DNA from: Solwaraspora sp. WMMD1047
Lineage (GTDB): Bacteria; Actinomycetota; Actinomycetes; Mycobacteriales; Micromonosporaceae
Direction: 5' to 3'
Assembly (NCBI RefSeq): GCF_029626155.1
Contig: NZ_JARUBL010000001.1
Coordinates: forward strand, 2,356,001 to 2,420,000
DNA length: 64,000 nt
Each line of letters begins with the position of its first letter. Within the stretch, counting starts at the first letter, position 1. The notes under the pieces were generated by a model that saw only the letters and a list, made by a program, of their open reading frames with translations, made no database searches and had not been told where the DNA came from. Positions 1-64,000 of this stretch are shown here, in pieces. A program made the position numbers and the translations under genes.

Positions 1-1
1 C

Positions 2-397
2 CGGCGCGAGTTCCTCCAGGTCCTCATGGGCGCGGTCGCCGAAGGCGGGGTGACCGTCGTGTTCTCCTCCCACCTCGTGCACGAGCTGGAGCGCGTCTGC
101 GACCACCTGATCGTGCTCAATCATGGCCGGGTCACGCTCACCGGTGACATCGACACCCTCCTCGCCGAGCACCGGCTGCTCGTCGGCCCGCGCACGGCCA
201 CCGACCTCGACCAGGCCGGCACCGTGGTGCAGGCCGTCCACAGCGACCGGCACACGACCCTGCTGGTACGCGACGGCGCGATCACCACCGCGCCCGGCTG
301 GCAGGCCCAGCCGGTCGCGCTGGAGGACCTGGTGCTGGCGTACCTGCGGCGGCCGTCCGAGCCGGGCGCCGCGGTCACGTCGGGGGTGGCGGCATGA
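2..397 (+). CDS. ABC transporter ATP-binding protein (3' part)
   Basis: This is the C-terminal part of an ABC ATPase whose start lies before the window; 131 residues are visible. The SSHLVHE segment holds the H-loop histidine, and ERVCDHLIVLNHGRV is the usual end of an ABC-2-type exporter ATPase domain. About 80 residues of C-terminal extension follow, as in drug or peptide exporters of this class. The stop overlaps the start of the permease gene (ATGA), so the two are translationally coupled and probably form one exporter. The substrate cannot be told from what is visible. Confidence 0.85.
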   Translation, partial: RREFLQVLMGAVAEGGVTVVFSSHLVHELERVCDHLIVLNHGRVTLTGDIDTLLAEHRLLVGPRTATDLDQAGTVVQAVHSDRHTTLLVRDGAITTAPGWQAQPVALEDLVLAYLRRPSEPGAAVTSGVAA

Positions 398-1371
398 CGT
401 GGTTGATCTGGCGCCAGCACCGGGCCGAGGTCTGCGTCCTGGGGCTGCTTGTCGGCATGTTCGGCATTGCCCTGCTCGTGCTCGGGACGCAGGCCCACGA
501 CCTGTTCCCCGGCGGTCCCGCCCGGTGTGCGGGACAGGCCGGTCTCAACGAGGGCTGCGCGGCCTCCTTCCGCCGGCTCGACGAGGAGTACGGGTACGTC
601 GAGAACCTCCTGGCGGCCTTCTACCTGGTCCCCGTCGTCGTCGGTGCGTTCCTCGGTGCGCCGCTGCTCGCGCGCGAACTGGAGAGCGGCACCTGGCAGC
701 TCGCCTGGACCCAGGCCGTACCGCGGATGCGCTGGCTGGCCGCCAAGCTCGCGGGCCTGGCCGGCGTCACCGTCATGTTCACCGCGCTGTTCACCGCGGT
801 GCTCACCTGGTTCCGTCAGCCATTCGACGCGTGGGAAGGGCGGTTCCAGTACGACGCCTTCGACCTGGAGGGACTCGTCCCGGTGGCGTACGCGCTGTTC
901 GCGTTCGGCGTCGCCACCGCCGCCGGGGCGATCCTGCGGCGCAGCCTGCCCGCGTTCGGCGTCGCGTTCGGAGCGTTCCTCGCCGCCCGGATGGCGGTGG
1001 CGCTGCTGGCCCGTCCCGCGTACGCCACCCCGCTCACCACCAGGGAGCCGGTCCCCGCCGGCGGCTCGAAAGACCGGGCGGGTCACCGGCCGGTACCGAG
1101 CAACGCTGACTGGATGATCGAAGACGGCTACGCAGACGCGGCCGGGCGCAGGCTGAGCTGGACCGAGTACCACGAGCTGGAGGAGGCCGCCAATCGGGCC
1201 GGCACCAACCTCAACCAGTTCCTACACGCGCGGGGCATCCAGCAGTTCGGGGTCTACCATCCGGCCGACCGGTTCTGGACGTTCCAGCTCATCGAGGCGG
1301 CCCTGTTCGTCGCCGTCGCGGCGGTCCTGATCGGTGTGGTGGTGTGGCGGGTACGGCGCCGCATGATCTAG
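394..1371 (+). CDS. ABC-2 type transporter permease
   Basis: A 325-residue integral membrane protein, coupled by an ATGA overlap to the ATPase before it. A hydrophobic segment lies at about residues 15-35 (LGLLVGMFGIALLVLG). After it comes a loop with two cysteines, and then further segments including FYLVPVVVGAFLGAPLL, where LARELESGTWQLAWTQ follows. That last motif is typical of actinobacterial ABC-2 permeases. A final segment lies near the C-terminus (LFVAVAAVLIGVVVW), followed by a basic tail. An extracellular domain of about 100 residues lies between the last two membrane segments. It probably forms the exporter channel; the substrate is unknown. Confidence 0.85.
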   Translation: MTWLIWRQHRAEVCVLGLLVGMFGIALLVLGTQAHDLFPGGPARCAGQAGLNEGCAASFRRLDEEYGYVENLLAAFYLVPVVVGAFLGAPLLARELESGTWQLAWTQAVPRMRWLAAKLAGLAGVTVMFTALFTAVLTWFRQPFDAWEGRFQYDAFDLEGLVPVAYALFAFGVATAAGAILRRSLPAFGVAFGAFLAARMAVALLARPAYATPLTTREPVPAGGSKDRAGHRPVPSNADWMIEDGYADAAGRRLSWTEYHELEEAANRAGTNLNQFLHARGIQQFGVYHPADRFWTFQLIEAALFVAVAAVLIGVVVWRVRRRMI

Positions 1372-1612
1372 TGCCCTGACCACCGCTCACCGTGACGCGG
1401 GGATGGCCAGCCTGGACCCTCGGTGGGCGGGTGGCCGTCCCCCGCCAGCCCGCCGACCACCTGGCCCACAACTCGGCCGGGAGCGACTGCGGCGGTTACC
1501 GGATCAGCACGAGATCACCTTCGGACGGACCAACCCGCTACCCGAGCCGCCTGGCCACGTTCACGAACGTTCCTGGTGAAGGCACCGGGCGAGCGGCGGC
1601 AACAGGCTGGCG

Positions 1613-2428
1613 TCAGGCGGCCAACTCGTGGTCGCGGGCCTGGCGGCGGACGGCGCGCAGCCGGGCGGGGGTGATACCGAGTTCACGGGCGACGTCGACC
1701 TCGCTGGCCTCCGGCCGGTCCGCCTGGATGGCAGCGGCCAGCGCGGCCGTCTCGGCGACCGGCCGGCGGGGGCGGGCCGCCGGCTTCGGCCGGGCGGACC
1801 GGGTCGCGGTCGGCTGGAAACCGGCCATCTCCACCACCGCCGACGAACCGTTCACCTTCGTGGCGGCGCCCACCTTCGCGGGCGCCCGGCCGTTCCCGGC
1901 CGGGCGGGGCGCCGGCGGGGTAGCCCGCTCGACCGCCGCCGCAGGTGGGTCGGCCGCCGGCGCCTCGGCCATCCCGATGCCCGCCGGACCCGGCGTGCGG
2001 TCGGCCGCCTGCGCGTCCGAGCGGGCGGCCGCCTCGGCGGTGGAGATGTGTCCGCCCAGCTCGACCAGGCAGATGCTCGCGACCACGATCAGGCCGTCCA
2101 CCGAGAGCGGCAGCAGGTACGGGGAGGCGCCGGTCTCGCCGTACCGGGCGGCGACGCCGACCATGTGCCAGTAGGAGACCCAGGCGGCGATGCCGGCGAT
2201 GATGGCGGTCGCGGCCAACCGGGCGGCGGCCAGGCTCCGGCGGTGCACCGGTACCCGGGAGATCAGCTCGACCGTGAGCAGCAGGGCCAGCGGCGGCCAG
2301 GCGGCGATCGCCTGGCTGACCGGGTTGTCCTGGGCGTGCAGAACGTTGGCCGCCACCGAGGCGGCCACGCCCAGCGCCAGGGTGGCGCGGACGGCCCAGC
2401 GGACGCGGCGTAGCTGTGCGAGGGGCAC
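1613..2428 (-). CDS. DUF2637 membrane protein with C-terminal helix-turn-helix
   Basis: A 271-residue protein. The GTG start at 2428 is chosen because AAGGAG lies 5 nt before it; the open frame runs further up but has no ribosome site there. The first about 130 residues contain four hydrophobic segments (ATLALGVAASVAANVL, WPPLALLLTVELI, AATAIIAGIAAWVSYW, LLPLSVDGLIVVASICLVEL), matching DUF2637, which is related to the SpdB spread proteins of actinobacterial plasmids. An Ala/Pro-rich linker follows. The last about 50 residues look like a DNA-binding helix-turn-helix (EVDVARELGITPARLRAVRRQ). DUF2637 genes often sit on integrated plasmids, but no other plasmid gene is visible here, so it may be a relic. 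Function unknown. Confidence 0.75.
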   Translation of the reverse strand: MPLAQLRRVRWAVRATLALGVAASVAANVLHAQDNPVSQAIAAWPPLALLLTVELISRVPVHRRSLAAARLAATAIIAGIAAWVSYWHMVGVAARYGETGASPYLLPLSVDGLIVVASICLVELGGHISTAEAAARSDAQAADRTPGPAGIGMAEAPAADPPAAAVERATPPAPRPAGNGRAPAKVGAATKVNGSSAVVEMAGFQPTATRSARPKPAARPRRPVAETAALAAAIQADRPEASEVDVARELGITPARLRAVRRQARDHELAA

Positions 2429-2672
2429 CGGTTGCTCCTTAACCTTCGTGCGGTCCCTTCGATCGCACGGGCCTGCCGGCCCGATCGCCGCCCATCTTCG
2501 CGGTCGAAGGTTTCGGTTCGGGACAACCGTACGGATTGCGGCGTGTCGCGTACATCCGTTCGCGCTCCGTGTGCATGGCCGCGGGTGGCGTGGCTGCGCG
2601 TGCCTGGCTGCGCGGGCGACCGGTGAGAAACCGTTTCGTCGGCGCCGTGCGGAACTGGCACAGTGGCGCACC

Positions 2673-3626
2673 ATGACGGGCTTCGAGCTCCTGACCGCCG
2701 CGGACATCCCGCTCATGCAGGGTCTGGCGCAGCGGGTCACCGCCCTCCGCCCGGACCAGATCAGCGCTGGCGCCTCGTACGGGGAACTGGCCTGGGTCTG
2801 GGGCCAGGGCTGCGCTCTCTACGGCGCGACCTGGCCGCGTCGGCTGTGGTTCTCCGGCCCCGATCTGGTCGCCTGGGGCTGGGCCTTCCTGCCGCGCCAG
2901 GTGCGGCGCACCGACGGACCGGTCACGGCCGTCACCGGCGCCTCGCTGAGTTACCAGGTCCATCCCGACCACCTCGAACTGGTCGACGAGGTGATCGACT
3001 GGTACGACCAGGTGGCGGCCGGTCTCGAACGCACCGCGTCGCCGACGTCCGCCGAGGAGGTCGCGCTGCGGCGGTGGGCGGCGCACGGCTACCTGCCCGA
3101 CCAGGCGACGCTCGGCGACGCCGGCGACTGGACCCAGCTCAACGAGCGGGACCTCACCGAGGTGGAACAGCCGGCGCTGCCGGCCGGGTTCCGGTTCCGC
3201 ACCGCCGACGAGGCCGGACCGGAGGCCGCGGTCCGGGCGCATGTGGACGCCTGGACCGGCTCGACGTACTCGGCCCGGAGCTACTCCGACGTCCGGCGGA
3301 CGGCGGCCTACCGCGGGGATCTGCACCTCCTGGTGCAGGCGCCGGACGGCACGATGGCGTCCTCCACCATCATGTGGCTCGACCAGGCGAACCGGACCGT
3401 CGAGTTCGAGCCGGTCGGCACCCATCCGGACTACCGGCGGCGCGGGCTGGCCAGGGCGCTGATGTTGCGGGGGATGCGGCTGGCGCGGGCGGTTGGGGCC
3501 ACCCACGCGACGGTCGTCTGCCTGGGCGCGCCGGCGCACCCGGCGGCCCGCGGGTTGTACCACGGCCTCGGGTTTCGGGAACTGTCGCGGGACGCACCGC
3601 TGATCAAGCCCGCGACCGCGGGCTAG
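2673..3626 (+). CDS. GNAT family N-acetyltransferase
   Basis: A 317-residue protein, about twice the length of a single GNAT domain. The C-terminal domain has the acetyl-CoA motif: a beta-strand TVEFEPVGTHP, then YRRRGLARALM (R/Q-x-x-G-x-A), then ARGLYHGLGF near the end. The N-terminal half is probably a degenerate second GNAT fold (inference). The start is the ATG at 2673; no clear ribosome site precedes it, and CACAGT 8 nt upstream may be a -10 box. Its stop shares a CTAG with the stop of the hydrolase remnant on the other strand. The acceptor is unknown. Confidence 0.85.
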   Translation: MTGFELLTAADIPLMQGLAQRVTALRPDQISAGASYGELAWVWGQGCALYGATWPRRLWFSGPDLVAWGWAFLPRQVRRTDGPVTAVTGASLSYQVHPDHLELVDEVIDWYDQVAAGLERTASPTSAEEVALRRWAAHGYLPDQATLGDAGDWTQLNERDLTEVEQPALPAGFRFRTADEAGPEAAVRAHVDAWTGSTYSARSYSDVRRTAAYRGDLHLLVQAPDGTMASSTIMWLDQANRTVEFEPVGTHPDYRRRGLARALMLRGMRLARAVGATHATVVCLGAPAHPAARGLYHGLGFRELSRDAPLIKPATAG

Positions 3627-3841
3627 GCGCTGCCGGCACCGCCGCTGAACACGGAACGGGCGAAGACACCACGCAGTTCGGCGGTCCGGGTCGGGTCCTC
3701 GACCATGGGCGAGTGGCCCAACCCCGCCGGCAGCTTGACCTCCGCGCCCGGGACATCGGCGTACAGCTCGGCCGAGGAGGAGCGCCAGCGCTGATCCTCC
3801 TCGCCGAAGAGGACAAGTACCGGCTTGCCGAGGGCGGTGCG
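3623..3841 (-). pseudogene. alpha/beta hydrolase, C-terminal remnant
   Basis: About 72 residues of an alpha/beta hydrolase C-terminus. KPVLVLFGEEDQRW is the strand carrying the catalytic aspartate region, and GLGHSPMVEDP carries the catalytic histidine, followed by the last helix. The nucleophile elbow (G-x-S-x-G) and the first about 200 residues are missing. Upstream sequence in the same frame does not resemble the family. It therefore appears to be a leftover from a deletion and is unlikely to be active. Confidence 0.6.
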
Positions 3842-3946
3842 CCGACCGTGGCTCGCGATTTTCGGTTGCGCTCCTGAGGCGCGCCTGCGAGCGTTGGCGC
3901 TCCAGACGACGTACCCGGCAGTTGGTCCTATTGGGGTGTTCATCGG

Positions 3947-4333
3947 ATGACCGCACGTATCCGGCACATCGATGTCGATTGCGCTGAGCCGTACCAGCTC
4001 GCTGGCTTCTGGTCAGCGGTTCTCGACTACCCGGTGCATCCGGACGACCAGCCGGATGACGACGAGGTGTTGATCGTCGCCACCGAGGGCGCCGGGCCGT
4101 CGATGCTGTTCCTGCGGGTACCGGAGGGCAAGTCGACGAAGAACCGGCTTCACCTCGACGTGCAGCCGACCGACCGGACCCGGGACGAGGAGGTCGAGCG
4201 ACTTGTCGGGCTGGGCGCCGCCCGGATCGCCGACCACCGCCGGCCGGACGGCACCGGCTGGGTGGTGCTCGCCGACCCGGCCGGCAACGAGTTCTGCGTC
4301 GAACGCAGCGACGCCGAACGCGGACCGAGCTGA
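3947..4333 (+). CDS. VOC family protein (glyoxalase/bleomycin-resistance fold)
   Basis: A 128-residue protein of the vicinal oxygen chelate superfamily. It opens with IRHIDVDCAEPYQLAGFWSAVL, where the first metal-ligand histidine sits in HIDVDC, and has the paired beta-alpha-beta-beta-beta units. It ends with the usual WVVLADPAGNEFCVE strand, whose glutamate is often a metal ligand. NRLHLDVQPTD in the middle supplies another conserved histidine. Many actinobacterial proteins of this type have no known substrate. It lies convergent to the downstream secreted protein gene. Confidence 0.85.
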   Translation: MTARIRHIDVDCAEPYQLAGFWSAVLDYPVHPDDQPDDDEVLIVATEGAGPSMLFLRVPEGKSTKNRLHLDVQPTDRTRDEEVERLVGLGAARIADHRRPDGTGWVVLADPAGNEFCVERSDAERGPS

Positions 4334-4364
4334 TCCCCGTCACCTGCCCCGGGGCGGGCCCGGG

Positions 4365-5522
4365 TCAGCCCGTGGCGCAGGGCTTGTCGTTGAGGGTGAA
4401 GCCGGCCGGTGGCGCGTTGCCGCCCCTCCAGGTGCCGAGAATGCCGAACGAGACGCTGCCGCCGGCCGGGATGGTCCGGTTCCAGCGCAGGTCGCGGGCG
4501 GTGACGGTGGCGCCCGACTGGGCGTGCCGGGTGTTCCAGGCGGTCCGGACGCGCTGGCCGTCGGAGTAGGCAAAGGTCAGGGTCCAGCCGTCGACCGGCG
4601 CGGATTCGAGGTTGTGGATGGTCACCTCGGCGATGAACCCACCCCTCCACTGCGCCTGCACGGCGTAGCTGACCTGGCAGGTCGGGGGCGCCGGGGTGGG
4701 CGTGGCCGTTGCCTCGAGGGTGATGGTCGGGGTGGCGATCGAGAGGTTGCCGGCCGCGTCCACGGCCCGCACGTAGAAGATGTTTCTTCGGGACAGCACC
4801 AGGTCGACGCGGTGGCTGGTGCCGGTCACCGTGGCCAGCAGGGTCGAGGTGTACCAGCCGTCGAACCGGTACACCTGGTATCCGGTTACGCCCACGTCGT
4901 CGGTCGCCGCCGACCAGGTCAGTTCGGCGCTCGACCCGGTGACGTCGCGGGCCGCCAGGTCGGCGGGTGTCTGCGGCGGGGTGGTGTCCGGCCCGGTGTC
5001 GGTGGCGGGGGTCATGACCAGGACCGAGTTCGACGCGGACGAGGTCCGGCCGTCGACATCCCGGGCGTACACCTGGATGGTGTACTGCGAGGCCGGTCGG
5101 ATGCCGCTGGTGAAAACGACGGTGGTGACGTCGCCGACGTGGCTCAGGCTGATGACGTCGTTGAACGCCCGCCAGACGCCGACGTCGTATCCGAGGAGGG
5201 GGCAGCAGCCGGGTGTCGAGGCGGTCCAGCTCAGCGTGACCGAGTTGGATCGGACGGCGACGACGGCCAGGTTGGTAGGAGTGGTGGGCCGGTCGCTGCC
5301 CGTCGGGCTCGGCGTGGGCGTCGGCGGTGACGTCGGCGGCGGCGGGGCCGGTGGTGTCGGAGTCGGTGGCGGTGGTTTCGTGGCGGACCACGCCGTCGGT
5401 CCGGCTCCGGCACCGGGTACGGCCACCAGCACCGAGCCGAACACCGCGACCGGTAGCACGACGGCGGCCAGCAGGCCCGACAACAAACCACGACTCGCCA
5501 CTATGGAGCTGATTCCCCGCAT
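4365..5522 (-). CDS. secreted FN3-FN3-CBM2 protein, paralog 1
   Basis: A 385-residue exported protein. The N-terminus has a signal peptide (LLSGLLAAVVLPVAVFGSVLVAVPGAGAG), then a Pro/Thr-rich linker. Two fibronectin type III domains follow (about residues 85-170 and 180-270). A CBM2 cellulose/chitin-binding domain takes the last about 100 residues, from CQVSYAVQAQW to the terminal KPC, which probably form a disulfide. Surface tryptophans in QWRGGF, DGWTLTF and AWNT fit CBM2. No catalytic domain is present. The first FN3 has an adjacent cysteine pair (PGCCPLLGY). The ATG at 5522 is chosen because it follows a promoter shared with paralog 3. Likely role: binding of polysaccharide outside the cell. 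Confidence 0.85.
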   Translation of the reverse strand: MRGISSIVASRGLLSGLLAAVVLPVAVFGSVLVAVPGAGAGPTAWSATKPPPPTPTPPAPPPPTSPPTPTPSPTGSDRPTTPTNLAVVAVRSNSVTLSWTASTPGCCPLLGYDVGVWRAFNDVISLSHVGDVTTVVFTSGIRPASQYTIQVYARDVDGRTSSASNSVLVMTPATDTGPDTTPPQTPADLAARDVTGSSAELTWSAATDDVGVTGYQVYRFDGWYTSTLLATVTGTSHRVDLVLSRRNIFYVRAVDAAGNLSIATPTITLEATATPTPAPPTCQVSYAVQAQWRGGFIAEVTIHNLESAPVDGWTLTFAYSDGQRVRTAWNTRHAQSGATVTARDLRWNRTIPAGGSVSFGILGTWRGGNAPPAGFTLNDKPCATG

Positions 5523-5528
5523 CCCTCG

Positions 5529-5557
5529 ACGATCCATCGGACATCGATGACTGTCAA
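5529..5557 (-). promoter_or_regulatory. promoter of FN3-CBM2 paralog 1 (leaderless type)
   Basis: On the minus strand TTGACA (5557-5552) is followed by a 17-nt spacer, GATCGT (5534-5529), 6 nt and the ATG. The same layout with similar sequence precedes paralog 3. The short distance predicts that transcription starts at or next to the A of ATG. Confidence 0.5.
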
Positions 5558-5599
5558 GACGCCGGGGGTACGGGGATCGGGTCCGGTAGCCCGCCGACG

Positions 5600-6622
5600 A
5601 TGGCGACCCGGGAGCCCGCACCGACCCGCGACGAACCGCGATTTCCGGCCGACCGGGTGACCGGTCGCGGGCGCGGCTGGTACCGGGGCGACTGCCACGT
5701 CCACACGGTGCTCTCCACCGGCGGGGAGTTGACGGCGGACCAACTCGCGGTCGCGGCCCGCCGGGCGGGTCTGGACTTCATCGTGACCACCGAACACAAC
5801 ACGGCGGACGGCCACGCCGTCTGGGCCGAACCGGCCGGTGACGATCTGCTGGTGATCGCCGGTCAGGAGGTGGTCACCGCGACCGGCCACTGGCTGGCGC
5901 TCGGCGTGCCCCGAGGCGCCGTCGTCGACTGGCGTCACCGGGCCGGCGACGGCGGCATCGACCGGCAGCTTGACCGGGTACGCAGCTCGGGCGGCCTGTC
6001 GGTGGTGGCCCACCCGTACGCGCCCTATCCGTCCGGCCGGTTCGAATATCCGCAGCAGGGATTCGACGCGGTGGAGGTGTGGAACGGCCGGTGGGCCTCC
6101 GACCTGCCGTGGAACGCCGACAACGAGGCGGCGCTGGCGGAGTGGGCGGACGGCCTGGCGGCTGCGGTCCGGAGCGGACGGTGGCGCCCGGCGATCGGCA
6201 ACAGTGACGTGCACCTGGCGGACCAGATCGGTGAACCGCACACCGTGGTGCTCGCCGACGAGCTGAGCGCCGACGGGGTGTTGGCGGGTCTGCGCGCCGG
6301 CCGGTGCTGGGTCGCCCAGATGGCGGGCATCGAGCTGTCGGTGACGGCCGCGGCCGGCGGACGCCGGGCCGGACCGGGTGACCGGCTGACGGCCACCCGG
6401 GACGAGCCGGTCGTGTTCGCGGTGGAGGTGGCCGGCGTACCCCGTGGGGTGGTGAGCCTGCACACCGACCGGGGCGAGGCGCGCCGGGCGACCCTGCCCC
6501 GGCACGGCGCCGGCGCGCTCCGCTGGTCCACCACCGCCGGGGAGTCGCTGTTCGTCCGGGTCGAGGTACGCCACCGCAACGGCGAGATGGCGGCCCTGGC
6601 CAACCCGGTGATCCTGGGTTGA
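5600..6622 (+). CDS. PHP-domain metal-dependent phosphoesterase
   Basis: A 340-residue protein with the PHP fold. The metal-binding motif I is CHVHTVLSTGGEL. TTEHNT follows about 40 residues later (motif II). VVAHPYAPYP is motif III, and AIGNSDVHL, near residue 200, holds the final Asp and His ligands. This order matches the stand-alone PHP phosphoesterases. The last about 100 residues form a beta-rich domain. There is no signal peptide, so it is probably cytoplasmic. It is divergent from FN3-CBM2 paralog 1 and convergent with paralog 2, so it splits that gene family. The substrate is unknown. No ribosome site is visible before the ATG. Confidence 0.85.
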   Translation: MATREPAPTRDEPRFPADRVTGRGRGWYRGDCHVHTVLSTGGELTADQLAVAARRAGLDFIVTTEHNTADGHAVWAEPAGDDLLVIAGQEVVTATGHWLALGVPRGAVVDWRHRAGDGGIDRQLDRVRSSGGLSVVAHPYAPYPSGRFEYPQQGFDAVEVWNGRWASDLPWNADNEAALAEWADGLAAAVRSGRWRPAIGNSDVHLADQIGEPHTVVLADELSADGVLAGLRAGRCWVAQMAGIELSVTAAAGGRRAGPGDRLTATRDEPVVFAVEVAGVPRGVVSLHTDRGEARRATLPRHGAGALRWSTTAGESLFVRVEVRHRNGEMAALANPVILG

Positions 6623-6633
6623 TTGGTACCCGG

Positions 6634-7767
6634 TCAGCCGGTCGCGCAGGCCCCGCCGTTGAGGGTGAACCCGGTCGGCGGTGCGTTGCCGCCGGTCCAG
6701 GAGGCCATGATGCCGAACGAGACGCTGCCACCGGCCGGGATGAGCCGGTTCCAGCGCAGGTCCCGGGCCGTGACCGTGGCGCCGGACTGGGTGTACCGGG
6801 CGTTCCAGGCCGACCTGACACGCTGGCCGTCGGTGAGGTCGAAGGCGAGCGTCCAGCCGTCCACCGGCGCGGCTCCGACGTTGTGGACTGTCACCTCGGC
6901 GATGAACCCGCCGCGCCACTGCGCCGAGACGGCGTAGTCGACGTGGCAGGTCCGCTGCACCGGGGTCGTCGAGGGGGTCGGGGTCTGCGGTCCGGTGCCG
7001 GTGAAGCTGATCGTCGGAGTGGCGAGCGAGACGTTGCCGGCCGCGTCCACGGCGCGGACGTAGAACAGGTTGCGGCCCGGCGCCAGGCTGACCCGGTGGC
7101 TGGTCCCGGTCACGGTGGCCAGCAGCCTGGAGGTGTACCAGCCGTCGAACCAGTACACCTGGTAGCCGGTCACGCCCACGTCGTCGGTCGCCGCCGACCA
7201 GGTCAGCTCGGCGCCCCACCCGCTTGCGTCGCGGGCGGCCAGGTCGGTGGGCGCCTGCGGCGGGGTGGTGTCCGGGCCGGTGTCGGTGGCGGGCGTGACC
7301 ACGCGCAGCGTCGCGCCGGGGGAGTAGGTCCCCTGGGTGTCGCGTGCCGACAGCGAGATGCGGAACTCGGAGGTGGGCCAGGCCCGGAAGGTGAGGCTGG
7401 TTGCGTCGCCGCCGAGCCGGTACGGGGTGATGACGTCGCTGAAGGCCGGCAGGACGCTGAGGTGGTATTCCGCGATGGGGCAGCAGCCGGGAGTCGCGGG
7501 GGTCCAGCTGATCGTCACCGAGTCGGTCCGGACCTCGGTGGCGACCAGATTGGTCGGGGCGCCCGGCGGGTCGCCAGGCGTCGGTGTCGGCGTCGGGCTC
7601 GGCTCGGCGGTGGCCGCCGGCGGCTGTGCGGCCCACGCCGCCGGTCCGGTGCCCGCGCCGGGTACGGCCACCAGCACCGATCCGAAGACCGCGACCGGCC
7701 CGACGACCGCGGCCAGCAGCGCCGGCACCAGTCGACGACCAGCCACTGTAGAGCGGAAATCGGGCAT
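6634..7767 (-). CDS. secreted FN3-FN3-CBM2 protein, paralog 2
   Basis: A 377-residue exported protein with the same order as its neighbours: signal peptide, Pro/Thr linker, two FN3 domains and a C-terminal CBM2 (from CHVDYAVSAQW to the terminal GGAC). The ATG at 7767 is preferred because GGGGAAGG precedes it by 7 nt; an upstream TTG has no such site. The FN3 cysteine pair is kept (PGCCPIAEY). It lies 51 nt downstream of paralog 3 on the same strand, so the two are probably co-transcribed. Unlike paralogs 1 and 3 it has no copy of the conserved promoter, which fits an internal operon position. Confidence 0.85.
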   Translation of the reverse strand: MPDFRSTVAGRRLVPALLAAVVGPVAVFGSVLVAVPGAGTGPAAWAAQPPAATAEPSPTPTPTPGDPPGAPTNLVATEVRTDSVTISWTPATPGCCPIAEYHLSVLPAFSDVITPYRLGGDATSLTFRAWPTSEFRISLSARDTQGTYSPGATLRVVTPATDTGPDTTPPQAPTDLAARDASGWGAELTWSAATDDVGVTGYQVYWFDGWYTSRLLATVTGTSHRVSLAPGRNLFYVRAVDAAGNVSLATPTISFTGTGPQTPTPSTTPVQRTCHVDYAVSAQWRGGFIAEVTVHNVGAAPVDGWTLAFDLTDGQRVRSAWNARYTQSGATVTARDLRWNRLIPAGGSVSFGIMASWTGGNAPPTGFTLNGGACATG

Positions 7768-7818
7768 GACTCGACCTTCCCCGGGCAATAGATTGACGTG
7801 TAACGGCGTTGCGGTTTC

Positions 7819-8958
7819 CTATCCGGTGCACACCGAGTCGTTCACCATGAAGCCGGTGGGTGCGCGGTTGGCGCCGGTCCAGGTGCCGAGCAGGCCGAAC
7901 GAGACGCTGCCGCCCGCCGGGATGACCCCGTTCCAGCCGACGTCGCGCAGTGTCACCGCCTCGCCCGACTGGGCGTGCGTCGCGTTCCACACCGAGCTGA
8001 TCCGCTGGTCGTCGGGGTAGGCGAAGGTGAGCAGCCAGCCGCTGATGGGGGCGGTCCCGGTGTTGTGGACGGTCAGCCCGGCCACGAAGCCGCCGGCCCA
8101 CTGCGCCTGCGTGGTGTAGGTGATCCGGCAGGAGACCGGGTCCACCGCCGGAGTGGTCGGCGGCGGTGTCGGTGGGGGCTCGGTCGGACCCGAGCCCGGC
8201 AGGCGCAGCGTGTTGGTGGCGATGGAGACGTTGCCGGCCGCGTCCCGGGCCCGGACGTAGAAGTTGTTGCGGCCGTTCGTCAGGGTCACCGGGTGGCTGG
8301 TGCCGGTCACGGTGGCGAGCAGGGTGGAGACGAACACCCCGTCGAACCGGTACACCTGGTATCCGGTCACGTCCGCGACGTCGGCGGGCGGTGACCAGGT
8401 GAGCACGGTCTCGGTCGGTGTCGCGTCCGAGGCGGTCAGGTTCGTCGGCGCCGGTGGCGGGGTGGTGTCCGGGCCGGTGTCGGTAAGCGGGGTGACGACG
8501 GTGACCTCGTTCGACAGCGCCGAGCGGCGGCCCTGGAAGTCCTTGGCGACGACCGTGAACTGGTACTGGGTGGCCGGCAGGATGTCGGCGGTGATGGTGG
8601 CGGTGGTGACGTCGCCGACGCTGGCCGTCGAGCCGACGTCGTAGAAGGCCCGGAAGGAGATGATGTCGTAGCCGACGATGGTGCAGCAGCCGCGGGTCGA
8701 GGCGGTCCAGGTGAGCGTCACCGAGCGGCTGGTGACGGCCGTCGCGGTCAGGTTCGTGGGTGCGGTTGGCGGGTACGGGGTGGTGCTCGGGGTGCCCGTC
8801 ATGAGCGCCGGAGCCACGGGCAACGCGTGGGCGGCGATGGTCGCAGGTCCGGCGCCGACCCCGGTCAACAGGACGGCGAGTCCTGCCGCCGGAAGGACCG
8901 CCGCCAGCAGCACCGACATCAGTCGCCGACGTACCTGAGTGGACCTCTCGCCTGGCAT
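7819..8958 (-). CDS. secreted FN3-FN3-CBM2 protein, paralog 3
   Basis: A 379-residue exported protein. It has a signal peptide (LLAAVLPAAGLAVLLTGVGAG), two FN3 domains (the first with RGCCTIVGY) and a CBM2 from CRITYTTQAQW to the terminal VCTG. It is the first gene of a two-gene unit with paralog 2. The promoter matches that of paralog 1, with 6 nt between the -10 and the ATG, which supports the start at 8958 and a leaderless message. The three copies differ most in their linkers, pointing to an older duplication. No enzymatic domain is present. Confidence 0.85.
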   Translation of the reverse strand: MPGERSTQVRRRLMSVLLAAVLPAAGLAVLLTGVGAGPATIAAHALPVAPALMTGTPSTTPYPPTAPTNLTATAVTSRSVTLTWTASTRGCCTIVGYDIISFRAFYDVGSTASVGDVTTATITADILPATQYQFTVVAKDFQGRRSALSNEVTVVTPLTDTGPDTTPPPAPTNLTASDATPTETVLTWSPPADVADVTGYQVYRFDGVFVSTLLATVTGTSHPVTLTNGRNNFYVRARDAAGNVSIATNTLRLPGSGPTEPPPTPPPTTPAVDPVSCRITYTTQAQWAGGFVAGLTVHNTGTAPISGWLLTFAYPDDQRISSVWNATHAQSGEAVTLRDVGWNGVIPAGGSVSFGLLGTWTGANRAPTGFMVNDSVCTG

Positions 8959-8964
8959 ACCCCG

Positions 8965-8993
8965 ACGATGCGCCAGACATCGACAGTCGTCAA
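8965..8993 (-). promoter_or_regulatory. promoter of FN3-CBM2 paralog 3 (leaderless type)
   Basis: On the minus strand TTGACG (8993-8988), a 17-nt spacer, CATCGT (8970-8965) and 6 nt lead to the ATG at 8958. The spacer shares TCGATGTC with the promoter of paralog 1, so the control region was duplicated together with the gene. Confidence 0.5.
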
Positions 8994-9027
8994 GGCTTTG
9001 CGTATTCCGGCGGGAGCCCGCACAAGG

Positions 9028-9465
9028 TCACGAACCGTCGCGTAGCTCCGCGAGACGGTCCGGGACGAACGAGATCTCGGCAAAGGTGACGGCGCAGCCG
9101 TCGCCGATCGGTGACTGCCCCTCGAAGCCGATCCGGTGCCCCTCGGTGAGGTCGTCGAGGTGGAAGTAGCGGACCAGTTGCCAGGTCTTCCCGTCGACCG
9201 AGGCGTGGTAGGCGTACGCCCGGTCGATCCGGCTGACCCGCAGCCACACCGACCGCCCGCCGACGACGAAGGCGTTCGCGTCGTCCGCGACGCCCCGACA
9301 GATCACCGAGACGATCATGGGCTCGCCGGCGGGGGAGCGCTCGAAGCAGAGCTTGCCCCACTGCCGCTCGTCGCCCCAGAGCAGCAGCACCCCGGCGTCG
9401 AAGGTCGAGGTGAACTCGGCGGTGAGCGGGAATGGCAGGCCGGGAACATCCAGCTCGGGAGGCAT
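9028..9465 (-). CDS. DUF1349 family protein, shortened
   Basis: A 145-residue protein of the DUF1349 (concanavalin-like beta-sandwich) family. FDAGVLLLWGDERQWGKLCFE, SVICRGVADDANAF and VWLRVSRIDRAYAYHAS are hallmark segments. Family members as I remember them have about 190-200 residues, with 50-60 residues between the N-terminal PGLPFPL motif and the FDAGVLL strand. Here those motifs are nearly adjacent, so an internal segment seems lost and function is doubtful. The start is taken at MPPELDV; a start 10 codons upstream is possible. It lies 50 nt downstream of the luciferase-like gene on the same strand, so it may be the third gene of that operon. Confidence 0.65.
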   Translation of the reverse strand: MPPELDVPGLPFPLTAEFTSTFDAGVLLLWGDERQWGKLCFERSPAGEPMIVSVICRGVADDANAFVVGGRSVWLRVSRIDRAYAYHASVDGKTWQLVRYFHLDDLTEGHRIGFEGQSPIGDGCAVTFAEISFVPDRLAELRDGS

Positions 9466-9515
9466 GGCTGTGCACGGTACCCCAGTCGGAGACATCGATG
9501 CCGGCCGTGCTGTAC

Positions 9516-10421
9516 CTAACCCGGACCGGGGCGGGACCGGCCGACGAGTTCGCGGACCGCGGGCGCCACCTCGGCCGCGAACAACTCGGTGGTGGCGGTG
9601 TCGTCGGAGGCGAGCAGGTAGGCGCTGGTGCCGTAGGTGAGGGTGACCTCGGCGAGCTGCTCCACCCACTGGCTCGGCGGACCCTGCAGGAAGCCCCGCC
9701 CGGCGGCGGTGAACTCACCGGTGATGTTGAGCAGTCGCCGTACGCTGCCGGGGTCGCGGCCGGCGGCCCGGGCGCCCTCGTCGATGTGCCGGTTCAGCTC
9801 GGCCAGGTCGGCGACGCCGCCGGGCAGGTACTGGACCGACGGCAGCCAGCCGTCGGCGGCGCGACCGGTCATCCGCAGGATCCGGGGCTTGTAGGCGCCG
9901 ACCCAGATCGCGGGCTGATGGGCGGGCGCGGGTCCGCGCTTGGCGCCCCGGACGGCGTAGTGCTCGCCCTCGACGGTGAGCCCGCCGCGCTGGTCGGCGT
10001 CCCAGATGCCCCGGATGATGGTGATCGCCTCCTCCAGGGCGGCGATCGACTCGCCGGGGGACAACCGGCGCCCGCCCATCGCCGCGATGCCGTCCCAGAA
10101 CGCCCCGGCGCCGAGCCCGAGTTCGATCCGCCCACCGGAGAGCAGGTCGAGGGTGGCGACGCTGCGGGCGAGCACCGCGGGGAGCCGCAGCGGCAGGCTC
10201 GTCACGTTGGCGGTCAGCCGGATCCGTTCGGTACGCGCGGCGGCGTACCCGATCAGGGTCCAGGTGTCGTGGAACTTCGCCACGTACGGGTGGTCCTGGA
10301 AGGTGACCAGGTCCAGCCCGGCGCGGTCGGCCACCACGGCCTGTTCGACGGCGTGGCCGACCGGCTGGTTGGTGGGCGTGACGAAGGTGCCGAACAACAG
10401 GTCGTGGCCGTAGTCGGTCAT
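9516..10421 (-). CDS. LLM class flavin/F420-dependent oxidoreductase
   Basis: A 301-residue luciferase-like monooxygenase family protein (TIM barrel). Typical segments are VTFQDHPYVAKF, TERIRLTANVTSLPLRLPAVLA, LDLLSGGRIELGLGAG and AIWVGAYKPRILRMTGRAADGW. These match actinobacterial members that mostly use F420 or FMN. GGAGG precedes the ATG by 5 nt, and the start overlaps the stop of the upstream fusion gene (ATGA), so the two are coupled. The N-terminal domain of that fusion is a related LLM domain, suggesting that both proteins act on the same substrate. The substrate is unknown. Confidence 0.85.
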   Translation of the reverse strand: MTDYGHDLLFGTFVTPTNQPVGHAVEQAVVADRAGLDLVTFQDHPYVAKFHDTWTLIGYAAARTERIRLTANVTSLPLRLPAVLARSVATLDLLSGGRIELGLGAGAFWDGIAAMGGRRLSPGESIAALEEAITIIRGIWDADQRGGLTVEGEHYAVRGAKRGPAPAHQPAIWVGAYKPRILRMTGRAADGWLPSVQYLPGGVADLAELNRHIDEGARAAGRDPGSVRRLLNITGEFTAAGRGFLQGPPSQWVEQLAEVTLTYGTSAYLLASDDTATTELFAAEVAPAVRELVGRSRPGPG

Positions 10422-12619
10422 GGTTGCCTCCGGGTGGGAGCGCGGTCCGGGGTGAGGTTGAAGTTGTCCCGGAACAGGTTCCCGGGGTCTAGTTCGATCT
10501 TGAGCCTACGGAGGCGGGCCAGGGTCGCGGGCGGGAACGCCTCGGCGAGCCGGTCCGGCCCGGTGCCGGTCTCGAAGCTGAGATAACTGCCGATCAGGTA
10601 CGGCCGCAGCGGCGCCCACTGCCGGTCCAGCCGCTGGTCGTTGCCGCCCAACGCGGTGAGCTGGAAGCCGGCGTCGCGGTGGCTGTAGGCCATCGCGTCG
10701 TGCCCCACATCGGTGGTCGCGCCGCCCAGGCTGCGGATCTGGAAGAAGTGCACGGCTCCGCTGGCCAGCAGGTCGGCGCTGGCCGCGGCGAGCTGCGGCG
10801 TCAGGGCGGCGGCCAGCCCGGAGCGGGCCACCGGTTCGCCGCGCCCGGCGTGCGGGGTGTCCGGGAACATGTTCATCACCGCCGCGTAGCCGACGATGAC
10901 CACCTGTTGCTGCACCAGCGGGGCGAGCTCGGCGAAGGGCTGGAGCTGCGCCACCACCTCCGCCGGGTCGTCCGAGGCGACCATCGCCATCACCTGGGCG
11001 ACCGTCTCGCCCCGGCCGGCGGTCGGACCCATCAGCAGGAACGGCGTGGTCTCGCGCGGCGCGGCGGTGACGGCCCGCCCGAAGTCGACCAGGAACGCGG
11101 CCGGGTCGGCCACCTGGAACGCCAGCTGCGCCCAGCCGACGTCGGCGACCTCGTCGACGACGAACTCGAAGGCGACCGCGATGCCGAAGTTGGCGCCCGC
11201 GCCCCGGACCGCCCAGAACAGCTCGGCGTTGTCCCGCTCGGTGGCGCGGACCAGGGACCCGTCGGCCAGCACCAACTCGACCGCGCGCAGGTGGTCGATG
11301 GTCAGCCCGTGCTTGCGGGCCAGGAAGCCGATCCCGCCGGCGGTGGCCAGCCCACCGACCCCGACGCCGCCGTAGTCGCCCGAGCTCAGCGCCCAGCCGT
11401 ACGGGGCCAGCGCGGTGGCGACCTGCTTCCAGCGCGCCCCGGGCCCGATCCGGACCAGCCGGGACGCCTCGTCGAGGATCTCGATCCGGTCCAGGGCGAC
11501 CAGGTCGATGACGAGGCCGCCGTCGTTTGTGGACCGGCCGCTGACGCCGTGTCCGCCGCTGCGCACGCCGAGCGGCAGGTGCGGGTGCCGGCGGGCGAAC
11601 GCCACCGCGTCGACCACCTCGCCGACCGTGCGCGGGCGCAGCACCAGTCCCGGCGCGCCGCCGCGCAGGTAGGTGGCGCGGGCCCGGCCGTAGCCGAGGT
11701 CGCCGGGCTCCACGGCGGTGTCGGCGAGCGAGGCCGGCAGCCCGTCGTAGTCGATGCCGGCGCGGCGCTTGGCGCGGACGTCGGCGCGGCGCATCGGCCG
11801 CGGGCGGGGTGCGGCCGGCAGGGCCTGCCGGATGGCCTGCGGCAGGCCGGCGGGGAACTCGTCGAGCTGCTGCCGGCGCGGGGCTGTCCCGTCCAGACGC
11901 AGGATGAGGGCGCCGACGGCGTGTTCAGTCACGACGGCGGCCAGGTCGGCGGGCTGGGCGCGTACCCCGGAGACGGTGACCGCCCGGCGGAGCTCGCGCG
12001 GGTCCCGGCCGGCCCGGGTCGCGGCCTCGTCGAGGAGCTTGAGCTGACCGGCCAGCTCCTCGGGGGCGGCCGGGTCCAGCGCGCCGAGCCAGCCGTCGGC
12101 CAGCTTCCCGGCGACCTCGACGCCGGCCGGGTCCGCGCCGCCGAACCAGACGGCGAGGTCGTGGGCGGGCGCCGGCCCGGGTTCGGCGCCGGCCAGCCGG
12201 TGGTGCGACCCCGGGTGGTACGCCCTGCGCGCGGCGGTGTCCCACAGGCCGCGGAGCACCGCCACCGCGTCGGCGGCGCCGGCGGTTGGCCGCAGCGCCA
12301 GGGTGACCCGGCCGCCGGCGAGCAGGTCCAGGCTCGCCGCGGCCCGGGCCAGCACGGCAGGCGGCCGCAGCGTCACGTCCAGGCCGGCGGCGACCAGCCC
12401 GATGCGCTCGGTGCGGGCGGCGATCCAGGCCAGCGTCGCCCAGCTGTCCGCGCCCGTCCCGTCGTCGCCCGTCCCGGCGTCGTCGGAGACGATCACCAGG
12501 TCGTAGCCGAGCCGCTCGCTGGCCACGGCCAGCTCCACCGCCTCGGCCGGGTCACCGGGTGGGAGCAGGATTCCCACCAGCACCGGGTGACCGGGTGCCG
12601 GCTGCCGGGTGTCGGCCAT
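10418..12619 (-). CDS. fusion of LLM-type oxidoreductase domain and BBE-type FAD-binding oxidase
   Basis: A 733-residue two-domain flavoprotein. Residues 1 to about 265 are a luciferase-like domain (ATLAWIAARTERIGLVAAGL, LDLLAGGRVTLAL, DLAVWFGGADPAGVEVAGKLADGW). Residues about 290-733 are a berberine-bridge type FAD oxidase with a PCMH domain: PRTVGEVVDAVAFAR, RSGGHGVSG with His357 as the likely covalent FAD attachment, GVGVGGLATAGGIGFLARKHG, and the terminal DPGNLFRDNFNL. The cysteine used for a second FAD link in bicovalent members is not present (SSGDYGGVGVGG), so one covalent link is expected. GGAGG precedes the ATG. It is divergent from the MarR gene and heads the operon. Confidence 0.85.
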   Translation of the reverse strand: MADTRQPAPGHPVLVGILLPPGDPAEAVELAVASERLGYDLVIVSDDAGTGDDGTGADSWATLAWIAARTERIGLVAAGLDVTLRPPAVLARAAASLDLLAGGRVTLALRPTAGAADAVAVLRGLWDTAARRAYHPGSHHRLAGAEPGPAPAHDLAVWFGGADPAGVEVAGKLADGWLGALDPAAPEELAGQLKLLDEAATRAGRDPRELRRAVTVSGVRAQPADLAAVVTEHAVGALILRLDGTAPRRQQLDEFPAGLPQAIRQALPAAPRPRPMRRADVRAKRRAGIDYDGLPASLADTAVEPGDLGYGRARATYLRGGAPGLVLRPRTVGEVVDAVAFARRHPHLPLGVRSGGHGVSGRSTNDGGLVIDLVALDRIEILDEASRLVRIGPGARWKQVATALAPYGWALSSGDYGGVGVGGLATAGGIGFLARKHGLTIDHLRAVELVLADGSLVRATERDNAELFWAVRGAGANFGIAVAFEFVVDEVADVGWAQLAFQVADPAAFLVDFGRAVTAAPRETTPFLLMGPTAGRGETVAQVMAMVASDDPAEVVAQLQPFAELAPLVQQQVVIVGYAAVMNMFPDTPHAGRGEPVARSGLAAALTPQLAAASADLLASGAVHFFQIRSLGGATTDVGHDAMAYSHRDAGFQLTALGGNDQRLDRQWAPLRPYLIGSYLSFETGTGPDRLAEAFPPATLARLRRLKIELDPGNLFRDNFNLTPDRAPTRRQP

Positions 12620-12641
12620 GAACCGCCTCCAGGAGCACTCT

Positions 12642-12659
12642 TGGTTGATTCGTCAACCA
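12642..12659. promoter_or_regulatory. MarR-type operator 1
   Basis: A perfect inverted repeat with 7-bp arms, TGGTTGA-TTCG-TCAACCA. It sits 23 bp from the ATG of the LLM-FAD fusion gene and overlaps the probable transcription start on the minus strand (-10 TAGGCT at 12664-12659). Its form fits a dimeric winged-helix repressor. Confidence 0.65.
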
Positions 12660-12661
12660 GC

Positions 12662-12691
12662 CTAACACCAGGTTGATGTGTCAACTAGAGT
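12662..12691 (+). promoter_or_regulatory. promoter of the MarR gene (leaderless type)
   Basis: CTAACA (12662-12667), an 18-nt spacer and TAGAGT (12686-12691) end 6 nt before the ATG at 12698. There is no ribosome site, so the message is probably leaderless. Operator 2 fills most of the spacer. Confidence 0.5.
12671..12686. promoter_or_regulatory. MarR-type operator 2
   Basis: GGTTGA-TGTG-TCAACT, the same half-sites and the same 4-bp centre as operator 1, with centres 28 bp apart. It lies between the -35 and -10 of the marR promoter, and its minus strand contains TTGACA, a -35 for the divergent operon. One repressor could therefore control both directions. Confidence 0.65.
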
Positions 12692-12697
12692 GGTGGC

Positions 12698-13174
12698 ATG
12701 ACGACCAGCCCGCTCGTCCCGGCCCAGGCTGACGCCTGGGCCGCCTTCCAGCGGATGCGGGTCCGGTTGACCGGCGCGATCGGCCGCGACCTCGCCCGGG
12801 CCACCGGCCTGTCGGAGGCCGATTTCGAGATCCTGGTCGCCGTCGACGAACAGGCCGACGGCCTGGTCCGGTCCCTGGCCCTGCGCTGCGGCCTGGAGTG
12901 GGAGAAGAGCCGGCTCTCCCACCAACTGCGCCGGATGGAGACCCGCGGCCTGCTGGTCCGCGAGACCTGCGAGGAGGACGGCCGGGGTGCGGTGGTCCGC
13001 CTCACCGAGCAGGGCCGCCGGCTGGCCGGCGAGGCCCGCCGGCACTACGACGAGGCCGTACACCGGCACGTGGTGCAGGCCCTCACCGATGACCAGTTGG
13101 CCGCACTGCACCAGATCTCCGACGCCCTCCTGCGGCACGTGGCCGCGGCACCGCACCGCCGACCCGGCGGTTGA
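12698..13174 (+). CDS. MarR family transcriptional regulator
   Basis: A 158-residue winged-helix protein of usual MarR length. The helix-turn-helix is around residues 55-85 (LVRSLALRCGLEWEKSRLSHQL) and the wing is RETCEEDGRGAVVRLTEQGRRL; the D-x-R-G motif is conserved in the family. The ends are helical for dimerisation. It is divergent from the LLM-FAD fusion operon and shares with it a 78-bp region holding two palindromes, so autoregulation and repression of the operon are likely. Such repressors are usually released by a small aromatic or oxidising ligand; which one is unknown here. Confidence 0.9.
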   Translation: MTTSPLVPAQADAWAAFQRMRVRLTGAIGRDLARATGLSEADFEILVAVDEQADGLVRSLALRCGLEWEKSRLSHQLRRMETRGLLVRETCEEDGRGAVVRLTEQGRRLAGEARRHYDEAVHRHVVQALTDDQLAALHQISDALLRHVAAAPHRRPGG

Positions 13175-13187
13175 CCCGTGGTCGGCC

Positions 13188-13949
13188 TCAGAACAGGCCG
13201 AGCCGGAAGACCTCGAAGCTGGCGGCGTGCCGGACCCCCAGGCGGGTGCCGGTCTGCCGGGAGAAGCCCTCCAGGAACTCCTCCGGGTCGAAGTCCCCGG
13301 AGCCCAGACCGCGCAGGTAGGCGGCGTGCGCCTCCAGCGACCGGACGCCCAGCTGGAACGTCTCGGTGGTGTCGGCCGCGTGCTTCGACCGCGGCGAACC
13401 GGCCGCCCACACCTCCCGCACGCCGTTCCACGGCGGCAGGCCCTCGTCGACCTGCTCCCGGAACACCCAGCGGTTGCCGGCGTCGCGGGCCGCGTCGAGC
13501 ACCGCCCGGCCGGTGACGATGTGGTCCGACATGTTCAACGCGTCGCCGGCGGTGTCCCAGCTGTCCCGGAAGTTGTTGGTGATCACGATCTCCGGCCGGT
13601 GGGTCCGGATCACCCGGCTCAGGACGCGGCGCAGCTCGACGCCGTACTCCAGCACCCCGTCCGGCAGCCCGAGGAAGTCGACCCGGGGCACCCCGACGAT
13701 CGCCGCGGACTCCCGCTGCTCGGCCTCGCGCAGCGGTCCCGCCTCGGCCGGATCCATCCCGTCGATGCCGGCCTCGCCGCTGGTGAGCAGCGCGTAGATG
13801 ATCTCCTTGCCCTGCCGCGTCCAGCGGGCCACGGCCGCGGCGGCACCGAACTCCAGGTCGTCGGGGTGGGCGACGATGGCGAGCCCGCGCTGCCAGTTCT
13901 CGTCGACGGGCGTCAGCGGATCGGGTACGGCGGGAGCGTCAGCGGTCAT
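13188..13949 (-). CDS. PIG-L family deacetylase
   Basis: A 253-residue zinc-dependent deacetylase of the LmbE/PIG-L family. AIVAHPDDLEFG near the N-terminus gives the His and Asp zinc/catalytic ligands (AHPDD-x-E). NMSDHIVTG supplies the third ligand histidine. Actinobacterial members deacetylate GlcNAc-type sugars, as in mycothiol and antibiotic pathways; this one is not clearly MshB or Mca. The ATG at 13949 is chosen because GGGGAGG lies 8 nt before it; an ATG three codons upstream abuts that site and is less likely. It converges on marR and lies 113 nt downstream of the XRE gene on the same strand. Confidence 0.85.
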   Translation of the reverse strand: MTADAPAVPDPLTPVDENWQRGLAIVAHPDDLEFGAAAAVARWTRQGKEIIYALLTSGEAGIDGMDPAEAGPLREAEQRESAAIVGVPRVDFLGLPDGVLEYGVELRRVLSRVIRTHRPEIVITNNFRDSWDTAGDALNMSDHIVTGRAVLDAARDAGNRWVFREQVDEGLPPWNGVREVWAAGSPRSKHAADTTETFQLGVRSLEAHAAYLRGLGSGDFDPEEFLEGFSRQTGTRLGVRHAASFEVFRLGLF

Positions 13950-14062
13950 GGTGTCCATCCTCCCCGACGGGCCCCCGGACCACCCCGGCGGTGCGGCAGG
14001 ATGTCCGTCATTTCCGAAGCTCCGCGAGCACCTGGGAACGCCGCACCAACCGCTGAGCCGGC

Positions 14063-14929
14063 TCACCCCCGCCCGGTGACCAGCCCGGCCGGTGTCGCGG
14101 GGAACTCCTCGATCCCCAGCACCCGCAGCAGTTCCAGCCGCTCGCGGGCCTCGGGGTCGGCCGGCGTGAGCACCAGCAGAAGTTGACGCTGGTCGGGGGT
14201 GACAAGGGTTTCGCAGTCCATCAGCAGCCGCCCGACCCGCGGCTGCAGCAGGGTCTTGCGGTCGGCGCGGCGGACCGCCACCTCGTGCTCGGCCCAGAGC
14301 CGCCGGAACTCGGCGCTCGCGCCCCGCAACCGCTCGACGAGCGCGGCGGCGGTCGGATCGCCGGACCGTCGGCCCACGGCCGCGCGCAGGTCGGCCACGA
14401 GCCGACGCGCGTTGTACTCGTGCTCCTCGGGCGGGTTGACGGTCCGGGCGGCCGGCTCGGTGAACCAGCGGTACGCGGTGTAGCGCCGGTCACCGGAGAA
14501 CCTGGTGTGATCACCGCTCAGCAGGACGGACATCCGGTTCTGGGCGAGGATCTCCCCCAGGTCGGACACGACCAGCGCCGGTGTGTCGCCGAGCAGGTCG
14601 AGCATCCGCACCAGCCCGGCGCGGGCCAACCGGGCCACCCCGTCGGCGGGCGGCGGCTGGTGGCCGGCCAGGTGGAACAGGTGGTCGCGCTCGTCTTCGG
14701 AGAGGCGTAGCGCCCGGGCCAGGGCGCCGAGCAGTTGGGTCGACGGCTGACTGCTGCGGCCCTGCTCAAGGCGTACCACGTAGTCCACCGACATGCCGGC
14801 GAGCATGGCCACCTCCTCCCGCCGTAGACCCTTCGTCCGGCGGCGTGGGCCGTCCGCGAGGCCGACCTCGGTCGGGCGGATCGCCGCGCGACGGCGGCGC
14901 AGGAAGTCGGCGAGCTGGTCACGCTGCAT
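14063..14929 (-). CDS. XRE family regulator with MmyB-like ligand domain
   Basis: A 288-residue regulator. The N-terminal helix-turn-helix (RREEVAMLAGMSVDYVVRLEQG, about residues 36-57) is the actinobacterial XRE type. From about residue 105 there is an MmyB-like ligand-binding PAS-type domain (MLDLLGDTPALVVSDLGEILAQN, VADLRAAVGRRSGDP, and a C-terminal DQRQLLLVLTPADPEA). This family usually controls a divergent redox gene. Here the divergent genes are two aldo/keto reductases, so it probably regulates them. The 128-bp gap between the starts shows no obvious palindrome. Confidence 0.88.
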   Translation of the reverse strand: MQRDQLADFLRRRRAAIRPTEVGLADGPRRRTKGLRREEVAMLAGMSVDYVVRLEQGRSSQPSTQLLGALARALRLSEDERDHLFHLAGHQPPPADGVARLARAGLVRMLDLLGDTPALVVSDLGEILAQNRMSVLLSGDHTRFSGDRRYTAYRWFTEPAARTVNPPEEHEYNARRLVADLRAAVGRRSGDPTAAALVERLRGASAEFRRLWAEHEVAVRRADRKTLLQPRVGRLLMDCETLVTPDQRQLLLVLTPADPEARERLELLRVLGIEEFPATPAGLVTGRG

Positions 14930-15057
14930 GGCGCCATGCTGCCCCGTGTCGGGCGACCCGATCCAGGGAGCGGCGCTCCCACGATGAACGCTCCGCTCCC
15001 GCGCCGCCTGGGGCGGGCGCAGGGTGGGTGGCGACCTCGACGACGAAGGAGAACGTC

Positions 15058-17149
<2,092 letters not shown>

Positions 17150-17177
17150 TCGGGCCGGACGCTGGCGGTCCTCTGGC

Positions 17178-18245
17178 TCAGATGCCGACCGACCACTTGT
17201 ACGACTTGAAAGCCTGATCGAATCGTGCCGAGTACTCCGGAGGAATGTCCAGCGCAACGTCAAGTTGGAGCATCACCTTCTCGCTTGCGTCAAGCCTCGC
17301 GCGCAGAGTGTCAGCGATGGCCCGGTATTCGTACGCGAAGCTCCGCAGCCGCTCGACGGGCTGGTGGGCGAACAGCGCCAGTGCCTGTAGTACGGCGTGG
17401 GCCTCGTCGGACGAAGTGGCGTAGCCGCGAAGTCTGGCGGCCCAGTCGATGAACGACTCGTAGACGGAGACGTACCGGTTGGCCATGTGGAGAATTTGGT
17501 CGAGGTTGCCGGCCTCGCCGGGAGCGCCGAACGCGGAACGCTGCACCCGGTCGGAGAGCACCGTAGAGAAGTTCCGGAGAGCACTCTGGATCATCGCCGA
17601 CTCCCGGGCCACCAGACCGGGAAGGTCCAGGTCCTTGACGAACTCGGTGGGTTGGGCGAATCCCATGCCGAAGTCGAGGTACTTCTCGTGGAGCCGCTCG
17701 ATGTCCCGGACCAGCGTGTAGGAGAAGAGCAGGTACTCCCAGGCGGCGGGACGCTCACCGACGAGGATCGTCGCCTCGTGCTCGCTGCGCGGCACATAGC
17801 CGTTGAACAGCCCGCCGCCCTGGGCGGATCCGCCATTGAGCTTCTGGCAGATCGCCGCCGCCACCCCGTGCTCTCCGATCACGGACCCGTCGAGGTAGCT
17901 GATGGTCGACCTGACCCCGGGAAGCTGCGTGGCGTCCAGCCGGACGGGAAGGAGGTACGGCGTTTGCTGCTCCAAAGCGCGGGCGAGGACGCTGCGACGC
18001 TCCAACCTCGTCCACGGCTTCGCCGCGTAGTGCCGGGAGACGAACATGACCGCGTACCGGGAGCGTTGCTCGTAAACCTTCGGGAAGTACTCCGTAAGTT
18101 CCTCCCCCCAGAGCGCGACCTGCTCGTCCTGGTCATAGAACACCTTGTAGCCGGCGTCCGTGACCTGCCGGACAACCGCTTGAACGAACTGCCGGTCCTC
18201 TCCCGCGAAGGTGACGGCGACGTCGTACTCGTATCGGTGCGGCAC
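17178..18245 (-). CDS. TIR domain protein with helical C-terminal region
   Basis: A 355-residue protein. Residues 1-135 are a TIR domain: YDVAVTFAGEDRQFVQAVVRQ (box 1), GYKVFYDQDE, YAVMFVSRHYAAKPWTRLE and LLPVRLDATQLPGV. Glu82 in W78-T-R-L-E82 is the expected NAD-cleaving residue of bacterial TIR enzymes. The last about 200 residues are mostly helical with no family I recognise; this part may sense a signal or oligomerise. No Thoeris or CBASS partner is next to it. The GTG start at 18245 follows CATACT by 6 nt, so it is probably leaderless. It could be a defence effector or a toxin; that is inference. Confidence 0.8.
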   Translation of the reverse strand: MPHRYEYDVAVTFAGEDRQFVQAVVRQVTDAGYKVFYDQDEQVALWGEELTEYFPKVYEQRSRYAVMFVSRHYAAKPWTRLERRSVLARALEQQTPYLLPVRLDATQLPGVRSTISYLDGSVIGEHGVAAAICQKLNGGSAQGGGLFNGYVPRSEHEATILVGERPAAWEYLLFSYTLVRDIERLHEKYLDFGMGFAQPTEFVKDLDLPGLVARESAMIQSALRNFSTVLSDRVQRSAFGAPGEAGNLDQILHMANRYVSVYESFIDWAARLRGYATSSDEAHAVLQALALFAHQPVERLRSFAYEYRAIADTLRARLDASEKVMLQLDVALDIPPEYSARFDQAFKSYKWSVGI

Positions 18246-18434
18246 CGCGGAAGTATGCGCGGCAACAGGACGGGCGGTCCATCCTGGATGGGCGCGTACC
18301 TGCTCGCGGCGCTATGTCCGGTGGCCGGCGGAGCGACAAGGTTCAGCCCCCACCGGGCGGCGGCGTGGGCTCGGCGCTGAGATGTGGCGGCATCGGCCCG
18401 AACTCCAAGTAGTCACCGCATCGCCGTACATCTA

Positions 18435-18440
18435 TTGACA
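18435..18440 (+). promoter_or_regulatory. -35 box of the GH64 gene
   Basis: A perfect TTGACA. The matching -10 is unclear: TACAGT at 18450-18455 is too close and the sequence at 17 nt is GACGCT. The promoter is followed directly by the palindrome at 18463-18476. Confidence 0.4.
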
Positions 18441-18462
18441 AATGTTGTTTACAGTTGGACGC

Positions 18463-18476
18463 TGAGAGCGCTCTCT
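18463..18476. promoter_or_regulatory. CebR/LacI-type operator of the GH64 gene
   Basis: TGAGAGCGCTCTCT, containing the perfect 12-bp palindrome GAGAGCGCTCTC. It closely resembles the CebR/CelR operator of actinobacteria (TGGGAGCGCTCCCA, recalled), which LacI-family repressors bind until an oligosaccharide is present. It lies about 40 bp before the glucanase start, so the gene is likely induced by glucan fragments. Confidence 0.6.
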
Positions 18477-18515
18477 CGAAGTCGAGGCCGCCCACCACCG
18501 AGCGGAGGAGTTCTC

Positions 18516-19706
18516 ATGATCGTCCGAAGAAGGCTGCTTGCCATCGCGGCCGCACTGGCCACCGCCGTCCCGACCGCCCTGGTCGCCGCCGCGCCCGCCG
18601 CCCAGGCCGTCGGCCCGGCGCTGCTGCCGGTCACCGTCACCAACAACTCCGGCCGGGCCGGAGCCGTCCACCTGTACGTGATCGGCGTACAGCTCTCCTC
18701 CGGCCGGCTCGGCTACGTCAACCAGGCCGGCACCTTCATCGCCTGGACCGGCGGGCAGATCCCGCCGTCGCCGGCACCCGACGCCTCGATCCCCGGACCC
18801 ACCAACGGCGGCACCGCCACCATCCGGTTCCCGCGCGGCTTCTCCGGCCGGGTCTACTTCTCCTTCGCCGAGAAGCTGAAGTTCTTCCTCACCCCGACCG
18901 GCCTGGTGCAGCCCGCCCCCTGGGCGGCCGGCGACCCCAACCGGGACATCCTGTTCGACTGGAGCGAGTTCACCTACAACGACGCCGGCCTGTGGCTCAA
19001 CAGCTCCCAGGTGGACATGTTCGCCGCCCCGCACGCGGTCACCGTCACCGGTTCGAACGGGGTGACGAAGCGGACCGGCGACGTGGTCGCCAACGGCCGC
19101 AACGCGATCATCAACGGGATCCGGTCCCAGGCCGGCTGGGCGGGCACCGTGCACACCCGGGCCGGCGGCACCGTGCTGCGGGTGCTGGCACCCGGCAAGG
19201 CCGCCGGTGCCGGCCTGTTCAGCCCCACCTACCTGGACTCCTACATCACCTCCGCCTGGAACACGTACACCAACCGGACGCTGACCGTGGTGCCCTTCGG
19301 CGACCGACCCGACCTCCGCTACTACGGGCGTACCTCGGGCCGGGTGATGACCTTCACCAACGGCGCCGGCCAGGTGGTCGCCTCGTTCAACCGCCCCTCC
19401 TCGGCGAGCGTCTGGGGCTGCGACGGGGACCTGCCCGCCCCCAACGACCAGGTGGTCGGGCCGATCTCCCGGACGCTGTGCGCGGCGCTCAACCGGGGCA
19501 CCCTCGGCACCATCCACACCCAGCCCAGCACGAACGCCGCCGACTTCTACCGCAGCAACCCGACAAACCAGTACGCCCGGATCATCCACGCCAACATGCG
19601 CGACGGTAAGGCGTACGCCTTCGCCTTCGACGACGTCGGCGCGTTCGAGTCGCTGGTGCACGACGGCGACCCCCGCGCGGCCGGCCTGGTGCTCAGCCCG
19701 TTCTGA
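18516..19706 (+). CDS. secreted beta-1,3-glucanase, GH64
   Basis: A 396-residue exported enzyme. The signal peptide spans about residues 1-29 (LLAIAAALATAVPTALVAAA). The mature part matches glycoside hydrolase family 64, the laminaripentaose-producing beta-1,3-glucanases with a thaumatin-like fold. FDWSEFTYND holds Glu151 and QVDMFAAPH holds Asp167. Their 16-residue spacing equals that of the catalytic pair E154/D170 known from Streptomyces matensis. No binding module is attached. GGAGG precedes the ATG by 7 nt. A LacI-type palindrome upstream suggests induction by glucan. The enzyme would attack fungal or plant beta-1,3-glucan outside the cell. Confidence 0.9.
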   Translation: MIVRRRLLAIAAALATAVPTALVAAAPAAQAVGPALLPVTVTNNSGRAGAVHLYVIGVQLSSGRLGYVNQAGTFIAWTGGQIPPSPAPDASIPGPTNGGTATIRFPRGFSGRVYFSFAEKLKFFLTPTGLVQPAPWAAGDPNRDILFDWSEFTYNDAGLWLNSSQVDMFAAPHAVTVTGSNGVTKRTGDVVANGRNAIINGIRSQAGWAGTVHTRAGGTVLRVLAPGKAAGAGLFSPTYLDSYITSAWNTYTNRTLTVVPFGDRPDLRYYGRTSGRVMTFTNGAGQVVASFNRPSSASVWGCDGDLPAPNDQVVGPISRTLCAALNRGTLGTIHTQPSTNAADFYRSNPTNQYARIIHANMRDGKAYAFAFDDVGAFESLVHDGDPRAAGLVLSPF

Positions 19707-19743
19707 CCGGGCCGGCACCACCCGAGGCGCCACCGGCACCCGG

Positions 19744-19773
19744 CGGGTGCGCCGGTCACCACCGGCGCACCCG
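19744..19773 (+). terminator. hairpin terminator after the GH64 gene
   Basis: A perfect 13-bp stem (CGGGTGCGCCGGT paired with ACCGGCGCACCCG) and a 4-nt loop, 38 nt after the stop codon. There is no T-run, as is usual in high-GC actinobacteria. Confidence 0.6.
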
Positions 19774-19858
19774 TCGACGGTCGGATCGACGGCTCGGCGG
19801 GGTCCCCCACACGTTCGGGTGAGACACCGTACACAGTGGGCAGGCTACTGTCGGGGCC

Positions 19859-22225
19859 GTGACGGGAGAGGCGCTCCGGCCGACGGCGGGCCCGGCGGTC
19901 GAGGTCGCCGGCGCGGGGGACTGCCCCGCCGCCCGCCGGTACGTGGCGGCCACCGTCGCCGTCGCGCTCCTCGGTACCGCCTGGTGCGCGGCGTCGTTCA
20001 CGGTCGGCGCCGGCACCGAGGCGATCGCATACGTCTTCGTCCCGGCCGGCGGCGCGCTGGTCACCACCGCCGTCTGGCACCTGCTCCGCAGCGTCGGCCT
20101 CGACCCGGTCGCCCGGCGGTTCTGGCGGGCGCTGCTCGTCGCCACCGCCGCGATCACCATCGGCTACGGCTGGCTGGCGGTGGACATGCTGACCCACGCC
20201 GCGCAGGCCCGCACCCGCAGCATGCCGTTGCCGGCGGCGGCCTGCGTGGCGGCCGGCTTCCTGCTGGCCAGCTGGGCGGTGGCCCGGGTGCCCGTCGTGC
20301 AGCCCGGTGGGACCGAGCGGTGGCGCGTCCTGCTCGACCGCACGATCGCGTTCCTCGGCTGCGCGACCCTGCTGTGTTACGCCGGGCTGGCCCCGATGGT
20401 CGACGCCAGCGAACCGTGGAGCCGGCAGGCGATGGCGCTGGTCGGACTCGCCTTCCTGGTCGCGCTCGGCGCCGCGACGAAGGTGTCGTACGTCGCGGGC
20501 GGCCCGGTGGACCGGGCCGCGCTCCGCCTCATCGCGGCCAGCGGCGGGGTCACCGCCGGGATCGTGGCCGTGCTCGCGGTGCGGTTCGGGTACGTCGCCG
20601 GCATCCCCGCCCAGGCGGTGGTGATGCCCTTGACCCCGGTCCTGGCCACGCTGGCGGTCGCGGCGCAGTGGCGGGCCAGCCTCGGGGTTCGCCGTGAAGA
20701 CAGACGCAGCGGGGTGCTGCTGCCCTACCTGGCCGTGCTGGCGGTCGACGTGCCGCTGCTCGCGGTCGCGTTCGGCGCGCCGGTGAGCTGGCCGGTCCGG
20801 GTGGTGCTGGTCACCGCCGTGCTGGTCACCGCGCTGGTGGGGGCGCGGCAGTTCATCGCGTTCCAGGAGAACGCCCGGCTGCTGCGCAGCACCCGCCTCC
20901 AGGAGGAGCGGCTGCAGTACGAGGTCAGCCACGACGGCCTCACCGGACTGGCCAACCGGGCGCTGTTCCGGGACCGGCTGGCGGCCGCGCTGGCCGCGGC
21001 GGAACCGGCCACCGTGCTGCTGGTCGACCTGGACGACTTCAAGACCGTCAACGACCTGCTCGGGCACGAGGTCGGCGATCGGCTGCTGGTCTCGGTCGCC
21101 GGGCTGCTGCGGGCCGAGGTCGGCGACGCCGGCCTGCCGGTGCGGGTCGCCGGGGACGAGTTCGCCGTCCTGCTGACCGGCGTCGCCGCCGACCCGGAGG
21201 AGCTGGCCGGCCGACTGCTGGCCGCGCTCGGTCACCCGATCAGCGAACACCGGCTGCTGGTGCAGGCCAGCATCGGCATCGCCGCCGCCGGGTCCGGCGC
21301 CACCGTCGACTCGGCGCTGCGGGATGCCGACGTCGCGATGTACACGGCGAAACAGCGCGGCAAGGCGGGCTTCGTCCGCTACACCGACGGGATGGGGGAG
21401 CCGATCCTGGCCCACATGCAGCTCGGCGGCGAGCTGCGGCGGGCCCTGGACAACGACGAACTCCGGGTGGTCTACCAGCCGATCCTGCGGCTGGCCGACA
21501 GTCGGGTGGTCGGGGTCGAGGCGCTGGTCCGTTGGCAGCACCCCACCCGCGGCCTGGTCAGCCCCGCCGAGTTCATTCCGGCCGCCGAACGGACCGGCCT
21601 GATCGTCGCGCTGGGCCGGTTCGTGCTGCGCGAGACCTGCCGCCAGGCCGCCGCGTGGGCGGCCGAGTTCGGGCCGGACGCGCTGCCGGAGGCGGGGCTC
21701 AACGTCTCCGCGCGGCAGCTGCACGACCCCGACTTCGTCTCCGACGTGACCGCCGCGCTCGCCGACAGCGGCCTGCCCTGTGAGCGGCTGGTGCTCGAGG
21801 TGACCGAGTCGGCGGTGCTGCGCGGTCAGCAGGTCTCCCGGACCCTGTTCGCGCTCGACCGGTTGGGGATCCGCCTGTCGCTCGACGACTTCGGCACCGG
21901 CGAGTCGTCGCTGAGCCTGCTGCGGGCGTTCCCGGCCTCCGTCGTGAAGCTGGACAAGTCCTTCGTCGACGGGATCGAGATCGACGACGGCCTGGTCGCC
22001 GCCGCCGACGCCCGACAGGCGGTGGCCCGCGCGGTGATCCAGCTCGCCCGCGCGCTCGGCCTGGAAACCGTGGCGGAGGGGGTGGAGAACGCCGCGCAGG
22101 TGGCCGTGCTGCGCGAGCTCGGCTACACCCGCGGCCAGGGCTACCACCTGGCCCGGCCGATGAGCGCCGACGGCGTCTCCGGCCTGCTGGCCCGGCAGCG
22201 GGCGGTGGCGGCCGTCGACGGTTGA
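19859..22225 (+). CDS. membrane-bound GGDEF-EAL protein (c-di-GMP turnover)
   Basis: A 788-residue protein. About eight hydrophobic segments fill residues 25-330. A GGDEF domain follows (about 345-500), whose signature is AGDEF at 431-435, with Ala in place of the first Gly. The product-inhibition site R-x-x-D before it is absent. The EAL domain takes residues 525-785 with EALVRW (554-559), NVSARQLHDPDF, DDFGTGESSLSLL and ETVAEGVE, so the phosphodiesterase residues look complete. It may act mainly in c-di-GMP breakdown, with a weakened or unregulated cyclase. The GTG start is 7 nt after TACTGT (19846-19851) and is probably leaderless. Confidence 0.92.
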   Translation: MTGEALRPTAGPAVEVAGAGDCPAARRYVAATVAVALLGTAWCAASFTVGAGTEAIAYVFVPAGGALVTTAVWHLLRSVGLDPVARRFWRALLVATAAITIGYGWLAVDMLTHAAQARTRSMPLPAAACVAAGFLLASWAVARVPVVQPGGTERWRVLLDRTIAFLGCATLLCYAGLAPMVDASEPWSRQAMALVGLAFLVALGAATKVSYVAGGPVDRAALRLIAASGGVTAGIVAVLAVRFGYVAGIPAQAVVMPLTPVLATLAVAAQWRASLGVRREDRRSGVLLPYLAVLAVDVPLLAVAFGAPVSWPVRVVLVTAVLVTALVGARQFIAFQENARLLRSTRLQEERLQYEVSHDGLTGLANRALFRDRLAAALAAAEPATVLLVDLDDFKTVNDLLGHEVGDRLLVSVAGLLRAEVGDAGLPVRVAGDEFAVLLTGVAADPEELAGRLLAALGHPISEHRLLVQASIGIAAAGSGATVDSALRDADVAMYTAKQRGKAGFVRYTDGMGEPILAHMQLGGELRRALDNDELRVVYQPILRLADSRVVGVEALVRWQHPTRGLVSPAEFIPAAERTGLIVALGRFVLRETCRQAAAWAAEFGPDALPEAGLNVSARQLHDPDFVSDVTAALADSGLPCERLVLEVTESAVLRGQQVSRTLFALDRLGIRLSLDDFGTGESSLSLLRAFPASVVKLDKSFVDGIEIDDGLVAAADARQAVARAVIQLARALGLETVAEGVENAAQVAVLRELGYTRGQGYHLARPMSADGVSGLLARQRAVAAVDG

Positions 22226-22276
22226 ACCGGCACGCGCGGGCCGGGGCGGCCGTCGACCGTTTCCACCCGCGCGCCG

Positions 22277-24835
22277 TCACGACAGGATCTCGACGTACCC
22301 GTCGGTCGCGTGCAACCTGATCCGCTGCCCGTCGCGGATCAGCCGGGTGGCGTGCTCCACCCCCACCAGGGCGGGCAGGCCGTACTCCCGGGCGATCACC
22401 GCGCCGTGGGTCATCAGACCGCCGACCTCCGTGACGAGACCCGCGATCGCGACGAACAGCGGCGACCAGCTCGGGTCGGTGTGGGCCGTGACCAGGATGT
22501 CGCCGGCCGCCAGATCGGCCCGCGCCAGGTCCAGGATGACCCGCGCCCGGCCCTCGACGGTGCCGGCGGAGACCGGCAGCCCGACCAGCGCCCCGGCCGG
22601 CACGTCGTCGCGCCGGTACGCCCCGGCGACCGCCTCACCGTCCGAGGTGAGCACCCGGGGCGGGGTGAGCGCGTGGTACGACCGGAACGCCTCCTTCCGC
22701 CGCCCGATGAGCTGGTGGTCGACCTGCCCGGTGCGTACCACGTCGTGCAGTTCCTGGAACGAGAGGTAGTAGCTGTCCTCCCGGTCGGCGAGCACGTCCG
22801 CCGCTACCAGGCGGTCGGCCTCGGCCAGCAGCGCCCGCTTGTAGATCAGGTAGCGGGTGACGATGCCGTACTTCGGGTACTCCCGGTAGCCGATGAAGGT
22901 CCGGACCCGGTCGATCATCCGCTTGGCCTCGGTGGCCTTCCGCTCCCCGTCCGGCAGCGCGCGCAGCCTGGCCAGCACGTCCCGTTCCTTCCGTGCCGCC
23001 GCCCGCCGGCCCCGCTCGAAGCGCCGCTCGGCCTCGCCGGGGGCGAAGAGCCGGACGTTGTCGAGGATGACCGGCAGCAGGGTGCCGGGGCGTTCGCTCC
23101 ACCGCGGTCTGGTGATGTCGATCTCGCCGACGCAGCGCATGCCGTACCGGTCGAGGTAGCCCGCGATGGCGTCGCGGGCTTCGGCTCCGCCCGGGAGCTT
23201 CGGCAGCTCGGCCAGGAAGCCGTCGTCCGCGGCGTTCCGCAGGAACGCCACCACCTGCGGATACGGGCGGATCACGTCCGCGACGTCGAGCAGCGCGAGC
23301 CCCATCTGCGAGGTGATGTTGCCGGGGGCGGAGAGGGTGAGCGTGTCGGCCGCGTTCCGCTCGCCCAGCCACTCGTACAGCGTGTCGTTGAGCCACCAGG
23401 TGGCGTCCATCCCGGCCATGATCGCCTGCATGCTCAGCGGGTCGGCGAGGACCCGCTTCTGCTCCTCGAACGCCGCCAGCAGGAAGTCGAAGAGTGCCGG
23501 CCCGGTCACCGTCGCGATGTCGCGCCGCAGGGCGGCGATCGAGTCCTGGCTACGCCGGACCGACTCGTCGACGATGCCCGGATCGGTGGGGATCGGACCG
23601 GGCGCTCCACCCGCCGGCGGCCCGCTCGTTGGTGGCCCGCTGGTTGGTGGCCCGCCGGGGGAGGGGTCCGGCATCGTCGGGATGACGTCGCCGCGGTCGA
23701 GGATGGTTTCCAGGGCATCCCTGATCAGCGGATCGCCCCGCCCCATCACCGCCAGCAGGGCGGCGCGGCTCGCGGGTGCGGTCAGCCGACCGGTGACGTC
23801 GACGAAGAGCCGCCCGCCGGCCTCGTGCATCGGCGCCATGGCCGTCAGCTGCCACATGGAGATGCCCAGCGGCCGCATCGGGTCGGTCATCATCTGCTGG
23901 TGGCCGACGGAGACGTAGACATGGTTCGCGTCGTCGCCGGCCTCGGGGACCGGGAATCCCGTGGTGATCGGCCGGCTCTGGACGAACTGGAAGTCGTCGT
24001 CGACCAGGCACCACTCGATGTCCTGCGGGTGGCCGAAGTGCGCCTCGATCCGGCGCCCGAGCCGCACCAGGCGAAGCACCTGCTCCTCGGTGAGCGCCGG
24101 CCGCTCCGGGTCGACCGCCGCCGCGACGATCTCGTCGTCGCGTACCCGGAAGGTGTCGGGGTTGACCCGGCCGGCGACGAGCGCCTCGCCGAGCCCGAAG
24201 CTGGCCTCCACCGCGGCGATCCGGCGGTTGCCGCTCACCGGGTCGGCCGTGAAGAGCACGCCCGCCGCCCGCGGAGAAACCATCCGCTGTACGACCACAG
24301 CAAGCTGGACCGCCCGGTGGTCGAAGCCGTTGCGCAGCCGGTAGGTGACGGCCCGCTCGGTGAACAGCGACGCCCAACACCGGCTGACCTGCCGCAGGAC
24401 CGCCGCCGGGCCGACCACGTCGAGGTAGCTGTCGTGCTGGCCGGCGAACGAGGCGGTCGGCAGATCCTCCGCGGTCGCGCTCGACCGCACGGCGTACGCC
24501 GCCTGCCCGCCGAGCCGTTCGAGCGCGCCGCTGATCGCCGCCGACACGTCGCCCGGAACGGCGGCCCCTTCGATGGTCCGGCGGATCTCGGCGCTGAGAA
24601 CCTCGATCGCCGGCCGGTCGTGCACGTCCAGGTGCGACAGCCGGTCCACCTGATCTCCGAGTGCCGGGGTGCCGGCCAGGACCCGCCGGAAGGCGCCGGT
24701 CGTCACGCAGAAACCCGGCGGTACGCGGACGCCGTCGATTCGCGACAGCTCCCCGAGCTGTGCCCCCTTGCCGCCGACCTCGGCGACCCGCGTCCGGTCG
24801 ACCTCGGACAGTCCCCACACGTACCGCTCGCTCAT
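22277..24835 (-). CDS. rph: rifampin phosphotransferase
   Basis: An 852-residue dikinase-like enzyme that inactivates rifamycins by moving the beta-phosphate of ATP to the drug. It has the RPH order: an ATP-grasp domain at 1 to about 320 (VGGKGAQLGELSRIDGVRVPPGFC, YAVRSSATAEDLPTASFAGQ), a rifamycin-binding region (about 330-740) and a swivelling His domain with TEVGGLMTHGAVIAREYG. His810 is the phosphate carrier. The start is the ATG at 24835; the frame is open upstream but does not resemble the family there. A Pro/Gly-rich insertion at about 388-417 is unusual. A rifamycin-associated element lies 55 bp upstream, supporting the function and drug induction. PEP synthase is the alternative, but the C-terminal motif fits RPH better. 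Confidence 0.88.
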   Translation of the reverse strand: MSERYVWGLSEVDRTRVAEVGGKGAQLGELSRIDGVRVPPGFCVTTGAFRRVLAGTPALGDQVDRLSHLDVHDRPAIEVLSAEIRRTIEGAAVPGDVSAAISGALERLGGQAAYAVRSSATAEDLPTASFAGQHDSYLDVVGPAAVLRQVSRCWASLFTERAVTYRLRNGFDHRAVQLAVVVQRMVSPRAAGVLFTADPVSGNRRIAAVEASFGLGEALVAGRVNPDTFRVRDDEIVAAAVDPERPALTEEQVLRLVRLGRRIEAHFGHPQDIEWCLVDDDFQFVQSRPITTGFPVPEAGDDANHVYVSVGHQQMMTDPMRPLGISMWQLTAMAPMHEAGGRLFVDVTGRLTAPASRAALLAVMGRGDPLIRDALETILDRGDVIPTMPDPSPGGPPTSGPPTSGPPAGGAPGPIPTDPGIVDESVRRSQDSIAALRRDIATVTGPALFDFLLAAFEEQKRVLADPLSMQAIMAGMDATWWLNDTLYEWLGERNAADTLTLSAPGNITSQMGLALLDVADVIRPYPQVVAFLRNAADDGFLAELPKLPGGAEARDAIAGYLDRYGMRCVGEIDITRPRWSERPGTLLPVILDNVRLFAPGEAERRFERGRRAAARKERDVLARLRALPDGERKATEAKRMIDRVRTFIGYREYPKYGIVTRYLIYKRALLAEADRLVAADVLADREDSYYLSFQELHDVVRTGQVDHQLIGRRKEAFRSYHALTPPRVLTSDGEAVAGAYRRDDVPAGALVGLPVSAGTVEGRARVILDLARADLAAGDILVTAHTDPSWSPLFVAIAGLVTEVGGLMTHGAVIAREYGLPALVGVEHATRLIRDGQRIRLHATDGYVEILS

Positions 24836-24890
24836 CACGTCCCCGTTTCCGCAGGTGGTGGCCTCGGCCGACGATTCTGCGGCACAGGGT

Positions 24891-24909
24891 GGGCCTTGCC
24901 GCAAGACCC
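24891..24909 (-). promoter_or_regulatory. rifamycin-associated element (RAE)
   Basis: The minus strand reads GGGTCTTGCGGCAAGGCCC. The published RAE, a 19-bp inverted repeat upstream of actinobacterial rifamycin-resistance genes, is recalled as GGGGCTTGCGGCAAGSCCC; this differs at one position. It lies 55 bp before the rph start and within 95 bp of the divergent regulator gene, so it may affect both. Confidence 0.75.
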
Positions 24910-25003
24910 CCGGTCGGCTATACCTTGAGAAGGGCGGGGGATTGACTCCTCCTGCCATCCACCGCCAGACCGGCCCGGCCGATCGGTGGTGATCTAGCGG
25001 GGA

Positions 25004-27523
25004 GTGCGTGAGTACCGGGTGGGCTCGGACACCATCGGCAGCGTCGCACGGCGGCATCGACTCCGGTTGGGTCTGACCCAGGAGGAGTTGGCCGCCCGCA
25101 CCGGGCTGAGCGCCCGGGCCATCAGCCGGCTGGAGGCCGGCCGGGTTTCGCAGCCACGCCTGCCGACGGTGCGGCTGCTCGCCGACGCGTTCGGGCTGCG
25201 CGGCAGCGAACGCGACGCCTTCTGCGCGATGGCGAACCCCGCCACTGCGGACCCCGCGATGACGGACCCGGAGCCCCGCACCGAGCGGAAGGTGCCGGCC
25301 GAGCTGCCGCCGGACGCGTTCCCCTTCACCGGCCGTCGACGCGAGATCGACCGGCTCGACGCGGTGCTGTCCGGCATCAGCGACCAGCCGACCGCACTCG
25401 TCATGTCGACGGTGACCGGCCCGCCCGGAGTGGGCAAGTCCGCGCTGGTGATCCACTGGGCGCACCGGGCCAGGGTCGGATTCCCGGACGGACAGCTCTA
25501 CCTCAACCTGCGCGGCTACCACCCCACCCGGCCGATGCCCGCCGGCGACGCGCTGACGGCGCTGCTCACCGGCCTCGGCGTCGCCGCCGACGAGATCCCG
25601 GTCGACCTCGCCCAGCGCACGGCGCGCTACCGCACCGAGGTGGCGGACCGGCGCCTGCTGCTGGTCCTGGACAACGCCGCCACCGAGGAGCAGGTGGTGC
25701 CGCTGCTGCCCGGCACGGCGTCCTGCCGGGTGCTGGTCACCAGCCGGGACAGCCTGCCGGGCCTGGTGGCCTTCTACGGAAGCCACCGCATCGAGTTGAG
25801 CCCGCTGCCGCCGTCGGACGCGGCGCAGTTCCTGCGCCGGTTCATCGGTCCCCGGGTCGACGTGGCCCCGGACGCCGCCCGCGACCTCGCCCAACTCTGC
25901 TCCGGCCTGCCGTTGGCCCTGCGAATCGCCGCCGAGCTGGCCGTCGCCCGGCCGGAGTCGCCGCTCGACGACCTGGTGACGGAGCTACGCGACCGGCACA
26001 GCCGACTGTCGATGTTCGACCGGGGCGCCCAGCCCGGCGGCATCGGCGCGGTCATCTCCTGGTCGCTGCGCCGGCTGGCGCCGGAGGCGGTGCGGGCGTT
26101 CCGGCTCCTCGGCCTGCATCCGGGGTCGACCTTCGACGCGTACGCCCTGGCCGCCCTCTGCGGCGTCGACCCCGGCACCGCGCGGGAGATCGTCGGCCGG
26201 CTGGCCCGGTCCCACCTGGTCCTGGTGGCCGGCCGCGACCGGTACGACATGCACGACCTGCTGCGCCGCTACGCCGCCAGCCTGGCGGACCGCGGCGACG
26301 ACCCGGCCGACCGCCCCGCCGCCGCCCTGCGCCGGCTGTACGACTTCCACCTCGCCGCCGCGGCGGCCGCGCTGGACGTGCTCTACCCGGCCGAGTCGGC
26401 CCGCCGACCGGCGCCGCCGGCCGGCTCGCCGGAGCTGCGGTTCGACGATCCCGACGCGGCGCGCCGGTGGCTCGACCACGAACGCGGTCTGCTCGCCTCG
26501 GCCGCCGCCGCCCGGGACGTGGACGGCTGGGCCGACCGGGCGAGCTGGCTGTCGGACGCGCTGTACCGCTACCTGGACGGCGGGCACAACGCCGACGCGC
26601 TGCGCATCCACGGCAACGCGCGGGACGCCGCCGTGCTGCGCGCCGACCGGGCCGCCGAGACCCGGGCGCTGCTGGGGCTCGGCGCCGCGCACCTGTGGCG
26701 CGGCGAACTCGACGAGGCGGCCGGTTGCTTCCGGCGGTCGCTGGAGCTGTGCCAGGACGGCGTCTGGCGGGCGCGGGCCCTGAACAGCCTCGGCGTCGTC
26801 GAGCGGCGGCTCGGTCGGTACGACAGCGCCGCGCGCGTCCAGCAGGAGGCGGTGGCGCTGGCCGCCGACAACGCCGACGTGACCGGCGAGGCGCGGGCGT
26901 TGAACAACCTGGCCGTGACCGAGCACCTGCGCGGCCGGTCCCGGGCCGCCGCCGATCACCTCGACCGCGCCCTCGCCCTCTTCTCCCAGGCGGGTGACCG
27001 CACCGGGCAGGCGAACGCCCTGCACAACCTCGGCAAGGTGGAGATGCTGCGCGGCCGTACGGCGGCGGCCGCCGACCGGTTGGGCCGCGCCCTGGACCTC
27101 TACCGACGGCTGGGCAACCTGCGTGGCGAGGCGACCACCCTCGACTGCCTGGGGGTCGCCCACACCACCGCCGGGCAGACCGACCGGGCGGCCGACCACT
27201 TCGAGGCGAGCCTGACCATCTTCGGCCGGATCGGCGACCCGGCGGGGGTGGCGAGCGCGTACAACGGACTGGGCGAGGTGGCCCGGGCCAGGGGGCGGCC
27301 GGACGTCGCCTCGGTGCAGCACGCCGCCGCCCTGGAGTCCGCCGCCGGCAGCCTCGAACAGCAGGCCCGCGCCCACCGCGGTCTGGCGGTCGCCGGCCGG
27401 GCGCGCGGCGACCAGGTCGACGCCGTCGAGCACTACAAGCGGGCCGCCGACCTCTACCGCGCGCTCGGCGCGGCGGAGGCCGACGAGATGCTCGCGGAGC
27501 TGGCCGGGCTGGGCCGCGGGTAG
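25004..27523 (+). CDS. STAND regulator: XRE HTH, NB-ARC ATPase and TPR repeats
   Basis: An 839-residue signal-transduction ATPase. Residues 5-65 are an XRE helix-turn-helix (LTQEELAARTGLSARAISRLEAGR). An NB-ARC ATPase domain follows, with a P-loop GPPGVGKSAL (Lys145), a Walker B-like LLLVLDNA and a winged-helix part ending in YDMHDLLRRYAASLA. From about residue 540 to the end there are tetratricopeptide repeats (LNSLGVVERRLGRYDSA, LNNLAVTEHLRGRS, LHNLGKVEMLRGRT). This is the AfsR-like layout with XRE in place of the SARP domain. It is divergent from rph, so it may sense a signal linked to rifamycin. The GTG at 25004 lacks a good ribosome site, so the start is uncertain by a few codons. Confidence 0.88.
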   Translation: MREYRVGSDTIGSVARRHRLRLGLTQEELAARTGLSARAISRLEAGRVSQPRLPTVRLLADAFGLRGSERDAFCAMANPATADPAMTDPEPRTERKVPAELPPDAFPFTGRRREIDRLDAVLSGISDQPTALVMSTVTGPPGVGKSALVIHWAHRARVGFPDGQLYLNLRGYHPTRPMPAGDALTALLTGLGVAADEIPVDLAQRTARYRTEVADRRLLLVLDNAATEEQVVPLLPGTASCRVLVTSRDSLPGLVAFYGSHRIELSPLPPSDAAQFLRRFIGPRVDVAPDAARDLAQLCSGLPLALRIAAELAVARPESPLDDLVTELRDRHSRLSMFDRGAQPGGIGAVISWSLRRLAPEAVRAFRLLGLHPGSTFDAYALAALCGVDPGTAREIVGRLARSHLVLVAGRDRYDMHDLLRRYAASLADRGDDPADRPAAALRRLYDFHLAAAAAALDVLYPAESARRPAPPAGSPELRFDDPDAARRWLDHERGLLASAAAARDVDGWADRASWLSDALYRYLDGGHNADALRIHGNARDAAVLRADRAAETRALLGLGAAHLWRGELDEAAGCFRRSLELCQDGVWRARALNSLGVVERRLGRYDSAARVQQEAVALAADNADVTGEARALNNLAVTEHLRGRSRAAADHLDRALALFSQAGDRTGQANALHNLGKVEMLRGRTAAAADRLGRALDLYRRLGNLRGEATTLDCLGVAHTTAGQTDRAADHFEASLTIFGRIGDPAGVASAYNGLGEVARARGRPDVASVQHAAALESAAGSLEQQARAHRGLAVAGRARGDQVDAVEHYKRAADLYRALGAAEADEMLAELAGLGRG

Positions 27524-27527
27524 CGCC

Positions 27528-28133
27528 TCACCGCCACGACCTGCCCGCGGGGTCGTACAGGCAGCGGTCGACCAGACCGAGCTGCGCCTCGGGCGCGTCG
27601 TCGGTCATCAGCCGGTCGAGCAGGTCGCCGAGTGGCTCCGCGGTCTCCAGCTGGTCGTCGGTGATGAGGCCGGCCGCCCGGAGGCACCGCAGGACGACGA
27701 CGTCGCCCTCCCGGTTCGGGTCCTGGTAGCGGGCCTCGTAGAGCGACCGCACGGTGCCGAGATCGCCGGTCTCACACCGGTCGAGCACCTCGGCGTAGTT
27801 GTGGTCGGCCGACGAGAAGATGGTGAGCCCGTACCGGTCCTCCAGCACCAGTGGGGCGGAGTGCAGTTGCGCGCAGTCGGCGACCCGCTGGGACGCGGCG
27901 GCGTACTCGTCGGCGGTGATCAGGCCGTCGCGCATCGCGTCGCGGCCGAACGGCGTCTGCGCCCGGTCGAGCGATGCCAGTACTTCCGGCCGCCACGGGT
28001 CCTCGGTGGGCTCGTCGGCGCCGGCGCAACCGGCCGCCACCACCAGCAGCAGCGCGAGCAGCGGGAGGAGTCGGTTCCGGGCCGTACCTCTCCCCGGTCG
28101 GGGAGAGGTACGGCCCACCATGGTGGGGGACAT
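27528..28133 (-). CDS. putative lipoprotein
   Basis: A 201-residue protein with an N-terminal lipoprotein signal: a basic stretch, LLPLLALLLVVAAGC and a lipobox cysteine near residue 36. The mature part is acidic and mostly helical, with several cysteines and two similar motifs, FGRDAMRDGLITADEYAAA and CLRAAGLITDDQLETA, each ending in an acidic helix. No known family is recognised. The start is either the ATG at 28133, 5 nt after the stop of the upstream gene, or one four codons later. A 17-bp hairpin covers codons 7-18 of the reading frame, which is unusual. Confidence 0.65.
   Translation of the reverse strand: MSPTMVGRTSPRPGRGTARNRLLPLLALLLVVAAGCAGADEPTEDPWRPEVLASLDRAQTPFGRDAMRDGLITADEYAAASQRVADCAQLHSAPLVLEDRYGLTIFSSADHNYAEVLDRCETGDLGTVRSLYEARYQDPNREGDVVVLRCLRAAGLITDDQLETAEPLGDLLDRLMTDDAPEAQLGLVDRCLYDPAGRSWR
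28079..28116. terminator. 17-bp perfect hairpin between two genes
   Basis: A perfect inverted repeat with 17-bp arms and a GGTC loop. It lies 23 nt after the stop of the small secreted-protein gene and inside the first codons of the lipoprotein gene. It could end transcription of the first gene, or form in the message and limit translation of the second. The adjacent CCCACCATGGTGGG (28114-28127) is also a palindrome and contains an ATG. Confidence 0.5.
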
Positions 28134-28138
28134 GGTGG

Positions 28139-28531
28139 CTACACGCCCGGCTTGCAGTAGTTGTAGTCGTTGTAGAGCGAGTTCACCCCGGAGTCGCCCT
28201 CCTGGGCGTAGAAGTTCCCCGCGTGGGTGCCGTTGGTGGCGGAGATGTACGAGCGGTCGTCCCCGTACGAGTGCGGGTTGATCTCGAAGCTGCCGTAGTA
28301 GTACCGGATGCCGGAGTCGTAGCGCGAGATGATCGCGCGCGTCCCCAGCACGCCGCCGTGCGGCTCGATCCGGGTGTACGTCGATCCGGAGCTCCAGTTC
28401 AGCCAGACGTAGGTGCTCGGATCGCGGTAGAGATCCATCTGACCGCAGGCCGCCTGCGCCGGGGACGCGGCGGCGAGGCCGAGACCGCCCGCCATCGCGA
28501 GAGTCGTCGCAAGGACTGTGAGTCGCCGCAT
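28139..28531 (-). CDS. small secreted protein of unknown family
   Basis: A 130-residue exported protein. The signal peptide is LTVLATTLAMAGGLGLAAASPAQA, and the mature chain of about 102 residues starts near ACGQMDLY. It is rich in Tyr, Ser, Gly and Asn, with two cysteines (one at each end) that may form a disulfide. The composition suggests a small beta-rich extracellular domain. The start at 28531 follows GGAGAAG by 3-4 nt; an ATG four codons upstream is the alternative. The gene sits before the lipoprotein gene and 139 nt after the LuxR gene on the same strand. Function unknown. Confidence 0.7.
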   Translation of the reverse strand: MRRLTVLATTLAMAGGLGLAAASPAQAACGQMDLYRDPSTYVWLNWSSGSTYTRIEPHGGVLGTRAIISRYDSGIRYYYGSFEINPHSYGDDRSYISATNGTHAGNFYAQEGDSGVNSLYNDYNYCKPGV

Positions 28532-28670
28532 GGGCTTCTCCATTCTTTGGTCACGCCGGGACGACCCCGTCGTCATCCTGGCTCTGCAACCAGACTTCCG
28601 GCGGCTCCGCTCCGCCACAACGGACCCGGGTACGGCCGCGCCGCCGGCCACCGGGGCACCCGCCGGCCGG

Positions 28671-29300
28671 CTACGCGACCAATCCCTGCCTGTACGCGAG
28701 GACAACCGCCTCCGTCTGACCAGCGACGTCGAGCTTGCGGTACACGTTGCCGAGGTGGTGCTTCACCGTCCGGGTGCCGATGTGCATGCGCTGTCCGATG
28801 TCGTCCATCGAGTTGCCCATCGCCAGCAGCCGCAGCGCCTGCGACTCCTTCGCGGTCAGCTCGGGACAGACCTGGTCGGTCCGCTGGCGGCCGGCGAGGT
28901 GCAGCAGCAGACCCCGGGTCAGGCCGGGGGAGAGGTACGGCCGCCCGGTGTACGCGTCGGCGCAGGCGGCCGGCAGTTGCCGCAGGTCGGAGTCGACCGA
29001 AACCTGCACCGTCACCCCGCCCCGCGCGGCCCGCAGCACCTCGGCCCCACACCAGTCGTCATCGACCGCCAGCACCACCGGGCAGCCGGCCCGCCGACGC
29101 CAGGCGATCACGAGCCGGGTATCCACCCCGTGCACCACAGCAATGTCCGATGTAGATCGTCTGGCGTGGCCGGTGAGCTCCCGTGGATGGGAAACGCGGT
29201 CGATGACGGCCAGGCGCGGGTCGTCGCCGAGCACGGATACGATGCCCGCCATCACGGCCGCCGACGGTGAGTGGACCAGTACCCGCAGCTCTTCTCGCAC
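28671..29300 (-). CDS. LuxR-type regulator with degenerate receiver domain
   Basis: A 209-residue NarL/FixJ-like protein. The C-terminal helix-turn-helix is clear (ELTAKESQALRLLAMGNSMDDI, then RTVKHHLGNVYRKLDV). Residues 1-120 resemble a receiver domain (LRVLVHSPSAAVMAGIVSVL), but the strand normally ending in the phosphorylated Asp reads DIAVVHGVD and has no acidic residue in the usual place. It is therefore probably not controlled by a histidine kinase. The GTG at 29300 is chosen because AAGGAGGAG lies 6 nt before it. Its targets may include the adjacent exported proteins or the DUF6232 gene upstream. Confidence 0.85.
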   Translation of the reverse strand: MREELRVLVHSPSAAVMAGIVSVLGDDPRLAVIDRVSHPRELTGHARRSTSDIAVVHGVDTRLVIAWRRRAGCPVVLAVDDDWCGAEVLRAARGGVTVQVSVDSDLRQLPAACADAYTGRPYLSPGLTRGLLLHLAGRQRTDQVCPELTAKESQALRLLAMGNSMDDIGQRMHIGTRTVKHHLGNVYRKLDVAGQTEAVVLAYRQGLVA

Positions 29301-29413
29301 GCCAACTCCTCCTTCGGCCAGATCCTTCATCGTCTCGAAGGTGATCGGACCGCACCACGACGTCGGCCAGACATCGGCCCGACTGTGGCGGCCACGCCTC
29401 GGCTGCTCCACAC

Positions 29414-29899
29414 TCAGGTGGGTCGGTCGTCGAGAGCCCGCGCCAGAGAGCGGCACACCTGCCCGAACCGGACCGCATCATTGGTGCTGAGCAGTAACGT
29501 CCGGCAGCCCCGGATGGTGGCCCACAGCTCCAGCCGCCGACCATGCCGCCGGATGTCCTCGACCGCGTGCAGAGCCAGGGCCCCGCCCAGGACGCCGAGT
29601 AGGGCGACGAGCACAACGGCGACCGCGACCAGCGCGAACCTCCCCCGTCCCGGGGTGAGTAGGCTCTGGTAGCGCCCCCCGCCGGCCGTCCACCAGCCGA
29701 TGCTGGTGATCAGGCGCCCCGCCAGTAGCAGGGTGGCGAGCGCCAGGATGCCGACCGCGACCCACACCCGTCGACCCAGGACCGCAGTCCGCTGGCGGCG
29801 GACGTCGTTGATCTCGTCAAGGCCGTACCGCCGGCCGTCGACCCACACGGACGACGTGGTGATCCGGATCCACCCGTCGTGATAGTAGGTTCGCGGCAT
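29414..29899 (-). CDS. DUF6232 family membrane protein
   Basis: A 161-residue protein of an actinobacterial family of unknown function. It begins with a short beta-rich segment (YYHDGWIRITTSSVWVDGRRYGLDEINDVR), followed by two membrane segments (VWVAVGILALATLLLAG and FALVAVAVVLVALLGVLGG). The C-terminal domain ends in WATIRGCRTLLLSTNDAVRFGQVCRSLARAL. A decayed second copy lies at 31357-31581. It is 113 nt upstream of the LuxR gene on the same strand. Confidence 0.75.
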   Translation of the reverse strand: MPRTYYHDGWIRITTSSVWVDGRRYGLDEINDVRRQRTAVLGRRVWVAVGILALATLLLAGRLITSIGWWTAGGGRYQSLLTPGRGRFALVAVAVVLVALLGVLGGALALHAVEDIRRHGRRLELWATIRGCRTLLLSTNDAVRFGQVCRSLARALDDRPT

Positions 29900-30132
29900 G
29901 GCTGGCGGCGTCTCAGTCGGTGCCCGCCGGCCAACACCTGTCAGCCAACTGTCCTCGACCAGAGGTCATCCGGGCCTCACCATCCTCGCTGACGGGCGAT
30001 ACGGCGCGGACTTCGTCCTCAATGCAGCGCGCCGGAGACACCCTTCGATGTTACGCCGACGGCATCAGAGCCGGCCGATGGTTCCCACCGACCGGCACGC
30101 CGCACCCTGGACTGCTTGTTACCGTGCCGGGC

Positions 30133-30375
30133 ATGAGCACCGACATCCGCCAGACGTTGACCGTCACCGCGCGCGACGTGGTCGACCGGAAATTCGACCC
30201 GTCCGCCTATCCCTACCGGCATCTCGCGGTGTTGCAGGTCGCCAAGCTTGGTACCCCGGACAGCCAGATTCCGCTGGTGATGAGCGCGGTCGAGATGCTC
30301 GGCCAGATCGGCTGGGAACTTGCCAGCTTCACCATGGCCAACCGCACCGTCGTCGCGGTGATGCGTCGGCGTTAG
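30133..30375 (+). CDS. small hypothetical protein (DUF4177-like)
   Basis: An 80-residue soluble protein. It has a predicted strand with YPYRHLAVLQVAKL, a helix SAVEMLGQIGWELASF and a strand TVVAVMRRR. The L-G-x-x-G-W-E-L pattern resembles small DUF4177-type proteins, but the match is weak. The ATG at 30133 is 7 nt after TACCGT, so it may be leaderless. The 233 bp before it contain nothing else recognisable. Function unknown. Confidence 0.6.
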   Translation: MSTDIRQTLTVTARDVVDRKFDPSAYPYRHLAVLQVAKLGTPDSQIPLVMSAVEMLGQIGWELASFTMANRTVVAVMRRR

Positions 30376-30432
30376 CCGTACCGTGCAGGAGCAGGGAGTT
30401 TGGCGTCCGGAGTCGGCGGGAACGAAACCCCG

Positions 30433-31548
30433 ATGAGGTGGCCGGACGCGGTTGGGCAGAGACTGCGCCGGGAGACCCGGGACCATGTCCGGACCGGCGC
30501 CGACCTGGCCATGCAGACCGTCCGCGCCGCGATCGCCGACCGGATCCACGGCCTCGCCGCCGAGGCCAGCTTCTGGACCATACTCTCGCTGCCCCCGCTG
30601 CTGCTGGCGCTCCTGCTCCTCAGCGGCGAACTGGGCGAAGCGATCGGCGTGGACACGTCCGACCAGGTGTCCACCGCGCTGCTCAACTGGGCGGACGGCA
30701 TCTTCACCGAGCAGACGATGCGGGACGTCGTCGAGCCGCTGATCGTCGCGGCGCTGCTGGAGGAGAACACCGGTCTGCTCTCGGTCGGGCTTCTGCTGGC
30801 CCTGTGGAGCGGGTCGGCTGCACTCAGTAATTACGTCTCCGCCATCACCCTGGCCTACGACATGGGTGGGCTACGCAGTTTCTGGCGTACCCGGCTGCTC
30901 GCCCTCGGCCTCTATCTGGCTGCCCTGGTGATCGGCGCGGTCCTGCTGCCACTGCTCGTCCTCGGCCCGGACCTGCTGGCCCGCCTGCTGGCCGGACTGC
31001 CCGGCCCGGACCTGGAGTGGTTGGTCACCATCGGCTACTGGCCGGTGCTCTGCGTCCTGTCGCTGGTCGCCCTGACCTCGCTGTATCACGTGTCGGTGCC
31101 GACCCGTACCCGCTGGCGGCGGGACTTTCCCGGGGCGGTGCTCGCCCTGCTGGTCTGGGTGGGCGGCAGCGTCGCGTTCCGCGCGTACATGTCGTCCGGT
31201 CTGCGCGGCGACACCGGGCCGATGGCCGCACCCATCGCGGTCCTGCTGTTCTTCTTCCTCACCGCCCTGGCCGTGCTGCTCGGTGCCGAGCTGAACGCGA
31301 CCGTGGACGCACGGTGGCCCGATCCGGCGACGAAGGAGGCCCGGCGAGCCGCTCGATCATCGGCCCATGCGGATGAATCGGGCGTAGACGGCACCCGCCA
31401 GGGAGCGGCACACCTGCCCGAACGGGAGCGCGTCGTTGATGCTGAACAGCAACATCTCGCAGCCCCGGCTCATGACCCACCGCCCCACCCGCCGGCCGAT
31501 GTCCCCGATCGCGTGCGGGGCAGTCACCCTGGCCAGCACGCCGAGTAG
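30433..31548 (+). CDS. YihY/BrkB family membrane protein with altered C-terminus
   Basis: A 371-residue protein of the YihY/virulence factor BrkB family with about six membrane segments (SFWTILSLPPLLLALLLLSG, LIVAALLEENTGLLSVGLLLALWSGS, LLALGLYLAALVIGAVLLPL, IAVLLFFFLTALAVLLGAEL). A conserved AELNATVDARWPDP follows the last segment. The final about 54 residues are hydrophilic and read across, in antisense, the remnant of a DUF6232 gene, so the original C-terminus appears to have been replaced. The ATG at 30433 is taken; a TTG at 30400 with an AGGAG site is possible. The family is linked to membrane or envelope biology, but its function is unsettled. Confidence 0.8.
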   Translation: MRWPDAVGQRLRRETRDHVRTGADLAMQTVRAAIADRIHGLAAEASFWTILSLPPLLLALLLLSGELGEAIGVDTSDQVSTALLNWADGIFTEQTMRDVVEPLIVAALLEENTGLLSVGLLLALWSGSAALSNYVSAITLAYDMGGLRSFWRTRLLALGLYLAALVIGAVLLPLLVLGPDLLARLLAGLPGPDLEWLVTIGYWPVLCVLSLVALTSLYHVSVPTRTRWRRDFPGAVLALLVWVGGSVAFRAYMSSGLRGDTGPMAAPIAVLLFFFLTALAVLLGAELNATVDARWPDPATKEARRAARSSAHADESGVDGTRQGAAHLPERERVVDAEQQHLAAPAHDPPPHPPADVPDRVRGSHPGQHAE

Positions 31549-31581
31549 CGTGACGAGCGAATCACCCAGCAGAACGTCCAC
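31357..31581 (-). pseudogene. DUF6232 remnant
   Basis: About 65 residues matching the C-terminus of the intact DUF6232 protein at 29414-29899. LVTLLGVLARVTAPHAIGDI corresponds to LVALLGVLGGALALHAVEDI, and FSINDALPFGQVCRSLAGA to LSTNDAVRFGQVCRSLARA. The N-terminal part and first membrane segment are gone. The fragment lies antisense inside the end of the YihY gene and abuts the truncated XRE gene. Confidence 0.7.
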
Positions 31582-32079
31582 GATCTGCTGACGATCTACC
31601 GGGCATCGGCCGAGGACCGCGAGGCGCTGGGCACGCTCGCCCGCCAGGCCCGGCTGAAGGGCTGGTGGAACGCGTACGGCGATGTGCTGCCTGACGACTA
31701 TGTCGGCTTCGGTGCCGAGGCGTCCGCGATCAGCACCTTCGAGCCTCTACGGATCGTAGGCGGCCCCGCCGTCATGACAGCGCAGGTGGCTCGACTGATC
31801 GATGCCTGCGCTCACCCGACGATCGAGATCCAGATCCTGCCGTTCACCGCCGGAGCGCACGCCGCGATGGGCGGACCGTTCACGATCCTCGACTACGCCG
31901 ACCCGGTGCTCGACCCGACGATCGTCTACGTCGACAACGACGCGACCACCGCGCTGCTGGAAGAGGACGAGCAGGTGGCGCGACATAGACTCATGTTCGA
32001 CCACCTGCGGGCGAAGGCGCTCGACCCCGACAGGTCTGCTGACTTCTTGACCCAGGTGGTGGACGGGTATCCCAGCTAG
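31549..32079 (+). pseudogene. XRE-DUF5753 regulator, truncated and internally deleted
   Basis: The DNA-binding helix-turn-helix is missing. What remains begins with NVHDLLTIYRASAEDREALGTLA and KGWWNAYGDVLPDDY, typical of the middle of XRE-DUF5753 proteins. It then passes from ISTFEP directly to LRIVGGPAVMTAQ, skipping about 70 residues found in intact family members as I remember them. The DUF5753 end is well kept (IEIQILPFTAGAHAAMGGPFTIL, VVDGYPS). It is followed after 16 nt by the usual DUF397 partner. Confidence 0.65.
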
Positions 32080-32095
32080 CCACGTGGAGTGCCAC

Positions 32096-32311
32096 ATGAT
32101 CACCCCTGACCTCGGCCGTGCCGTGTGGCGGAAGAGCAGGCGCAGCAGCGCAAGCGGCTCCAACTGTGTCGAGGTCGCAGAGCTGGCCGACGTGGTCGGG
32201 GTGCGGGACTCGAAGGACCCGGTGGGTCCGGTGCTGCGCTTCTCGCCGTACTCCTGGACGAGCTTCACCACCGGTCTGCGGGATGCCATGGTCGTCAGTT
32301 CCGGTTCGTGA
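32096..32311 (+). CDS. DUF397 domain protein
   Basis: A 71-residue protein with the full DUF397 pattern: WRKSRRSSASGSNCVEVAEL, VGVRDSKDPVGPVLRFSPYSW and a final helix. These small proteins are usually encoded next to XRE-DUF5753 regulators and are thought to act with them in actinobacterial development (BldB/WhiJ-type modules). GGAG precedes the ATG by 7 nt. Its partner immediately upstream is broken, so it may now be an orphan. Confidence 0.85.
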   Translation: MITPDLGRAVWRKSRRSSASGSNCVEVAELADVVGVRDSKDPVGPVLRFSPYSWTSFTTGLRDAMVVSSGS

Positions 32312-32393
32312 CGGCATAGCGGCTTTGCCGGACCGGCGACCCAGCTGGCCGCTGACGACGTCGAGAGTTGCCCGGTTCGATGATGATGAGCCG

Positions 32394-33770
32394 GTGAATC
32401 TGCGCCGCTCGGTCAGCTCCCGCCTGTTCTTCGGGGGTTTCGCGGCGCTGATGGTGTGGTTCATCGGTTACCTGGTGAGCCTGCAATTCACTGGTGGCGG
32501 CTCGGTGTCCGGGCGGCTCTACATTGGCGTGCTGACGCTGATCGTCCTGCTCGTGGCCGGCCTCTTACTCCAGTACGCGTTGCAGCGGTTTCAGGTCGAT
32601 GTCGACCGGAACGGCTGGGCGGTGCGGATCGGCCGATACCGACGTGACCTGCGATGGGCCGAGATCTCAGCGGTCGTGATCAAGAACCGGGAGACGGATG
32701 GGCGGAATCACCGCCGGCCGGTTCCCGCGCTCTACCTGATACCGGACCCGAGCGTCAGCCTGGACGCGCCCAGTGACCTGCAAGCCACCGTGGATGGACG
32801 ACCGGCGGTACGGCTGTTCGACCTGTCCGAACCGAAGATCGAGGAGGAGCAGTTCGTCCGCGACCTGGCGAGCCTGGCCGGCGACCGCCTTGAGGTACGG
32901 GTCCACCACCTCAACGTGATGCTGATGAGCGAGGACGCCCGGCAACGGCTCAACGGCGGACCGGTGCTCCCTGCCTTCCCACCTGGTGCACAGGGTGTGC
33001 GGACGCAGCGCTGGTTGAACCGGCGGCGCTTCCTGCTGTTCGTCGGCTGGTACCTGTTCGCCGTCGTCCCCGCGCTGCTGCTCACCGGCTTCGCGGCGGG
33101 ACTGTACGAACTGCTCGGCGCTGTGGTCGCGGTCCTGGGCCTGCTCGCGGTCGTCGCCGCCTACGCTCAGTTCGTCACTTTGTTCAGCAATGCCACCGGC
33201 CTGGTCGACACCGAGATGACGATCGCCGGCACGGAACTGATCCACGTGATCGGTGACAGCACCTTCCGGTACGACATGCACGGCGGTAACGCGGTGGTGT
33301 TGCCACCGGGGGCGAAACGAGGCCACGGCAAGGCGTGGCTGCTCGGATTCCCGCACGCCGTGATGCTGCTCGGCGATCCACGGACCGGACGGCTTCGCGA
33401 CCACGCCGACCTGCTCGCACTGTCAGCAGTGCTGCGGGAGTCGCCACAGGAGGCCGATCGGGCCGCCGCCCGAGACATCGACAGCCTCGCCCTGCAGTCC
33501 CCAGCCGGCGACCCGCCGGTGTCAGGCGGTGCCGAGAGCGCCCGCCTGTGGATGTCGTTGACCAAAGCCGGCCGCATCCTGGCCTGGGCCGTCGTCGTGG
33601 GCTCGGTCGTGCTGGCTGGTGGCTGGATGCTGGAGACCACCCGCTACCTGGGAAGCGCGATTGTCTTCACCTGCGTAGTCCTGGCCACCCTGTGGGCAAT
33701 GTACGCGCTGTACCGGATACTCACGCTGCTCGGTGCGGCATGGCAGGCGGTCCGCCGGAAAAGCTGCTGA
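32394..33770 (+). CDS. hypothetical membrane protein
   Basis: A 458-residue protein of no family I recognise. Two membrane segments lie near the N-terminus (LFFGGFAALMVWFIGYLVSL and IGVLTLIVLLVAGLLLQYAL), followed by a soluble domain that resembles a PH-like membrane domain (RFQVDVDRNGWAVRIGRYRRDLRWAEIS). Two more segments are around residues 205-255 and two at the C-terminus (AWAVVVGSVVLAGGWML, IVFTCVVLATLWAMYALY). The soluble parts would lie on the same side of the membrane. The GTG at 32394 is a likely start; earlier codons belong to a stretch without family character. Function unknown. Confidence 0.6.
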   Translation: MNLRRSVSSRLFFGGFAALMVWFIGYLVSLQFTGGGSVSGRLYIGVLTLIVLLVAGLLLQYALQRFQVDVDRNGWAVRIGRYRRDLRWAEISAVVIKNRETDGRNHRRPVPALYLIPDPSVSLDAPSDLQATVDGRPAVRLFDLSEPKIEEEQFVRDLASLAGDRLEVRVHHLNVMLMSEDARQRLNGGPVLPAFPPGAQGVRTQRWLNRRRFLLFVGWYLFAVVPALLLTGFAAGLYELLGAVVAVLGLLAVVAAYAQFVTLFSNATGLVDTEMTIAGTELIHVIGDSTFRYDMHGGNAVVLPPGAKRGHGKAWLLGFPHAVMLLGDPRTGRLRDHADLLALSAVLRESPQEADRAAARDIDSLALQSPAGDPPVSGGAESARLWMSLTKAGRILAWAVVVGSVVLAGGWMLETTRYLGSAIVFTCVVLATLWAMYALYRILTLLGAAWQAVRRKSC

Positions 33771-34001
33771 CCGTTTCAACAGCCCGCGGCGTCACAACTC
33801 CGCCGAGGAGAAGCTCGTCCTCGACCGAGCCTGTGGCGCCAGCCACCGACGCCATGCTGTACCGGGCGCCGCACCACGCCACTGGTGACCAGCACCGCCG
33901 TCGCCCACACTGAAGAGCACATCGCGGCAGATGCGGGCAGGAAGGGCTGGGTTCGACGCACGTGGAGGCGTCCTCTCCTGAGGTTCGCCGTCTGCGCCGC
34001 G
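33771..34001. other. no gene seen
   Basis: This stretch, together with 34002-34096, separates two hypothetical genes by more than 300 bases. No coding frame, repeat or RNA is recognised in it apart from the possible upstream part of the next gene. Confidence 0.4.
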
Positions 34002-34096
34002 ATGCCGGATGATCTCTGCGTGGAGATCATTCGACTGCTGCAGCGGGAGTTACCAAACCGCACCTGGATCGGACGGCCGGTGCAGCCTGGCTGGCA

Positions 34097-34471
34097 ATGG
34101 TGTATGACAGCACCAGGGCGCTCGACGGTGTGGTGACGGCGTCGGTGGAGGAGCCGACGGTGGGCCGAAACCACTACCGGGTCGGTGTGCGACTGCGTGA
34201 TGACAAGCCGCTGAGCATCCTCTTCACCTCTGCTGTCTTCCTGGTCGCTGGAGCCGAACAGCAAGATCCCCACATGATCCACTCAGTGTTCGTTGACGTC
34301 CCCGGCTGGGAGATCTACCGCCGCGCAGGGCTGCGGGTCGCCACCACGGCAGAGCTGAACCAGCCACTCCACGAGCGACACCTGCAACTCCTTACCGAAG
34401 AAGAGCGCCGGGATGTCTCCTACCACCAGCCAAGCCGGCTCGGTGACCTGCTGTTCAACTGGTTCGACTGA
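34097..34471 (+). CDS. hypothetical protein, possibly the 3' part of a frameshifted gene
   Basis: A 124-residue soluble protein. The middle has predicted strands (GRNHYRVGVRL, LSILFTSAVFLVAGA, IHSVFVDVPGW) and the C-terminus is helical. No family is recognised. The frame beginning at 34002 (MPDDLCVEIIRLLQRELPN) reads plausibly for about 30 residues and stops making sense at 34093-34097, just where this frame starts. Joined, the two would give a protein of about 155 residues, so one base may have been lost near 34095. No ribosome site is seen before 34097. Confidence 0.45.
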   Translation: MVYDSTRALDGVVTASVEEPTVGRNHYRVGVRLRDDKPLSILFTSAVFLVAGAEQQDPHMIHSVFVDVPGWEIYRRAGLRVATTAELNQPLHERHLQLLTEEERRDVSYHQPSRLGDLLFNWFD

Positions 34472-34534
34472 ACTGCCCCTCCGCGCCCGCCGTGCGGCAG
34501 AACGGTGAGGTTCGGCAGTTTGTATCCGGCAGTG

Positions 34535-34930
34535 TTACGCCGCGCTTGACGTGGGACGTGTGGTGTTCTGGGCGGCGATCTGTGAGATGCGTTGGGGCGA
34601 CAGTCCCAGCAGGGCACCCGCATCTCGGACGGTGTATCCGTCGCCCAGGAGTGCCCGTACGGCTGTCGTGGTCGCTTGTTCGGCCTTCTCGTCGGCGTCC
34701 CGAGCGGTCCGCCGGGCGTCCAGTGCTGCCACGACTGTTCCGGGAAGCTCTGGGTGTACCTCGATGCTGATTGCGGCCGGGTCGATCTCGAGCAGCAACG
34801 CGATCGCCTCGCGAGCCATGGCGGCGACCTGGTCGAGCCGGCGGGCCTGGGTGTGGACGCCTTTGAGTTCGGGCACGCTGATGGCCCACCAGTTGCCGAC
34901 CCGCCGGCAGGACACGGAGTAGGTCGTCAT
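34535..34930 (-). CDS. hicB: HicB family antitoxin with HTH
   Basis: A 131-residue antitoxin. The N-terminal half is the HicB partial RNase-H fold (WWAISVPELKGVHTQARRLDQVAAMAREAI), which blocks the toxin. The C-terminal half has a helix-turn-helix (TVRDAGALLGLSPQRISQIA), so it probably binds its own promoter. The ATG at 34930 overlaps the stop of hicA (AATGA), giving translational coupling; a GTG two codons upstream is the alternative. It neutralises HicA and represses the operon together with it. Confidence 0.88.
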   Translation of the reverse strand: MTTYSVSCRRVGNWWAISVPELKGVHTQARRLDQVAAMAREAIALLLEIDPAAISIEVHPELPGTVVAALDARRTARDADEKAEQATTTAVRALLGDGYTVRDAGALLGLSPQRISQIAAQNTTRPTSSAA

Positions 34931-35139
34931 TTCCACCAGTCCTCCCCAAGTTGGTCATCGAGGTCGCTCATGATGCCTCGCGCGGTATGTTCGTTGATTT
35001 CCCTGTGTCGGGGTATGACGATCTTCTCGCCGCCGCACCTGAAGATCGAGTGACTACCGCCTTCCCGAAGCAGCACGAATTCTTTGCCCGCCTTGGCTGC
35101 CGCTGCACCGATCTTCTTGATGAGGTCGACCCGCTTCAT
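34927..35139 (-). CDS. hicA: HicA family mRNA interferase toxin
   Basis: A 70-residue toxin with the double-stranded RNA-binding-like HicA fold. Typical motifs are MKRVDLIKKIG, FVLLREGGSHSIF (its His is the catalytic residue) and VIPRHREINEHTARGI. It cleaves mRNA when free of HicB. The toxin comes first in the operon, the usual HicAB order. TAGGCT lies 7 nt before the ATG with no ribosome site, suggesting a leaderless message. An inverted repeat overlaps that -10 box. Confidence 0.9.
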   Translation of the reverse strand: MKRVDLIKKIGAAAAKAGKEFVLLREGGSHSIFRCGGEKIVIPRHREINEHTARGIMSDLDDQLGEDWWK

Positions 35140-35143
35140 GGAC

Positions 35144-35162
35144 TCTAGCCTAGTCCGCTAGA
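35144..35162. promoter_or_regulatory. hicAB promoter palindrome
   Basis: TCTAGC-CTAGTCC-GCTAGA, a perfect inverted repeat with 6-bp arms. It covers the -10 box TAGGCT (35152-35147, minus strand); TTTACT lies 17 nt further upstream as a possible -35. It is the likely site for the HicB helix-turn-helix. Confidence 0.55.
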
Positions 35163-35348
35163 TAGATCAAGTAAAACCAACTAGACTACGACGCTGATCA
35201 GGATAGATCATCCATCCACCGACGTGCTCTCATCGGCAGAACAGTGAGGTGGGCGCGCTATGACGTGGCAGAAGCGGGGGTGACGTCTGACTGTCGGCGG
35301 CCACCTCGGCATGTCAGGGTCGAGATCCTGCAGCGCTACCCTCGTCCG

Positions 35349-35765
35349 ATGACCACCGACCTGCCCACCTTCGAGTTCGCCTTCCCAGGCCCGCTGCGCG
35401 ACAAGCTGGTCGCTGCCGTGCTGGACGGGACCAAGTCCACCACCACCGGTCTGCTCCAGGACTACGAGATCGACGGCGAACCGCTACCGGTCGTGGGAAC
35501 CCAGGCGGCTGTGGTCGACTCCGCAGGCCGGCGGGTCGCGGTAGTCGAACTGACCGAGGTGCGGGTCAGCCGACTCGGCGACGTCGATCTCGACCACGCC
35601 CGCGACGAAGGCGAAGGCCACGAATCAGTGGCCGCCTGGCGGGCAGGGCACGAAAATTTCTGGCACGGAACGGACTACCGGGGATGGCTGGGCAACCCGA
35701 ACTTCATCGTGAACGACGACACGCCAGCCGTGCTGGAGCGCTTCCGCCTCGTTGCCGTGCTCTGA
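35349..35765 (+). CDS. ASCH domain protein
   Basis: A 138-residue protein of the ASCH superfamily, a PUA-like RNA-binding fold. It shows FAFPGPLRDKLVAAVLDGTKSTTTGLL near the N-terminus; the G-x-K-T-x-T pattern is the family signature. It also has VVELTEVRVSRLGDVDLDHARDEGEG and ends in a strand (FRLVAVL). Some ASCH proteins are amidohydrolases of modified nucleosides, so a role with RNA or nucleosides is likely. The ATG is 6 nt after TACCCT and appears leaderless. It is separated from hicA by 209 bp on the opposite strand. Confidence 0.85.
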   Translation: MTTDLPTFEFAFPGPLRDKLVAAVLDGTKSTTTGLLQDYEIDGEPLPVVGTQAAVVDSAGRRVAVVELTEVRVSRLGDVDLDHARDEGEGHESVAAWRAGHENFWHGTDYRGWLGNPNFIVNDDTPAVLERFRLVAVL

Positions 35766-35981
35766 CCTTCACACCGTCATGCGCAGCGTCGACTCGACAC
35801 AATATGCCGAATGGGCAATATACCACCGAGGCATAATTATGCCGGAGAGTCATATCGCACTCCGCGATTGTCGGTTCGACGTGGACTTCATGCCGGCTCG
35901 GCGCCGATCTTGGGCACGGGCAGCCCGTGCGGAGCAGCCGCCGGACCTGGCGCTCCTGAAAGTCCGGCAGGAAGCACGCGT

Positions 35982-36335
35982 TCAGCCCCGGTGCTGCGCG
36001 ACGTTGAGCACGTTGCCGTCCGGTGCCCGGACGAAGAAGCGGCGTACGCCCCACGCCTCGGTGGTCAGCGGATGCACGATGTCGTAGCCGAGCTTCCGCG
36101 CCTCCTCGTAGGCGGCGTCCACGTCATCCACCTGCACGGAGATGACCGGGTCCTCGGGCGCCGTCGCGTCGCGGGTCACGAGCTGGACGACCGCCCCACT
36201 CTCGGGAGCGGTGTATCGGGCCACCCAGCCCAGGTTGAACTCCTCGTCCGCCAGCCCGAGAAAGCCCGTGTAGAAGCCCCGAGCCGCCTCGACGTCCGGA
36301 ACCCGAAGGTCGGCGATGACGCGTACGACGCGCAT
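35982..36335 (-). CDS. VOC family protein
   Basis: A 117-residue glyoxalase-fold protein. It shows RVIADLRVPDVEAARGFYTGFLGL at the start and VRRFFVRAPDGNVLNVAQH at the end, with an EEARKLGYDIVHPLTTEAWG helix-strand unit. GGGGGACC precedes the ATG. The N-terminal metal-ligand His of enzymes is replaced (IADLRV), so it may bind rather than convert a ligand. It lies 26 nt after the YdeI-like gene on the same strand and is probably co-transcribed. Confidence 0.85.
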   Translation of the reverse strand: MRVVRVIADLRVPDVEAARGFYTGFLGLADEEFNLGWVARYTAPESGAVVQLVTRDATAPEDPVISVQVDDVDAAYEEARKLGYDIVHPLTTEAWGVRRFFVRAPDGNVLNVAQHRG

Positions 36336-36361
36336 GTGGTCCCCCTGCTCGGTGCGCACAC

Positions 36362-36973
36362 TCAGGACGGCGGCGGTTCCGCCGGCCGGGCCTTCTGCGG
36401 ATAGAACGTCTCCTGCCGGGCCAGCATCGCGACGAACTCGCCGATCTTCCGCTCCCGGGTCTCGGCCCGCTTGACGGCGTTGATCCGGTGGATGAGGGCG
36501 AACCGGTTGGTCTTGGTCAGCACGTCGAACATGGCCTGCGCGGCGGGGTCGGCGGCGATCGCGGCGAGGAGATCCTCCGGGACCTCCGCTTCCGAGGGCG
36601 GGGCGTAGGCCGCGGCCCACCGGCCGTCCGCCTTCGCGGCCTCCACCGCCGCCCGGCCCGCCGGCTGCATCCGCCCCTGCTCCTCCAGCCGGGCGACGTG
36701 GGCGACGTTCCGCTGTGACCAGGAGCTGCGCGCCCGGCGTGGGGTGAACCGGATCCAGGAGCTCTGCTCGTCCCGCTTGCGCGCCTGCCCGTCGATCCAG
36801 CCGAAGCAGAGCGCCTCGTCGACCGCCTGTTGCCAGGTCAGCGTGGTGACCGTGCCGCCCTTCTTGGTCAGGGCGAGCCAGACGCCCGGCGAGGTGGCGT
36901 GGTTGGTCGACAGCCACTCGCGCAGCGCCTCGGCGTCCGCCACGATCAACTCATCCAGCTCGGCACTCGTCAC
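36362..36973 (-). CDS. YdeI/OmpD-associated family protein
   Basis: A 203-residue soluble protein of the YdeI (bacteriocin-protection) family. Hallmarks are WLSTNHATSPGVWLALTKKG, LTWQQAVDEALCFGWIDGQ, IRFTPRRARSSWSQRNV and a C-terminal VLTKTNRFALIHRINAVKRAETRERKIGEFVAMLA. The GTG is 6 nt after TAACCT (36985-36980) and has no ribosome site, so it is probably leaderless. It starts an operon with the VOC gene. The biochemical role is not established in the family. Confidence 0.88.
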   Translation of the reverse strand: MTSAELDELIVADAEALREWLSTNHATSPGVWLALTKKGGTVTTLTWQQAVDEALCFGWIDGQARKRDEQSSWIRFTPRRARSSWSQRNVAHVARLEEQGRMQPAGRAAVEAAKADGRWAAAYAPPSEAEVPEDLLAAIAADPAAQAMFDVLTKTNRFALIHRINAVKRAETRERKIGEFVAMLARQETFYPQKARPAEPPPS

Positions 36974-37003
36974 GACAGCAGGTTAGCCGCCGCACCCCCG
37001 GCC

Positions 37004-37223
37004 CTAAGTTCCGGCGGGTTCGACCCGGAAGACGGGATAGTCGGCGGCGATCGCCTCGAACGCGGCGCCGTCCGACCACCTCAAGGGTCACCCAGCGCCG
37101 GGAGGAGAGGCCGGCGCCGAGCACGACCGCCCAGAAACGCGCGAACCGGCGGGCCGTCGCGTTCCCGCGCCCGCCCGCGTACATGGTCCGCAGTTCATCG
37201 TCTGAGTACGTCCATCGCGCCAT
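37004..37223 (-). pseudogene. deazaflavin-dependent nitroreductase, internally deleted
   Basis: The frame from 37223 gives the N-terminus of an F420/deazaflavin-dependent nitroreductase (about 47 residues, ending RRWVTLEVVGRR). Another frame then gives the very C-terminus of the same family (AAFEAIAADYPVFRVEPAG, stop at 37004-37006). The central part with the cofactor site is missing. A deletion of roughly 70-90 codons that also shifted the frame explains this. Confidence 0.75.
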
Positions 37224-37324
37224 CGGATCCCCCGAGCTCGGGCACTTCGACCTTGTGTCTCATGGCGAGGATCGCTCCTTCCGGACGCCGGACACAGTGC
37301 CGTAAGTCCCGAGAAGCCGGGTCG

Positions 37325-37696
37325 TCAGCCGGCCATCCGGAACGGCACGGCCACCAGCGCGCCGGCCGCGACGACCGCCAGCAGGAGCCGGGGTACGCGC
37401 AGTCCACGCCACCACGGCACCAACCAGAGCAACGCCCACGCCACCACGAAGAACACCCCGTGGGCACCGAACATCGCCAGCGTGGTCTCCTCGCAGGTGT
37501 TGTCGGCCAGGGCGTCCGCGCAGAGGGTCGGTGGCCGGTCGATGTCGCCGACAAACGGTGCGGCCATCGTGGCGACGCAGACCAGCACCGGGGTGACAAT
37601 CAGCGTGGCCAGCGGCGTCAGCAGCCACCAGGCCAGATCGCGGCGCCGGTCCAGCCAACGCGCGCGGGGCGGTTCGGCGACATCGACGTCCGACAT
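37325..37696 (-). CDS. small membrane protein
   Basis: A 123-residue protein with three membrane segments (LAWWLLTPLATLIVTPVLVCVATM, VFFVVAWALLWLVPWW, LLLAVVAAGALVAVPF). An extracellular loop holds two cysteines (TLCADALADNTC). No family is recognised. The ATG is 7 nt after TACCGT (37709-37704) and appears leaderless. A strong terminator separates it from fadB upstream, so it is transcribed on its own. Confidence 0.7.
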   Translation of the reverse strand: MSDVDVAEPPRARWLDRRRDLAWWLLTPLATLIVTPVLVCVATMAAPFVGDIDRPPTLCADALADNTCEETTLAMFGAHGVFFVVAWALLWLVPWWRGLRVPRLLLAVVAAGALVAVPFRMAG

Positions 37697-37758
37697 TCCG
37701 TGGACGGTAGCGGATCCGGGACCGGGCGGGAACGGTGGCGGGCCGCGCCAGGTACACC

Positions 37759-37787
37759 ACGGGGGCGGGGCTCAGCCCCGCCCCCGT
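37759..37787 (-). terminator. terminator of the fadAB operon
   Basis: A near-perfect hairpin with 14-nt arms (ACGGGGGCGGGGCT and AGCCCCGCCCCCGT) and one central base, 18 nt after the fadB stop. It has no T-run. Confidence 0.7.
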
Positions 37788-37805
37788 TACCGCGTGCGGC
37801 CCCGG

Positions 37806-39872
37806 TCAGCCGGGCAGACTGGCCACGCCCGGGGGCAGGAAACGCCGGCCGGTGACCTTCTCGGCGGTGCCGGTCCGGTCCAGGTACGGGGTGATCCCGC
37901 CCAGGTGGAACGGCCAACCGGCACCCAGGATCAGGCAGAGGTCGATGTCGCGCGGGTCGGCGACCACCCCCTGGTCCAGCATCAACCGCGTCTCCTGGGC
38001 CAGCGCGTCCAGCGCCTTTGCGCGTACCTCCTCGGCGGTCAGCGGCGCGTCACCGACGACGAGCAGCTCGGCCACCTCGGGGTTGAGCTGGTCGTCGACC
38101 AGCAGCGGCTTGCCGGAGTCGGCGATCCGCTTCAGGTTCTCGCTCACCGCGTACCGGTCCGGGAACGCGGCGTGCAGGGTCCCGCCCACGTGGTAAGCGA
38201 CCGCCGGCCCGACCAGCTGCAGCAGCGCGAGCGGGCGCATCGGCAGGCCGAGCGGGTCCAGTGCGCTGTCGGCGACCTCCGGCGGGGTGCCGGCGTCGAT
38301 CGCGGTGAGGATCTCGCCGAGGAAGCGGGTCAGCAGCCGGTTCACCACGAACGCCGGGGCGTCGGCGACCAGCACGCACGACTTGCGCAGCTCCTTGCCG
38401 ACCGCGAACGCGGTGGCCAGGGTGGCGTCGTCGGTGCGGCCACCCCGGACGATCTCCAGCAGCGGCAGCACCGCGACCGGGTTGAAGAAGTGGAAGCCGA
38501 CCAGCCGCTCCGGGTGCTCCAGGTCGGCGGCCATCTCGGTCACCGACAGCGACGAGGTGTTGGTGGCCAGGATCGCCTCCGGGGAGACGATCTTCTCCAG
38601 CTCGGCCCAGACCTGCTTCTTGACGCCGAGGTCCTCGAAGACCGCCTCGATCACGAAGTCGGCGTCGGCGAAGGCACCCTTGTCGACCGAGCCGCTGACC
38701 AGGGCGCGCAGCGTGGCGGCGGTGCCGGCGTCCATCCGGCCCTTGCCGACCGCCTTGTCGATCTCGGCGTGCACGTACCCGACGCCCTTGTCGACCCGGC
38801 CCTGGTCCAGGTCGGTGAGCACCACCGGCACCTGCAGCCGGCGGGCGAAGAGCAGCGCGAGCTGCGAGGCCATCAGACCGGCGCCGACGATGCCGACCTT
38901 GGTGACGGGCCGGGCCAGCCCCTTGTCGGGTGCGCCGGCCGGCCGCTTGGCCCGCCGCTGCACCAGGTCGAAGGCGTACAGGCCGCTGCGCAGCTCCTCG
39001 CTGAAGATCAGATCCGCGAGCGCCGCGTCCTCGGCCGCCGTGCCGGCGGCGAAATCCGCGTCCCGGGCCAGGCCCAACAGCTCCAACGCCTGGTACGCGG
39101 ACGGCACCGCGCCGTGCAGCCGCTGGTCGAGGGTCTGCTTGGCGAAGTAGAGCACCCCGTCCCACATCTCCTTGTCGACCTCGGGTCGGGTCACCGTGAC
39201 CTGGCCGCGGACCACGCCGGCCGCCCACTCCAGCGACCGCTCCAGGAAGTCGGCCGGCTCCAGCAGCACGTCGGCGATGCCCATCTCCGCTGCCTGCTTC
39301 GGCTTGAGCATCTTGTTCTGCGTCAGCGGGTTCTGGATGATCACCTGGGCGGCGGCCGGGATGCCGATCAGGTTCGGCAGCAGTTGGGTGCCGCCCCAGC
39401 CGGGGATCAGCCCCAGGAACACCTCGGGCAGGGCCAGCGCCGCCGCCCCGCCGGACAGCGTCCGGTAGTGGCAGTGCAGCGCCAGCTCCAGGCCGCCGCC
39501 CATCGCCGCGCCGTTGACGAAGGCGAACGTCGGGATCTGGCTGTCCTTGAGCCGGGCGAAGACCCGGTGGCCGAGCCGCCCGATCTCCAGCGCCTGCTCC
39601 CGGTCGGCCAGCAGCGGCAGGCCGGTCAGGTCGGCGCCGACGCAGAAGATGTACGGCTTGCCGGTGACCGCGATGAACGCCGGGTCGGCGGCGAGCGCCT
39701 CGGTGATGGCGGCGTCGAGGCTGGCCAGCCCGGCCGGGCCGAGGGTGTTCGGCTTCTTGTGGTCCAGGCCGTTGTCGAGCGTGATCAGCGCCGCCGGCCG
39801 GTCCAGCCCGGGCACGGCGACCTGCCGCAGCAGCGCCTTGGTGACCACCTCACCGGGGTGCTGGTCACTCAT
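37806..39872 (-). CDS. fadB: fatty acid oxidation multifunctional enzyme (enoyl-CoA hydratase / 3-hydroxyacyl-CoA dehydrogenase)
   Basis: A 688-residue beta-oxidation protein. The N-terminal hydratase/crotonase domain has FVNGAAMGGGLELALHCHY (oxyanion hole) and PEVFLGLIPGWGGTQLLPNLIG, whose Glu is one of the catalytic acids. From about residue 330 the NAD-binding dehydrogenase domain begins with VGIVGAGLMASQLALLFAR. It continues with ATNTSSLSVTEMA and VGFHFFNPVAVLPLLEIV, where the His is the catalytic base, and then the helical dehydrogenase C-terminus. The start overlaps the fadA stop (ATGA). With FadA it performs the last three steps of each beta-oxidation cycle. Confidence 0.93.
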   Translation of the reverse strand: MSDQHPGEVVTKALLRQVAVPGLDRPAALITLDNGLDHKKPNTLGPAGLASLDAAITEALAADPAFIAVTGKPYIFCVGADLTGLPLLADREQALEIGRLGHRVFARLKDSQIPTFAFVNGAAMGGGLELALHCHYRTLSGGAAALALPEVFLGLIPGWGGTQLLPNLIGIPAAAQVIIQNPLTQNKMLKPKQAAEMGIADVLLEPADFLERSLEWAAGVVRGQVTVTRPEVDKEMWDGVLYFAKQTLDQRLHGAVPSAYQALELLGLARDADFAAGTAAEDAALADLIFSEELRSGLYAFDLVQRRAKRPAGAPDKGLARPVTKVGIVGAGLMASQLALLFARRLQVPVVLTDLDQGRVDKGVGYVHAEIDKAVGKGRMDAGTAATLRALVSGSVDKGAFADADFVIEAVFEDLGVKKQVWAELEKIVSPEAILATNTSSLSVTEMAADLEHPERLVGFHFFNPVAVLPLLEIVRGGRTDDATLATAFAVGKELRKSCVLVADAPAFVVNRLLTRFLGEILTAIDAGTPPEVADSALDPLGLPMRPLALLQLVGPAVAYHVGGTLHAAFPDRYAVSENLKRIADSGKPLLVDDQLNPEVAELLVVGDAPLTAEEVRAKALDALAQETRLMLDQGVVADPRDIDLCLILGAGWPFHLGGITPYLDRTGTAEKVTGRRFLPPGVASLPG

Positions 39873-41062
39873 TTGTCGCCCTCCCAGTTCGGGTTCTCCC
39901 AGATCACGGTGCCGCCCATGCCGATGCCGATGCACATCGCGGTCAGCCCGTAGCGGACCTCGGGGTGCTCGGCGAACTGCCGGCACAGCTGCGTCATCAG
40001 CCGCACGCCGGACGAGGCGAGCGGATGCCCGATGGCGATCGCGCCGCCCCACTGGTTGACCCGGGGGTCGTCGTCGGCAAGGCCGAAGTGGTCGAGGAAG
40101 GCGAGCACCTGCACGGCGAACGCCTCGTTCAGCTCGAACAGCCCGATGTCGTCGATGGTCAGCCCCGCGATGCGCAGCGCCTTCTCCGTCGAGGGGATCG
40201 GGCCGATCCCCATCACCTCCGGCTCCACCCCGACGAAGCCGTACGAGACCAGCCGCATGCCGACCGGCAGCCCCAGCTCGCGGGCCACCTCCTCGGCCGC
40301 CAGCAGGCTGGCGGTGGCGCCGTCGTTGAGCCCGGCGGCGTTGCCGGCGGTGACCTTGCCGTGCGGGCGGAACGGGGTCTTGAGGGTGGCCAGCTTCTCC
40401 AGCGAGGTGTCCCGGGGTGCCTCGTCCACGGTCGCCAGGCCCCAGCCGGTCTCCGGGTCGCGCACCGCGACGGTGACCAGGTCCTCCTGCAGCTTGCCGT
40501 TGGCGTACGCCTTGGCGGTCTTCTGTTGAGAAGCGAGCGCGAACGCGTCGGTGCGCTCCTTGGTGATGTGCGGGACCCGGTCGTGCAGGTTCTCCGCGGT
40601 CGAGCCCATCACCAGGGCGGACGGGTCGACGAGCTTCTCGGCCAGGATGCGCGGGTTCGGGTCGACGCCCTCGCCCATCGGGTGCCGGCCCATGTGCTCG
40701 ACGCCGCCGGCGATCGCGACGTCGTAGGCGCCCATGGCGATCCCGCCGGCCACGCTGGTGACGGCGGTCATCGCACCGGCGCACATCCGGTCGATCGAGT
40801 AGCCGGGGACGGTCTTGGGCAGGCCGGAGAGCAGGGCGGCGGTGCGGCCGATGGTCAGGCCCTGGTCCCCGATCTGGGTGGTGGCGGCGATCGCCACCTC
40901 GTCGACCCGCTCCGGCGGCAGCTGCGGGTTGCGGCGCAGCAGTTCGCGGATGCAGCGGATGACCAGGTCGTCGGCGCGGGTGTTGGCGTACATGCCGCCC
41001 GCCTTGCCGAACGGGGTACGGACACCGTCGACGAAGACGACGTCGCGGACTTCACGGGGCAC
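39869..41062 (-). CDS. fadA: acetyl-CoA acyltransferase (thiolase)
   Basis: A 397-residue thiolase. Cys94 (IDRMCAGAMTA) takes the acyl group, and His346 (IAIGHPLASSG) and Cys377 (TAMCIGIGMGG) complete the active site. It cleaves 3-ketoacyl-CoA to acetyl-CoA in fatty acid breakdown. It is coupled by ATGA overlap to fadB, which codes for the hydratase and dehydrogenase subunit of the same complex. GGAGG precedes the GTG start by 7 nt. An imperfect palindrome (41104-41119) in front of it may bind a regulator of fat metabolism. Confidence 0.93.
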   Translation of the reverse strand: MPREVRDVVFVDGVRTPFGKAGGMYANTRADDLVIRCIRELLRRNPQLPPERVDEVAIAATTQIGDQGLTIGRTAALLSGLPKTVPGYSIDRMCAGAMTAVTSVAGGIAMGAYDVAIAGGVEHMGRHPMGEGVDPNPRILAEKLVDPSALVMGSTAENLHDRVPHITKERTDAFALASQQKTAKAYANGKLQEDLVTVAVRDPETGWGLATVDEAPRDTSLEKLATLKTPFRPHGKVTAGNAAGLNDGATASLLAAEEVARELGLPVGMRLVSYGFVGVEPEVMGIGPIPSTEKALRIAGLTIDDIGLFELNEAFAVQVLAFLDHFGLADDDPRVNQWGGAIAIGHPLASSGVRLMTQLCRQFAEHPEVRYGLTAMCIGIGMGGTVIWENPNWEGDK

Positions 41063-41103
41063 TGGTGAGCCTCCTTGCCGGCGTGGGCGTGGTCCCCCAA
41101 TGC

Positions 41104-41119
41104 TACTAGCCGGTAACTA
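41104..41119. promoter_or_regulatory. possible operator of fadAB
   Basis: TACTAGCCGGTAACTA, an imperfect palindrome centred on CCGG (TA-T--CCGG--A-TA). It lies 42 bp before the fadA start and overlaps a likely -10 (TAGCAT on the minus strand). The form suits a TetR-type regulator; none is encoded nearby. Confidence 0.35.
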
Positions 41120-41242
41120 CCGATGGTGCCGGCCCCGCTGTGGTCCGGGCCACAACCTCGCGGGTACGCAGGCGAGCCGTACCCGCGTAGGCGCGGCCGA
41201 CCGGCGCGGTACCTTGACCCCGACAACGGCAACCGGCCGGCA

Positions 41243-41265
41243 GCGGCAACGGCAACGGCAACGGC
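41243..41265. repeat. CGGCAA hexanucleotide repeat in the galE leader
   Basis: About 3.7 copies of CGGCAA, between a possible -10 box (TACCTT, 41210-41215) and the GGAGG ribosome site of galE. Copy number changes would alter the leader length. Confidence 0.6.
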
Positions 41266-41278
41266 GTGGAGGTAGGGC

Positions 41279-42280
41279 GTGAAGGTTCTGGTCGCGGGTG
41301 GCGCGGGCTTCATCGGGAGCACGATCGCCTCCGCCTGCCTGGACGACGGACTCGAACCGGTGGTGCTGGACAACCTCTGCACCGGCCGGGCGGAGTTCGC
41401 CCGGGACCGGATCTTCTACCGGGGCGACATCGCCGACGGGCCGCTCGTCGACCGGATCTTCGCCGAGCACCCCGAGATCGGGGCGGTGGTGCACGCCGCC
41501 GCGCTGATCGTGGTGCCCGAGTCGGTGGCCGAGCCGCTGCGCTACTACCGGGAGAACGTGGCCAAGTCGATCGACTTCATCGACCACGTGGTCCGCAACG
41601 GCTGCCAGCGCTATCTCTTCAGCTCCTCGGCGGCGATCTACCGGCCCGGCGACGACTTCTCCGTCGACGAGAACTCCCCGATCGAGCCGGCCAGCCCGTA
41701 CGCCCGCACCAAGGCGATGATGGAGGAGATCCTCGCCGACTGCGCCGCCGCCACGCCGCTGCGGGCGCTGTCGCTGCGCTATTTCAACCCGGTCGGCGCC
41801 GACCCGCAGATGCGTACCGGGCTGCAGATCCGCCGCCCCACCCACGTGCTCGGCAAGCTGATCACCGCCGCCGAGAACGGCGAGGAGTTCCTGCTCACCG
41901 GCGTCGACTGGCCGACCCGCGACGGGTCCGGCATCCGCGACTACATCCACGTCTGGGACCTGGCCCAGGCGCACGTCCGGGCGCTGCGCCGCTTCGACGA
42001 GGTGCTGCCGCCCGACGGCGACCGTTCCTACCAGGCGATCAACCTGGGCACCGGGGAGGGCACCACGGTCCGGGAGTTCGTCGACGCGTTCCGGCGGGTC
42101 GCCGACCGGCCCCTGCGGGTCCGCGAGACCGCCGCCCGACCCGGCGACAACGCCGGCTCCTTCACCCGCAGCGCCCGCTCCCGCGAACTGCTCGACTGGA
42201 AGCCGGAGCTGACCGTCGAGGAGGGCATCCGGCACTCGCTGCGCTGGTCGGAACTGCGCGACTCCGTCCTCACCGACTGA
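41279..42280 (+). CDS. galE: UDP-glucose 4-epimerase
   Basis: A 333-residue short-chain dehydrogenase/epimerase. The NAD site is GGAGFIGS, followed by VVHAAALIVVPES. The catalytic Tyr141 and Lys145 are in SPYARTKAMME, and SSSAAIY holds the active-site Ser/Thr. YFNPVGADPQMRTG and NLGTGEGTTVREFV are typical of GalE. It interconverts UDP-glucose and UDP-galactose, supplying sugars for envelope glycans such as those of the exopolysaccharide cluster near the window end. GGAGG precedes the GTG start. A 6-bp repeat lies in its leader. Confidence 0.88.
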   Translation: MKVLVAGGAGFIGSTIASACLDDGLEPVVLDNLCTGRAEFARDRIFYRGDIADGPLVDRIFAEHPEIGAVVHAAALIVVPESVAEPLRYYRENVAKSIDFIDHVVRNGCQRYLFSSSAAIYRPGDDFSVDENSPIEPASPYARTKAMMEEILADCAAATPLRALSLRYFNPVGADPQMRTGLQIRRPTHVLGKLITAAENGEEFLLTGVDWPTRDGSGIRDYIHVWDLAQAHVRALRRFDEVLPPDGDRSYQAINLGTGEGTTVREFVDAFRRVADRPLRVRETAARPGDNAGSFTRSARSRELLDWKPELTVEEGIRHSLRWSELRDSVLTD

Positions 42281-42284
42281 GAGG

Positions 42285-43604
42285 TCAGGCGGGCTCACGG
42301 AGGGCGACGGTCAGCTCCTCGCCGATCAGGCCCACCTGCCAGGCCCGGGCGCCGTAGCCGCGCAGCGTCTCGGCCACGGTGTCCGCGGTGATCTCCTCCG
42401 GCGGGACCCAGGCGATCCGGCGTACCGAATCCGGGGTTATCAGGTTCTCCGGCGGCAGCGTGTTGGCCGCCGCGAGCCGGGTCACCACCTCCCGGCAGCG
42501 GGCCAGCCGGGCCGCCGCCACCGGGTCCCGCTCCGCCCACCGGTGCGGTGGGGGAGGACCGTCGATGGTCGGCGCCACCGGCAGCTCGTCGTCGGGTAGG
42601 TGCCGCGCCTCGGCGAGCGCGTCCAGCCAGGTCCGGGCCAGCCGGCGCACCGACCGGCCGCCGAAGCCGGGCAGCGTCAGCAGGGTCCGCTCGTCCTTCG
42701 GGTCCAGCTCGGCGGCGGCGATGATCGCCGCGTCCGGCAGTACCCGGCCCGGGGCCGAGTCCCGGCGGGCCGCGATCTGGTCGCGGGCGTACCACATCGA
42801 GCGGACCCGGGCCTGCGCCCGCGCCCCCCGGATGCGGTGGATGCCGGAGGTACGCCGCCACGGGTCGGGCCGCTGCCGGGGCTGCTGGGTGCCCCATGCC
42901 ACCAGCGCGGCGAACTCCTCGGCCGCCCACTTCTCCTTACCCTGTCGGACCAGCTCGGCCGCGAGCGCGTCGCGCAGATCGGTGAGCATCTCGACGTCCA
43001 GCGCGGCGTAGGTGAGCCACGACTCGGGCAGCGGGCGGCTGGACCAGTCGGCCGCCGAGTGGTGCTTCTCCAGCGTGTAGCCGAGCAGCTGCTCGGTCAG
43101 CGCGGCCAGTCCGACCCGTTCGAACCCGGCCAGCCGGGCGGCGAGCTCGGTGTCGAAGAGCCGGCGCGGGTGTAGCCCGAGGTCGGCCAGGCAGGCCAGG
43201 TCCTGGCTGGCGGCGTGCAGCACCCACTCGGCGTCGGCGATCGCCTCGTCCAGGGTGCGCAGGTCACCCAGCGGCAGCGGGTCGACCAGGGCCGTACCGG
43301 CGCCCTCGCGACGCAGCTGGACCAGGTACGCGCGCTGGCTGTAGCGGTAGCCGGAGGCCCGTTCGGCGTCCACGGCCACCGGTCCGGAGCCGGCCGCGAA
43401 GCGGGCGACGACCTCGGCCAGGCCGTCCGGCGTCTCCACCGGCGCGGGAGTCCCGTCGCGGGGCGCGATGAGCGGTACCGGCCCGTCGGTCATCGGGTCG
43501 GGCCCCACGGTCTCGGGTACCGGCGCGGACGCCGGCAGGCTGTGCGGCTCGTCCCCTGCCCGACGTTGCGCGGCCCGACGGTGCAGGGGTGGTTCGTCGG
43601 TCAC
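42285..43604 (-). CDS. rnd: ribonuclease D
   Basis: A 439-residue 3'-5' exonuclease of the DEDD family with HRDC domains. VAVDAERASGYRY gives the first two acidic metal ligands, LHAASQDLACLADLGL the third and YAALDVEMLTDL the fourth with its tyrosine. HRDC-type helices follow from about residue 230 (VRSMWYARDQIAARRDSAPGR). It trims structured RNAs such as tRNA precursors. The GTG start is 6 nt after TAGGGT and seems leaderless. Its stop is 4 nt from the stop of galE, with which it converges. Confidence 0.9.
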   Translation of the reverse strand: MTDEPPLHRRAAQRRAGDEPHSLPASAPVPETVGPDPMTDGPVPLIAPRDGTPAPVETPDGLAEVVARFAAGSGPVAVDAERASGYRYSQRAYLVQLRREGAGTALVDPLPLGDLRTLDEAIADAEWVLHAASQDLACLADLGLHPRRLFDTELAARLAGFERVGLAALTEQLLGYTLEKHHSAADWSSRPLPESWLTYAALDVEMLTDLRDALAAELVRQGKEKWAAEEFAALVAWGTQQPRQRPDPWRRTSGIHRIRGARAQARVRSMWYARDQIAARRDSAPGRVLPDAAIIAAAELDPKDERTLLTLPGFGGRSVRRLARTWLDALAEARHLPDDELPVAPTIDGPPPPHRWAERDPVAAARLARCREVVTRLAAANTLPPENLITPDSVRRIAWVPPEEITADTVAETLRGYGARAWQVGLIGEELTVALREPA

Positions 43605-43837
43605 CTGACAACCCTAGTCTTCCCATGCATCCGCCGTGTGCAGCCGGGGTCGGCGCGTCGGACACCGGGCGTCCGACCGGGGCCGGCTGCCCGAAGGGAT
43701 GAGGTGGTATCGGGTGGGACAATCGATGGCCCGGCCGGTACGGTGCCACCTGCCACGGGGCCCGCGTGGTCGCCAGGGGTCGACCCGGGTTGCCGGCCCG
43801 TGCGACTGTGGCAGAAGCATTTAGGGGAGGGCGTCTG

Positions 43838-45202
43838 ATGACACCTGGGTACAACCCGACCAGCGGGCAGCCGGTCGGCTCCACCGACGACGAGGCGACC
43901 CATCGGCAGCCGACGGTGCCGAACGGGCCGCTGCCGCCACGGATCCAGCCGCCCTGGGGCCAGAGCGGCCAGTCGCCGGCGCCGCCGTACCCGGGCACCG
44001 CGCCGGCCCAGCCCGCTCATGCGCAGCCCGCTCACGCCCAGCCGGCCCACGCCCAGCCGGTTCCCGCGCAGCCGGCCCACGCGCAGCCGGTTCCCGCGCA
44101 GCCGGCCCACGCGCAGCCAGTTCATGCGCAGCCGGGCTCCGCGCAGCCGGGTCAGTCGGCTCCGCCGCAGCCGGGCGTCCCCGGGCGGCACGGGCAACCC
44201 TCCCATCCGGGACAGTCCGCGCCGCCCGCCTATCCGGGTCAGCCCAGTCAGACTGGTCAGCCCGGTCAGCCCGGTCAGCCGGTGGTCCCGCCGCCGGGGT
44301 CGCCGTACGCGCGGCCCCCGGCCGCCTACTCACCGGCGCCGACGTCCGCGTCGCCGTTCGACCCGCAGTCGGCTCCGCCCGCGTTCGGCGGACTGATGGC
44401 CCCGGGCCAGGATCAGCCCCGGCGGCCGAGTTGGCCGGGGATCACCGCGCTGGCGCTGGTCGTCCTCCTGCTCGGCGTGGTCGGCTTCCAGGCGTACCAG
44501 ATAAACCGGCTCTCCGACCGGCTCGGCGACGCCGACCTGCGGCTGGCCGAGGCGCAGGCGTCCGACGACGGTCGGCTCGACGAGCTGGAGGGCCGTGCCG
44601 GGGTGCTGGAGGAGCAGGCCGGCAACGTCTTCAACCCGGAGGCGATCTCCAGCGCGGTGCTGCCCAGCGTGTTCCGGGTCCGGGCCGGCAGCTTCACCGG
44701 AACCGCCTTCGCGGTCGGTGAACCGGCCGCCGACGGGGGCACCAACCTGTTCACCAACTACCACGTCGTCGAATCGGTCTGGGACAGCGGCGGACGGCAG
44801 GTCTTCCTGGAGCGGACCGACCAGCGGTTCCCGGCCACTATCGTCAAGGTCGACAAGGGCAATGACGTGGCCCAGCTTCGTACCGACAACAAGTTCGACG
44901 GCCTCTCCACTGCCGCCGCCGAGGTGAAGTCCGGGCAGCAGATCATCGTGGTGGGCGCGCCGCTCGGGCTGGCCGACACGGTGACCACCGGTGTGGTCAG
45001 CACCGCCGCCCGCAAACTGGAGGACGGATCCGGCACCCGGATCCAGTTCGACGCCCCGATCAACCCGGGCAACTCCGGCGGACCGGTGATCAACGGCTCG
45101 AAGCAGGTCGTCGGGATCGCCACTGCGAAGGCGCGGGACGCCGAGGGCATCGGCCTCGCCGTCCCCATCAAGACCGCCTGCGACGAATTCAAGATCTGCT
45201 GA
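43838..45202 (+). CDS. membrane-anchored HtrA-like serine protease
   Basis: A 454-residue protein. Residues 1 to about 195 are a Pro/Gln/Ala-rich cytoplasmic tail, including ten AQPxx repeats. One membrane segment follows (ITALALVVLLLGVVGF, about 205-222), then a short coiled coil (INRLSDRLGDADLRLAEAQ) and an extracellular trypsin-like domain. The triad is His309 (TNYHVVES), Asp343 (GNDVAQL) and Ser413 (NPGNSGGPV). There is no PDZ domain, unlike typical HtrA. GGGAGG precedes the ATG by 8 nt. It may act in envelope protein quality control or signalling. The next gene has a similar layout with no protease. Confidence 0.88.
   Translation: MTPGYNPTSGQPVGSTDDEATHRQPTVPNGPLPPRIQPPWGQSGQSPAPPYPGTAPAQPAHAQPAHAQPAHAQPVPAQPAHAQPVPAQPAHAQPVHAQPGSAQPGQSAPPQPGVPGRHGQPSHPGQSAPPAYPGQPSQTGQPGQPGQPVVPPPGSPYARPPAAYSPAPTSASPFDPQSAPPAFGGLMAPGQDQPRRPSWPGITALALVVLLLGVVGFQAYQINRLSDRLGDADLRLAEAQASDDGRLDELEGRAGVLEEQAGNVFNPEAISSAVLPSVFRVRAGSFTGTAFAVGEPAADGGTNLFTNYHVVESVWDSGGRQVFLERTDQRFPATIVKVDKGNDVAQLRTDNKFDGLSTAAAEVKSGQQIIVVGAPLGLADTVTTGVVSTAARKLEDGSGTRIQFDAPINPGNSGGPVINGSKQVVGIATAKARDAEGIGLAVPIKTACDEFKIC
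44006..44155 (+). repeat. 15-bp coding minisatellite (AQPxx)
   Basis: Ten tandem 15-bp units encoding Ala-Gln-Pro-x-x (AQPAH, AQPVP, AQPGS and others) in the cytoplasmic tail of the HtrA-like protease. The reading frame is kept in every copy. Confidence 0.85.
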
Positions 45203-45275
45203 CCGGGCCACCCCGTCAGCGCCGGTTCCGCGGACACGTGCCGCCGCCGGTCCCCGTCTCCCTGGAGGAACTGCA

Positions 45276-46130
45276 ATGTCCTACCCCCCGACCGGTCCCG
45301 GCGGCGAGTCCGGCAACCAGCCGGGCGGCGGCGACCCGGGCTACTCGCTGCCCCCCGGCCAGCCCGGGCAACAGCCCTACCCGGGTCCGCCGGCCGGGTC
45401 GCCCTATCCGCCGCCGCCGACCGCTCCCCAGCCGGCGTCGCCGTACCAGGTGAACCCGCAGCACCAGCCGCCGTCGTCCGCGCCGCCGTACCAGCCGCCG
45501 TCCTCGGCGCCGCCGTACCAGCCGCCGTCGTCCGCGCCGCCGCACCAGGCGCCGCCCACGGTGCCGTTCCAGTCCGTGCCGCCCTCCTCGGTGCCGCCGT
45601 ACCAGGCGGCGCCCCAGCAGGGCACGCCGATGTCCGGCCCGCCGTACGGGCAGCTGTCCGGGCCGCCGATGTCCGGGCCGCCCGGTCCGGGCGGGCCGTA
45701 CCCGGGCGGCGGGCTGCCGCAGCCGGCCGGTGCCGGGCCGAAGCGCAGCCCGATGGTGCTGGTGCTCGCCATCGTGGCGGGCCTGCTGCTCCTGGTGAGC
45801 GGCCTGATGACCGGGCTGTTCGTCACCAAGTCGAACGAGGCGAGCACCCAGACCAACCTGGTCGCCGAGCGGGACAGCACGATCGACGCCAACCAGCAGG
45901 AGATCGAGCGGCTCAAGCGGGATCTGGAGCAGGCCAACCAGAAGGTCCAGCAGACCGAGCAGGACCTGGCCGGCACCAAGACCGACCGGGACGAGCAGGA
46001 GCGGCAGAAGCAGGTCATCGGGCAGTGCCTGGAGTCGCTGGCCGCGGTCGGCCAGGCGCAGGGCGCCGCCCGGGACCGGGCACTGGCGGCGGCCGAACGG
46101 GTCTGCTCCGAGGCGGAGGACTACCTCTGA
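45276..46130 (+). CDS. Pro-rich membrane protein with coiled coil
   Basis: A 284-residue protein. Residues 1-155 are Pro/Gly/Ser/Tyr/Gln-rich and probably disordered, including three PPSSAPPYQ-type repeats. One membrane segment follows (MVLVLAIVAGLLLLVSGLMTG, about 160-180). The rest is a predicted coiled coil (IERLKRDLEQANQKVQQTEQDLAG) and a short helical end with two cysteines (QCLESLA and VCSEAEDYL). It shares its layout with the upstream protease, so the two may work together at the membrane. GGAGG precedes the ATG by 7 nt. Function unknown. Confidence 0.7.
   Translation: MSYPPTGPGGESGNQPGGGDPGYSLPPGQPGQQPYPGPPAGSPYPPPPTAPQPASPYQVNPQHQPPSSAPPYQPPSSAPPYQPPSSAPPHQAPPTVPFQSVPPSSVPPYQAAPQQGTPMSGPPYGQLSGPPMSGPPGPGGPYPGGGLPQPAGAGPKRSPMVLVLAIVAGLLLLVSGLMTGLFVTKSNEASTQTNLVAERDSTIDANQQEIERLKRDLEQANQKVQQTEQDLAGTKTDRDEQERQKQVIGQCLESLAAVGQAQGAARDRALAAAERVCSEAEDYL
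45468..45548 (+). repeat. 27-bp coding repeat (PPSSAPPYQ x3)
   Basis: Three tandem 27-bp units encoding PPSSAPPYQ, PPSSAPPYQ and PPSSAPPHQ. Confidence 0.85.
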
Positions 46131-46254
46131 CCACCGACCGGTGAGCATCCGACCGAGGTGAACCAGCCGATGGAACCGGTTGTCGCGCAGCTCGCGGCGG
46201 CCGGTTCCATCGGTTCATCCGGCGACCGGCGCCCCGGGTCGGTTGTTCTCCGGG

Positions 46255-46342
46255 TCGGGCTGTCAGGCGGCGCCGGTCGGGCTGTCAGGCGGCGCCGGTC
46301 GGGCTGTCAGGCGGCGCCGGTCGGGCTGTCAGGCGGCGCCGG
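46255..46342. repeat. four perfect 22-bp tandem repeats
   Basis: The unit is TCGGGCTGTCAGGCGGCGCC plus GG, repeated four times without change. The last copy includes the stop codon and final codons of the DUF3000 gene; the other three lie downstream of it. Each unit contains the palindrome CGGCGCCG. They could act in series as weak hairpins at the end of the transcript. Confidence 0.85.
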
Positions 46343-46901
46343 CGGGCCGGGAGGCGGGCAGGGCGGTGACCCCCGGCGGCGGCAGGCCGGCGGTGGAGGC
46401 GAGCAGCGTGCACCAGGCCAGCAGATGCGCCTCCAGGTCGTCGCCGAGCGGAGTCCAGGACGCCCGGATCTCGATGTCACCGGCGGCCGGCGGGCCGGCC
46501 AGGTCACCGAACCGGGTGGACATGGTCTGGGTCACGGTGCCGCCGAGGGCCCGGTGCGGCGCGGCCAAGGCGTCGAGCGCGTCGGTGAGCCAGGTCCAGC
46601 CGACGGTGGGCAGCAGCGGGTCCGCCGCGAGGTCGACCTCCATCTCCGCGGTCACGTAGGTGACCAGCCGCAGCGTGCCCTCCCACGCCTCGTGCCCGGC
46701 CGGGTCGTGCAGCAGGATGAGCCGCCCGGTGGCCACCTCGTCGCCGGCGCGCAGCACGGTGCCGCTCAGCGCGAACGCGTACGGGGCGAGTCGCTGCGGC
46801 GAGCCCACCTCCTCAAGGAGGATCTCCTCGCGGGGCGCCGCCGAACGCAGACCGGCGACCGCGCGGGCGAAGGTCTCCGGGAGCACGGTCGGGGGTGCCA
46901 T
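46329..46901 (-). CDS. DUF3000 domain protein
   Basis: A 190-residue soluble protein of a family restricted to actinobacteria and commonly found next to hemE. Recognisable parts are [43 protein letters not shown] and [21 protein letters not shown]. The function is not known; the steady link to haem genes is the best clue. The ATG is 6 nt after TAGGCT (46913-46908), indicating a leaderless message divergent from hemE. The C-terminus ends in the first of four 22-bp repeats. Confidence 0.85.
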
Positions 46902-47099
46902 GTTCGCAGCCTAAGCCGATTCCGGGTCGGATGCCGGTGCGCCGCGCCGGGGTCCGGACCCCCTACGGCCGTTCGGATACCCGGGAGTAGCCCGACGGGC
47001 CAGGTGCCGACCCCGGGACACCGGGGACGGATCGCGGCGCACGCCACAAACCGGGTGGCGGGCACCGGCCGACGGGCAGGCCGTGGCACGATGGCGGCG

Positions 47100-48182
47100 A
47101 TGAGCACCGCTACCACGGGCAGCCCGGCCCGAGACGGAGAACCCGTGACGGGTGGGCCGGCCGACTCCCCGTTCGTCCGCGCCTGCTGGCGACGGCCGGT
47201 CCCGCACACCCCGGTCTGGTTCATGCGCCAGGCCGGCCGGTCGCTGCCGGAGTACCGGGAGATCCGGGCCGAGGTCGGGATGCTCGACTCCTGCCGCAGC
47301 CCGGAGCTGGTCACCGAGATCACCCTGCAGCCGGTCCGCCGGCACGGGGTGGACGCGGCGATCCTGTTCAGCGACATCGTGGTGCCGCTGACGGCGGCCG
47401 GGGTGGACCTGGACATCGTGCCCGGCACCGGTCCGGTGGTGGCCGAGCCGGTGCGTACCCTCGGCGAGGTCGACCGGATCCGCCCGATCACCGCGGCCGA
47501 CGTATCCTATGTGGACGAAGCGGTCCGGATGCTCGTCGCCGAGCTGGGCCAGACCCCGCTGATCGGCTTCGCCGGGGCGCCCTTCACGCTCGCCAGCTAC
47601 CTGGTCGAGGGCGGCCCGTCCCGCACCCACTCGCGGACCAAGGCCCTGATGTACGGCGCGCCGCAGGTCTGGCACGCGCTCTGCGCCCGGCTGGCCGAGA
47701 TCACCCTGGAGTTCCTGCTGGTGCAGGTCCGGGCCGGCGTCTCCGCGGTGCAGCTCTTCGACTCCTGGGCCGGCGCCCTCTCCGAGGCCGACTACCGGCG
47801 GTTCGTGATGCCGCACTCGTCGGTGGTGCTCGCCGGGCTCGCCGACACCGGCGTGCCCCGGATCCACTTCGGGGTCGGCACCGCCGAACTGCTGGCCGCG
47901 ATGGGCGAGGCCGGCGCCGACGTGGTCGGCGTCGACTGGCGTACGCCGCTGGACGCGGCCACCGTGCGGATCGGCCCGGACCGGGCGGTGCAGGGCAACC
48001 TCGACCCGTGCCTGCTCTTCGCACCGTGGCCGGTGATCGAGACCGAGGTACGCCGGATCCTCACCCAGGGCCAGGTCGCCCCCGGCCACGTCTTCAACCT
48101 CGGCCACGGCGTGCTGCCGGAGACCGACCCCGACGTGCTCACCCGGGTGGCCGCCCTGGTGCACGAGGCGTCCGCCCGCTGA
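47100..48182 (+). CDS. hemE: uroporphyrinogen decarboxylase
   Basis: A 360-residue enzyme that converts uroporphyrinogen III to coproporphyrinogen III in the cytoplasm. Signatures are [15 protein letters not shown] (substrate-binding Arg residues), [15 protein letters not shown] with the catalytic Asp, [17 protein letters not shown], and [14 protein letters not shown] near the end. The ATG at 47100 is chosen; another ATG three codons upstream is equally possible, and neither has a ribosome site. It is the first of three haem genes, followed by hemY and chdC. Confidence 0.93.
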
Positions 48183-48200
48183 GCCGGCCAACCGCCTGAC

Positions 48201-49808
48201 ATGAGCACCTCCGCCGGACCCACGCCGGACCCGGTCCGACCCGGCACCGTCCGCGCCGGTGCAGGCCACCCCGGCGCTGGCCGCGCCGGCGCTGGCCGCT
48301 TCGGTCCGCGGATCGCCGTCGTCGGCGGCGGGGTGACCGGGCTGGCCGCCGCGCTGCGGCTGCGGGACCGGGCCCCGGCCGGCAGCGAGATCACCGTGTA
48401 CGAGCAGTCCGCCGCGCTCGGCGGCAAGCTGAGCACCGGCGAGCTGGCCGGGTCGGCGGTCGAGTTCGGCGCCGAGGCGTTCCTGGTCCGCGACCCGACC
48501 GGCGCGGACTCCGCCGCCGTCGCGCTGGCCCGCCGGCTCGGGCTCGGCGGCGACCTGGTCCACCCGGTCGTCGGGCGGGCCGCGATCGTGGTGGGCGGTG
48601 AACTCCGGCCGATCCCGGCCGGGACGCTTGTCGGCGTACCCGGGGATCTGGCCGCGGTGGCGGCGGTGGCCCGGCCGGCCGCGGACGCCGACCGGGACGG
48701 CGGCCGGCCGCTGCTCGGCCCGGACGAGGACGTCGCGGTCGGGGCGCTGGTGCGCGACCGGCTCGGCGACGAGGTGGCCGACCGGCTGGTCGACCCGATG
48801 CTGGGCGGGGTGTACGCCGGCCGGGCCGACGACCTGTCGCTGGCCGCGACGATGCCGGCGCTGGCCCGGACGGCCCGGACCGAGCCGACCCTGACCGGGG
48901 CGGTACGCGCCGCGCTGGCGGCGGCCCCCCGCACCGCCGGCGCCCCGGTCTTCGCCACCGTCTCCGGCGGGCTGGGCCGCCTGGTGACCGCCATCGAGAA
49001 AGCTCTTACCGACCCGGCGGGCGCACCGGCTCCGGCCACTGGCGACCTGGCCGGTCCGGCCGATGGGGACCCGACCGATCCGGTCGATGGCGGACCGCAG
49101 CCGCCCGGCGGTCCGGTGCGGATCCGGCTCGGTGCGGCGGTGCGCGAGCTGAGCCCGACCCCCACCGGATGGCGCCTGGTGGTCGGACCGACCCGGGGGG
49201 CCGAGCTGGTCGAGGCCGACGCGGTGCTGCTCGCCCTGCCGGCCCGGCCGGCGGCCCGGCTGCTCGCCGGCCTCGACACCCCGGCGGCCGGCCTGGTCGG
49301 CGCCCTCGACTACGCCAGCGTGGCGCTGGTCACCCTGCTGCTGCCGCCGGACGCGGCCGGGCGGCTGCCGGCGCTCTCCGGGTTCCTGGTGCCGGCCGCC
49401 GAGCGCACCCTGATCAAGGCGGCCACCTTCTTCACCACCAAGTGGGGCGCCCGCCCGGACGGCCGGGTGCTGCTGCGCGCCTCGATCGGCCGGTACGGCG
49501 AGGAGCAGCTGCTGCACCGACCGGACGAGGAGCTGGCCGCCACCGCGCACCGCGAACTGGCCGGCCTGCTCGGCGGCCTGCCGGCACCGCAGGCCAGCCA
49601 GGTCCGCCGCTGGGGCGGGGCACTGCCGCAGTACCGTCCCGGCCACCTCGGCCGGGTGGCGACCGCCCGGGACCGGCTGCGCGCCACCCACCCGACGATC
49701 GCGCTGGCCGGCGCCGGCTACGACGGGGTCGGCATCCCGGCCTGCGTCCGGTCCGGGGAGGCCGCCGCGGAGGAGATCATCACGTCCCTGGGAGGATGGA
49801 CGGCATGA
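48201..49808 (+). CDS. hemY: coproporphyrinogen III oxidase (HemY/CgoX type)
   Basis: A 535-residue FAD oxidase. [19 protein letters not shown] is the dinucleotide-binding fold; [12 protein letters not shown] follows. The end has [24 protein letters not shown], the second FAD motif. The family is often named protoporphyrinogen oxidase. Because chdC follows, it probably oxidises coproporphyrinogen to coproporphyrin III in the coproporphyrin-dependent pathway. There is an Ala/Gly/Pro-rich leader of about 35 residues, and a similar insertion at about 270-305. Its stop overlaps the chdC start (ATGA). Confidence 0.9.
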
Positions 49809-50509
49809 GTGCGGACCAGACCAACGCCGCCCGGCTGCGCGAGTTGAACGCCAGCATCCGCTACACGATGTGGTCGGTGTTCCGGGCCACCGGGCCGTTG
49901 CCCGCCCAGCGCGACGAGATCGCGGCCGAGGTCGAGACGCTCTTCGGCGAGCTAGCCGGCAAGGACGTCGTGGTCCGGGGCAGCTACGACCTGGCCGGGC
50001 TGCGCGCCGACGCCGACCTCATGCTCTGGTGGCACGCGCCGTCCAGCGACGCGCTGCAGGAGGCGTACGCGCTGCTGCGCCGCACCGCGCTCGGGCGGCA
50101 CCTGGCGCCGGTCTGGTCGCAGCTCGCCCTGCACCGGCCGGCCGAGTTCAACAAGAGCCACGTGCCGGCGTTCCTGGCCGGCGAGGCGGCCCGCGCCTAC
50201 GTCAGCGTCTACCCGTTCGTCCGCTCCTACGAGTGGTATCTGCTGCCCGATGAGGAACGCCGCGAGATGCTCGCCGAACACGGCCGGATGGCGCGCGGCT
50301 ACCCGGACGTGCGGGCGAACACCGTCGCCTCGTTCTCGCTCGGCGACTACGAGTGGATCCTCGCCTTCGAGGCCGATGAGCTGCACCGGATCGTCGACCT
50401 GATGCGGGACCTGCGGGCCTCGCGGGCCCGCCGGCACGTCCGCGAGGAGATCCCGTTCTACACCGGCCGCCGCCGGTCGATGGCCGAGTTGGTCGCCGCC
50501 CTGCCGTAA
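49805..50509 (+). CDS. chdC: coproheme decarboxylase
   Basis: A 234-residue enzyme (formerly HemQ) that converts iron-coproporphyrin III to haem b using hydrogen peroxide. Tyr136 (SVYPFVR) and His159 (AEHGR) sit one residue beyond the catalytic Tyr135 and proximal His158 known in Corynebacterium diphtheriae, and His119 (NKSHVP) fits the distal His118. The motif [13 protein letters not shown] at the end is typical. GGAGG lies 9 nt before the ATG at 49805, within the end of hemY. It completes the Gram-positive haem pathway. Confidence 0.93.
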
Positions 50510-50649
50510 CGGACGTCGGCCCGTTCCGACCCGCCATCGCTGGCGCCGGCCCCGCCTCGCCCGGCACCGGCCCGGATAGCTGCCGGTCAACGCGGGAGCG
50601 GGTGTGTCGTCTCGCTAGGATCCGCACTGAGGGAAGGCGGGGTGTGGGG

Positions 50650-52221
50650 ATGCAGCCGGTGGTTCCATATCAGCTGATCGAGGTGCTGGGCTCCTGTCAG
50701 GTCGGCAGTGTCTGGTCCGCTGTCGACCCGGAGGGCACCCAGCTGACCGTGGCGGTGCTGGACGCGGTGGTCGCCGCCGACGAGCGCTGGCGGGCCGCGT
50801 TCACCGCGACCGCCAACGCCCTGGCCCAGCCGGAGGCGGGCGGCCCCCGTTATCTCTGGGCCGATTTCTCGGCACCGGCGCCGTGGGTGGCGTACCCGGT
50901 GGACGGGACGGCGGGCGCCGAGCAGATGTTCCTCGCGCTCGGGATGGACTACCAGCCGGTGCCGCCGGACACCGCCGCGGCCGGTCAGCCGGCCGAGCGG
51001 CCGTTGGACGCGCTGCCGGCCGACGGGTCCCCGTTGGACGACACCCAGCGGATCGACGCGGCCGAGCCGGTCGAGCCGGCTGCCGACGCGGCGGACCAGC
51101 CGTCAGCGGGCCACCCCGACCAGATCGGCCGGCAGCCCGCGCCGGGGCAGCCCGCCGAGCCGGCACCGCCGCAGGTCGCTCCACACTCGCCCCCGGCCGC
51201 CCCACAGCCGCCGGTGGCGCCGCAGTCCCCGGTGGCGCCGCAGTCGCCAGGTGGTCCCTGGTCGGAGCCGGAGCAGCCGGTGGGCTACACCCCGTCGGTG
51301 TACGTGCCGGCGCAGCAGATCCCCGGGCAGCGGCAACCGGTCTCCGGACCGCCGTTCGGGGTGTCGGCGCCACCCAACCAGGTCTCCTCGCCGCCGCACC
51401 AGATCTCCTCGCCCCCGCACCAGGTCTCGGCCACTCCGCATTCGACGGTCTCCCCGGTCTCGCCGGTCGGTTACACCGCGTACGACCCGCTCACCGCGCC
51501 CGGCCGGCGGATCGAGCCGACCGAGCCGGCCCGGCCGCGCCGGACCGGCCTGTGGATCGGGATCGCCGCGCTCGTGCTGGTGCTGCTCGTCGGCGGCGGG
51601 ACGTTCCTCGCGCTCTCCGGTTCGGACGGCGAGGACCCACCCGTCACGGCGCCGACCGCGAGCAGCGTTCCGTCGGTGGCGATGCCGACCGCCTCGCCGC
51701 TGGCGCCCGGCATCGAGCCGCCGCGGGAGGGGGAGTGGCCGGCCCAGTGGCCGCGATTCAGCAGCTCGGACGGCATCCAGACCCTCACCGGACTGGACGG
51801 TCTGGGCTTCACGGTGAAGGTGCCGAAGGGCTGGCAGTGCGACCCGGGCGGCCGGGCCGAAGGGTACGCCAAGTACAACTGCGGCGCGACGGCGGACGCT
51901 GGCGCAAAGATCGGCGGGGAGATCGTGGTGCGCACCTGCCCCGAGCCGTGCGCCGGGGACCAGCAGCGCGCCATGCGCCGGGCCGAGGAGGCGTGGGGGC
52001 TGCAGTGGGTCTCGACCGGACCGCTCGCCGCGTACGCCGAAAGCAGCTCGTTGCAGGTCGACGGTGAGCAGCGCTACGGCCTGGTGGTGGTGGCGTACTG
52101 GCGCAGCGGCCCGGACGGGGAGATCGACCGGCAGCTGGTGTTCCGGATGACGGCACCGGTGGACGGCGCCAACCAGCTGCGCCGGGTCGCCAACTACCTG
52201 CGGGACACCATCATCTTCTGA
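50650..52221 (+). CDS. kinase-like membrane protein (pseudokinase N-lobe)
   Basis: A 523-residue protein. Residues 1 to about 110 resemble the N-lobe of a serine/threonine kinase (YQLIEVLGSCQVGSVWSAVDPEGTQ). The lysine of the V-A-V-K motif is absent (LTVAVLDA) and no catalytic lobe follows, so it cannot phosphorylate. A long Pro/Gln-rich section with Ser/Thr follows, then one membrane segment (about 301-325, LWIGIAALVLVLLVGGGTFLAL). The external domain of about 180 residues has several cysteines and no family I recognise. It may bind a protein or nucleotide inside and report on the envelope. Confidence 0.65.
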   Translation: MQPVVPYQLIEVLGSCQVGSVWSAVDPEGTQLTVAVLDAVVAADERWRAAFTATANALAQPEAGGPRYLWADFSAPAPWVAYPVDGTAGAEQMFLALGMDYQPVPPDTAAAGQPAERPLDALPADGSPLDDTQRIDAAEPVEPAADAADQPSAGHPDQIGRQPAPGQPAEPAPPQVAPHSPPAAPQPPVAPQSPVAPQSPGGPWSEPEQPVGYTPSVYVPAQQIPGQRQPVSGPPFGVSAPPNQVSSPPHQISSPPHQVSATPHSTVSPVSPVGYTAYDPLTAPGRRIEPTEPARPRRTGLWIGIAALVLVLLVGGGTFLALSGSDGEDPPVTAPTASSVPSVAMPTASPLAPGIEPPREGEWPAQWPRFSSSDGIQTLTGLDGLGFTVKVPKGWQCDPGGRAEGYAKYNCGATADAGAKIGGEIVVRTCPEPCAGDQQRAMRRAEEAWGLQWVSTGPLAAYAESSSLQVDGEQRYGLVVVAYWRSGPDGEIDRQLVFRMTAPVDGANQLRRVANYLRDTIIF

Positions 52222-52248
52222 CCCGGCCCCCGACCGCGGGGCATCGAC

Positions 52249-54933
52249 TCAGTGCGGGGTCCGGACCGCCGGCGCCACCGGCGGGACGTCGGCCGGTGGC
52301 TGCGTCGTCCGGGCCGGCTCGGCGGTGGGTCGGTCCGCCAGGTCGGCGCCGAGGCGGGCGATGATGATCAGCGGGAGCCAGCCGACGTAGCCGGCCAGCG
52401 TGGTCGGTAGGTGCGACGCCTCCAGCCAGGACACCTGCGTGAACGCGACCAGGAACAGGCCGGCGGCGGGCACCCCGGCGGCCAGCAGCGCCATCGACCG
52501 GCGCCAGACCAGGTAGAGCAGTACGCCGAACAGGACGGTGGCGAGCAGACCGCCGACCACCAGGAACTGCACCAGCACGTTGTGCGCGTGGCTGAACTGC
52601 CCGCCGAGCGCCTCGGCCAGGTCGGGCTGGTTGTCGAAGTAGCCCGGCCCGAACCCGAGGAGCGGAGCCTGCGCCCAGCGGTCGAGCAGCGCCGCCCAGA
52701 TCCGGCCCCGCTCGCTGAAGGCGGCCGGGTCGCGGGTCAGCAGCGGGGCCGCGACCGTCAGCACCAGCCCGGCCACCACCGGCACCGCCACCGCCCACCG
52801 CGCCAGCCAGGTCGTCCCGCCGGCTGCCCCGGTGCTCTCCGCCGTCCCGCCCAGGTCGGCGGCCCGGCTATGCGGCAGCCGGCGGGTGAGGGCCGGCAGC
52901 CAGCGGATGATTCCGTAGCTGACCAGCACCGCCACGATCGCGAGTTGGCTGGTCCGGGAGCCGGTCCAGGAGGCCGCGAAGAGCACCACCAGCACCCCGG
53001 CCCGCCGCAGCAGGGCGTTTCCGACGCAGAACAGGAAAGGCAGGGACAGCGCCAGCGTCAACCCGAGCACGTTGGAGTGCGGGTACGGCCCGGCCAGCAG
53101 GCCGCCGAGGAAGCCGCTCTTGGCGCCGGCGGCCGAGCCGGACAGCAGGCCGAGGTCCGGGCGGACCAGGGCGAGCAGGATCGACCCGAGGGCGGTACCG
53201 GCGCCCAGCACGCCGATGGTGGCCAGCACCCGCGGCGCGGGGCGCTGCAGCCAGACGGCGACGGCGGCCAGCGGCAGCGCGGCCGAGACCGGCCCCGGCA
53301 GCTCCCCGTTGACCAGCCCGGACAGCTCGATCGCGACGAGCGGCGCGAGCAGGACGGCGAGCCAGCCCAGCCGGTGCGGTGGTCGGTTGCGCAGCAGACC
53401 GTGCACCGCCAGCGCGGCCGCCAGCCCGATGAACGCCAGGCTGAGCAGGTCACCGATGGCGTCCGCGACGGCGGGTGCGCTGTTCTCCCGCGAGTTGAAC
53501 TCCGGCCGTCCGCTGTCGAACAACTGCACCAGTTGCGGCACCACCAGCCGCGACCAGGCCAGCATGATCAGCGCGGCGACGCCGATGGTGCCGAACCGGC
53601 CGCCGGGGCGGACCGCGCCGGAGGCCGGGCGGGGGCGGGGCGGCGCGAGGCGCTGGATCAGCGCGGCGGCGTGGTCGATGAACAACCGGACATCCTCCCG
53701 GTACGGGATGGTCAACATGCGCAGCGACGGTGTCTCCGGCGTCCGGCTGACGGCCGCGGCGGCGACCAGCACCGAGACGCCGTAGCCACCGAGGCTGGCG
53801 ACGGCGGCGCCGACCGCGCCCCAGGGTGCGAGGAGCAGCAGCAGGGCGACCCCGGCGACGGAGCCGGCGACCAGCGCCGCCGACGACCGGCTCGCCCGGC
53901 CGTGGGCGAGCAGCACCGCCGAATAGATGATCATGCAGGTGTAGAGGGTGGTGGCGAGGCAGAGAATGATCGTCGGCAGTACCGCCGGGGCGAACGGTCG
54001 ACCGAAGACCCACGGCACGGCCACCGTCGCGATCGCGGCCAGCAGACCGCAGGCGACGACCGAGGCGAGCACCGCGAGCCGGGCCACCCGGGTCGCCCGG
54101 CGCGGGTCGTCGCTGCCGGGGCGGCCCATCAGCACGGTCCGGGCGGCGGTCGCGATCACCATCGGGATCTCGGCCACGCTCACCGCGACCGCGTAGTAGC
54201 CGAGCTGCTGCGCGCCGATCACCGGCAGCCCGATGATCTGGTCGAGCCGGGCGCTGGAGATCGCCGCCAGCACCCCGGGCAGACAGGCCAGCGAGTACGC
54301 GGCCAGCGACCGGATCGGAACGCCGGCGGAGGGCTGCGCCGGCTCCGGTTCCGTGGTCGCGGACCGCAGCCGGGCCAGCCCGGCGACGAGTCCGACGGTG
54401 ACCGACGCCAGGAAGAGCAGACCGGCCCAGAAGGCGCTCAGCTCGAACGCCAGGCAGGCGAAGACCACGAGCGCCGTCCGGGCCAGCGCGGGCAGCACCT
54501 TGACCAGGTTCACCCCGCGGATGTCGGCGGCGCCGGTGAGCGCCCCGATCAGCAGGTTGGCGAGGATGTGCAGCGGCGCCAGGCAGGCCAGCAGCAGGAA
54601 CTGCCGGTAGTCGGTGCCGCCGCCGGGAAAGACGAAGAGGCCGAGCAGCGCGAGCAGCGCGACGCCGAGCAGGCCGAGTGGCACCGCCGAGACCAGGCTG
54701 ACCAGGGCGGCGCCGCGCCGGGTGAGGCGGTTCTCGCGCAGGTGGAAGCTGAGCGCGTCCTGCAGCCCGTAGGTGCCGATCCAGCCGCAGACGACGATGG
54801 GCAGGGTCAGCGCGGCGTAGAGGCCCCGCCCGTCCGGCCCCAGTTCGCGGGAGAGGAACGGGCTGACCAGCAGCCCGCTGATCGGGATCAGCAGGTTGGC
54901 GGACGAGGCGGAGAGCAGCTTGCGGGTCGACAT
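52249..54933 (-). CDS. fused Wzx-like flippase and Wzy/WaaL-like polymerase
   Basis: An 894-residue membrane protein. Residues 1 to about 420 form a polysaccharide flippase of the MATE/PST type (LLIPISGLLVSPFLSRELGPDGRGLY at the start, 12 or so segments). After a linker (about 430-460), residues 465-894 form an O-antigen ligase/polymerase domain. It has SWTGSRTSQLAIVAVLVSYGI, GFGPGYFDNQPDLAEALGGQ and the family SHAHN motif at 781-785. These two steps are normally carried by separate proteins. It is the last gene of the glycosyltransferase operon, overlapping the gene before it (TGATG). It probably flips lipid-linked repeat units and joins them outside. Confidence 0.82.
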   Translation of the reverse strand: MSTRKLLSASSANLLIPISGLLVSPFLSRELGPDGRGLYAALTLPIVVCGWIGTYGLQDALSFHLRENRLTRRGAALVSLVSAVPLGLLGVALLALLGLFVFPGGGTDYRQFLLLACLAPLHILANLLIGALTGAADIRGVNLVKVLPALARTALVVFACLAFELSAFWAGLLFLASVTVGLVAGLARLRSATTEPEPAQPSAGVPIRSLAAYSLACLPGVLAAISSARLDQIIGLPVIGAQQLGYYAVAVSVAEIPMVIATAARTVLMGRPGSDDPRRATRVARLAVLASVVACGLLAAIATVAVPWVFGRPFAPAVLPTIILCLATTLYTCMIIYSAVLLAHGRASRSSAALVAGSVAGVALLLLLAPWGAVGAAVASLGGYGVSVLVAAAAVSRTPETPSLRMLTIPYREDVRLFIDHAAALIQRLAPPRPRPASGAVRPGGRFGTIGVAALIMLAWSRLVVPQLVQLFDSGRPEFNSRENSAPAVADAIGDLLSLAFIGLAAALAVHGLLRNRPPHRLGWLAVLLAPLVAIELSGLVNGELPGPVSAALPLAAVAVWLQRPAPRVLATIGVLGAGTALGSILLALVRPDLGLLSGSAAGAKSGFLGGLLAGPYPHSNVLGLTLALSLPFLFCVGNALLRRAGVLVVLFAASWTGSRTSQLAIVAVLVSYGIIRWLPALTRRLPHSRAADLGGTAESTGAAGGTTWLARWAVAVPVVAGLVLTVAAPLLTRDPAAFSERGRIWAALLDRWAQAPLLGFGPGYFDNQPDLAEALGGQFSHAHNVLVQFLVVGGLLATVLFGVLLYLVWRRSMALLAAGVPAAGLFLVAFTQVSWLEASHLPTTLAGYVGWLPLIIIARLGADLADRPTAEPARTTQPPADVPPVAPAVRTPH

Positions 54934-56111
54934 CAGCGCCCGTCCCCGACGAGGTGGTCGGCCAGCGACCCGGTGAGCCGCTGCGCGAAGCGTTCCTCGG
55001 AGAACTCCCGGCGGACCAGCTCCAGCGCGTCGTCGGCCATCGCCGCCAGCGCCGGCGGCGAACTGGCCAGGATCTCGTCGGCCAGTTCGGCCGGGGTCCC
55101 GGCGAGCCGGACCGCCGGGGTGGACGGCACGCCCTCGGCGCCGACCGGGGTGCTGAACACCGGCACCGAGTGGGCCAGCAGGGTCAGCGTCTTGAGCTTG
55201 ACGCCGGCACCGCTCCAGACCGGCACCACGCCGGCCCGCGCGGTGGCCAGCACCGGCCGCAGGTCGTCGACGTAGCCGAGCACCCGGACGCCGTCGTGAC
55301 CGGCCAGCTCCCGCTCGACCGCGCCCGTCAGCCCGGATCCGACCAGCGACAGCGTGAACCCGGCCGCGCGCAGGCGCGGCCAGCCCTGCGCCAGGAACCG
55401 CCGCAACCCGTGCAGATTCGGCTGGTACGCGAAGCTGCCCAACCAGACCAGCCGGTCCGGCTCCGGCCGGGGCAGGTGCCCGGTCGGCACGGGTACGCAG
55501 CTCGGCAGCGTGCAGTCGGCCCGCCGGCCGTGGCTGCGCAGCAGCCGGTCCGCCTCCTCGGTGCTGGTCACCGAGACCGTCGCGCAGTGCGCCAACGCCG
55601 CCGCCTCGAACCGGGTCGAGATTTGCGCGAGGTATCGGGCGCGCAGCCGGTGCGGCGGGCCGGCGGCCTCCGCCAGGTCCTGCCGGCTGCTGGCGGCCAG
55701 CACGTTCGCCTTGTCCCAGTGCCAGCGCAGCCGGGTTCCCCGCAGGTAGGCGCCGGCGGCCTCCCCGATGGCGATGCCGTGGCCGGTCCGGTCGCGCAGC
55801 TCGTCGTGCAGCGACCCGCTGTAGCGGGTCCGGACCCACGGCGGCAGCCCACGCAGCAGCGACTCCGGGTAGCGCCCGGCCGGCCCCAGCCGGTCCAGCC
55901 GGTAGCCGGTGGCGACGTGGTCGCGTACCTCCACTCCCGGCAGCAGCCCCCGCAGCTGCCGGACCTGGTCGTCGGTGGTGGTCGGCCGGCGGACCACCAG
56001 CAGGGTGTACGGGCGGACCCGGGCGAGCGCCCGGAGCATCATCAGCACCCGTACCGGGTCTCCCCGGTCCGCCGGCAGCGGAAAGTAGGACACCACGACG
56101 GTCAGCTCCAT
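54933..56111 (-). CDS. glycosyltransferase (GT-B fold)
   Basis: A 392-residue glycosyltransferase. The N-terminal domain starts VVVSYFPLPADRGDPVRVLMML. RLVWLGSFAYQPNLHGLRRFL begins the C-terminal domain, and VPVWSGAGVKLKTLTLLAHSVPVFSTPVGAEG is the donor-binding region. It resembles glycosyltransferases of the Stp1/StpA type, often annotated family 4-like. The start overlaps the end of the gene before it by 10 nt, and its stop overlaps the flippase start. It should add one sugar to the lipid-linked repeat unit; donor and acceptor are unknown. Confidence 0.85.
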   Translation of the reverse strand: MELTVVVSYFPLPADRGDPVRVLMMLRALARVRPYTLLVVRRPTTTDDQVRQLRGLLPGVEVRDHVATGYRLDRLGPAGRYPESLLRGLPPWVRTRYSGSLHDELRDRTGHGIAIGEAAGAYLRGTRLRWHWDKANVLAASSRQDLAEAAGPPHRLRARYLAQISTRFEAAALAHCATVSVTSTEEADRLLRSHGRRADCTLPSCVPVPTGHLPRPEPDRLVWLGSFAYQPNLHGLRRFLAQGWPRLRAAGFTLSLVGSGLTGAVERELAGHDGVRVLGYVDDLRPVLATARAGVVPVWSGAGVKLKTLTLLAHSVPVFSTPVGAEGVPSTPAVRLAGTPAELADEILASSPPALAAMADDALELVRREFSEERFAQRLTGSLADHLVGDGR

Positions 56112-57439
56112 CCGCCCGGCCCTCCCCGCCCCGGACCGGCCGCGCCGCCGGCAGGTGGTGCAGCGGTGCCGGTCGGTGGTGCAGCGGCGGTGCCGGTCGG
56201 TGGTGCAGCGGCGGTGCCGGTCGGTGGTGCAGCGGCGGTGCCGGTCGGTGGTGCAGCGGTGGTGCTCGCCGGTGGTCCGGCCAGGTCGCGCCAGACCGCG
56301 AGCAGGCGGTCGGCCTGCCGGGCCGGGGTGAACTCGGTCCGGATCCGCTCGGCGAGCGCCGTGGCGCGACCGGCCGCCCGCTGCGGGTCGGCGAGCACCT
56401 GCCCGATCGCGTCGGCAAGCGCGGCCGGGTCCGCCGGCGGCACCAGCCACCCGCTGGCCGGGTCGACCAGTTCGGGGATGCCGGAGACCGGGGTGGTGAC
56501 CACCGGCACCCCGCGCCCGCCCGCCTCCATCAGGAAGACCGGGATGCCGTCGAGGTCACCGTCGGGTGCCAGCTGGCAGGGGAGCACCGCGACGTCCGCG
56601 TCGGCCAGCGCGGCGGTGGCCACCTGGTGCGGCACCGCGCCGTGCAGGGTCACCACCCGGTCGAGCCCGCGGGCGGCGACCTGCCGGCGCAGATCGGCCC
56701 GCAGCGGCCCGTCGCCGTACACGTCGTAGCGGACCTGCTGGCCGGCGGCGACCAGGTCGGCGACCGCGTCGATCGCGGTGCCGACGCCCTTCTTGGCCAC
56801 CAGCCGGGCCACCGTGACCAGCTTCCGTACCCCGGTGCCGGATCGGGGCGGGCGGCCGGTCGCGGTGACCGCGCCGTCGAACGCGGCCCGGACCACGGTG
56901 TGCGGGACCCGGGCCATCGACACGCCCCGGACGGTGAGCTGGCGGACGGTGGCACCGGAGATGACGAAGAGGTGGCCGAGCCGGCGCAGCCGCCGGTCCA
57001 GGGACGTCCGGTCGCGCTCCAGCAGCAGGTCGGCGGCGTGCGCCATCGCCGTCGCCGGCCGGCCGAGCAGGCGGCCCACCAGTACCGTCACGGCGGTCGG
57101 CAGGTTCACGAAGTGGGTGTGCACGACGTCCGGCCCGAATCGCGCCACCCGGGGCGCGACCCGGAGCGCGTACGCCGCCGCCAGCCACGCCCGCGGGCCG
57201 TACCGGAGGCCGAGGGTCCGGACCAGCGCGACGGTGCGCACCGGGTGCCGCAGCAGCGCCCGGGCGACCCGGCCGGCCTCGCCGATCCGCCCGCCCCCGT
57301 CCCCGCCGGTGACGAAGACCTCGACGGTGGCGCCGGCGGCGCGGACCGCCCGGATCTCGGCCTCGATGAACGTCTCGCTGTAGCTCGGCGGCCGCAGCAG
57401 CAGGTACGCGATCCGGAGCCCGCCGGCCGGCCCGCTCAC
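56102..57439 (-). CDS. glycosyltransferase, family 4, with repeat tail
   Basis: A 445-residue GT4 enzyme. LRIAYLLLRPPSYSETFIEAEIRAV opens the acceptor domain, VVHTHFVNLPTAV follows, and KLVTVARLVAKKGVGTAIDAV begins the donor domain. FLMEAGGRGVPVVTTPVSGIPELV is the E-x7-E type region. The last about 45 residues are Ala/Pro/Thr/Gly-rich with four PPTGTAA units coded by a 24-bp minisatellite. The GTG start overlaps the stop of the upstream gene (GTGA). It acts in the cytoplasm on the growing lipid-linked glycan. Confidence 0.88.
   Translation of the reverse strand: MSGPAGGLRIAYLLLRPPSYSETFIEAEIRAVRAAGATVEVFVTGGDGGGRIGEAGRVARALLRHPVRTVALVRTLGLRYGPRAWLAAAYALRVAPRVARFGPDVVHTHFVNLPTAVTVLVGRLLGRPATAMAHAADLLLERDRTSLDRRLRRLGHLFVISGATVRQLTVRGVSMARVPHTVVRAAFDGAVTATGRPPRSGTGVRKLVTVARLVAKKGVGTAIDAVADLVAAGQQVRYDVYGDGPLRADLRRQVAARGLDRVVTLHGAVPHQVATAALADADVAVLPCQLAPDGDLDGIPVFLMEAGGRGVPVVTTPVSGIPELVDPASGWLVPPADPAALADAIGQVLADPQRAAGRATALAERIRTEFTPARQADRLLAVWRDLAGPPASTTAAPPTGTAAAPPTGTAAAPPTGTAAAPPTGTAAPPAGGAAGPGRGGPGGWS
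56154..56260 (-). repeat. 24-bp coding minisatellite
   Basis: Three perfect 24-bp units (56175-56246) flanked by a 21-bp copy (56154) and a partial copy (56247). They encode PPTGTAAA-type repeats at the C-terminus of the glycosyltransferase. Confidence 0.85.
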
Positions 57440-58803
57440 CGGGCCCGCCGCGCGCTCCGGACCCGCCCGGTCCCGGCCAGCCCGGTCCCGGCCCGCCCGG
57501 TCGAGCGGTGCGCCCGCCGTACCGTGTCGAAGAACGCGGCGTGCCGGTCCACACAGTCCTGGTCGGTCTGCACCGCGGTGCCGGCCGCTCCCGCGGCCAG
57601 CTTCTCCCGCAGCTCCCGGGAGTCCACCACGGTGCGCAGCGCGGCGCCCAGCGCGGCCGGGTCGTTCGCCGGCACGAGCAGGCCGTTCTCCCCGGAGCGT
57701 AGCCACTCGCCCGGCCCGCCGCCCTCGGTGGCGACCACCGGCAGGCCGTGCGCCAGACCCTGCAGCACGGTCTGACCCAGCGGCTCGGGCCGGGTCGAGG
57801 CGTGCACCAGCACGTCGATCCGGTCCAGGAAGCCGGCCACGTCGTCGACGTGGCCGAGGAAGGTCACCCGGTCGGCGATGCCGAGCCGGGTGGCCTGGGC
57901 GCGCAGCTCGGCCGCGTAGCCCTCCTCGCCGAACAGCGCCGCGCCGGCCAGGTAGCCGGGCACGCCGGTGTCGGCCAGCGACCGGGCGAACGCGTCCAGG
58001 AAGACGTGCTGTCCCTTCCACCGCTGCAGCCGCCCGAGCATCCCGATCGCCCGTACCGTCGGGCCGACCCGCGACCGGGTGGTCCGGTGGGTGACCCCGA
58101 GCGGGCTCTGCACGACCGCCCGGGGCACCTCGGCACCGAGCCAGGATTCGGCCGAGCGCAGCGTGGCGGCCGAGTTGGCCAGCACCCCGTCGACCCGGGG
58201 CAGCGCGATCCGGCGCAGCGCCAGCAGGCCGAACCGTCCGAGGCTCTCGCCGTCGACCAGGTCGCGCAGGTGCACCACCAGCGGGTGCCGGCGGTCCGGT
58301 GTGGCCAGCGCGCAGATGATCGCGGCGGCGGCGGTGTTGGCGTGCAGCAGGTCGGCCGCGCGGAACAGCGGGCTGCGCCGCAGCCGGCGGGCCGCGCGCG
58401 TCAGCGCGGCCAGGTACCGGGCGGCCAGTCGCGGGTCCAGGCCGCGGGTGCCCCCGCCGGGCAGCACCGGCAGCACCTGATCCACCGGTACGCCGCGGCG
58501 GTCCAGCCCGGCGAAGACTCCGCTCACCCGGTCGCCCGCAGTGCGTTGCGAGTCGTCGCCGCCGATGTCGCCGGGCGGGTCGCCGATCACGCCAGACGGG
58601 TTGCCGGCGGCGCCGCCGGGCCGGTCGGGGTGCGGCGTGGCGGCCGGCTGGGCGGTGCAGATCGAGGCGTGCCAGCCGGGCCGGTCGGTGGTCAGCAGCC
58701 GCCGCAGGGCCAGCTCGGCGCCGCCGCCCTCGCTGGTATGGCTGACGTGCAGCACCCGGATCGCGGCCGGTCCGTCCGGGTCGGGCCGGCTACCGGAGGG
58801 CAC
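57436..58803 (-). CDS. glycosyltransferase, family 4
   Basis: A 455-residue GT4 enzyme. IRVLHVSHTSEGGGAELALRRLL is the N-terminal nucleotide-fold entrance. An Asp/Gly/Pro-rich insertion of about 40 residues follows near residues 55-95. VRAIGMLGRLQRWKGQHVFLDAFA begins the second domain, and ASTRPEPLGQTVLQGLAHGLPVVATEGGGPGEW is the donor site with the E-P-L-G motif. It overlaps the gene before it by 14 nt and the one after it by GTGA. Donor and acceptor cannot be inferred. Confidence 0.88.
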   Translation of the reverse strand: MPSGSRPDPDGPAAIRVLHVSHTSEGGGAELALRRLLTTDRPGWHASICTAQPAATPHPDRPGGAAGNPSGVIGDPPGDIGGDDSQRTAGDRVSGVFAGLDRRGVPVDQVLPVLPGGGTRGLDPRLAARYLAALTRAARRLRRSPLFRAADLLHANTAAAAIICALATPDRRHPLVVHLRDLVDGESLGRFGLLALRRIALPRVDGVLANSAATLRSAESWLGAEVPRAVVQSPLGVTHRTTRSRVGPTVRAIGMLGRLQRWKGQHVFLDAFARSLADTGVPGYLAGAALFGEEGYAAELRAQATRLGIADRVTFLGHVDDVAGFLDRIDVLVHASTRPEPLGQTVLQGLAHGLPVVATEGGGPGEWLRSGENGLLVPANDPAALGAALRTVVDSRELREKLAAGAAGTAVQTDQDCVDRHAAFFDTVRRAHRSTGRAGTGLAGTGRVRSARRAR

Positions 58804-59908
58804 GTTCGACCCAGTCGGTCATCCGGTCCGCGAACCGGGCCGGGGAGAAGGTGGCCGCGTGGGCCGGCAGCCGGTCGGTCGACAACTCGTCGAGCCGGCG
58901 CAGCGGCTTGACGAAGGCGGCCGGCTCCAGCGTCTCCACCAGGTGGCCGGTCTCGCCGTCGAGGACGGTCTCGACCAGGCCGCCCCGGCGCAGCCCGACC
59001 ACCGGCGTACCGCAGGCCTGCGCCTCGACCGGGATCATGCCGAAGTCCTCGTGCACCGGGAAGAGCAGGGCGCGCGCCCCCCAGTAGAGCCGGCGCAGCC
59101 GGTCGCGGTCCGGCCGGACCTCGAAGCGCACCGGTACGCCGGCCCGGTCGGCGGCCCGCCGCAGATTGGCCTCCTCGGGGCCGGCGCCGGCCACCACCAG
59201 CGGCAGGCCGGCCGCGTCCGCGATCGCGATGATCAGGTCGAAGTTCTTGTACGGGATCCACCGGCCGACGCCGAGCAGGTAGTCGCGCGGCTGGTCGCGG
59301 TCGGCGGCCGGCGCGGCGGCGAAGTAGTCCACGTCGACCGGCGGGTTGATCACCTCGGCGTCCCGGCGCCAGTAGTGGTTGATCCGGTCCCGCACCTCCC
59401 GGGAGTTCGCCGCGTACGCGTGCACGTGCCGGCTGAGCCGCACGTCGGCGGCGCGCAGCAGCCGGCGGGGCGCGGCGAGCAGGGGATTCGCGCCCCGCCC
59501 GTCGAAGGCCGGGCTCCACAGGTAGCGGGCGGGGGCGTGTACGTAACTGAGGTAGCGGGTCCGGTCCGGCGATCCCATCCGGACGGTGTGCGCGAAGGCG
59601 TGGCTGGAGGAGATGACCACGTCGAACCGGTCCCGGCTCAGCGTCCGCCAGACCAGCGGCATCACCGGCAGCGCCGCCGCCTTGCTGTGCCGCAGCGGGG
59701 TGCGGGCCAGCCACGACTCGCGCAGCCGGGGCTCGTCGACGTCGCCGTCCTTCCACAGGACGAAGCGTTCGGCGTGCGGGATCAGGTCGGCGATCTGGCC
59801 GAACACCTGCTCGGAGCCGCCGGCGGCGGCGTACCACTCGTGCACCACCGCGACCGAGCGGCCGGCGAGCGGGGCCGGCCGGGTGGGCCGGCTCACCTGA
59901 CCTGTCAC
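58790..59908 (-). CDS. glycosyltransferase, family 4 (first gene of the operon)
   Basis: A 372-residue GT4 enzyme. VAVVHEWYAAAGGSEQVFGQIADLIP and SYVHAPARYLWSPAFDG are typical of mannosyltransferase-like members. The donor domain has LGVGRWIPYKNFDLIIAIADAA and FPVHEDFGMIPVEAQACGTPVVGLR. The GTG at 59908 is preceded by GGGGAG at 6 nt, which selects it over upstream frame extension. It is the first gene of a run of five overlapping genes ending in the flippase-polymerase, divergent from the DUF1800 gene. Confidence 0.87.
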   Translation of the reverse strand: MTGQVSRPTRPAPLAGRSVAVVHEWYAAAGGSEQVFGQIADLIPHAERFVLWKDGDVDEPRLRESWLARTPLRHSKAAALPVMPLVWRTLSRDRFDVVISSSHAFAHTVRMGSPDRTRYLSYVHAPARYLWSPAFDGRGANPLLAAPRRLLRAADVRLSRHVHAYAANSREVRDRINHYWRRDAEVINPPVDVDYFAAAPAADRDQPRDYLLGVGRWIPYKNFDLIIAIADAAGLPLVVAGAGPEEANLRRAADRAGVPVRFEVRPDRDRLRRLYWGARALLFPVHEDFGMIPVEAQACGTPVVGLRRGGLVETVLDGETGHLVETLEPAAFVKPLRRLDELSTDRLPAHAATFSPARFADRMTDWVERALR

Positions 59909-60044
59909 CGGTACTCCCCGATATCCTCCGATGGCGGCCCGAGGCCGTGTCGGCGGCGATGGTACAGCAGCCCGCGTCGCCGGGTGGGGGCCGGGAATCC
60001 GGCCCGGATTTCTCCACCGTCGATCCTCGCCTATGGTTTTCCTC

Positions 60045-61316
60045 ATGACCGAGGACGTCGCGCTGCTGCTCAGCCGCGCTGGCTTCGGCCCGACGGCGGT
60101 GGAGTTGGCGGCGGCCGGCGCGGCCGGCTATCCGGCGACACTGTCGACTCTGGTGGCACCCTCGGGACCCGACGTGGGGGCGACGAGCGCGCCGATCCCT
60201 CAGCTGGGGCCGGATCCGTACGCCACCCTGCGCAATCCGACCGCGCGGCAGCGGAGCACCGCCGACCGGATCCGCCGCGAGCAGACGTACGAGATCACCC
60301 GCTGGTGGCTGGACCGGATGACGGTGGCCAGCCACCAGGCGGTCGAGAAGCTGGTCTTCTTCTGGCACGGGCACTGGGCCACCTCGGTGGTGAAGGTGAA
60401 GAGCCCGCAGCTGATGCTGACCCAGCACCGGACCCTGCGGTCCGACGGCGGCGACGTCGTCCGGCTGGCCCGCGCGATGGTGGTCGACCCGGCGTTGCTG
60501 TACTGGTTGGACGGCCAGCTCAACACCAGGGCGGCCGCCAACGAGAACCTGGGCCGGGAGCTGTTCGAACTGTTCCTGCTGGGTCTCGGCGAGTACGGCG
60601 AGGCCGATGTCCGGGACGCCGGCCGGGCGCTGACCGGCTGGCGGGTGGACCTCGCCCGGCAGCGGTCGGTGTTCGACGCCCGCGCCCACGACGGCGGTTC
60701 GAAGCTGATCCTCGGCACCACCGGCGACTTCGGCGCGGTCGAGCTGGTCGACCTGCTGCTGCGCCAGCCGGCCTGCCCGCGATTCATCGCCGGCCGGCTG
60801 TGGTTCCGGTACGCCTCGGCCACCTCGCCGATGCCCGAGTCCACCCGGGACCGGATGACCGCCGCCTTCCCGGCGCCGCTGGCGATGCTGCGGGCGCTGT
60901 TCGAGGACGACGCCTTCCTCGCCACCCGTGGCACGATGGTGAAACAGCCGGTCGAGTGGCTGGTGGGCGCGATGCGGCAGCTTTCGCTGCGGCCGGCGAA
61001 GATACCGACGGAGACGATGACCCAGATTCTCGACGGGATGAGCGGCCTCGGGCAGCGGCTGTTCGACCCGCCCAGCGTGGGCGGCTGGCCGGCCGGCGCG
61101 ACCTGGCTGACCTCGGCCGCGGCGCAGGTGCGGCTCAGCCTGGCCGGCAAGCTCGCCAGTCAGCTGGTGCCGGAGCGGTTGACCCCCGAGCACGTCGCCC
61201 ACCTGCTCGGCCTGCCCGGCTGGAGCGACCGGACGTACGCGGTGCTGCGCGAGATCCGCAACTCCCGGCTGCTGTTGACGCTCGGTCTGGTCAGCCCGGA
61301 ATACACGGTGACCTGA
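60045..61316 (+). CDS. DUF1800 family protein
   Basis: A 423-residue protein of a widespread family of unknown function. Signatures are LLSRAGFGPTAVEL at the start, VEKLVFFWHGHW, NENLGRELFELFLLGLGEYGEADV, DAGRALTGWRV and FDPPSVGGWPAGATWL. The ATG at 60045 is 7 nt after TATGGT with no ribosome site, so it is probably leaderless. It has no signal peptide. Together with the DUF1501 gene, one nucleotide downstream, it forms a conserved pair. Here the pair lies inside an exopolysaccharide cluster, which suggests a link to glycan export or modification. Confidence 0.85.
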   Translation: MTEDVALLLSRAGFGPTAVELAAAGAAGYPATLSTLVAPSGPDVGATSAPIPQLGPDPYATLRNPTARQRSTADRIRREQTYEITRWWLDRMTVASHQAVEKLVFFWHGHWATSVVKVKSPQLMLTQHRTLRSDGGDVVRLARAMVVDPALLYWLDGQLNTRAAANENLGRELFELFLLGLGEYGEADVRDAGRALTGWRVDLARQRSVFDARAHDGGSKLILGTTGDFGAVELVDLLLRQPACPRFIAGRLWFRYASATSPMPESTRDRMTAAFPAPLAMLRALFEDDAFLATRGTMVKQPVEWLVGAMRQLSLRPAKIPTETMTQILDGMSGLGQRLFDPPSVGGWPAGATWLTSAAAQVRLSLAGKLASQLVPERLTPEHVAHLLGLPGWSDRTYAVLREIRNSRLLLTLGLVSPEYTVT

Positions 61317-61317
61317 G

Positions 61318-62568
61318 ATGGACCTCTACACCAGACGCCGGTTCCTGCTCGCCTCCGGGGTGGCGGCCGGCGGCGCGCTGGCCGCCGGGGCGGGCGCGAT
61401 CGGCCTGGCCGAACTGCTGCGCAGCGCGTCCGGGGAGCCGCCGGCCGGCGACCGGCCGGTGGACACGGTGGTGCTGGTCACCCTCTACGGCGGCAACGAC
61501 GGGCTGAACACCCTGATCCCGTACGCCGACGACGCGTACCACTCGGCGCGGCCGGAGCTGGCGTATCCGCCGGAGCGGGTGCTGCGGTTGGACGACTCGG
61601 TCGGGCTGAACCCGATGTTGCGGGGGCTCAAGCAGCTCTGGGACGGCGGGAAGTTGGCGATCGTCCAGGGGGTCGGCTACCCGCGGCCGGACCGCAGCCA
61701 CTTCCGGTCGATGGACATCTGGCAGACCGCCTCGCCGGCGGAGCCGGTGCCGACCGGCTGGGTCGGTCGGTGGCTGGACGGCACCGCGGCCCCGGTGGAG
61801 GCGGCGGTGAGTTTCGAGCCGGTGCTGCCGCCGCTGCTGGTGGGCAAGAGCCGGGTCGGGGCCTGCGTCAGCTACCGGGGGCTGTCGCTGCCGAACTGGA
61901 TCGACGCCTCGGTGGTGGCGGGGCTGGGCCGGCCGCAGCCGGGGGAGCCGGAGATGTTCGCGCGGGCCGCCGCGGCGTACGCGGATCTGTTGAGCATGAG
62001 CGCGGTGATCGGCGACGCCGAGAACACCCAGCCCAGCAACACCACCGGGCCGGACGTGCCGGCGACCGGCACCGGTGGTGCGAACGCGTTGACCACCCAG
62101 TTGGCGTTGGTGGCGCGCTGTGTCGAGGTGGGGGTGCCGACCCGGGTCTACTCGGTGAGCCTCGGCGGCTTCGACACGCACGCCCAGGAGGTGGTGGCGC
62201 AGGAGGCGCTGCTCGGGCAGCTCGATCAGGCGTTGGCTGGGTTCGCGACCCGGATGGCCGGGTCGACGGCAGGCCGCCGGGTGGCGGTGGTGGTCTACAG
62301 CGAGTTCGGCCGGCGGGTGCGGGCGAACGCGTCGCAGGGCACCGACCACGGCACCGCCGGCCCGGTCTTCGTCCTCGGTGACCGGGTGCTCGGCGGCCTG
62401 TACGGGGAGCATCCGAGCCTGACCGACCTGGACCACGACGACCTGAAGGCGACGACGGACTTCCGCGACGTCTTCGGGACGGTCCTCACCTCGGTGCTGG
62501 GGGTGGAGGCGTCCCGCTACATCGACGACCACGAGCTGCGGTCGCTGCCGCTGTTCGCGACCGCCTGA
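61318..62568 (+). CDS. DUF1501 family protein, Tat-exported
   Basis: A 416-residue protein of the DUF1501 family, related to the alkaline phosphatase/sulfatase fold. A twin-arginine signal (TRRRFLLASGVAAGG) shows export after folding. VVLVTLYGGNDGLNTLIPY is the first family motif, HFRSMDIWQTASP follows, and SVSLGGFDTHAQE and VVYSEFGRRVRANASQGTDHGTAGP provide conserved Asp and His residues that could bind metal. It starts one nucleotide after the DUF1800 stop. The family's role is unknown; a hydrolase or transferase working outside the membrane is plausible. Confidence 0.87.
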   Translation: MDLYTRRRFLLASGVAAGGALAAGAGAIGLAELLRSASGEPPAGDRPVDTVVLVTLYGGNDGLNTLIPYADDAYHSARPELAYPPERVLRLDDSVGLNPMLRGLKQLWDGGKLAIVQGVGYPRPDRSHFRSMDIWQTASPAEPVPTGWVGRWLDGTAAPVEAAVSFEPVLPPLLVGKSRVGACVSYRGLSLPNWIDASVVAGLGRPQPGEPEMFARAAAAYADLLSMSAVIGDAENTQPSNTTGPDVPATGTGGANALTTQLALVARCVEVGVPTRVYSVSLGGFDTHAQEVVAQEALLGQLDQALAGFATRMAGSTAGRRVAVVVYSEFGRRVRANASQGTDHGTAGPVFVLGDRVLGGLYGEHPSLTDLDHDDLKATTDFRDVFGTVLTSVLGVEASRYIDDHELRSLPLFATA

Positions 62569-62584
62569 CCGGCCGGCCGGTGGC

Positions 62585-64000
62585 TCAGCGGCCGCCGCCC
62601 CGGAACACCTCGGCGATGGTGCGCAGCAGCACCTTGGCGTCGAGCCAGAGCGACCAGTTCTCGATGTAGTAGTTGTCGAACCGGGCCCGGTCGGAGATCG
62701 GCGTGTCCCCGCGCAGCCCGCTGACCTGCGCCAGCCCGGTCAGCCCCATCGGCACCCGGTGCCGCATCGCGTAGTCGGGGTGTTCGGCGGAGAACTTCTC
62801 CACGAAGTAGGGCCGCTCCGGGCGGGGTCCGACGACTGTCATGTCGCCGCGCAGGATGTTCCACAGCTGGGGGAGTTCGTCGAGTGAGGTGCGGCGCATG
62901 AACCGACCGACCGGCCCGATCCGCTGGTCGTCCGCAATGGACCACCTGGTCTGGGACTCCTGCTCGTCGTGGGGCCGCATGGTGCGGAACTTGATCACCT
63001 TGAACGGTCGGCCGTGCCGGCCGACCCGGTCCTGGTAGAAGAAGATGCCCCGGCCGCCCTCGGCCAGGGTGGCCAGGGCGCAGAGCAGCAGCAGCGGGCT
63101 GAGGACCACCAGCGCGACGGTGGCGAAGACGAGATCCGAACAGCGCTTGACGGCCCAGCGCGGCCCGGAGAGGGCGGTGTGCCGGATCTGCACGACCGGG
63201 ATCGCCCCGATGTGGTCGGGCAGCCCACCCTGCGACCGCGAACCCCACAACCGGGGTACGACGAACAGGTCGCAGCCCACGCAGGCGGGTCGGCGCAGGA
63301 CCTCCATCAGCGCCGGCTCCGGGACCTCCACGTCCGCGATGATCAGGACGTCGCAGTCGACCATCGGAATCGTCGACTCCAGGTCGTCGAGGGTGGCCAA
63401 CAGCGGGACCGGCGGCCCGTCGGTGCGCTGCGGCCCGACCCCGACGTGCCCGACGAAGCGCAGGCCGTACCGGGGATAGCGGCGCAGCAGCCGGGACAGC
63501 TCCACCGCGACCGGTCCGCTGCCCAGGATGATCGCGTTGTGTTCGACCCAGCGGTGCCGGCGGGCGAAGGTGACGGTGGCGCGGGTGACGGCCCGCCCGA
63601 CGATGACCAGCCCGGCGGAGATCGCGACGCTGCGCATGAACCCGGCGCCGTACTCGACGGAGTCGTGCCGCAGGGCCGCGATGATCGAGACGATCGAGGC
63701 GGCGGCCAACAGCCGCCCGCAGAGGCTGGGCAGCTCGTCCAGAATGCTCATGTGCCGCCGGGCCCGGTAGAGCCCGCCGGCCGCGAAGATCGTCACGGTG
63801 AGCGCGGCGGCTACCAGCGTCCCGCGCCAGTAGGTCCGGGTCCAGAGCAGCGGGCCGAGCAGGGCGATCAGGTCGACCGGCGCGGTGAGCATCCAGGCCC
63901 GTAGCTGCCGGGTCCGCCGGGACGTCTCCGAGCCGACGTACGGCAGCACGGTGGTGGTGGCCGTGCTCTCGGCCCGCTCGGGAGCGCGCTGCTGCGGAAT
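62585..64000 (-). CDS. polyprenyl-phosphate sugar-1-phosphate transferase (5' end beyond the window)
   Basis: At least 471 residues; the frame stays open to the window edge, and no ribosome site precedes the first GTG at 63949. Four membrane segments (about residues 20-140 from that GTG) and a CoA-binding-like domain (AIILGSGPVAVELSRLLRR) come before the catalytic part. The catalytic part reads KRCSDLVFATVALVVLSPLLLLCAL, KVIKFRTM, DELPQLWNILRGDMTVVGPRP and GLTGLAQVSGLRGDTPI. This is the WbaP/EpsL-type bacterial sugar transferase. It loads the first sugar phosphate on undecaprenyl phosphate and so starts repeat-unit synthesis for the cluster. It converges on the DUF1501 gene. Confidence 0.92.
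   Translation of the reverse strand: MPQQRAPERAESTATTTVLPYVGSETSRRTRQLRAWMLTAPVDLIALLGPLLWTRTYWRGTLVAAALTVTIFAAGGLYRARRHMSILDELPSLCGRLLAAASIVSIIAALRHDSVEYGAGFMRSVAISAGLVIVGRAVTRATVTFARRHRWVEHNAIILGSGPVAVELSRLLRRYPRYGLRFVGHVGVGPQRTDGPPVPLLATLDDLESTIPMVDCDVLIIADVEVPEPALMEVLRRPACVGCDLFVVPRLWGSRSQGGLPDHIGAIPVVQIRHTALSGPRWAVKRCSDLVFATVALVVLSPLLLLCALATLAEGGRGIFFYQDRVGRHGRPFKVIKFRTMRPHDEQESQTRWSIADDQRIGPVGRFMRRTSLDELPQLWNILRGDMTVVGPRPERPYFVEKFSAEHPDYAMRHRVPMGLTGLAQVSGLRGDTPISDRARFDNYYIENWSLWLDAKVLLRTIAEVFRGGGR

Follow-up and report, generated by a model that had tools for sequence, protein, structure and literature searches.

Three enzyme-free FN3-FN3-CBM2 genes at one locus

We analyzed a 64,000-nucleotide stretch of Solwaraspora sp. 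WMMD1047 DNA (hereafter, the window), in which three related genes, A to C, occupy the minus strand at positions 4365 to 8958. The features of this locus are as follows.

4365..5522, minus strand: gene A, secreted FN3-FN3-CBM2 protein, 385 aa (likely start, from promoter spacing)
4377..4679, minus strand: CBM2 of A (PF00553, residues 315-415)
5202..5210, minus strand: Gly-Cys-Cys codons of A, BC loop of the first FN3 (motif at 5187-5228)
5540..5557, minus strand: promoter-like element of A, 35 nt before the ATG (pattern match, shared with C)
5600-6622, plus strand: unrelated gene between A and B, CehA/McbA-type PHP metallohydrolase (profile match)
6634..7767, minus strand: gene B, secreted FN3-FN3-CBM2 protein, 377 aa (likely start, ATG behind a GGAAGG site)
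6646..6948, minus strand: CBM2 of B (PF00553, residues 281-381)
7480..7488, minus strand: Gly-Cys-Cys codons of B (motif at 7465-7506)
7819..8958, minus strand: gene C, secreted FN3-FN3-CBM2 protein, 379 aa (reading frame, Pfam, model)
7828..8130, minus strand: CBM2 of C (PF00553, residues 277-377; VIA-align to 6qfs, Z 19.9)
8683..8691, minus strand: Gly-Cys-Cys codons of C (motif at 8668-8709)
8976..8993, minus strand: promoter-like element of C, 35 nt before the ATG (pattern match, shared with A)

The open reading frames of A, B, and C span 418, 384, and 379 aa (4365-5621, 6634-7788, and 7819-8958, minus strand). Given the spacing to its promoter-like element, gene A likely starts at 5522, and gene B likely starts near 7767, at the ATG preceded by GGAAGG. 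Each protein, of approximately 380 aa, begins with a hydrophobic export segment (identified by eye) and continues with a Pro/Thr-rich linker, a pair of FN3 domains, another linker, and a CBM2. Pfam searches returned fn3 and CBM_2 matches in all three proteins and found no catalytic domain in any of them. The fn3 matches (PF00041) scored 45 to 67 bits against a cutoff of 25, with a single stretch of gene B above the cutoff on its own, and the CBM2 matches (PF00553), which include the terminal cysteine pair of that domain, scored 108 to 115 bits over positions 1 to 101 of 101. Identity to C over the folded part is 57% for A and 53% for B. Protein C has 70 similar places in the 8.16-Mb genome, most of which are CBM2 domains. 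The other neighbors are ordinary and encode part of an ABC-2 transporter, GNAT, glyoxalase-like, and DUF1349 proteins, luciferase-like oxidoreductases, MarR, and PIG-L.

A cysteine pair in the BC loop of the first FN3 domain

When the first FN3 domains (FN3-1) were aligned, all three carried adjacent cysteines, within P-GCC in A and B and R-GCC in C. Reading frames, Pfam matches, and this alignment together confirmed a preliminary description of the locus as three non-catalytic FN3-FN3-CBM2 proteins with P/R-GCC in FN3-1. A strict DNA pattern for W-x5-GCC-x4-Y matched the genome three times, exactly in genes A, B, and C, and its reversed control did not match the genome at all.

We modeled protein C with AlphaFold2 (22 sequences; mean pLDDT 88.5, pTM 0.61), and the model is an FN3-FN3-CBM2 string in which both FN3 folds are present. 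Residues G39-C40-C41 fall between strands 29-34 and 43-52, which places the pair in the BC loop, and the two ten-residue blocks around this loop have pLDDT values of 94 and 96. VIA-align matched the model to FN3 structures (e.g., 8os3, Z 15.4, rmsd 1.8 over 99 residues) and to the CBM2 6qfs (rmsd 0.8 over 103). Foldseek TM-scores for the whole model were low, as expected for domains joined by flexible linkers.

Conservation of the pair in Micromonosporaceae

The motif pattern occurred in 40 of 300 genomes of the same family, and full FN3-FN3-CBM2 proteins were present at 25 of the 30 motif loci examined. So as not to select for the motif, we also searched with a whole-protein profile (A3), although all of its rows carry the motif and it therefore leans that way. 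Among 200 family genomes, this profile recovered members at E < 1e-95, with a gap to enzyme tails, which matched at 1e-82 or weaker; further profile searches covered 67 genomes of the genus with the pair-less members (group g29) and 151 Micromonospora genomes. We assigned group g44 to Dactylosporangium, g29 to Paractinoplanes/Actinoplanes, and g4 to Micromonospora by proteins of equal length and score (L064/L157, L066/L201, and a 1260-residue enzyme in L067 and G106, respectively), and these matches identify the family as Micromonosporaceae.

We read 92 distinct relatives, some of which had entered the set through the motif search. Both cysteines are present in 70 and absent from 22; no relative has just one. 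The preliminary description had raised the question of conservation beyond a single genome, and the pair is thus conserved well beyond it. Members with the pair occur in at least nine genus groups (g1, which includes our strain, g2, g4, g16, g21, g25, g29, g31, and g44). All 22 pair-less members, L066 and L087 among them, belong to g29, in which 5 of 27 matches have the pair. We built a tree from the alignment with the loop columns excluded; it requires three changes of the pair state within the family, at least two of them forced by well-supported branches, which means that few independent events underlie the both-or-none pattern. The family constitutes one lineage, and its genomes are related. 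In the tree set, both cysteines are present in 59 of 59 members of the lineage that bears them, compared with 40 of 58 and 35 of 59 for nearby loop positions. The Trp, Tyr, Phe, and Asp residues of the FN3-1 fold are retained with and without the pair, indicating that it is not required for folding. In two members, Ser or Asp replaces the Gly of GCC and the pair is retained, and in three Micromonospora proteins (L174, L257, and L258) the FN3-FN3 unit is repeated and each copy has the pair.

Beyond the family, none of 391 genomes of a class sample yielded the motif in an FN3 domain; eight non-family genomes among the 394 of that sample had a motif match, and none of these eight matches, all of which we read, lies in an FN3 context. 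Viral contigs yielded 32 pattern stretches and no relatives.

The only other conserved cysteines are those of the CBM2, which are also present in relatives lacking GCC, so a partner elsewhere in the chain, which would have spoken against the proposed vicinal disulfide, was not found. Exactly two cysteines follow FN3-1 in 90 of 92 members and one in the other two; in L249, one CBM2 cysteine is lost and the loop pair retained. A cysteine within the 60 residues before the matched region occurs in 24 of 92 members, mostly in or before the export segment. A vicinal disulfide joins two sequence-adjacent cysteines, which A, B, and C all have. The FN3-1 pair most likely forms such a bond; this would be the most economical reading, and it is supported indirectly by the pair's both-or-none conservation, the lack of another conserved partner, and the confidently predicted loop. 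The same lack of an intrachain partner would suit disulfides between chains, forming covalent dimers or attaching the protein to another exported one, and the FN3 topology exposes the BC loop; yet one cysteine would suffice for such a link, and no member has just one, making this explanation very unlikely. A literature search for a vicinal disulfide in fibronectin type III domains found only unrelated work.

A GH53 gene is a recurrent neighbor in Micromonospora

We compared the immediate flanks of 80 loci and found one recurrent neighbor, a gene directly downstream on the same strand at 25 loci, all of them in Micromonospora; none of the compared loci outside this genus has it. A first pass over 24 loci and the window, with a coarse choice of reading frames, did not show a recurrent neighbor. 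The downstream gene encodes a GH53 protein (354 bits) with no other domain, and thus no binding module of its own; GH53 is the endo-beta-1,4-galactanase family. By coordinates, GH53 is adjacent to the FN3-FN3-CBM2 gene in 27 of the 40 Micromonospora genomes that have the protein, elsewhere in 9, and absent from 4. Taking the GH53 and protein counts to cover the same 151 Micromonospora genomes, 36 of the 40 that have the protein also have GH53, versus 22 of the 111 that lack the protein (Fisher P 3e-15, no kinship correction); excluding linked genomes, the comparison is 9 of 13 versus 22 of 111 (P 5e-4, likewise uncorrected for kinship). Of the four genomes without GH53, one has a GH44-FN3-CBM2 gene nearby and another a GH10-CBM2 gene (L259 and L247). 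Among 20 neighbors tested elsewhere (10 + 10), the only glycoside-hydrolase-type genes were the GH44, GH10, and glycogen-debranching-like genes. Sugar ABC-transporter and oxidoreductase genes precede the distant member L176.

These neighbors bear on a further suggestion of the preliminary description, that the proteins are perhaps redox-sensitive, for which we found no support. Both residues would have to occur together, as they do, in a redox switch and equally in a metal site with two thiolates; however, no further metal-ligand residue is conserved beside the pair, thiol-redox family genes are absent among the sampled neighbors tested, and exported proteins are normally oxidized. We consider either form of this explanation remote.

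The pair might instead do nothing more than stiffen the BC loop of ordinary cellulose binders, adhesive or surface-loosening, with an FN3-1 that binds no separate ligand. Cellulases commonly have FN3 and CBM2 as accessory domains, and the pair-less members retain everything else, which makes this a possible explanation. Nevertheless, the pair is dispensable for folding and still invariant in the lineage that bears it, and a role beyond general cellulose binding is suggested by the adjacent GH53 genes; on balance, we consider loop stiffening less likely than not. Plant-polymer binding without catalysis, as originally proposed, is supported by the domains and with the GH53 context in Micromonospora.

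A promoter-like element common to the family

Genes A and C share the upstream element TTGACRRYYRTCGATGTC. We derived a pattern from these two copies and scored 79 family upstream regions (80 members, one of which had too short a flank). At up to 4 mismatches, the element is present in 53 of 57 upstream regions of members with the pair and 20 of 22 of members without it, compared with 0 of 57 and 2 of 22 for the reversed pattern. The start codon lies 35 to 37 nt after the first T of the element in at least 73 of 74 aligned cases. This spacing, with a putative -10 approximately 17 nt behind the -35, suggests leaderless transcripts in the family. No element precedes gene B (6 mismatches), which therefore probably follows C in one transcript. 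The matches establish a predicted promoter type common to the family, a claim that stops short of a common regulator.

At up to 1 mismatch, the element has five sites in the Solwaraspora genome: those of A and C, a GH53 gene pair (element at C1:2162394, gene start approximately 150 nt on), an EccD-like gene, and a gene for a secreted DUF4360-like protein. The EccD-like and DUF4360-like genes were identified by eye. Allowing 2 mismatches raises the number of sites to 14, versus 2 for the reversed control. The site before the GH53 pair links the proteins to GH53 even though the genes are not neighbors in this genome. Speaking against this link, in Micromonospora genomes with the protein, only 1 of 9 unlinked GH53 genes has the element (3 mismatches); in those without it, none of 11 GH53 genes does at up to 3 mismatches.

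We also searched for the CebR operator, TGGGAGCGCTCCCA. It has no match in the window at up to 2 mismatches, and the family upstream regions showed no clear enrichment (3 of 82 at 2 mismatches versus 0 in one shuffle). By eye, the promoter region of the Solwaraspora GH53 pair contains repeats that resemble this operator.

Known relatives and origin

The closest named match of A, B, and C is the last 300 positions of the exoglucanase CbhB (NF041611), a GH48 enzyme. Its FN3-FN3-CBM2 tail has the same domain order and matches at 165 to 198 bits (model positions 697-997); unlike CbhB, the three proteins lack a catalytic domain and score far below the 1950-bit equivalog cutoff, so we do not assign them to that family, whose description presumably lacks the GCC loop. 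GH9-CBM3-FN3-FN3-CBM2 enzymes of Micromonospora (L067 and L070) have the same tail order and score 245 to 260 bits against the family profile, but they are large enzymes with no CC in the matched tail. The best bacterial FN3 of known structure for FN3-1 by sequence is that of chitinase A1 (1k85, E 1.9e-10), which belongs to a chitinase and lacks the cysteine pair in the aligned loop. A vicinal disulfide is reported to touch arabinofuranose in the arabinofuranosidase 1wd4 (PMC12102755). As in A, B, and C, the adjacent cysteines belong to a plant-wall sugar protein; 1wd4 is a different protein, however, with the bond and the sugar contact in a solved structure, whereas in ours both are proposed.

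The simplest history would be that a cellulase tail became a gene of its own, gained the pair, and later lost it in part of one genus, with the order of gain and loss set by the outgroup of the tree. The match restricted to the end of CbhB and the resemblance to GH9 tails would also fit functionless, decaying remnants of cellulases. Against this, open reading frames, domains, cysteines, and promoter are conserved across at least nine genus groups, and we give decay almost no weight.

A proposed cellulose-anchored accessory protein

We favor, at a probability of roughly 0.4, a cellulose-anchored accessory binding protein of plant cell wall degradation whose sulfur loop contacts a second ligand, either a wall sugar or a partner enzyme. 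The C-terminal CBM2 would anchor the protein on cellulose, with the second FN3 as a spacer. A vicinal disulfide in the BC loop of FN3-1 would form a rigid, exposed sulfur patch. This patch may contact pectic galactan or another wall sugar, or else a partner enzyme, for example the GH53 galactanase whose gene lies next to it in many Micromonospora. In this way, the protein could hold an enzyme or a matrix polysaccharide at the cellulose surface. Given the GH53 context, a pectic side-chain sugar or the GH53 enzyme itself would be the likeliest ligand. The pair is not essential to the entire function, since 22 of 92 members lack it while keeping the same architecture and promoter.

A more specific proposal, which we rate as unlikely, is that FN3-1 is a new carbohydrate-binding FN3 with the disulfide as a platform for galactan or arabinan, and that the protein, with CBM2 at its other end, links cellulose to pectic galactan and acts in trans as the binding module of a GH53 galactanase from the same operon. 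If this reading of FN3-1 is true, it could add a previously undescribed motif for sugar binding and a binding module that works in trans.

The domains and their order are ordinary; the paired-cysteine FN3 subfamily and its GH53 link look new, and literature searches found no prior description of such a family. Enzyme-free FN3-CBM proteins are easily written off as cellulase debris, and the role of FN3 domains in bacterial wall degradation is, to our knowledge, unsettled. The paired-cysteine subfamily, its promoter, and its GH53 neighbor together offer a testable function for FN3 domains in this process.

Upstream regions of the family

A promoter-like element, TTGAC-N5-TCGATG, recurs across the FN3-FN3-CBM2 family, with the start codon 35 to 37 nt behind it in the family upstream regions; transcripts from it are probably leaderless. 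Its copies in the window and further sites in the WMMD1047 genome (C1) are as follows:

5540-5557, window copy
8976-8993, window copy
C1:2162394, C1:4495628 and C1:5925896, further sites

The promoter region of this genome's GH53 gene pair also carries two inverted repeats of the GAGCGCTC type, read by eye, which on the same inspection resemble LacI-family operators:

L281 (C1:2152000-2166000), about 10230-10412, the two repeats

Genes A and B are separated by an apparently unrelated gene that runs in the opposite direction:

5600-6622, plus strand, CehA/McbA-family PHP metallohydrolase

Variant family members

At one locus, the member L249:4663-6507 has Arg in place of the second CBM2 cysteine and retains the BC-loop cysteine pair. 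Three Micromonospora variants repeat the FN3-FN3 unit, both copies of which carry the loop pair:

L174:8412-10256
L257:4178-6376
L258:3694-5469

Follow-up and report, generated by a model that had tools for sequence, protein, structure and literature searches.

A predicted flippase fused to a predicted Wzy_C/WaaL-type glycan transferase in a reading frame conserved among Micromonosporaceae

Introduction

The known Wzx flippases (WzxE; MOP superfamily, PF01943) are free-standing proteins, and so is MagA, the Wzy polymerase of the K1 capsule, a member of PF04932 (Wzy_C) that needs an Arg and a His, R290 and H323, in a periplasmic loop (PMC3485256). In the O-antigen ligase WaaL (GT121; 7TPG), two Arg and one His are reported to hold undecaprenyl pyrophosphate and to activate the acceptor; this Arg-Arg-His set is the signature of O-antigen ligases, and at the position of the His most characterised O-antigen and capsule polymerases of clan GT-C1 carry Asp or Glu instead (PMC10920833). 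For two decades, genetic evidence has led to proposals of a complex of Wzx, Wzy and Wzz (PMC10030265, citing complementation work). The co-polymerase of Rhizobium is regarded as a bridge between the flippase and the polymerase (PMC5748678).

Here we describe a gene of Solwaraspora sp. WMMD1047 in which a flippase domain and a Wzy_C domain share one frame. It lies in a stretch of 64,000 nucleotides, hereafter the window. A preliminary description had proposed this fusion from the sequence, together with a direct coupling of the flipping and the joining of repeat units.

The fusion gene and its start

The gene is a single minus-strand open frame of 894 residues that begins with the ATG at 54933 and closes with a stop codon whose last base is 52249 (Table 1). 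It has zero internal stops, and its third-position GC remains between 0.92 and 0.98 per block of 60 codons over the whole gene, linker included; the uninterrupted frame that had been described is therefore confirmed. In 11 species, each sequenced independently, the same fusion is encoded in a single frame. These observations all stand against an assembly or sequencing error that masks a stop or a start between two genes, which the preliminary description had named as a way in which it could be wrong. No point in support of such an artefact was found, its probability is practically nil, and the fusion is real.

The ATG overlaps the TGA of the upstream glycosyltransferase gene (TGATG). This overlap is also present in 10 fused relatives and in a free-standing flippase gene of Dactylosporangium sucinum (locus L039, described below), and the start is therefore well supported. 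Two other gene models were rejected. An in-frame upstream TTG would yield 1389 residues, with a frame that runs over the glycosyltransferase gene and disregards the conserved overlap. For a separate Wzy translated from an internal start, the only ATG common to most of the fused genes is codon 406, within the flippase tail; it is absent in two fused species, and the equivalent residue is present in the free-standing L039 flippase.

Table 1. Features of the fusion gene and its neighbours, in window coordinates.
Feature	Position	Strand	Basis
Flippase-Wzy_C fusion gene, 894 aa	52249..54933	-	one frame in 11 species; conserved TGATG start
N-half, residues 1-400, predicted MOP/Wzx flippase domain	53734..54933	-	WzxE 9g9n, Z 27.8; Pfam Polysacc_synt
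Linker, residues about 401-448	53590..53733	-	low identity, variable length and sequence
C-half, residues 442-867, predicted Wzy_C/WaaL-fold domain	52333..53610	-	AlphaFold2; WaaL 7tpg match; Pfam Wzy_C
R660 (WaaL Arg191)	52954..52956	-	HMMER alignment to 7tpg; invariant in fused proteins
R742 (WaaL Arg265)	52708..52710	-	HMMER alignment to 7tpg; invariant in two alignments
SHAHN motif, residues 781-785, with H784 (WaaL His313)	52579..52593	-	HMMER alignment; H784 invariant in two alignments
GT4-type glycosyltransferase, overlaps fusion start (TGATG)	54933..56111	-	Pfam Glyco_trans_1_4; conserved synteny
GT4-type glycosyltransferase	56102..57439	-	Pfam; synteny
GT4-type glycosyltransferase	57436..58755	-	Pfam; synteny
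GT4-type glycosyltransferase	58790..59908	-	Pfam; synteny
Initiating polyprenyl-phosphate sugar-1-phosphate transferase (WcaJ/EPS_sugtrans type)	62585..63949	-	Pfam Bac_transf; NCBIfam TIGR03025, 385.7 bits, above cut-off
DUF1800 protein, conserved neighbour	60033..61316	+	Pfam; synteny
DUF1501 protein, conserved neighbour	61318..62568	+	Pfam; synteny
Conserved neighbour in convergent orientation, about 525 aa, with a single apparent transmembrane segment	50644..52221	+	44-52% identical in fused loci where called whole

The two domains and the linker

When the N-half of the full-length AlphaFold2 model (13 rows) was compared with solved structures, the best match was WzxE (9g9n; Z 27.8, rmsd 4.1, 381 residues aligned), followed by MATE and MurJ. 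Pfam Polysacc_synt is found at residues 4-268 of the window protein with 26.1 bits, slightly below its cut-off of 28.2; it is above the cut-off in the orthologues L031, L034 and L035 and in L039, and several orthologues, L031 and L034 among them, pass the cut-offs of both domains (Polysacc_synt 29.4 and Wzy_C 47.8 bits in the former, 37.3 and 55.5 in the latter). On the model, residues 1-400 carry the MOP/Wzx flippase fold, as expected from the Wzx-like transporter first described. The protein is like the Wzx flippases in this fold and in a gene that adjoins glycosyltransferase genes, but it bears a second membrane enzyme domain at its C-terminus.

The C-half, folded alone (AlphaFold2, 19 sequences), gave a model with pLDDT 87.8 and pTM 0.89, whose sole strong match among solved structures is WaaL (7tpg; Z 20.4, 323 residues aligned); the related SEDS proteins FtsW/RodA come next, at Z 10-11. 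Pfam Wzy_C matches residues 646-802 with 46 bits (cut-off 31.7), and NCBIfam gives a weak match to the O-OTase TfpM. Compared with PDB sequences, a profile of the C-half has as its best matches the oligosaccharyltransferase 9rmk (2e-13) and WaaL 7tpg (2.2e-13), and the profile of the whole fusion has no match there. The HMMER alignment to 7tpg places R660, R742 and H784 opposite the Arg, Arg and His of WaaL, and none of the three residues varies among the nine fused proteins that were aligned first. The modelled WaaL/Wzy_C fold of residues 442-867, the Pfam match and the SHAHN motif bear out the Wzy/WaaL-like domain of the preliminary description. This half is like WaaL and the PF04932 proteins in its fold and in the equivalents of the three WaaL residues, and like MagA in its family and in an Arg and His pair; it differs from all of them in being fused behind a flippase.

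From D414 to W460, across the linker, the fused proteins have 38-78 residues. Mean pairwise identity is 71% in the N-half, 42% in the linker and 55-60% in the C-half, so the halves evolve at differing rates. The helix count of MOP flippases is even, and the linker is therefore expected in the cytosol. The full-length structure prediction that had been proposed as a check gave a usable N-half, with its match to WzxE, but a poor C-half, and with pLDDT 65 the model is too weak for the packing of the halves.

A long, variable and poorly conserved linker is compatible with a fusion devoid of mechanistic meaning, in which two neighbouring genes merged by the loss of a stop and were kept by drift, given a 1:1 need for their products, with no hand-over between the domains. 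The distribution of the fusion, presented next, bears on this explanation.

Fused and split loci in the family

Nine of the 201 family genomes surveyed, the window's included, have both halves in one frame (six genus codes), and two further fused loci belong to the named Micromonospora species M. qiuiae and M. endophytica. This gives 11 Micromonosporaceae species, with six genus codes and 59-68% identity; the search for the same domain pair in the family, also proposed beforehand, thus returned a conserved fusion.

Syntenic loci with a free-standing orthologous flippase were found in Dactylosporangium sucinum (L039, 439 aa) and Planosporangium thailandense (L040). Downstream of the flippase, L039 has a gene for a beta-helix, pectinase-like secreted protein (L039:7814-9193, minus strand) and then a Wzy_C protein, and in L040 a Wzc-type co-polymerase comes first, with a Wzy_C protein after it. 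The two Wzy_C proteins are similar to each other (25%, 2e-23) and not alignable to the fused C-half, being of another subfamily; thus, the split loci cannot be described simply as the fused gene divided in two. Separate genes in close relatives, which the preliminary description had regarded as evidence against its claim, do exist in these two species. They leave the fusion standing, because only the flippases are orthologous to the fused protein and 11 species keep the fusion.

We built a flippase-only tree and a six-gene tree. In the latter, the split pair lies on one side of a branch and the 11 fused loci on the other (support 78/81), which is suggestive, though not firm, evidence for one origin of the fused loci. 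Since the root is unplaced, the branch is compatible with either fusion or fission.

Regarding the merger by drift, relatives that manage with separate proteins speak for it. However, one frame has persisted, at about 60% identity, in 11 species that span six genus codes, and since the free-standing Wzy_C proteins of the relatives are of another subfamily, a simple merger of those present genes is unsupported. The recurrence of the fusion elsewhere in the phylum, described below, also counts against it, and on the whole we hold this explanation to be rather unlikely.

Fusions and free-standing relatives beyond the family

The whole protein was compared with 394 genomes of its class, almost all of them from other families, and this returned half-matches only and no fusion. 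Each was either a flippase or a free-standing Wzy_C relative and lay in an open frame of ordinary length; the plasmid collection gave no match to the fusion. The free-standing relatives of the C-half align along most of its length, and in three of them (L065, L071 and L078; family f2 of the same order) the gene is directly downstream of a Wzc-type gene.

In a survey of 246 genomes of the phylum, 160 Wzy_C places were listed and the seven frames of at least 780 residues were read; among the places listed, one of these seven has a flippase domain, and flippase fusions among the other matches are possible. This frame (L118:1871-4900, minus strand, genome G663) has 1010 residues and comes from another family of the phylum, outside the window's class. 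Polysacc_synt (97 bits, residues 38-308) is followed by Wzy_C (85 bits, residues 754-905), both above the Pfam cut-offs and in the domain order of the window protein. However, the BLASTP match between the two proteins covers only 78 residues (31%, E 0.004), the flippase profile finds no match, and the gene neighbours, an adjoining Wzc-like AAA_31 gene and two acetyltransferases, differ from those of the fusion locus. Because of this short alignment and these other neighbours, L118 is best read as an independent flippase-Wzy_C fusion.

Other architectures appeared in the phylum. An open frame of 896 codons (L120:2428-5115, minus strand, genome G660) has Pectate_lyase_4 and Wzy_C matches and is a possible lyase-Wzy_C fusion. 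In other Actinomycetota, two Wzy_C proteins (L122:1082-3469 and L123:1041-3425, both minus strand) carry long C-terminal TPR arrays, and many of the Wzy_C frames of 660-740 residues in the survey may be of this type.

The polysaccharide locus

The fusion is the last gene of a minus-strand run that starts with the sugar-phosphate transferase and continues with the four GT4-type glycosyltransferases, so that an initiating enzyme and glycosyltransferases, as parts of a Wzx/Wzy-type locus, are present in the cluster. This gene order recurs in all the fused relatives with minor local differences. No second flippase or Wzy_C match was seen at the fusion locus; four other Wzy_C proteins are encoded in the genome, at other coordinates. 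A search of the 11 fused loci and of the 64-kb window found no Wzz/Wzc co-polymerase gene in any of them. Wzz protein matches are present elsewhere in the genome, and a distant co-polymerase could serve the locus.

The DUF1800 and DUF1501 genes are on the opposite strand, where they separate the sugar-phosphate transferase gene from that of the first glycosyltransferase; the pair diverges from the glycan operon and has been conserved together with it. Its occurrence at a polysaccharide locus has a parallel, since DUF1800/DUF1501 pairs are also reported next to chitin synthase genes of bacteria (PMC5122149). The convergent neighbour at the other end has no Pfam match; by eye, its N-terminus resembles a degenerate protein-kinase N-lobe and is followed by a proline-rich stretch, the transmembrane segment and an outer domain.

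Discussion

We consider it probable that the protein is a single-chain flippase and en-bloc glycan transferase whose C-half joins the flipped units, with polymerisation more likely than ligation. Judging by family membership, the sugar-phosphate transferase would start an oligosaccharide linked to undecaprenyl pyrophosphate, and the four GT4 enzymes would extend it. The N-half would then flip this presumed substrate across the membrane. At the outer face, R660 and R742 of the C-half may grip the pyrophosphate while H784 activates the acceptor, and the unit would be joined to the growing chain or, with less likelihood, to a final acceptor. The linker, on the cytosolic side, would keep the two membrane domains together in a 1:1 ratio, and flipped units might be passed straight to the enzyme.

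Whether the C-half acts as a polymerase or as a ligase is a question on which the evidence is divided. In an alternative to the reading above, the C-half would be similar to an O-antigen ligase or an O-oligosaccharyltransferase and would transfer the flipped oligosaccharide en bloc, either as a single unit or after polymerisation elsewhere, to a protein, wall or lipid acceptor. The WaaL-like Arg-Arg-His residues favour this role, together with the 9rmk and 7tpg matches, the WaaL fold, the weak TfpM match and the lack of a co-polymerase at the fused loci. Lipid A-core acceptors, as in the case of WaaL, are not known from the host family. The His does not decide the matter, because the polymerase MagA depends equally on its Arg and His (PMC3485256). 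A ligase would also leave the cluster without a polymerase, and the three free-standing relatives of the C-half adjoin Wzc co-polymerase genes. We therefore regard a ligase as rather improbable; cluster content and these relatives favour polymerisation, and the C-half is likely a polymerase.

As for the coupling of flipping and joining, a physical hand-over may follow from the fusion, which, by analogy with the Rhizobium system, would replace the bridge formed by the co-polymerase with a covalent one. The gene-fusion, or "Rosetta stone", argument supports a functional link, because L118 is a second, sequence-unrelated union of Polysacc_synt and Wzy_C, also beside a Wzc-like gene. While the 11 fused loci are devoid of Wzz/Wzc, the split L040 locus has a co-polymerase between flippase and Wzy. 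A stronger proposal is that of a self-contained flip-and-join machine, with direct channelling, with no need of a co-polymerase, and with the fusion itself setting chain length or single-unit transfer; we deem it unlikely.

Both domains belong to known families, and what appears to be new is a fusion of them kept across genera and apparently found twice independently. We found no description of Wzx-Wzy fusions in the open-access literature, and subscription papers may hold one. As long as the proteins are separate, a Wzx-Wzy complex is difficult to demonstrate, and a conserved natural fusion offers a fixed 1:1 complex to express, image and cut, with two natural split relatives as a ready comparison. 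In this group of soil actinobacteria, with one conserved protein where two are usual, the fusion makes the long-suspected physical link of flipping and joining testable.
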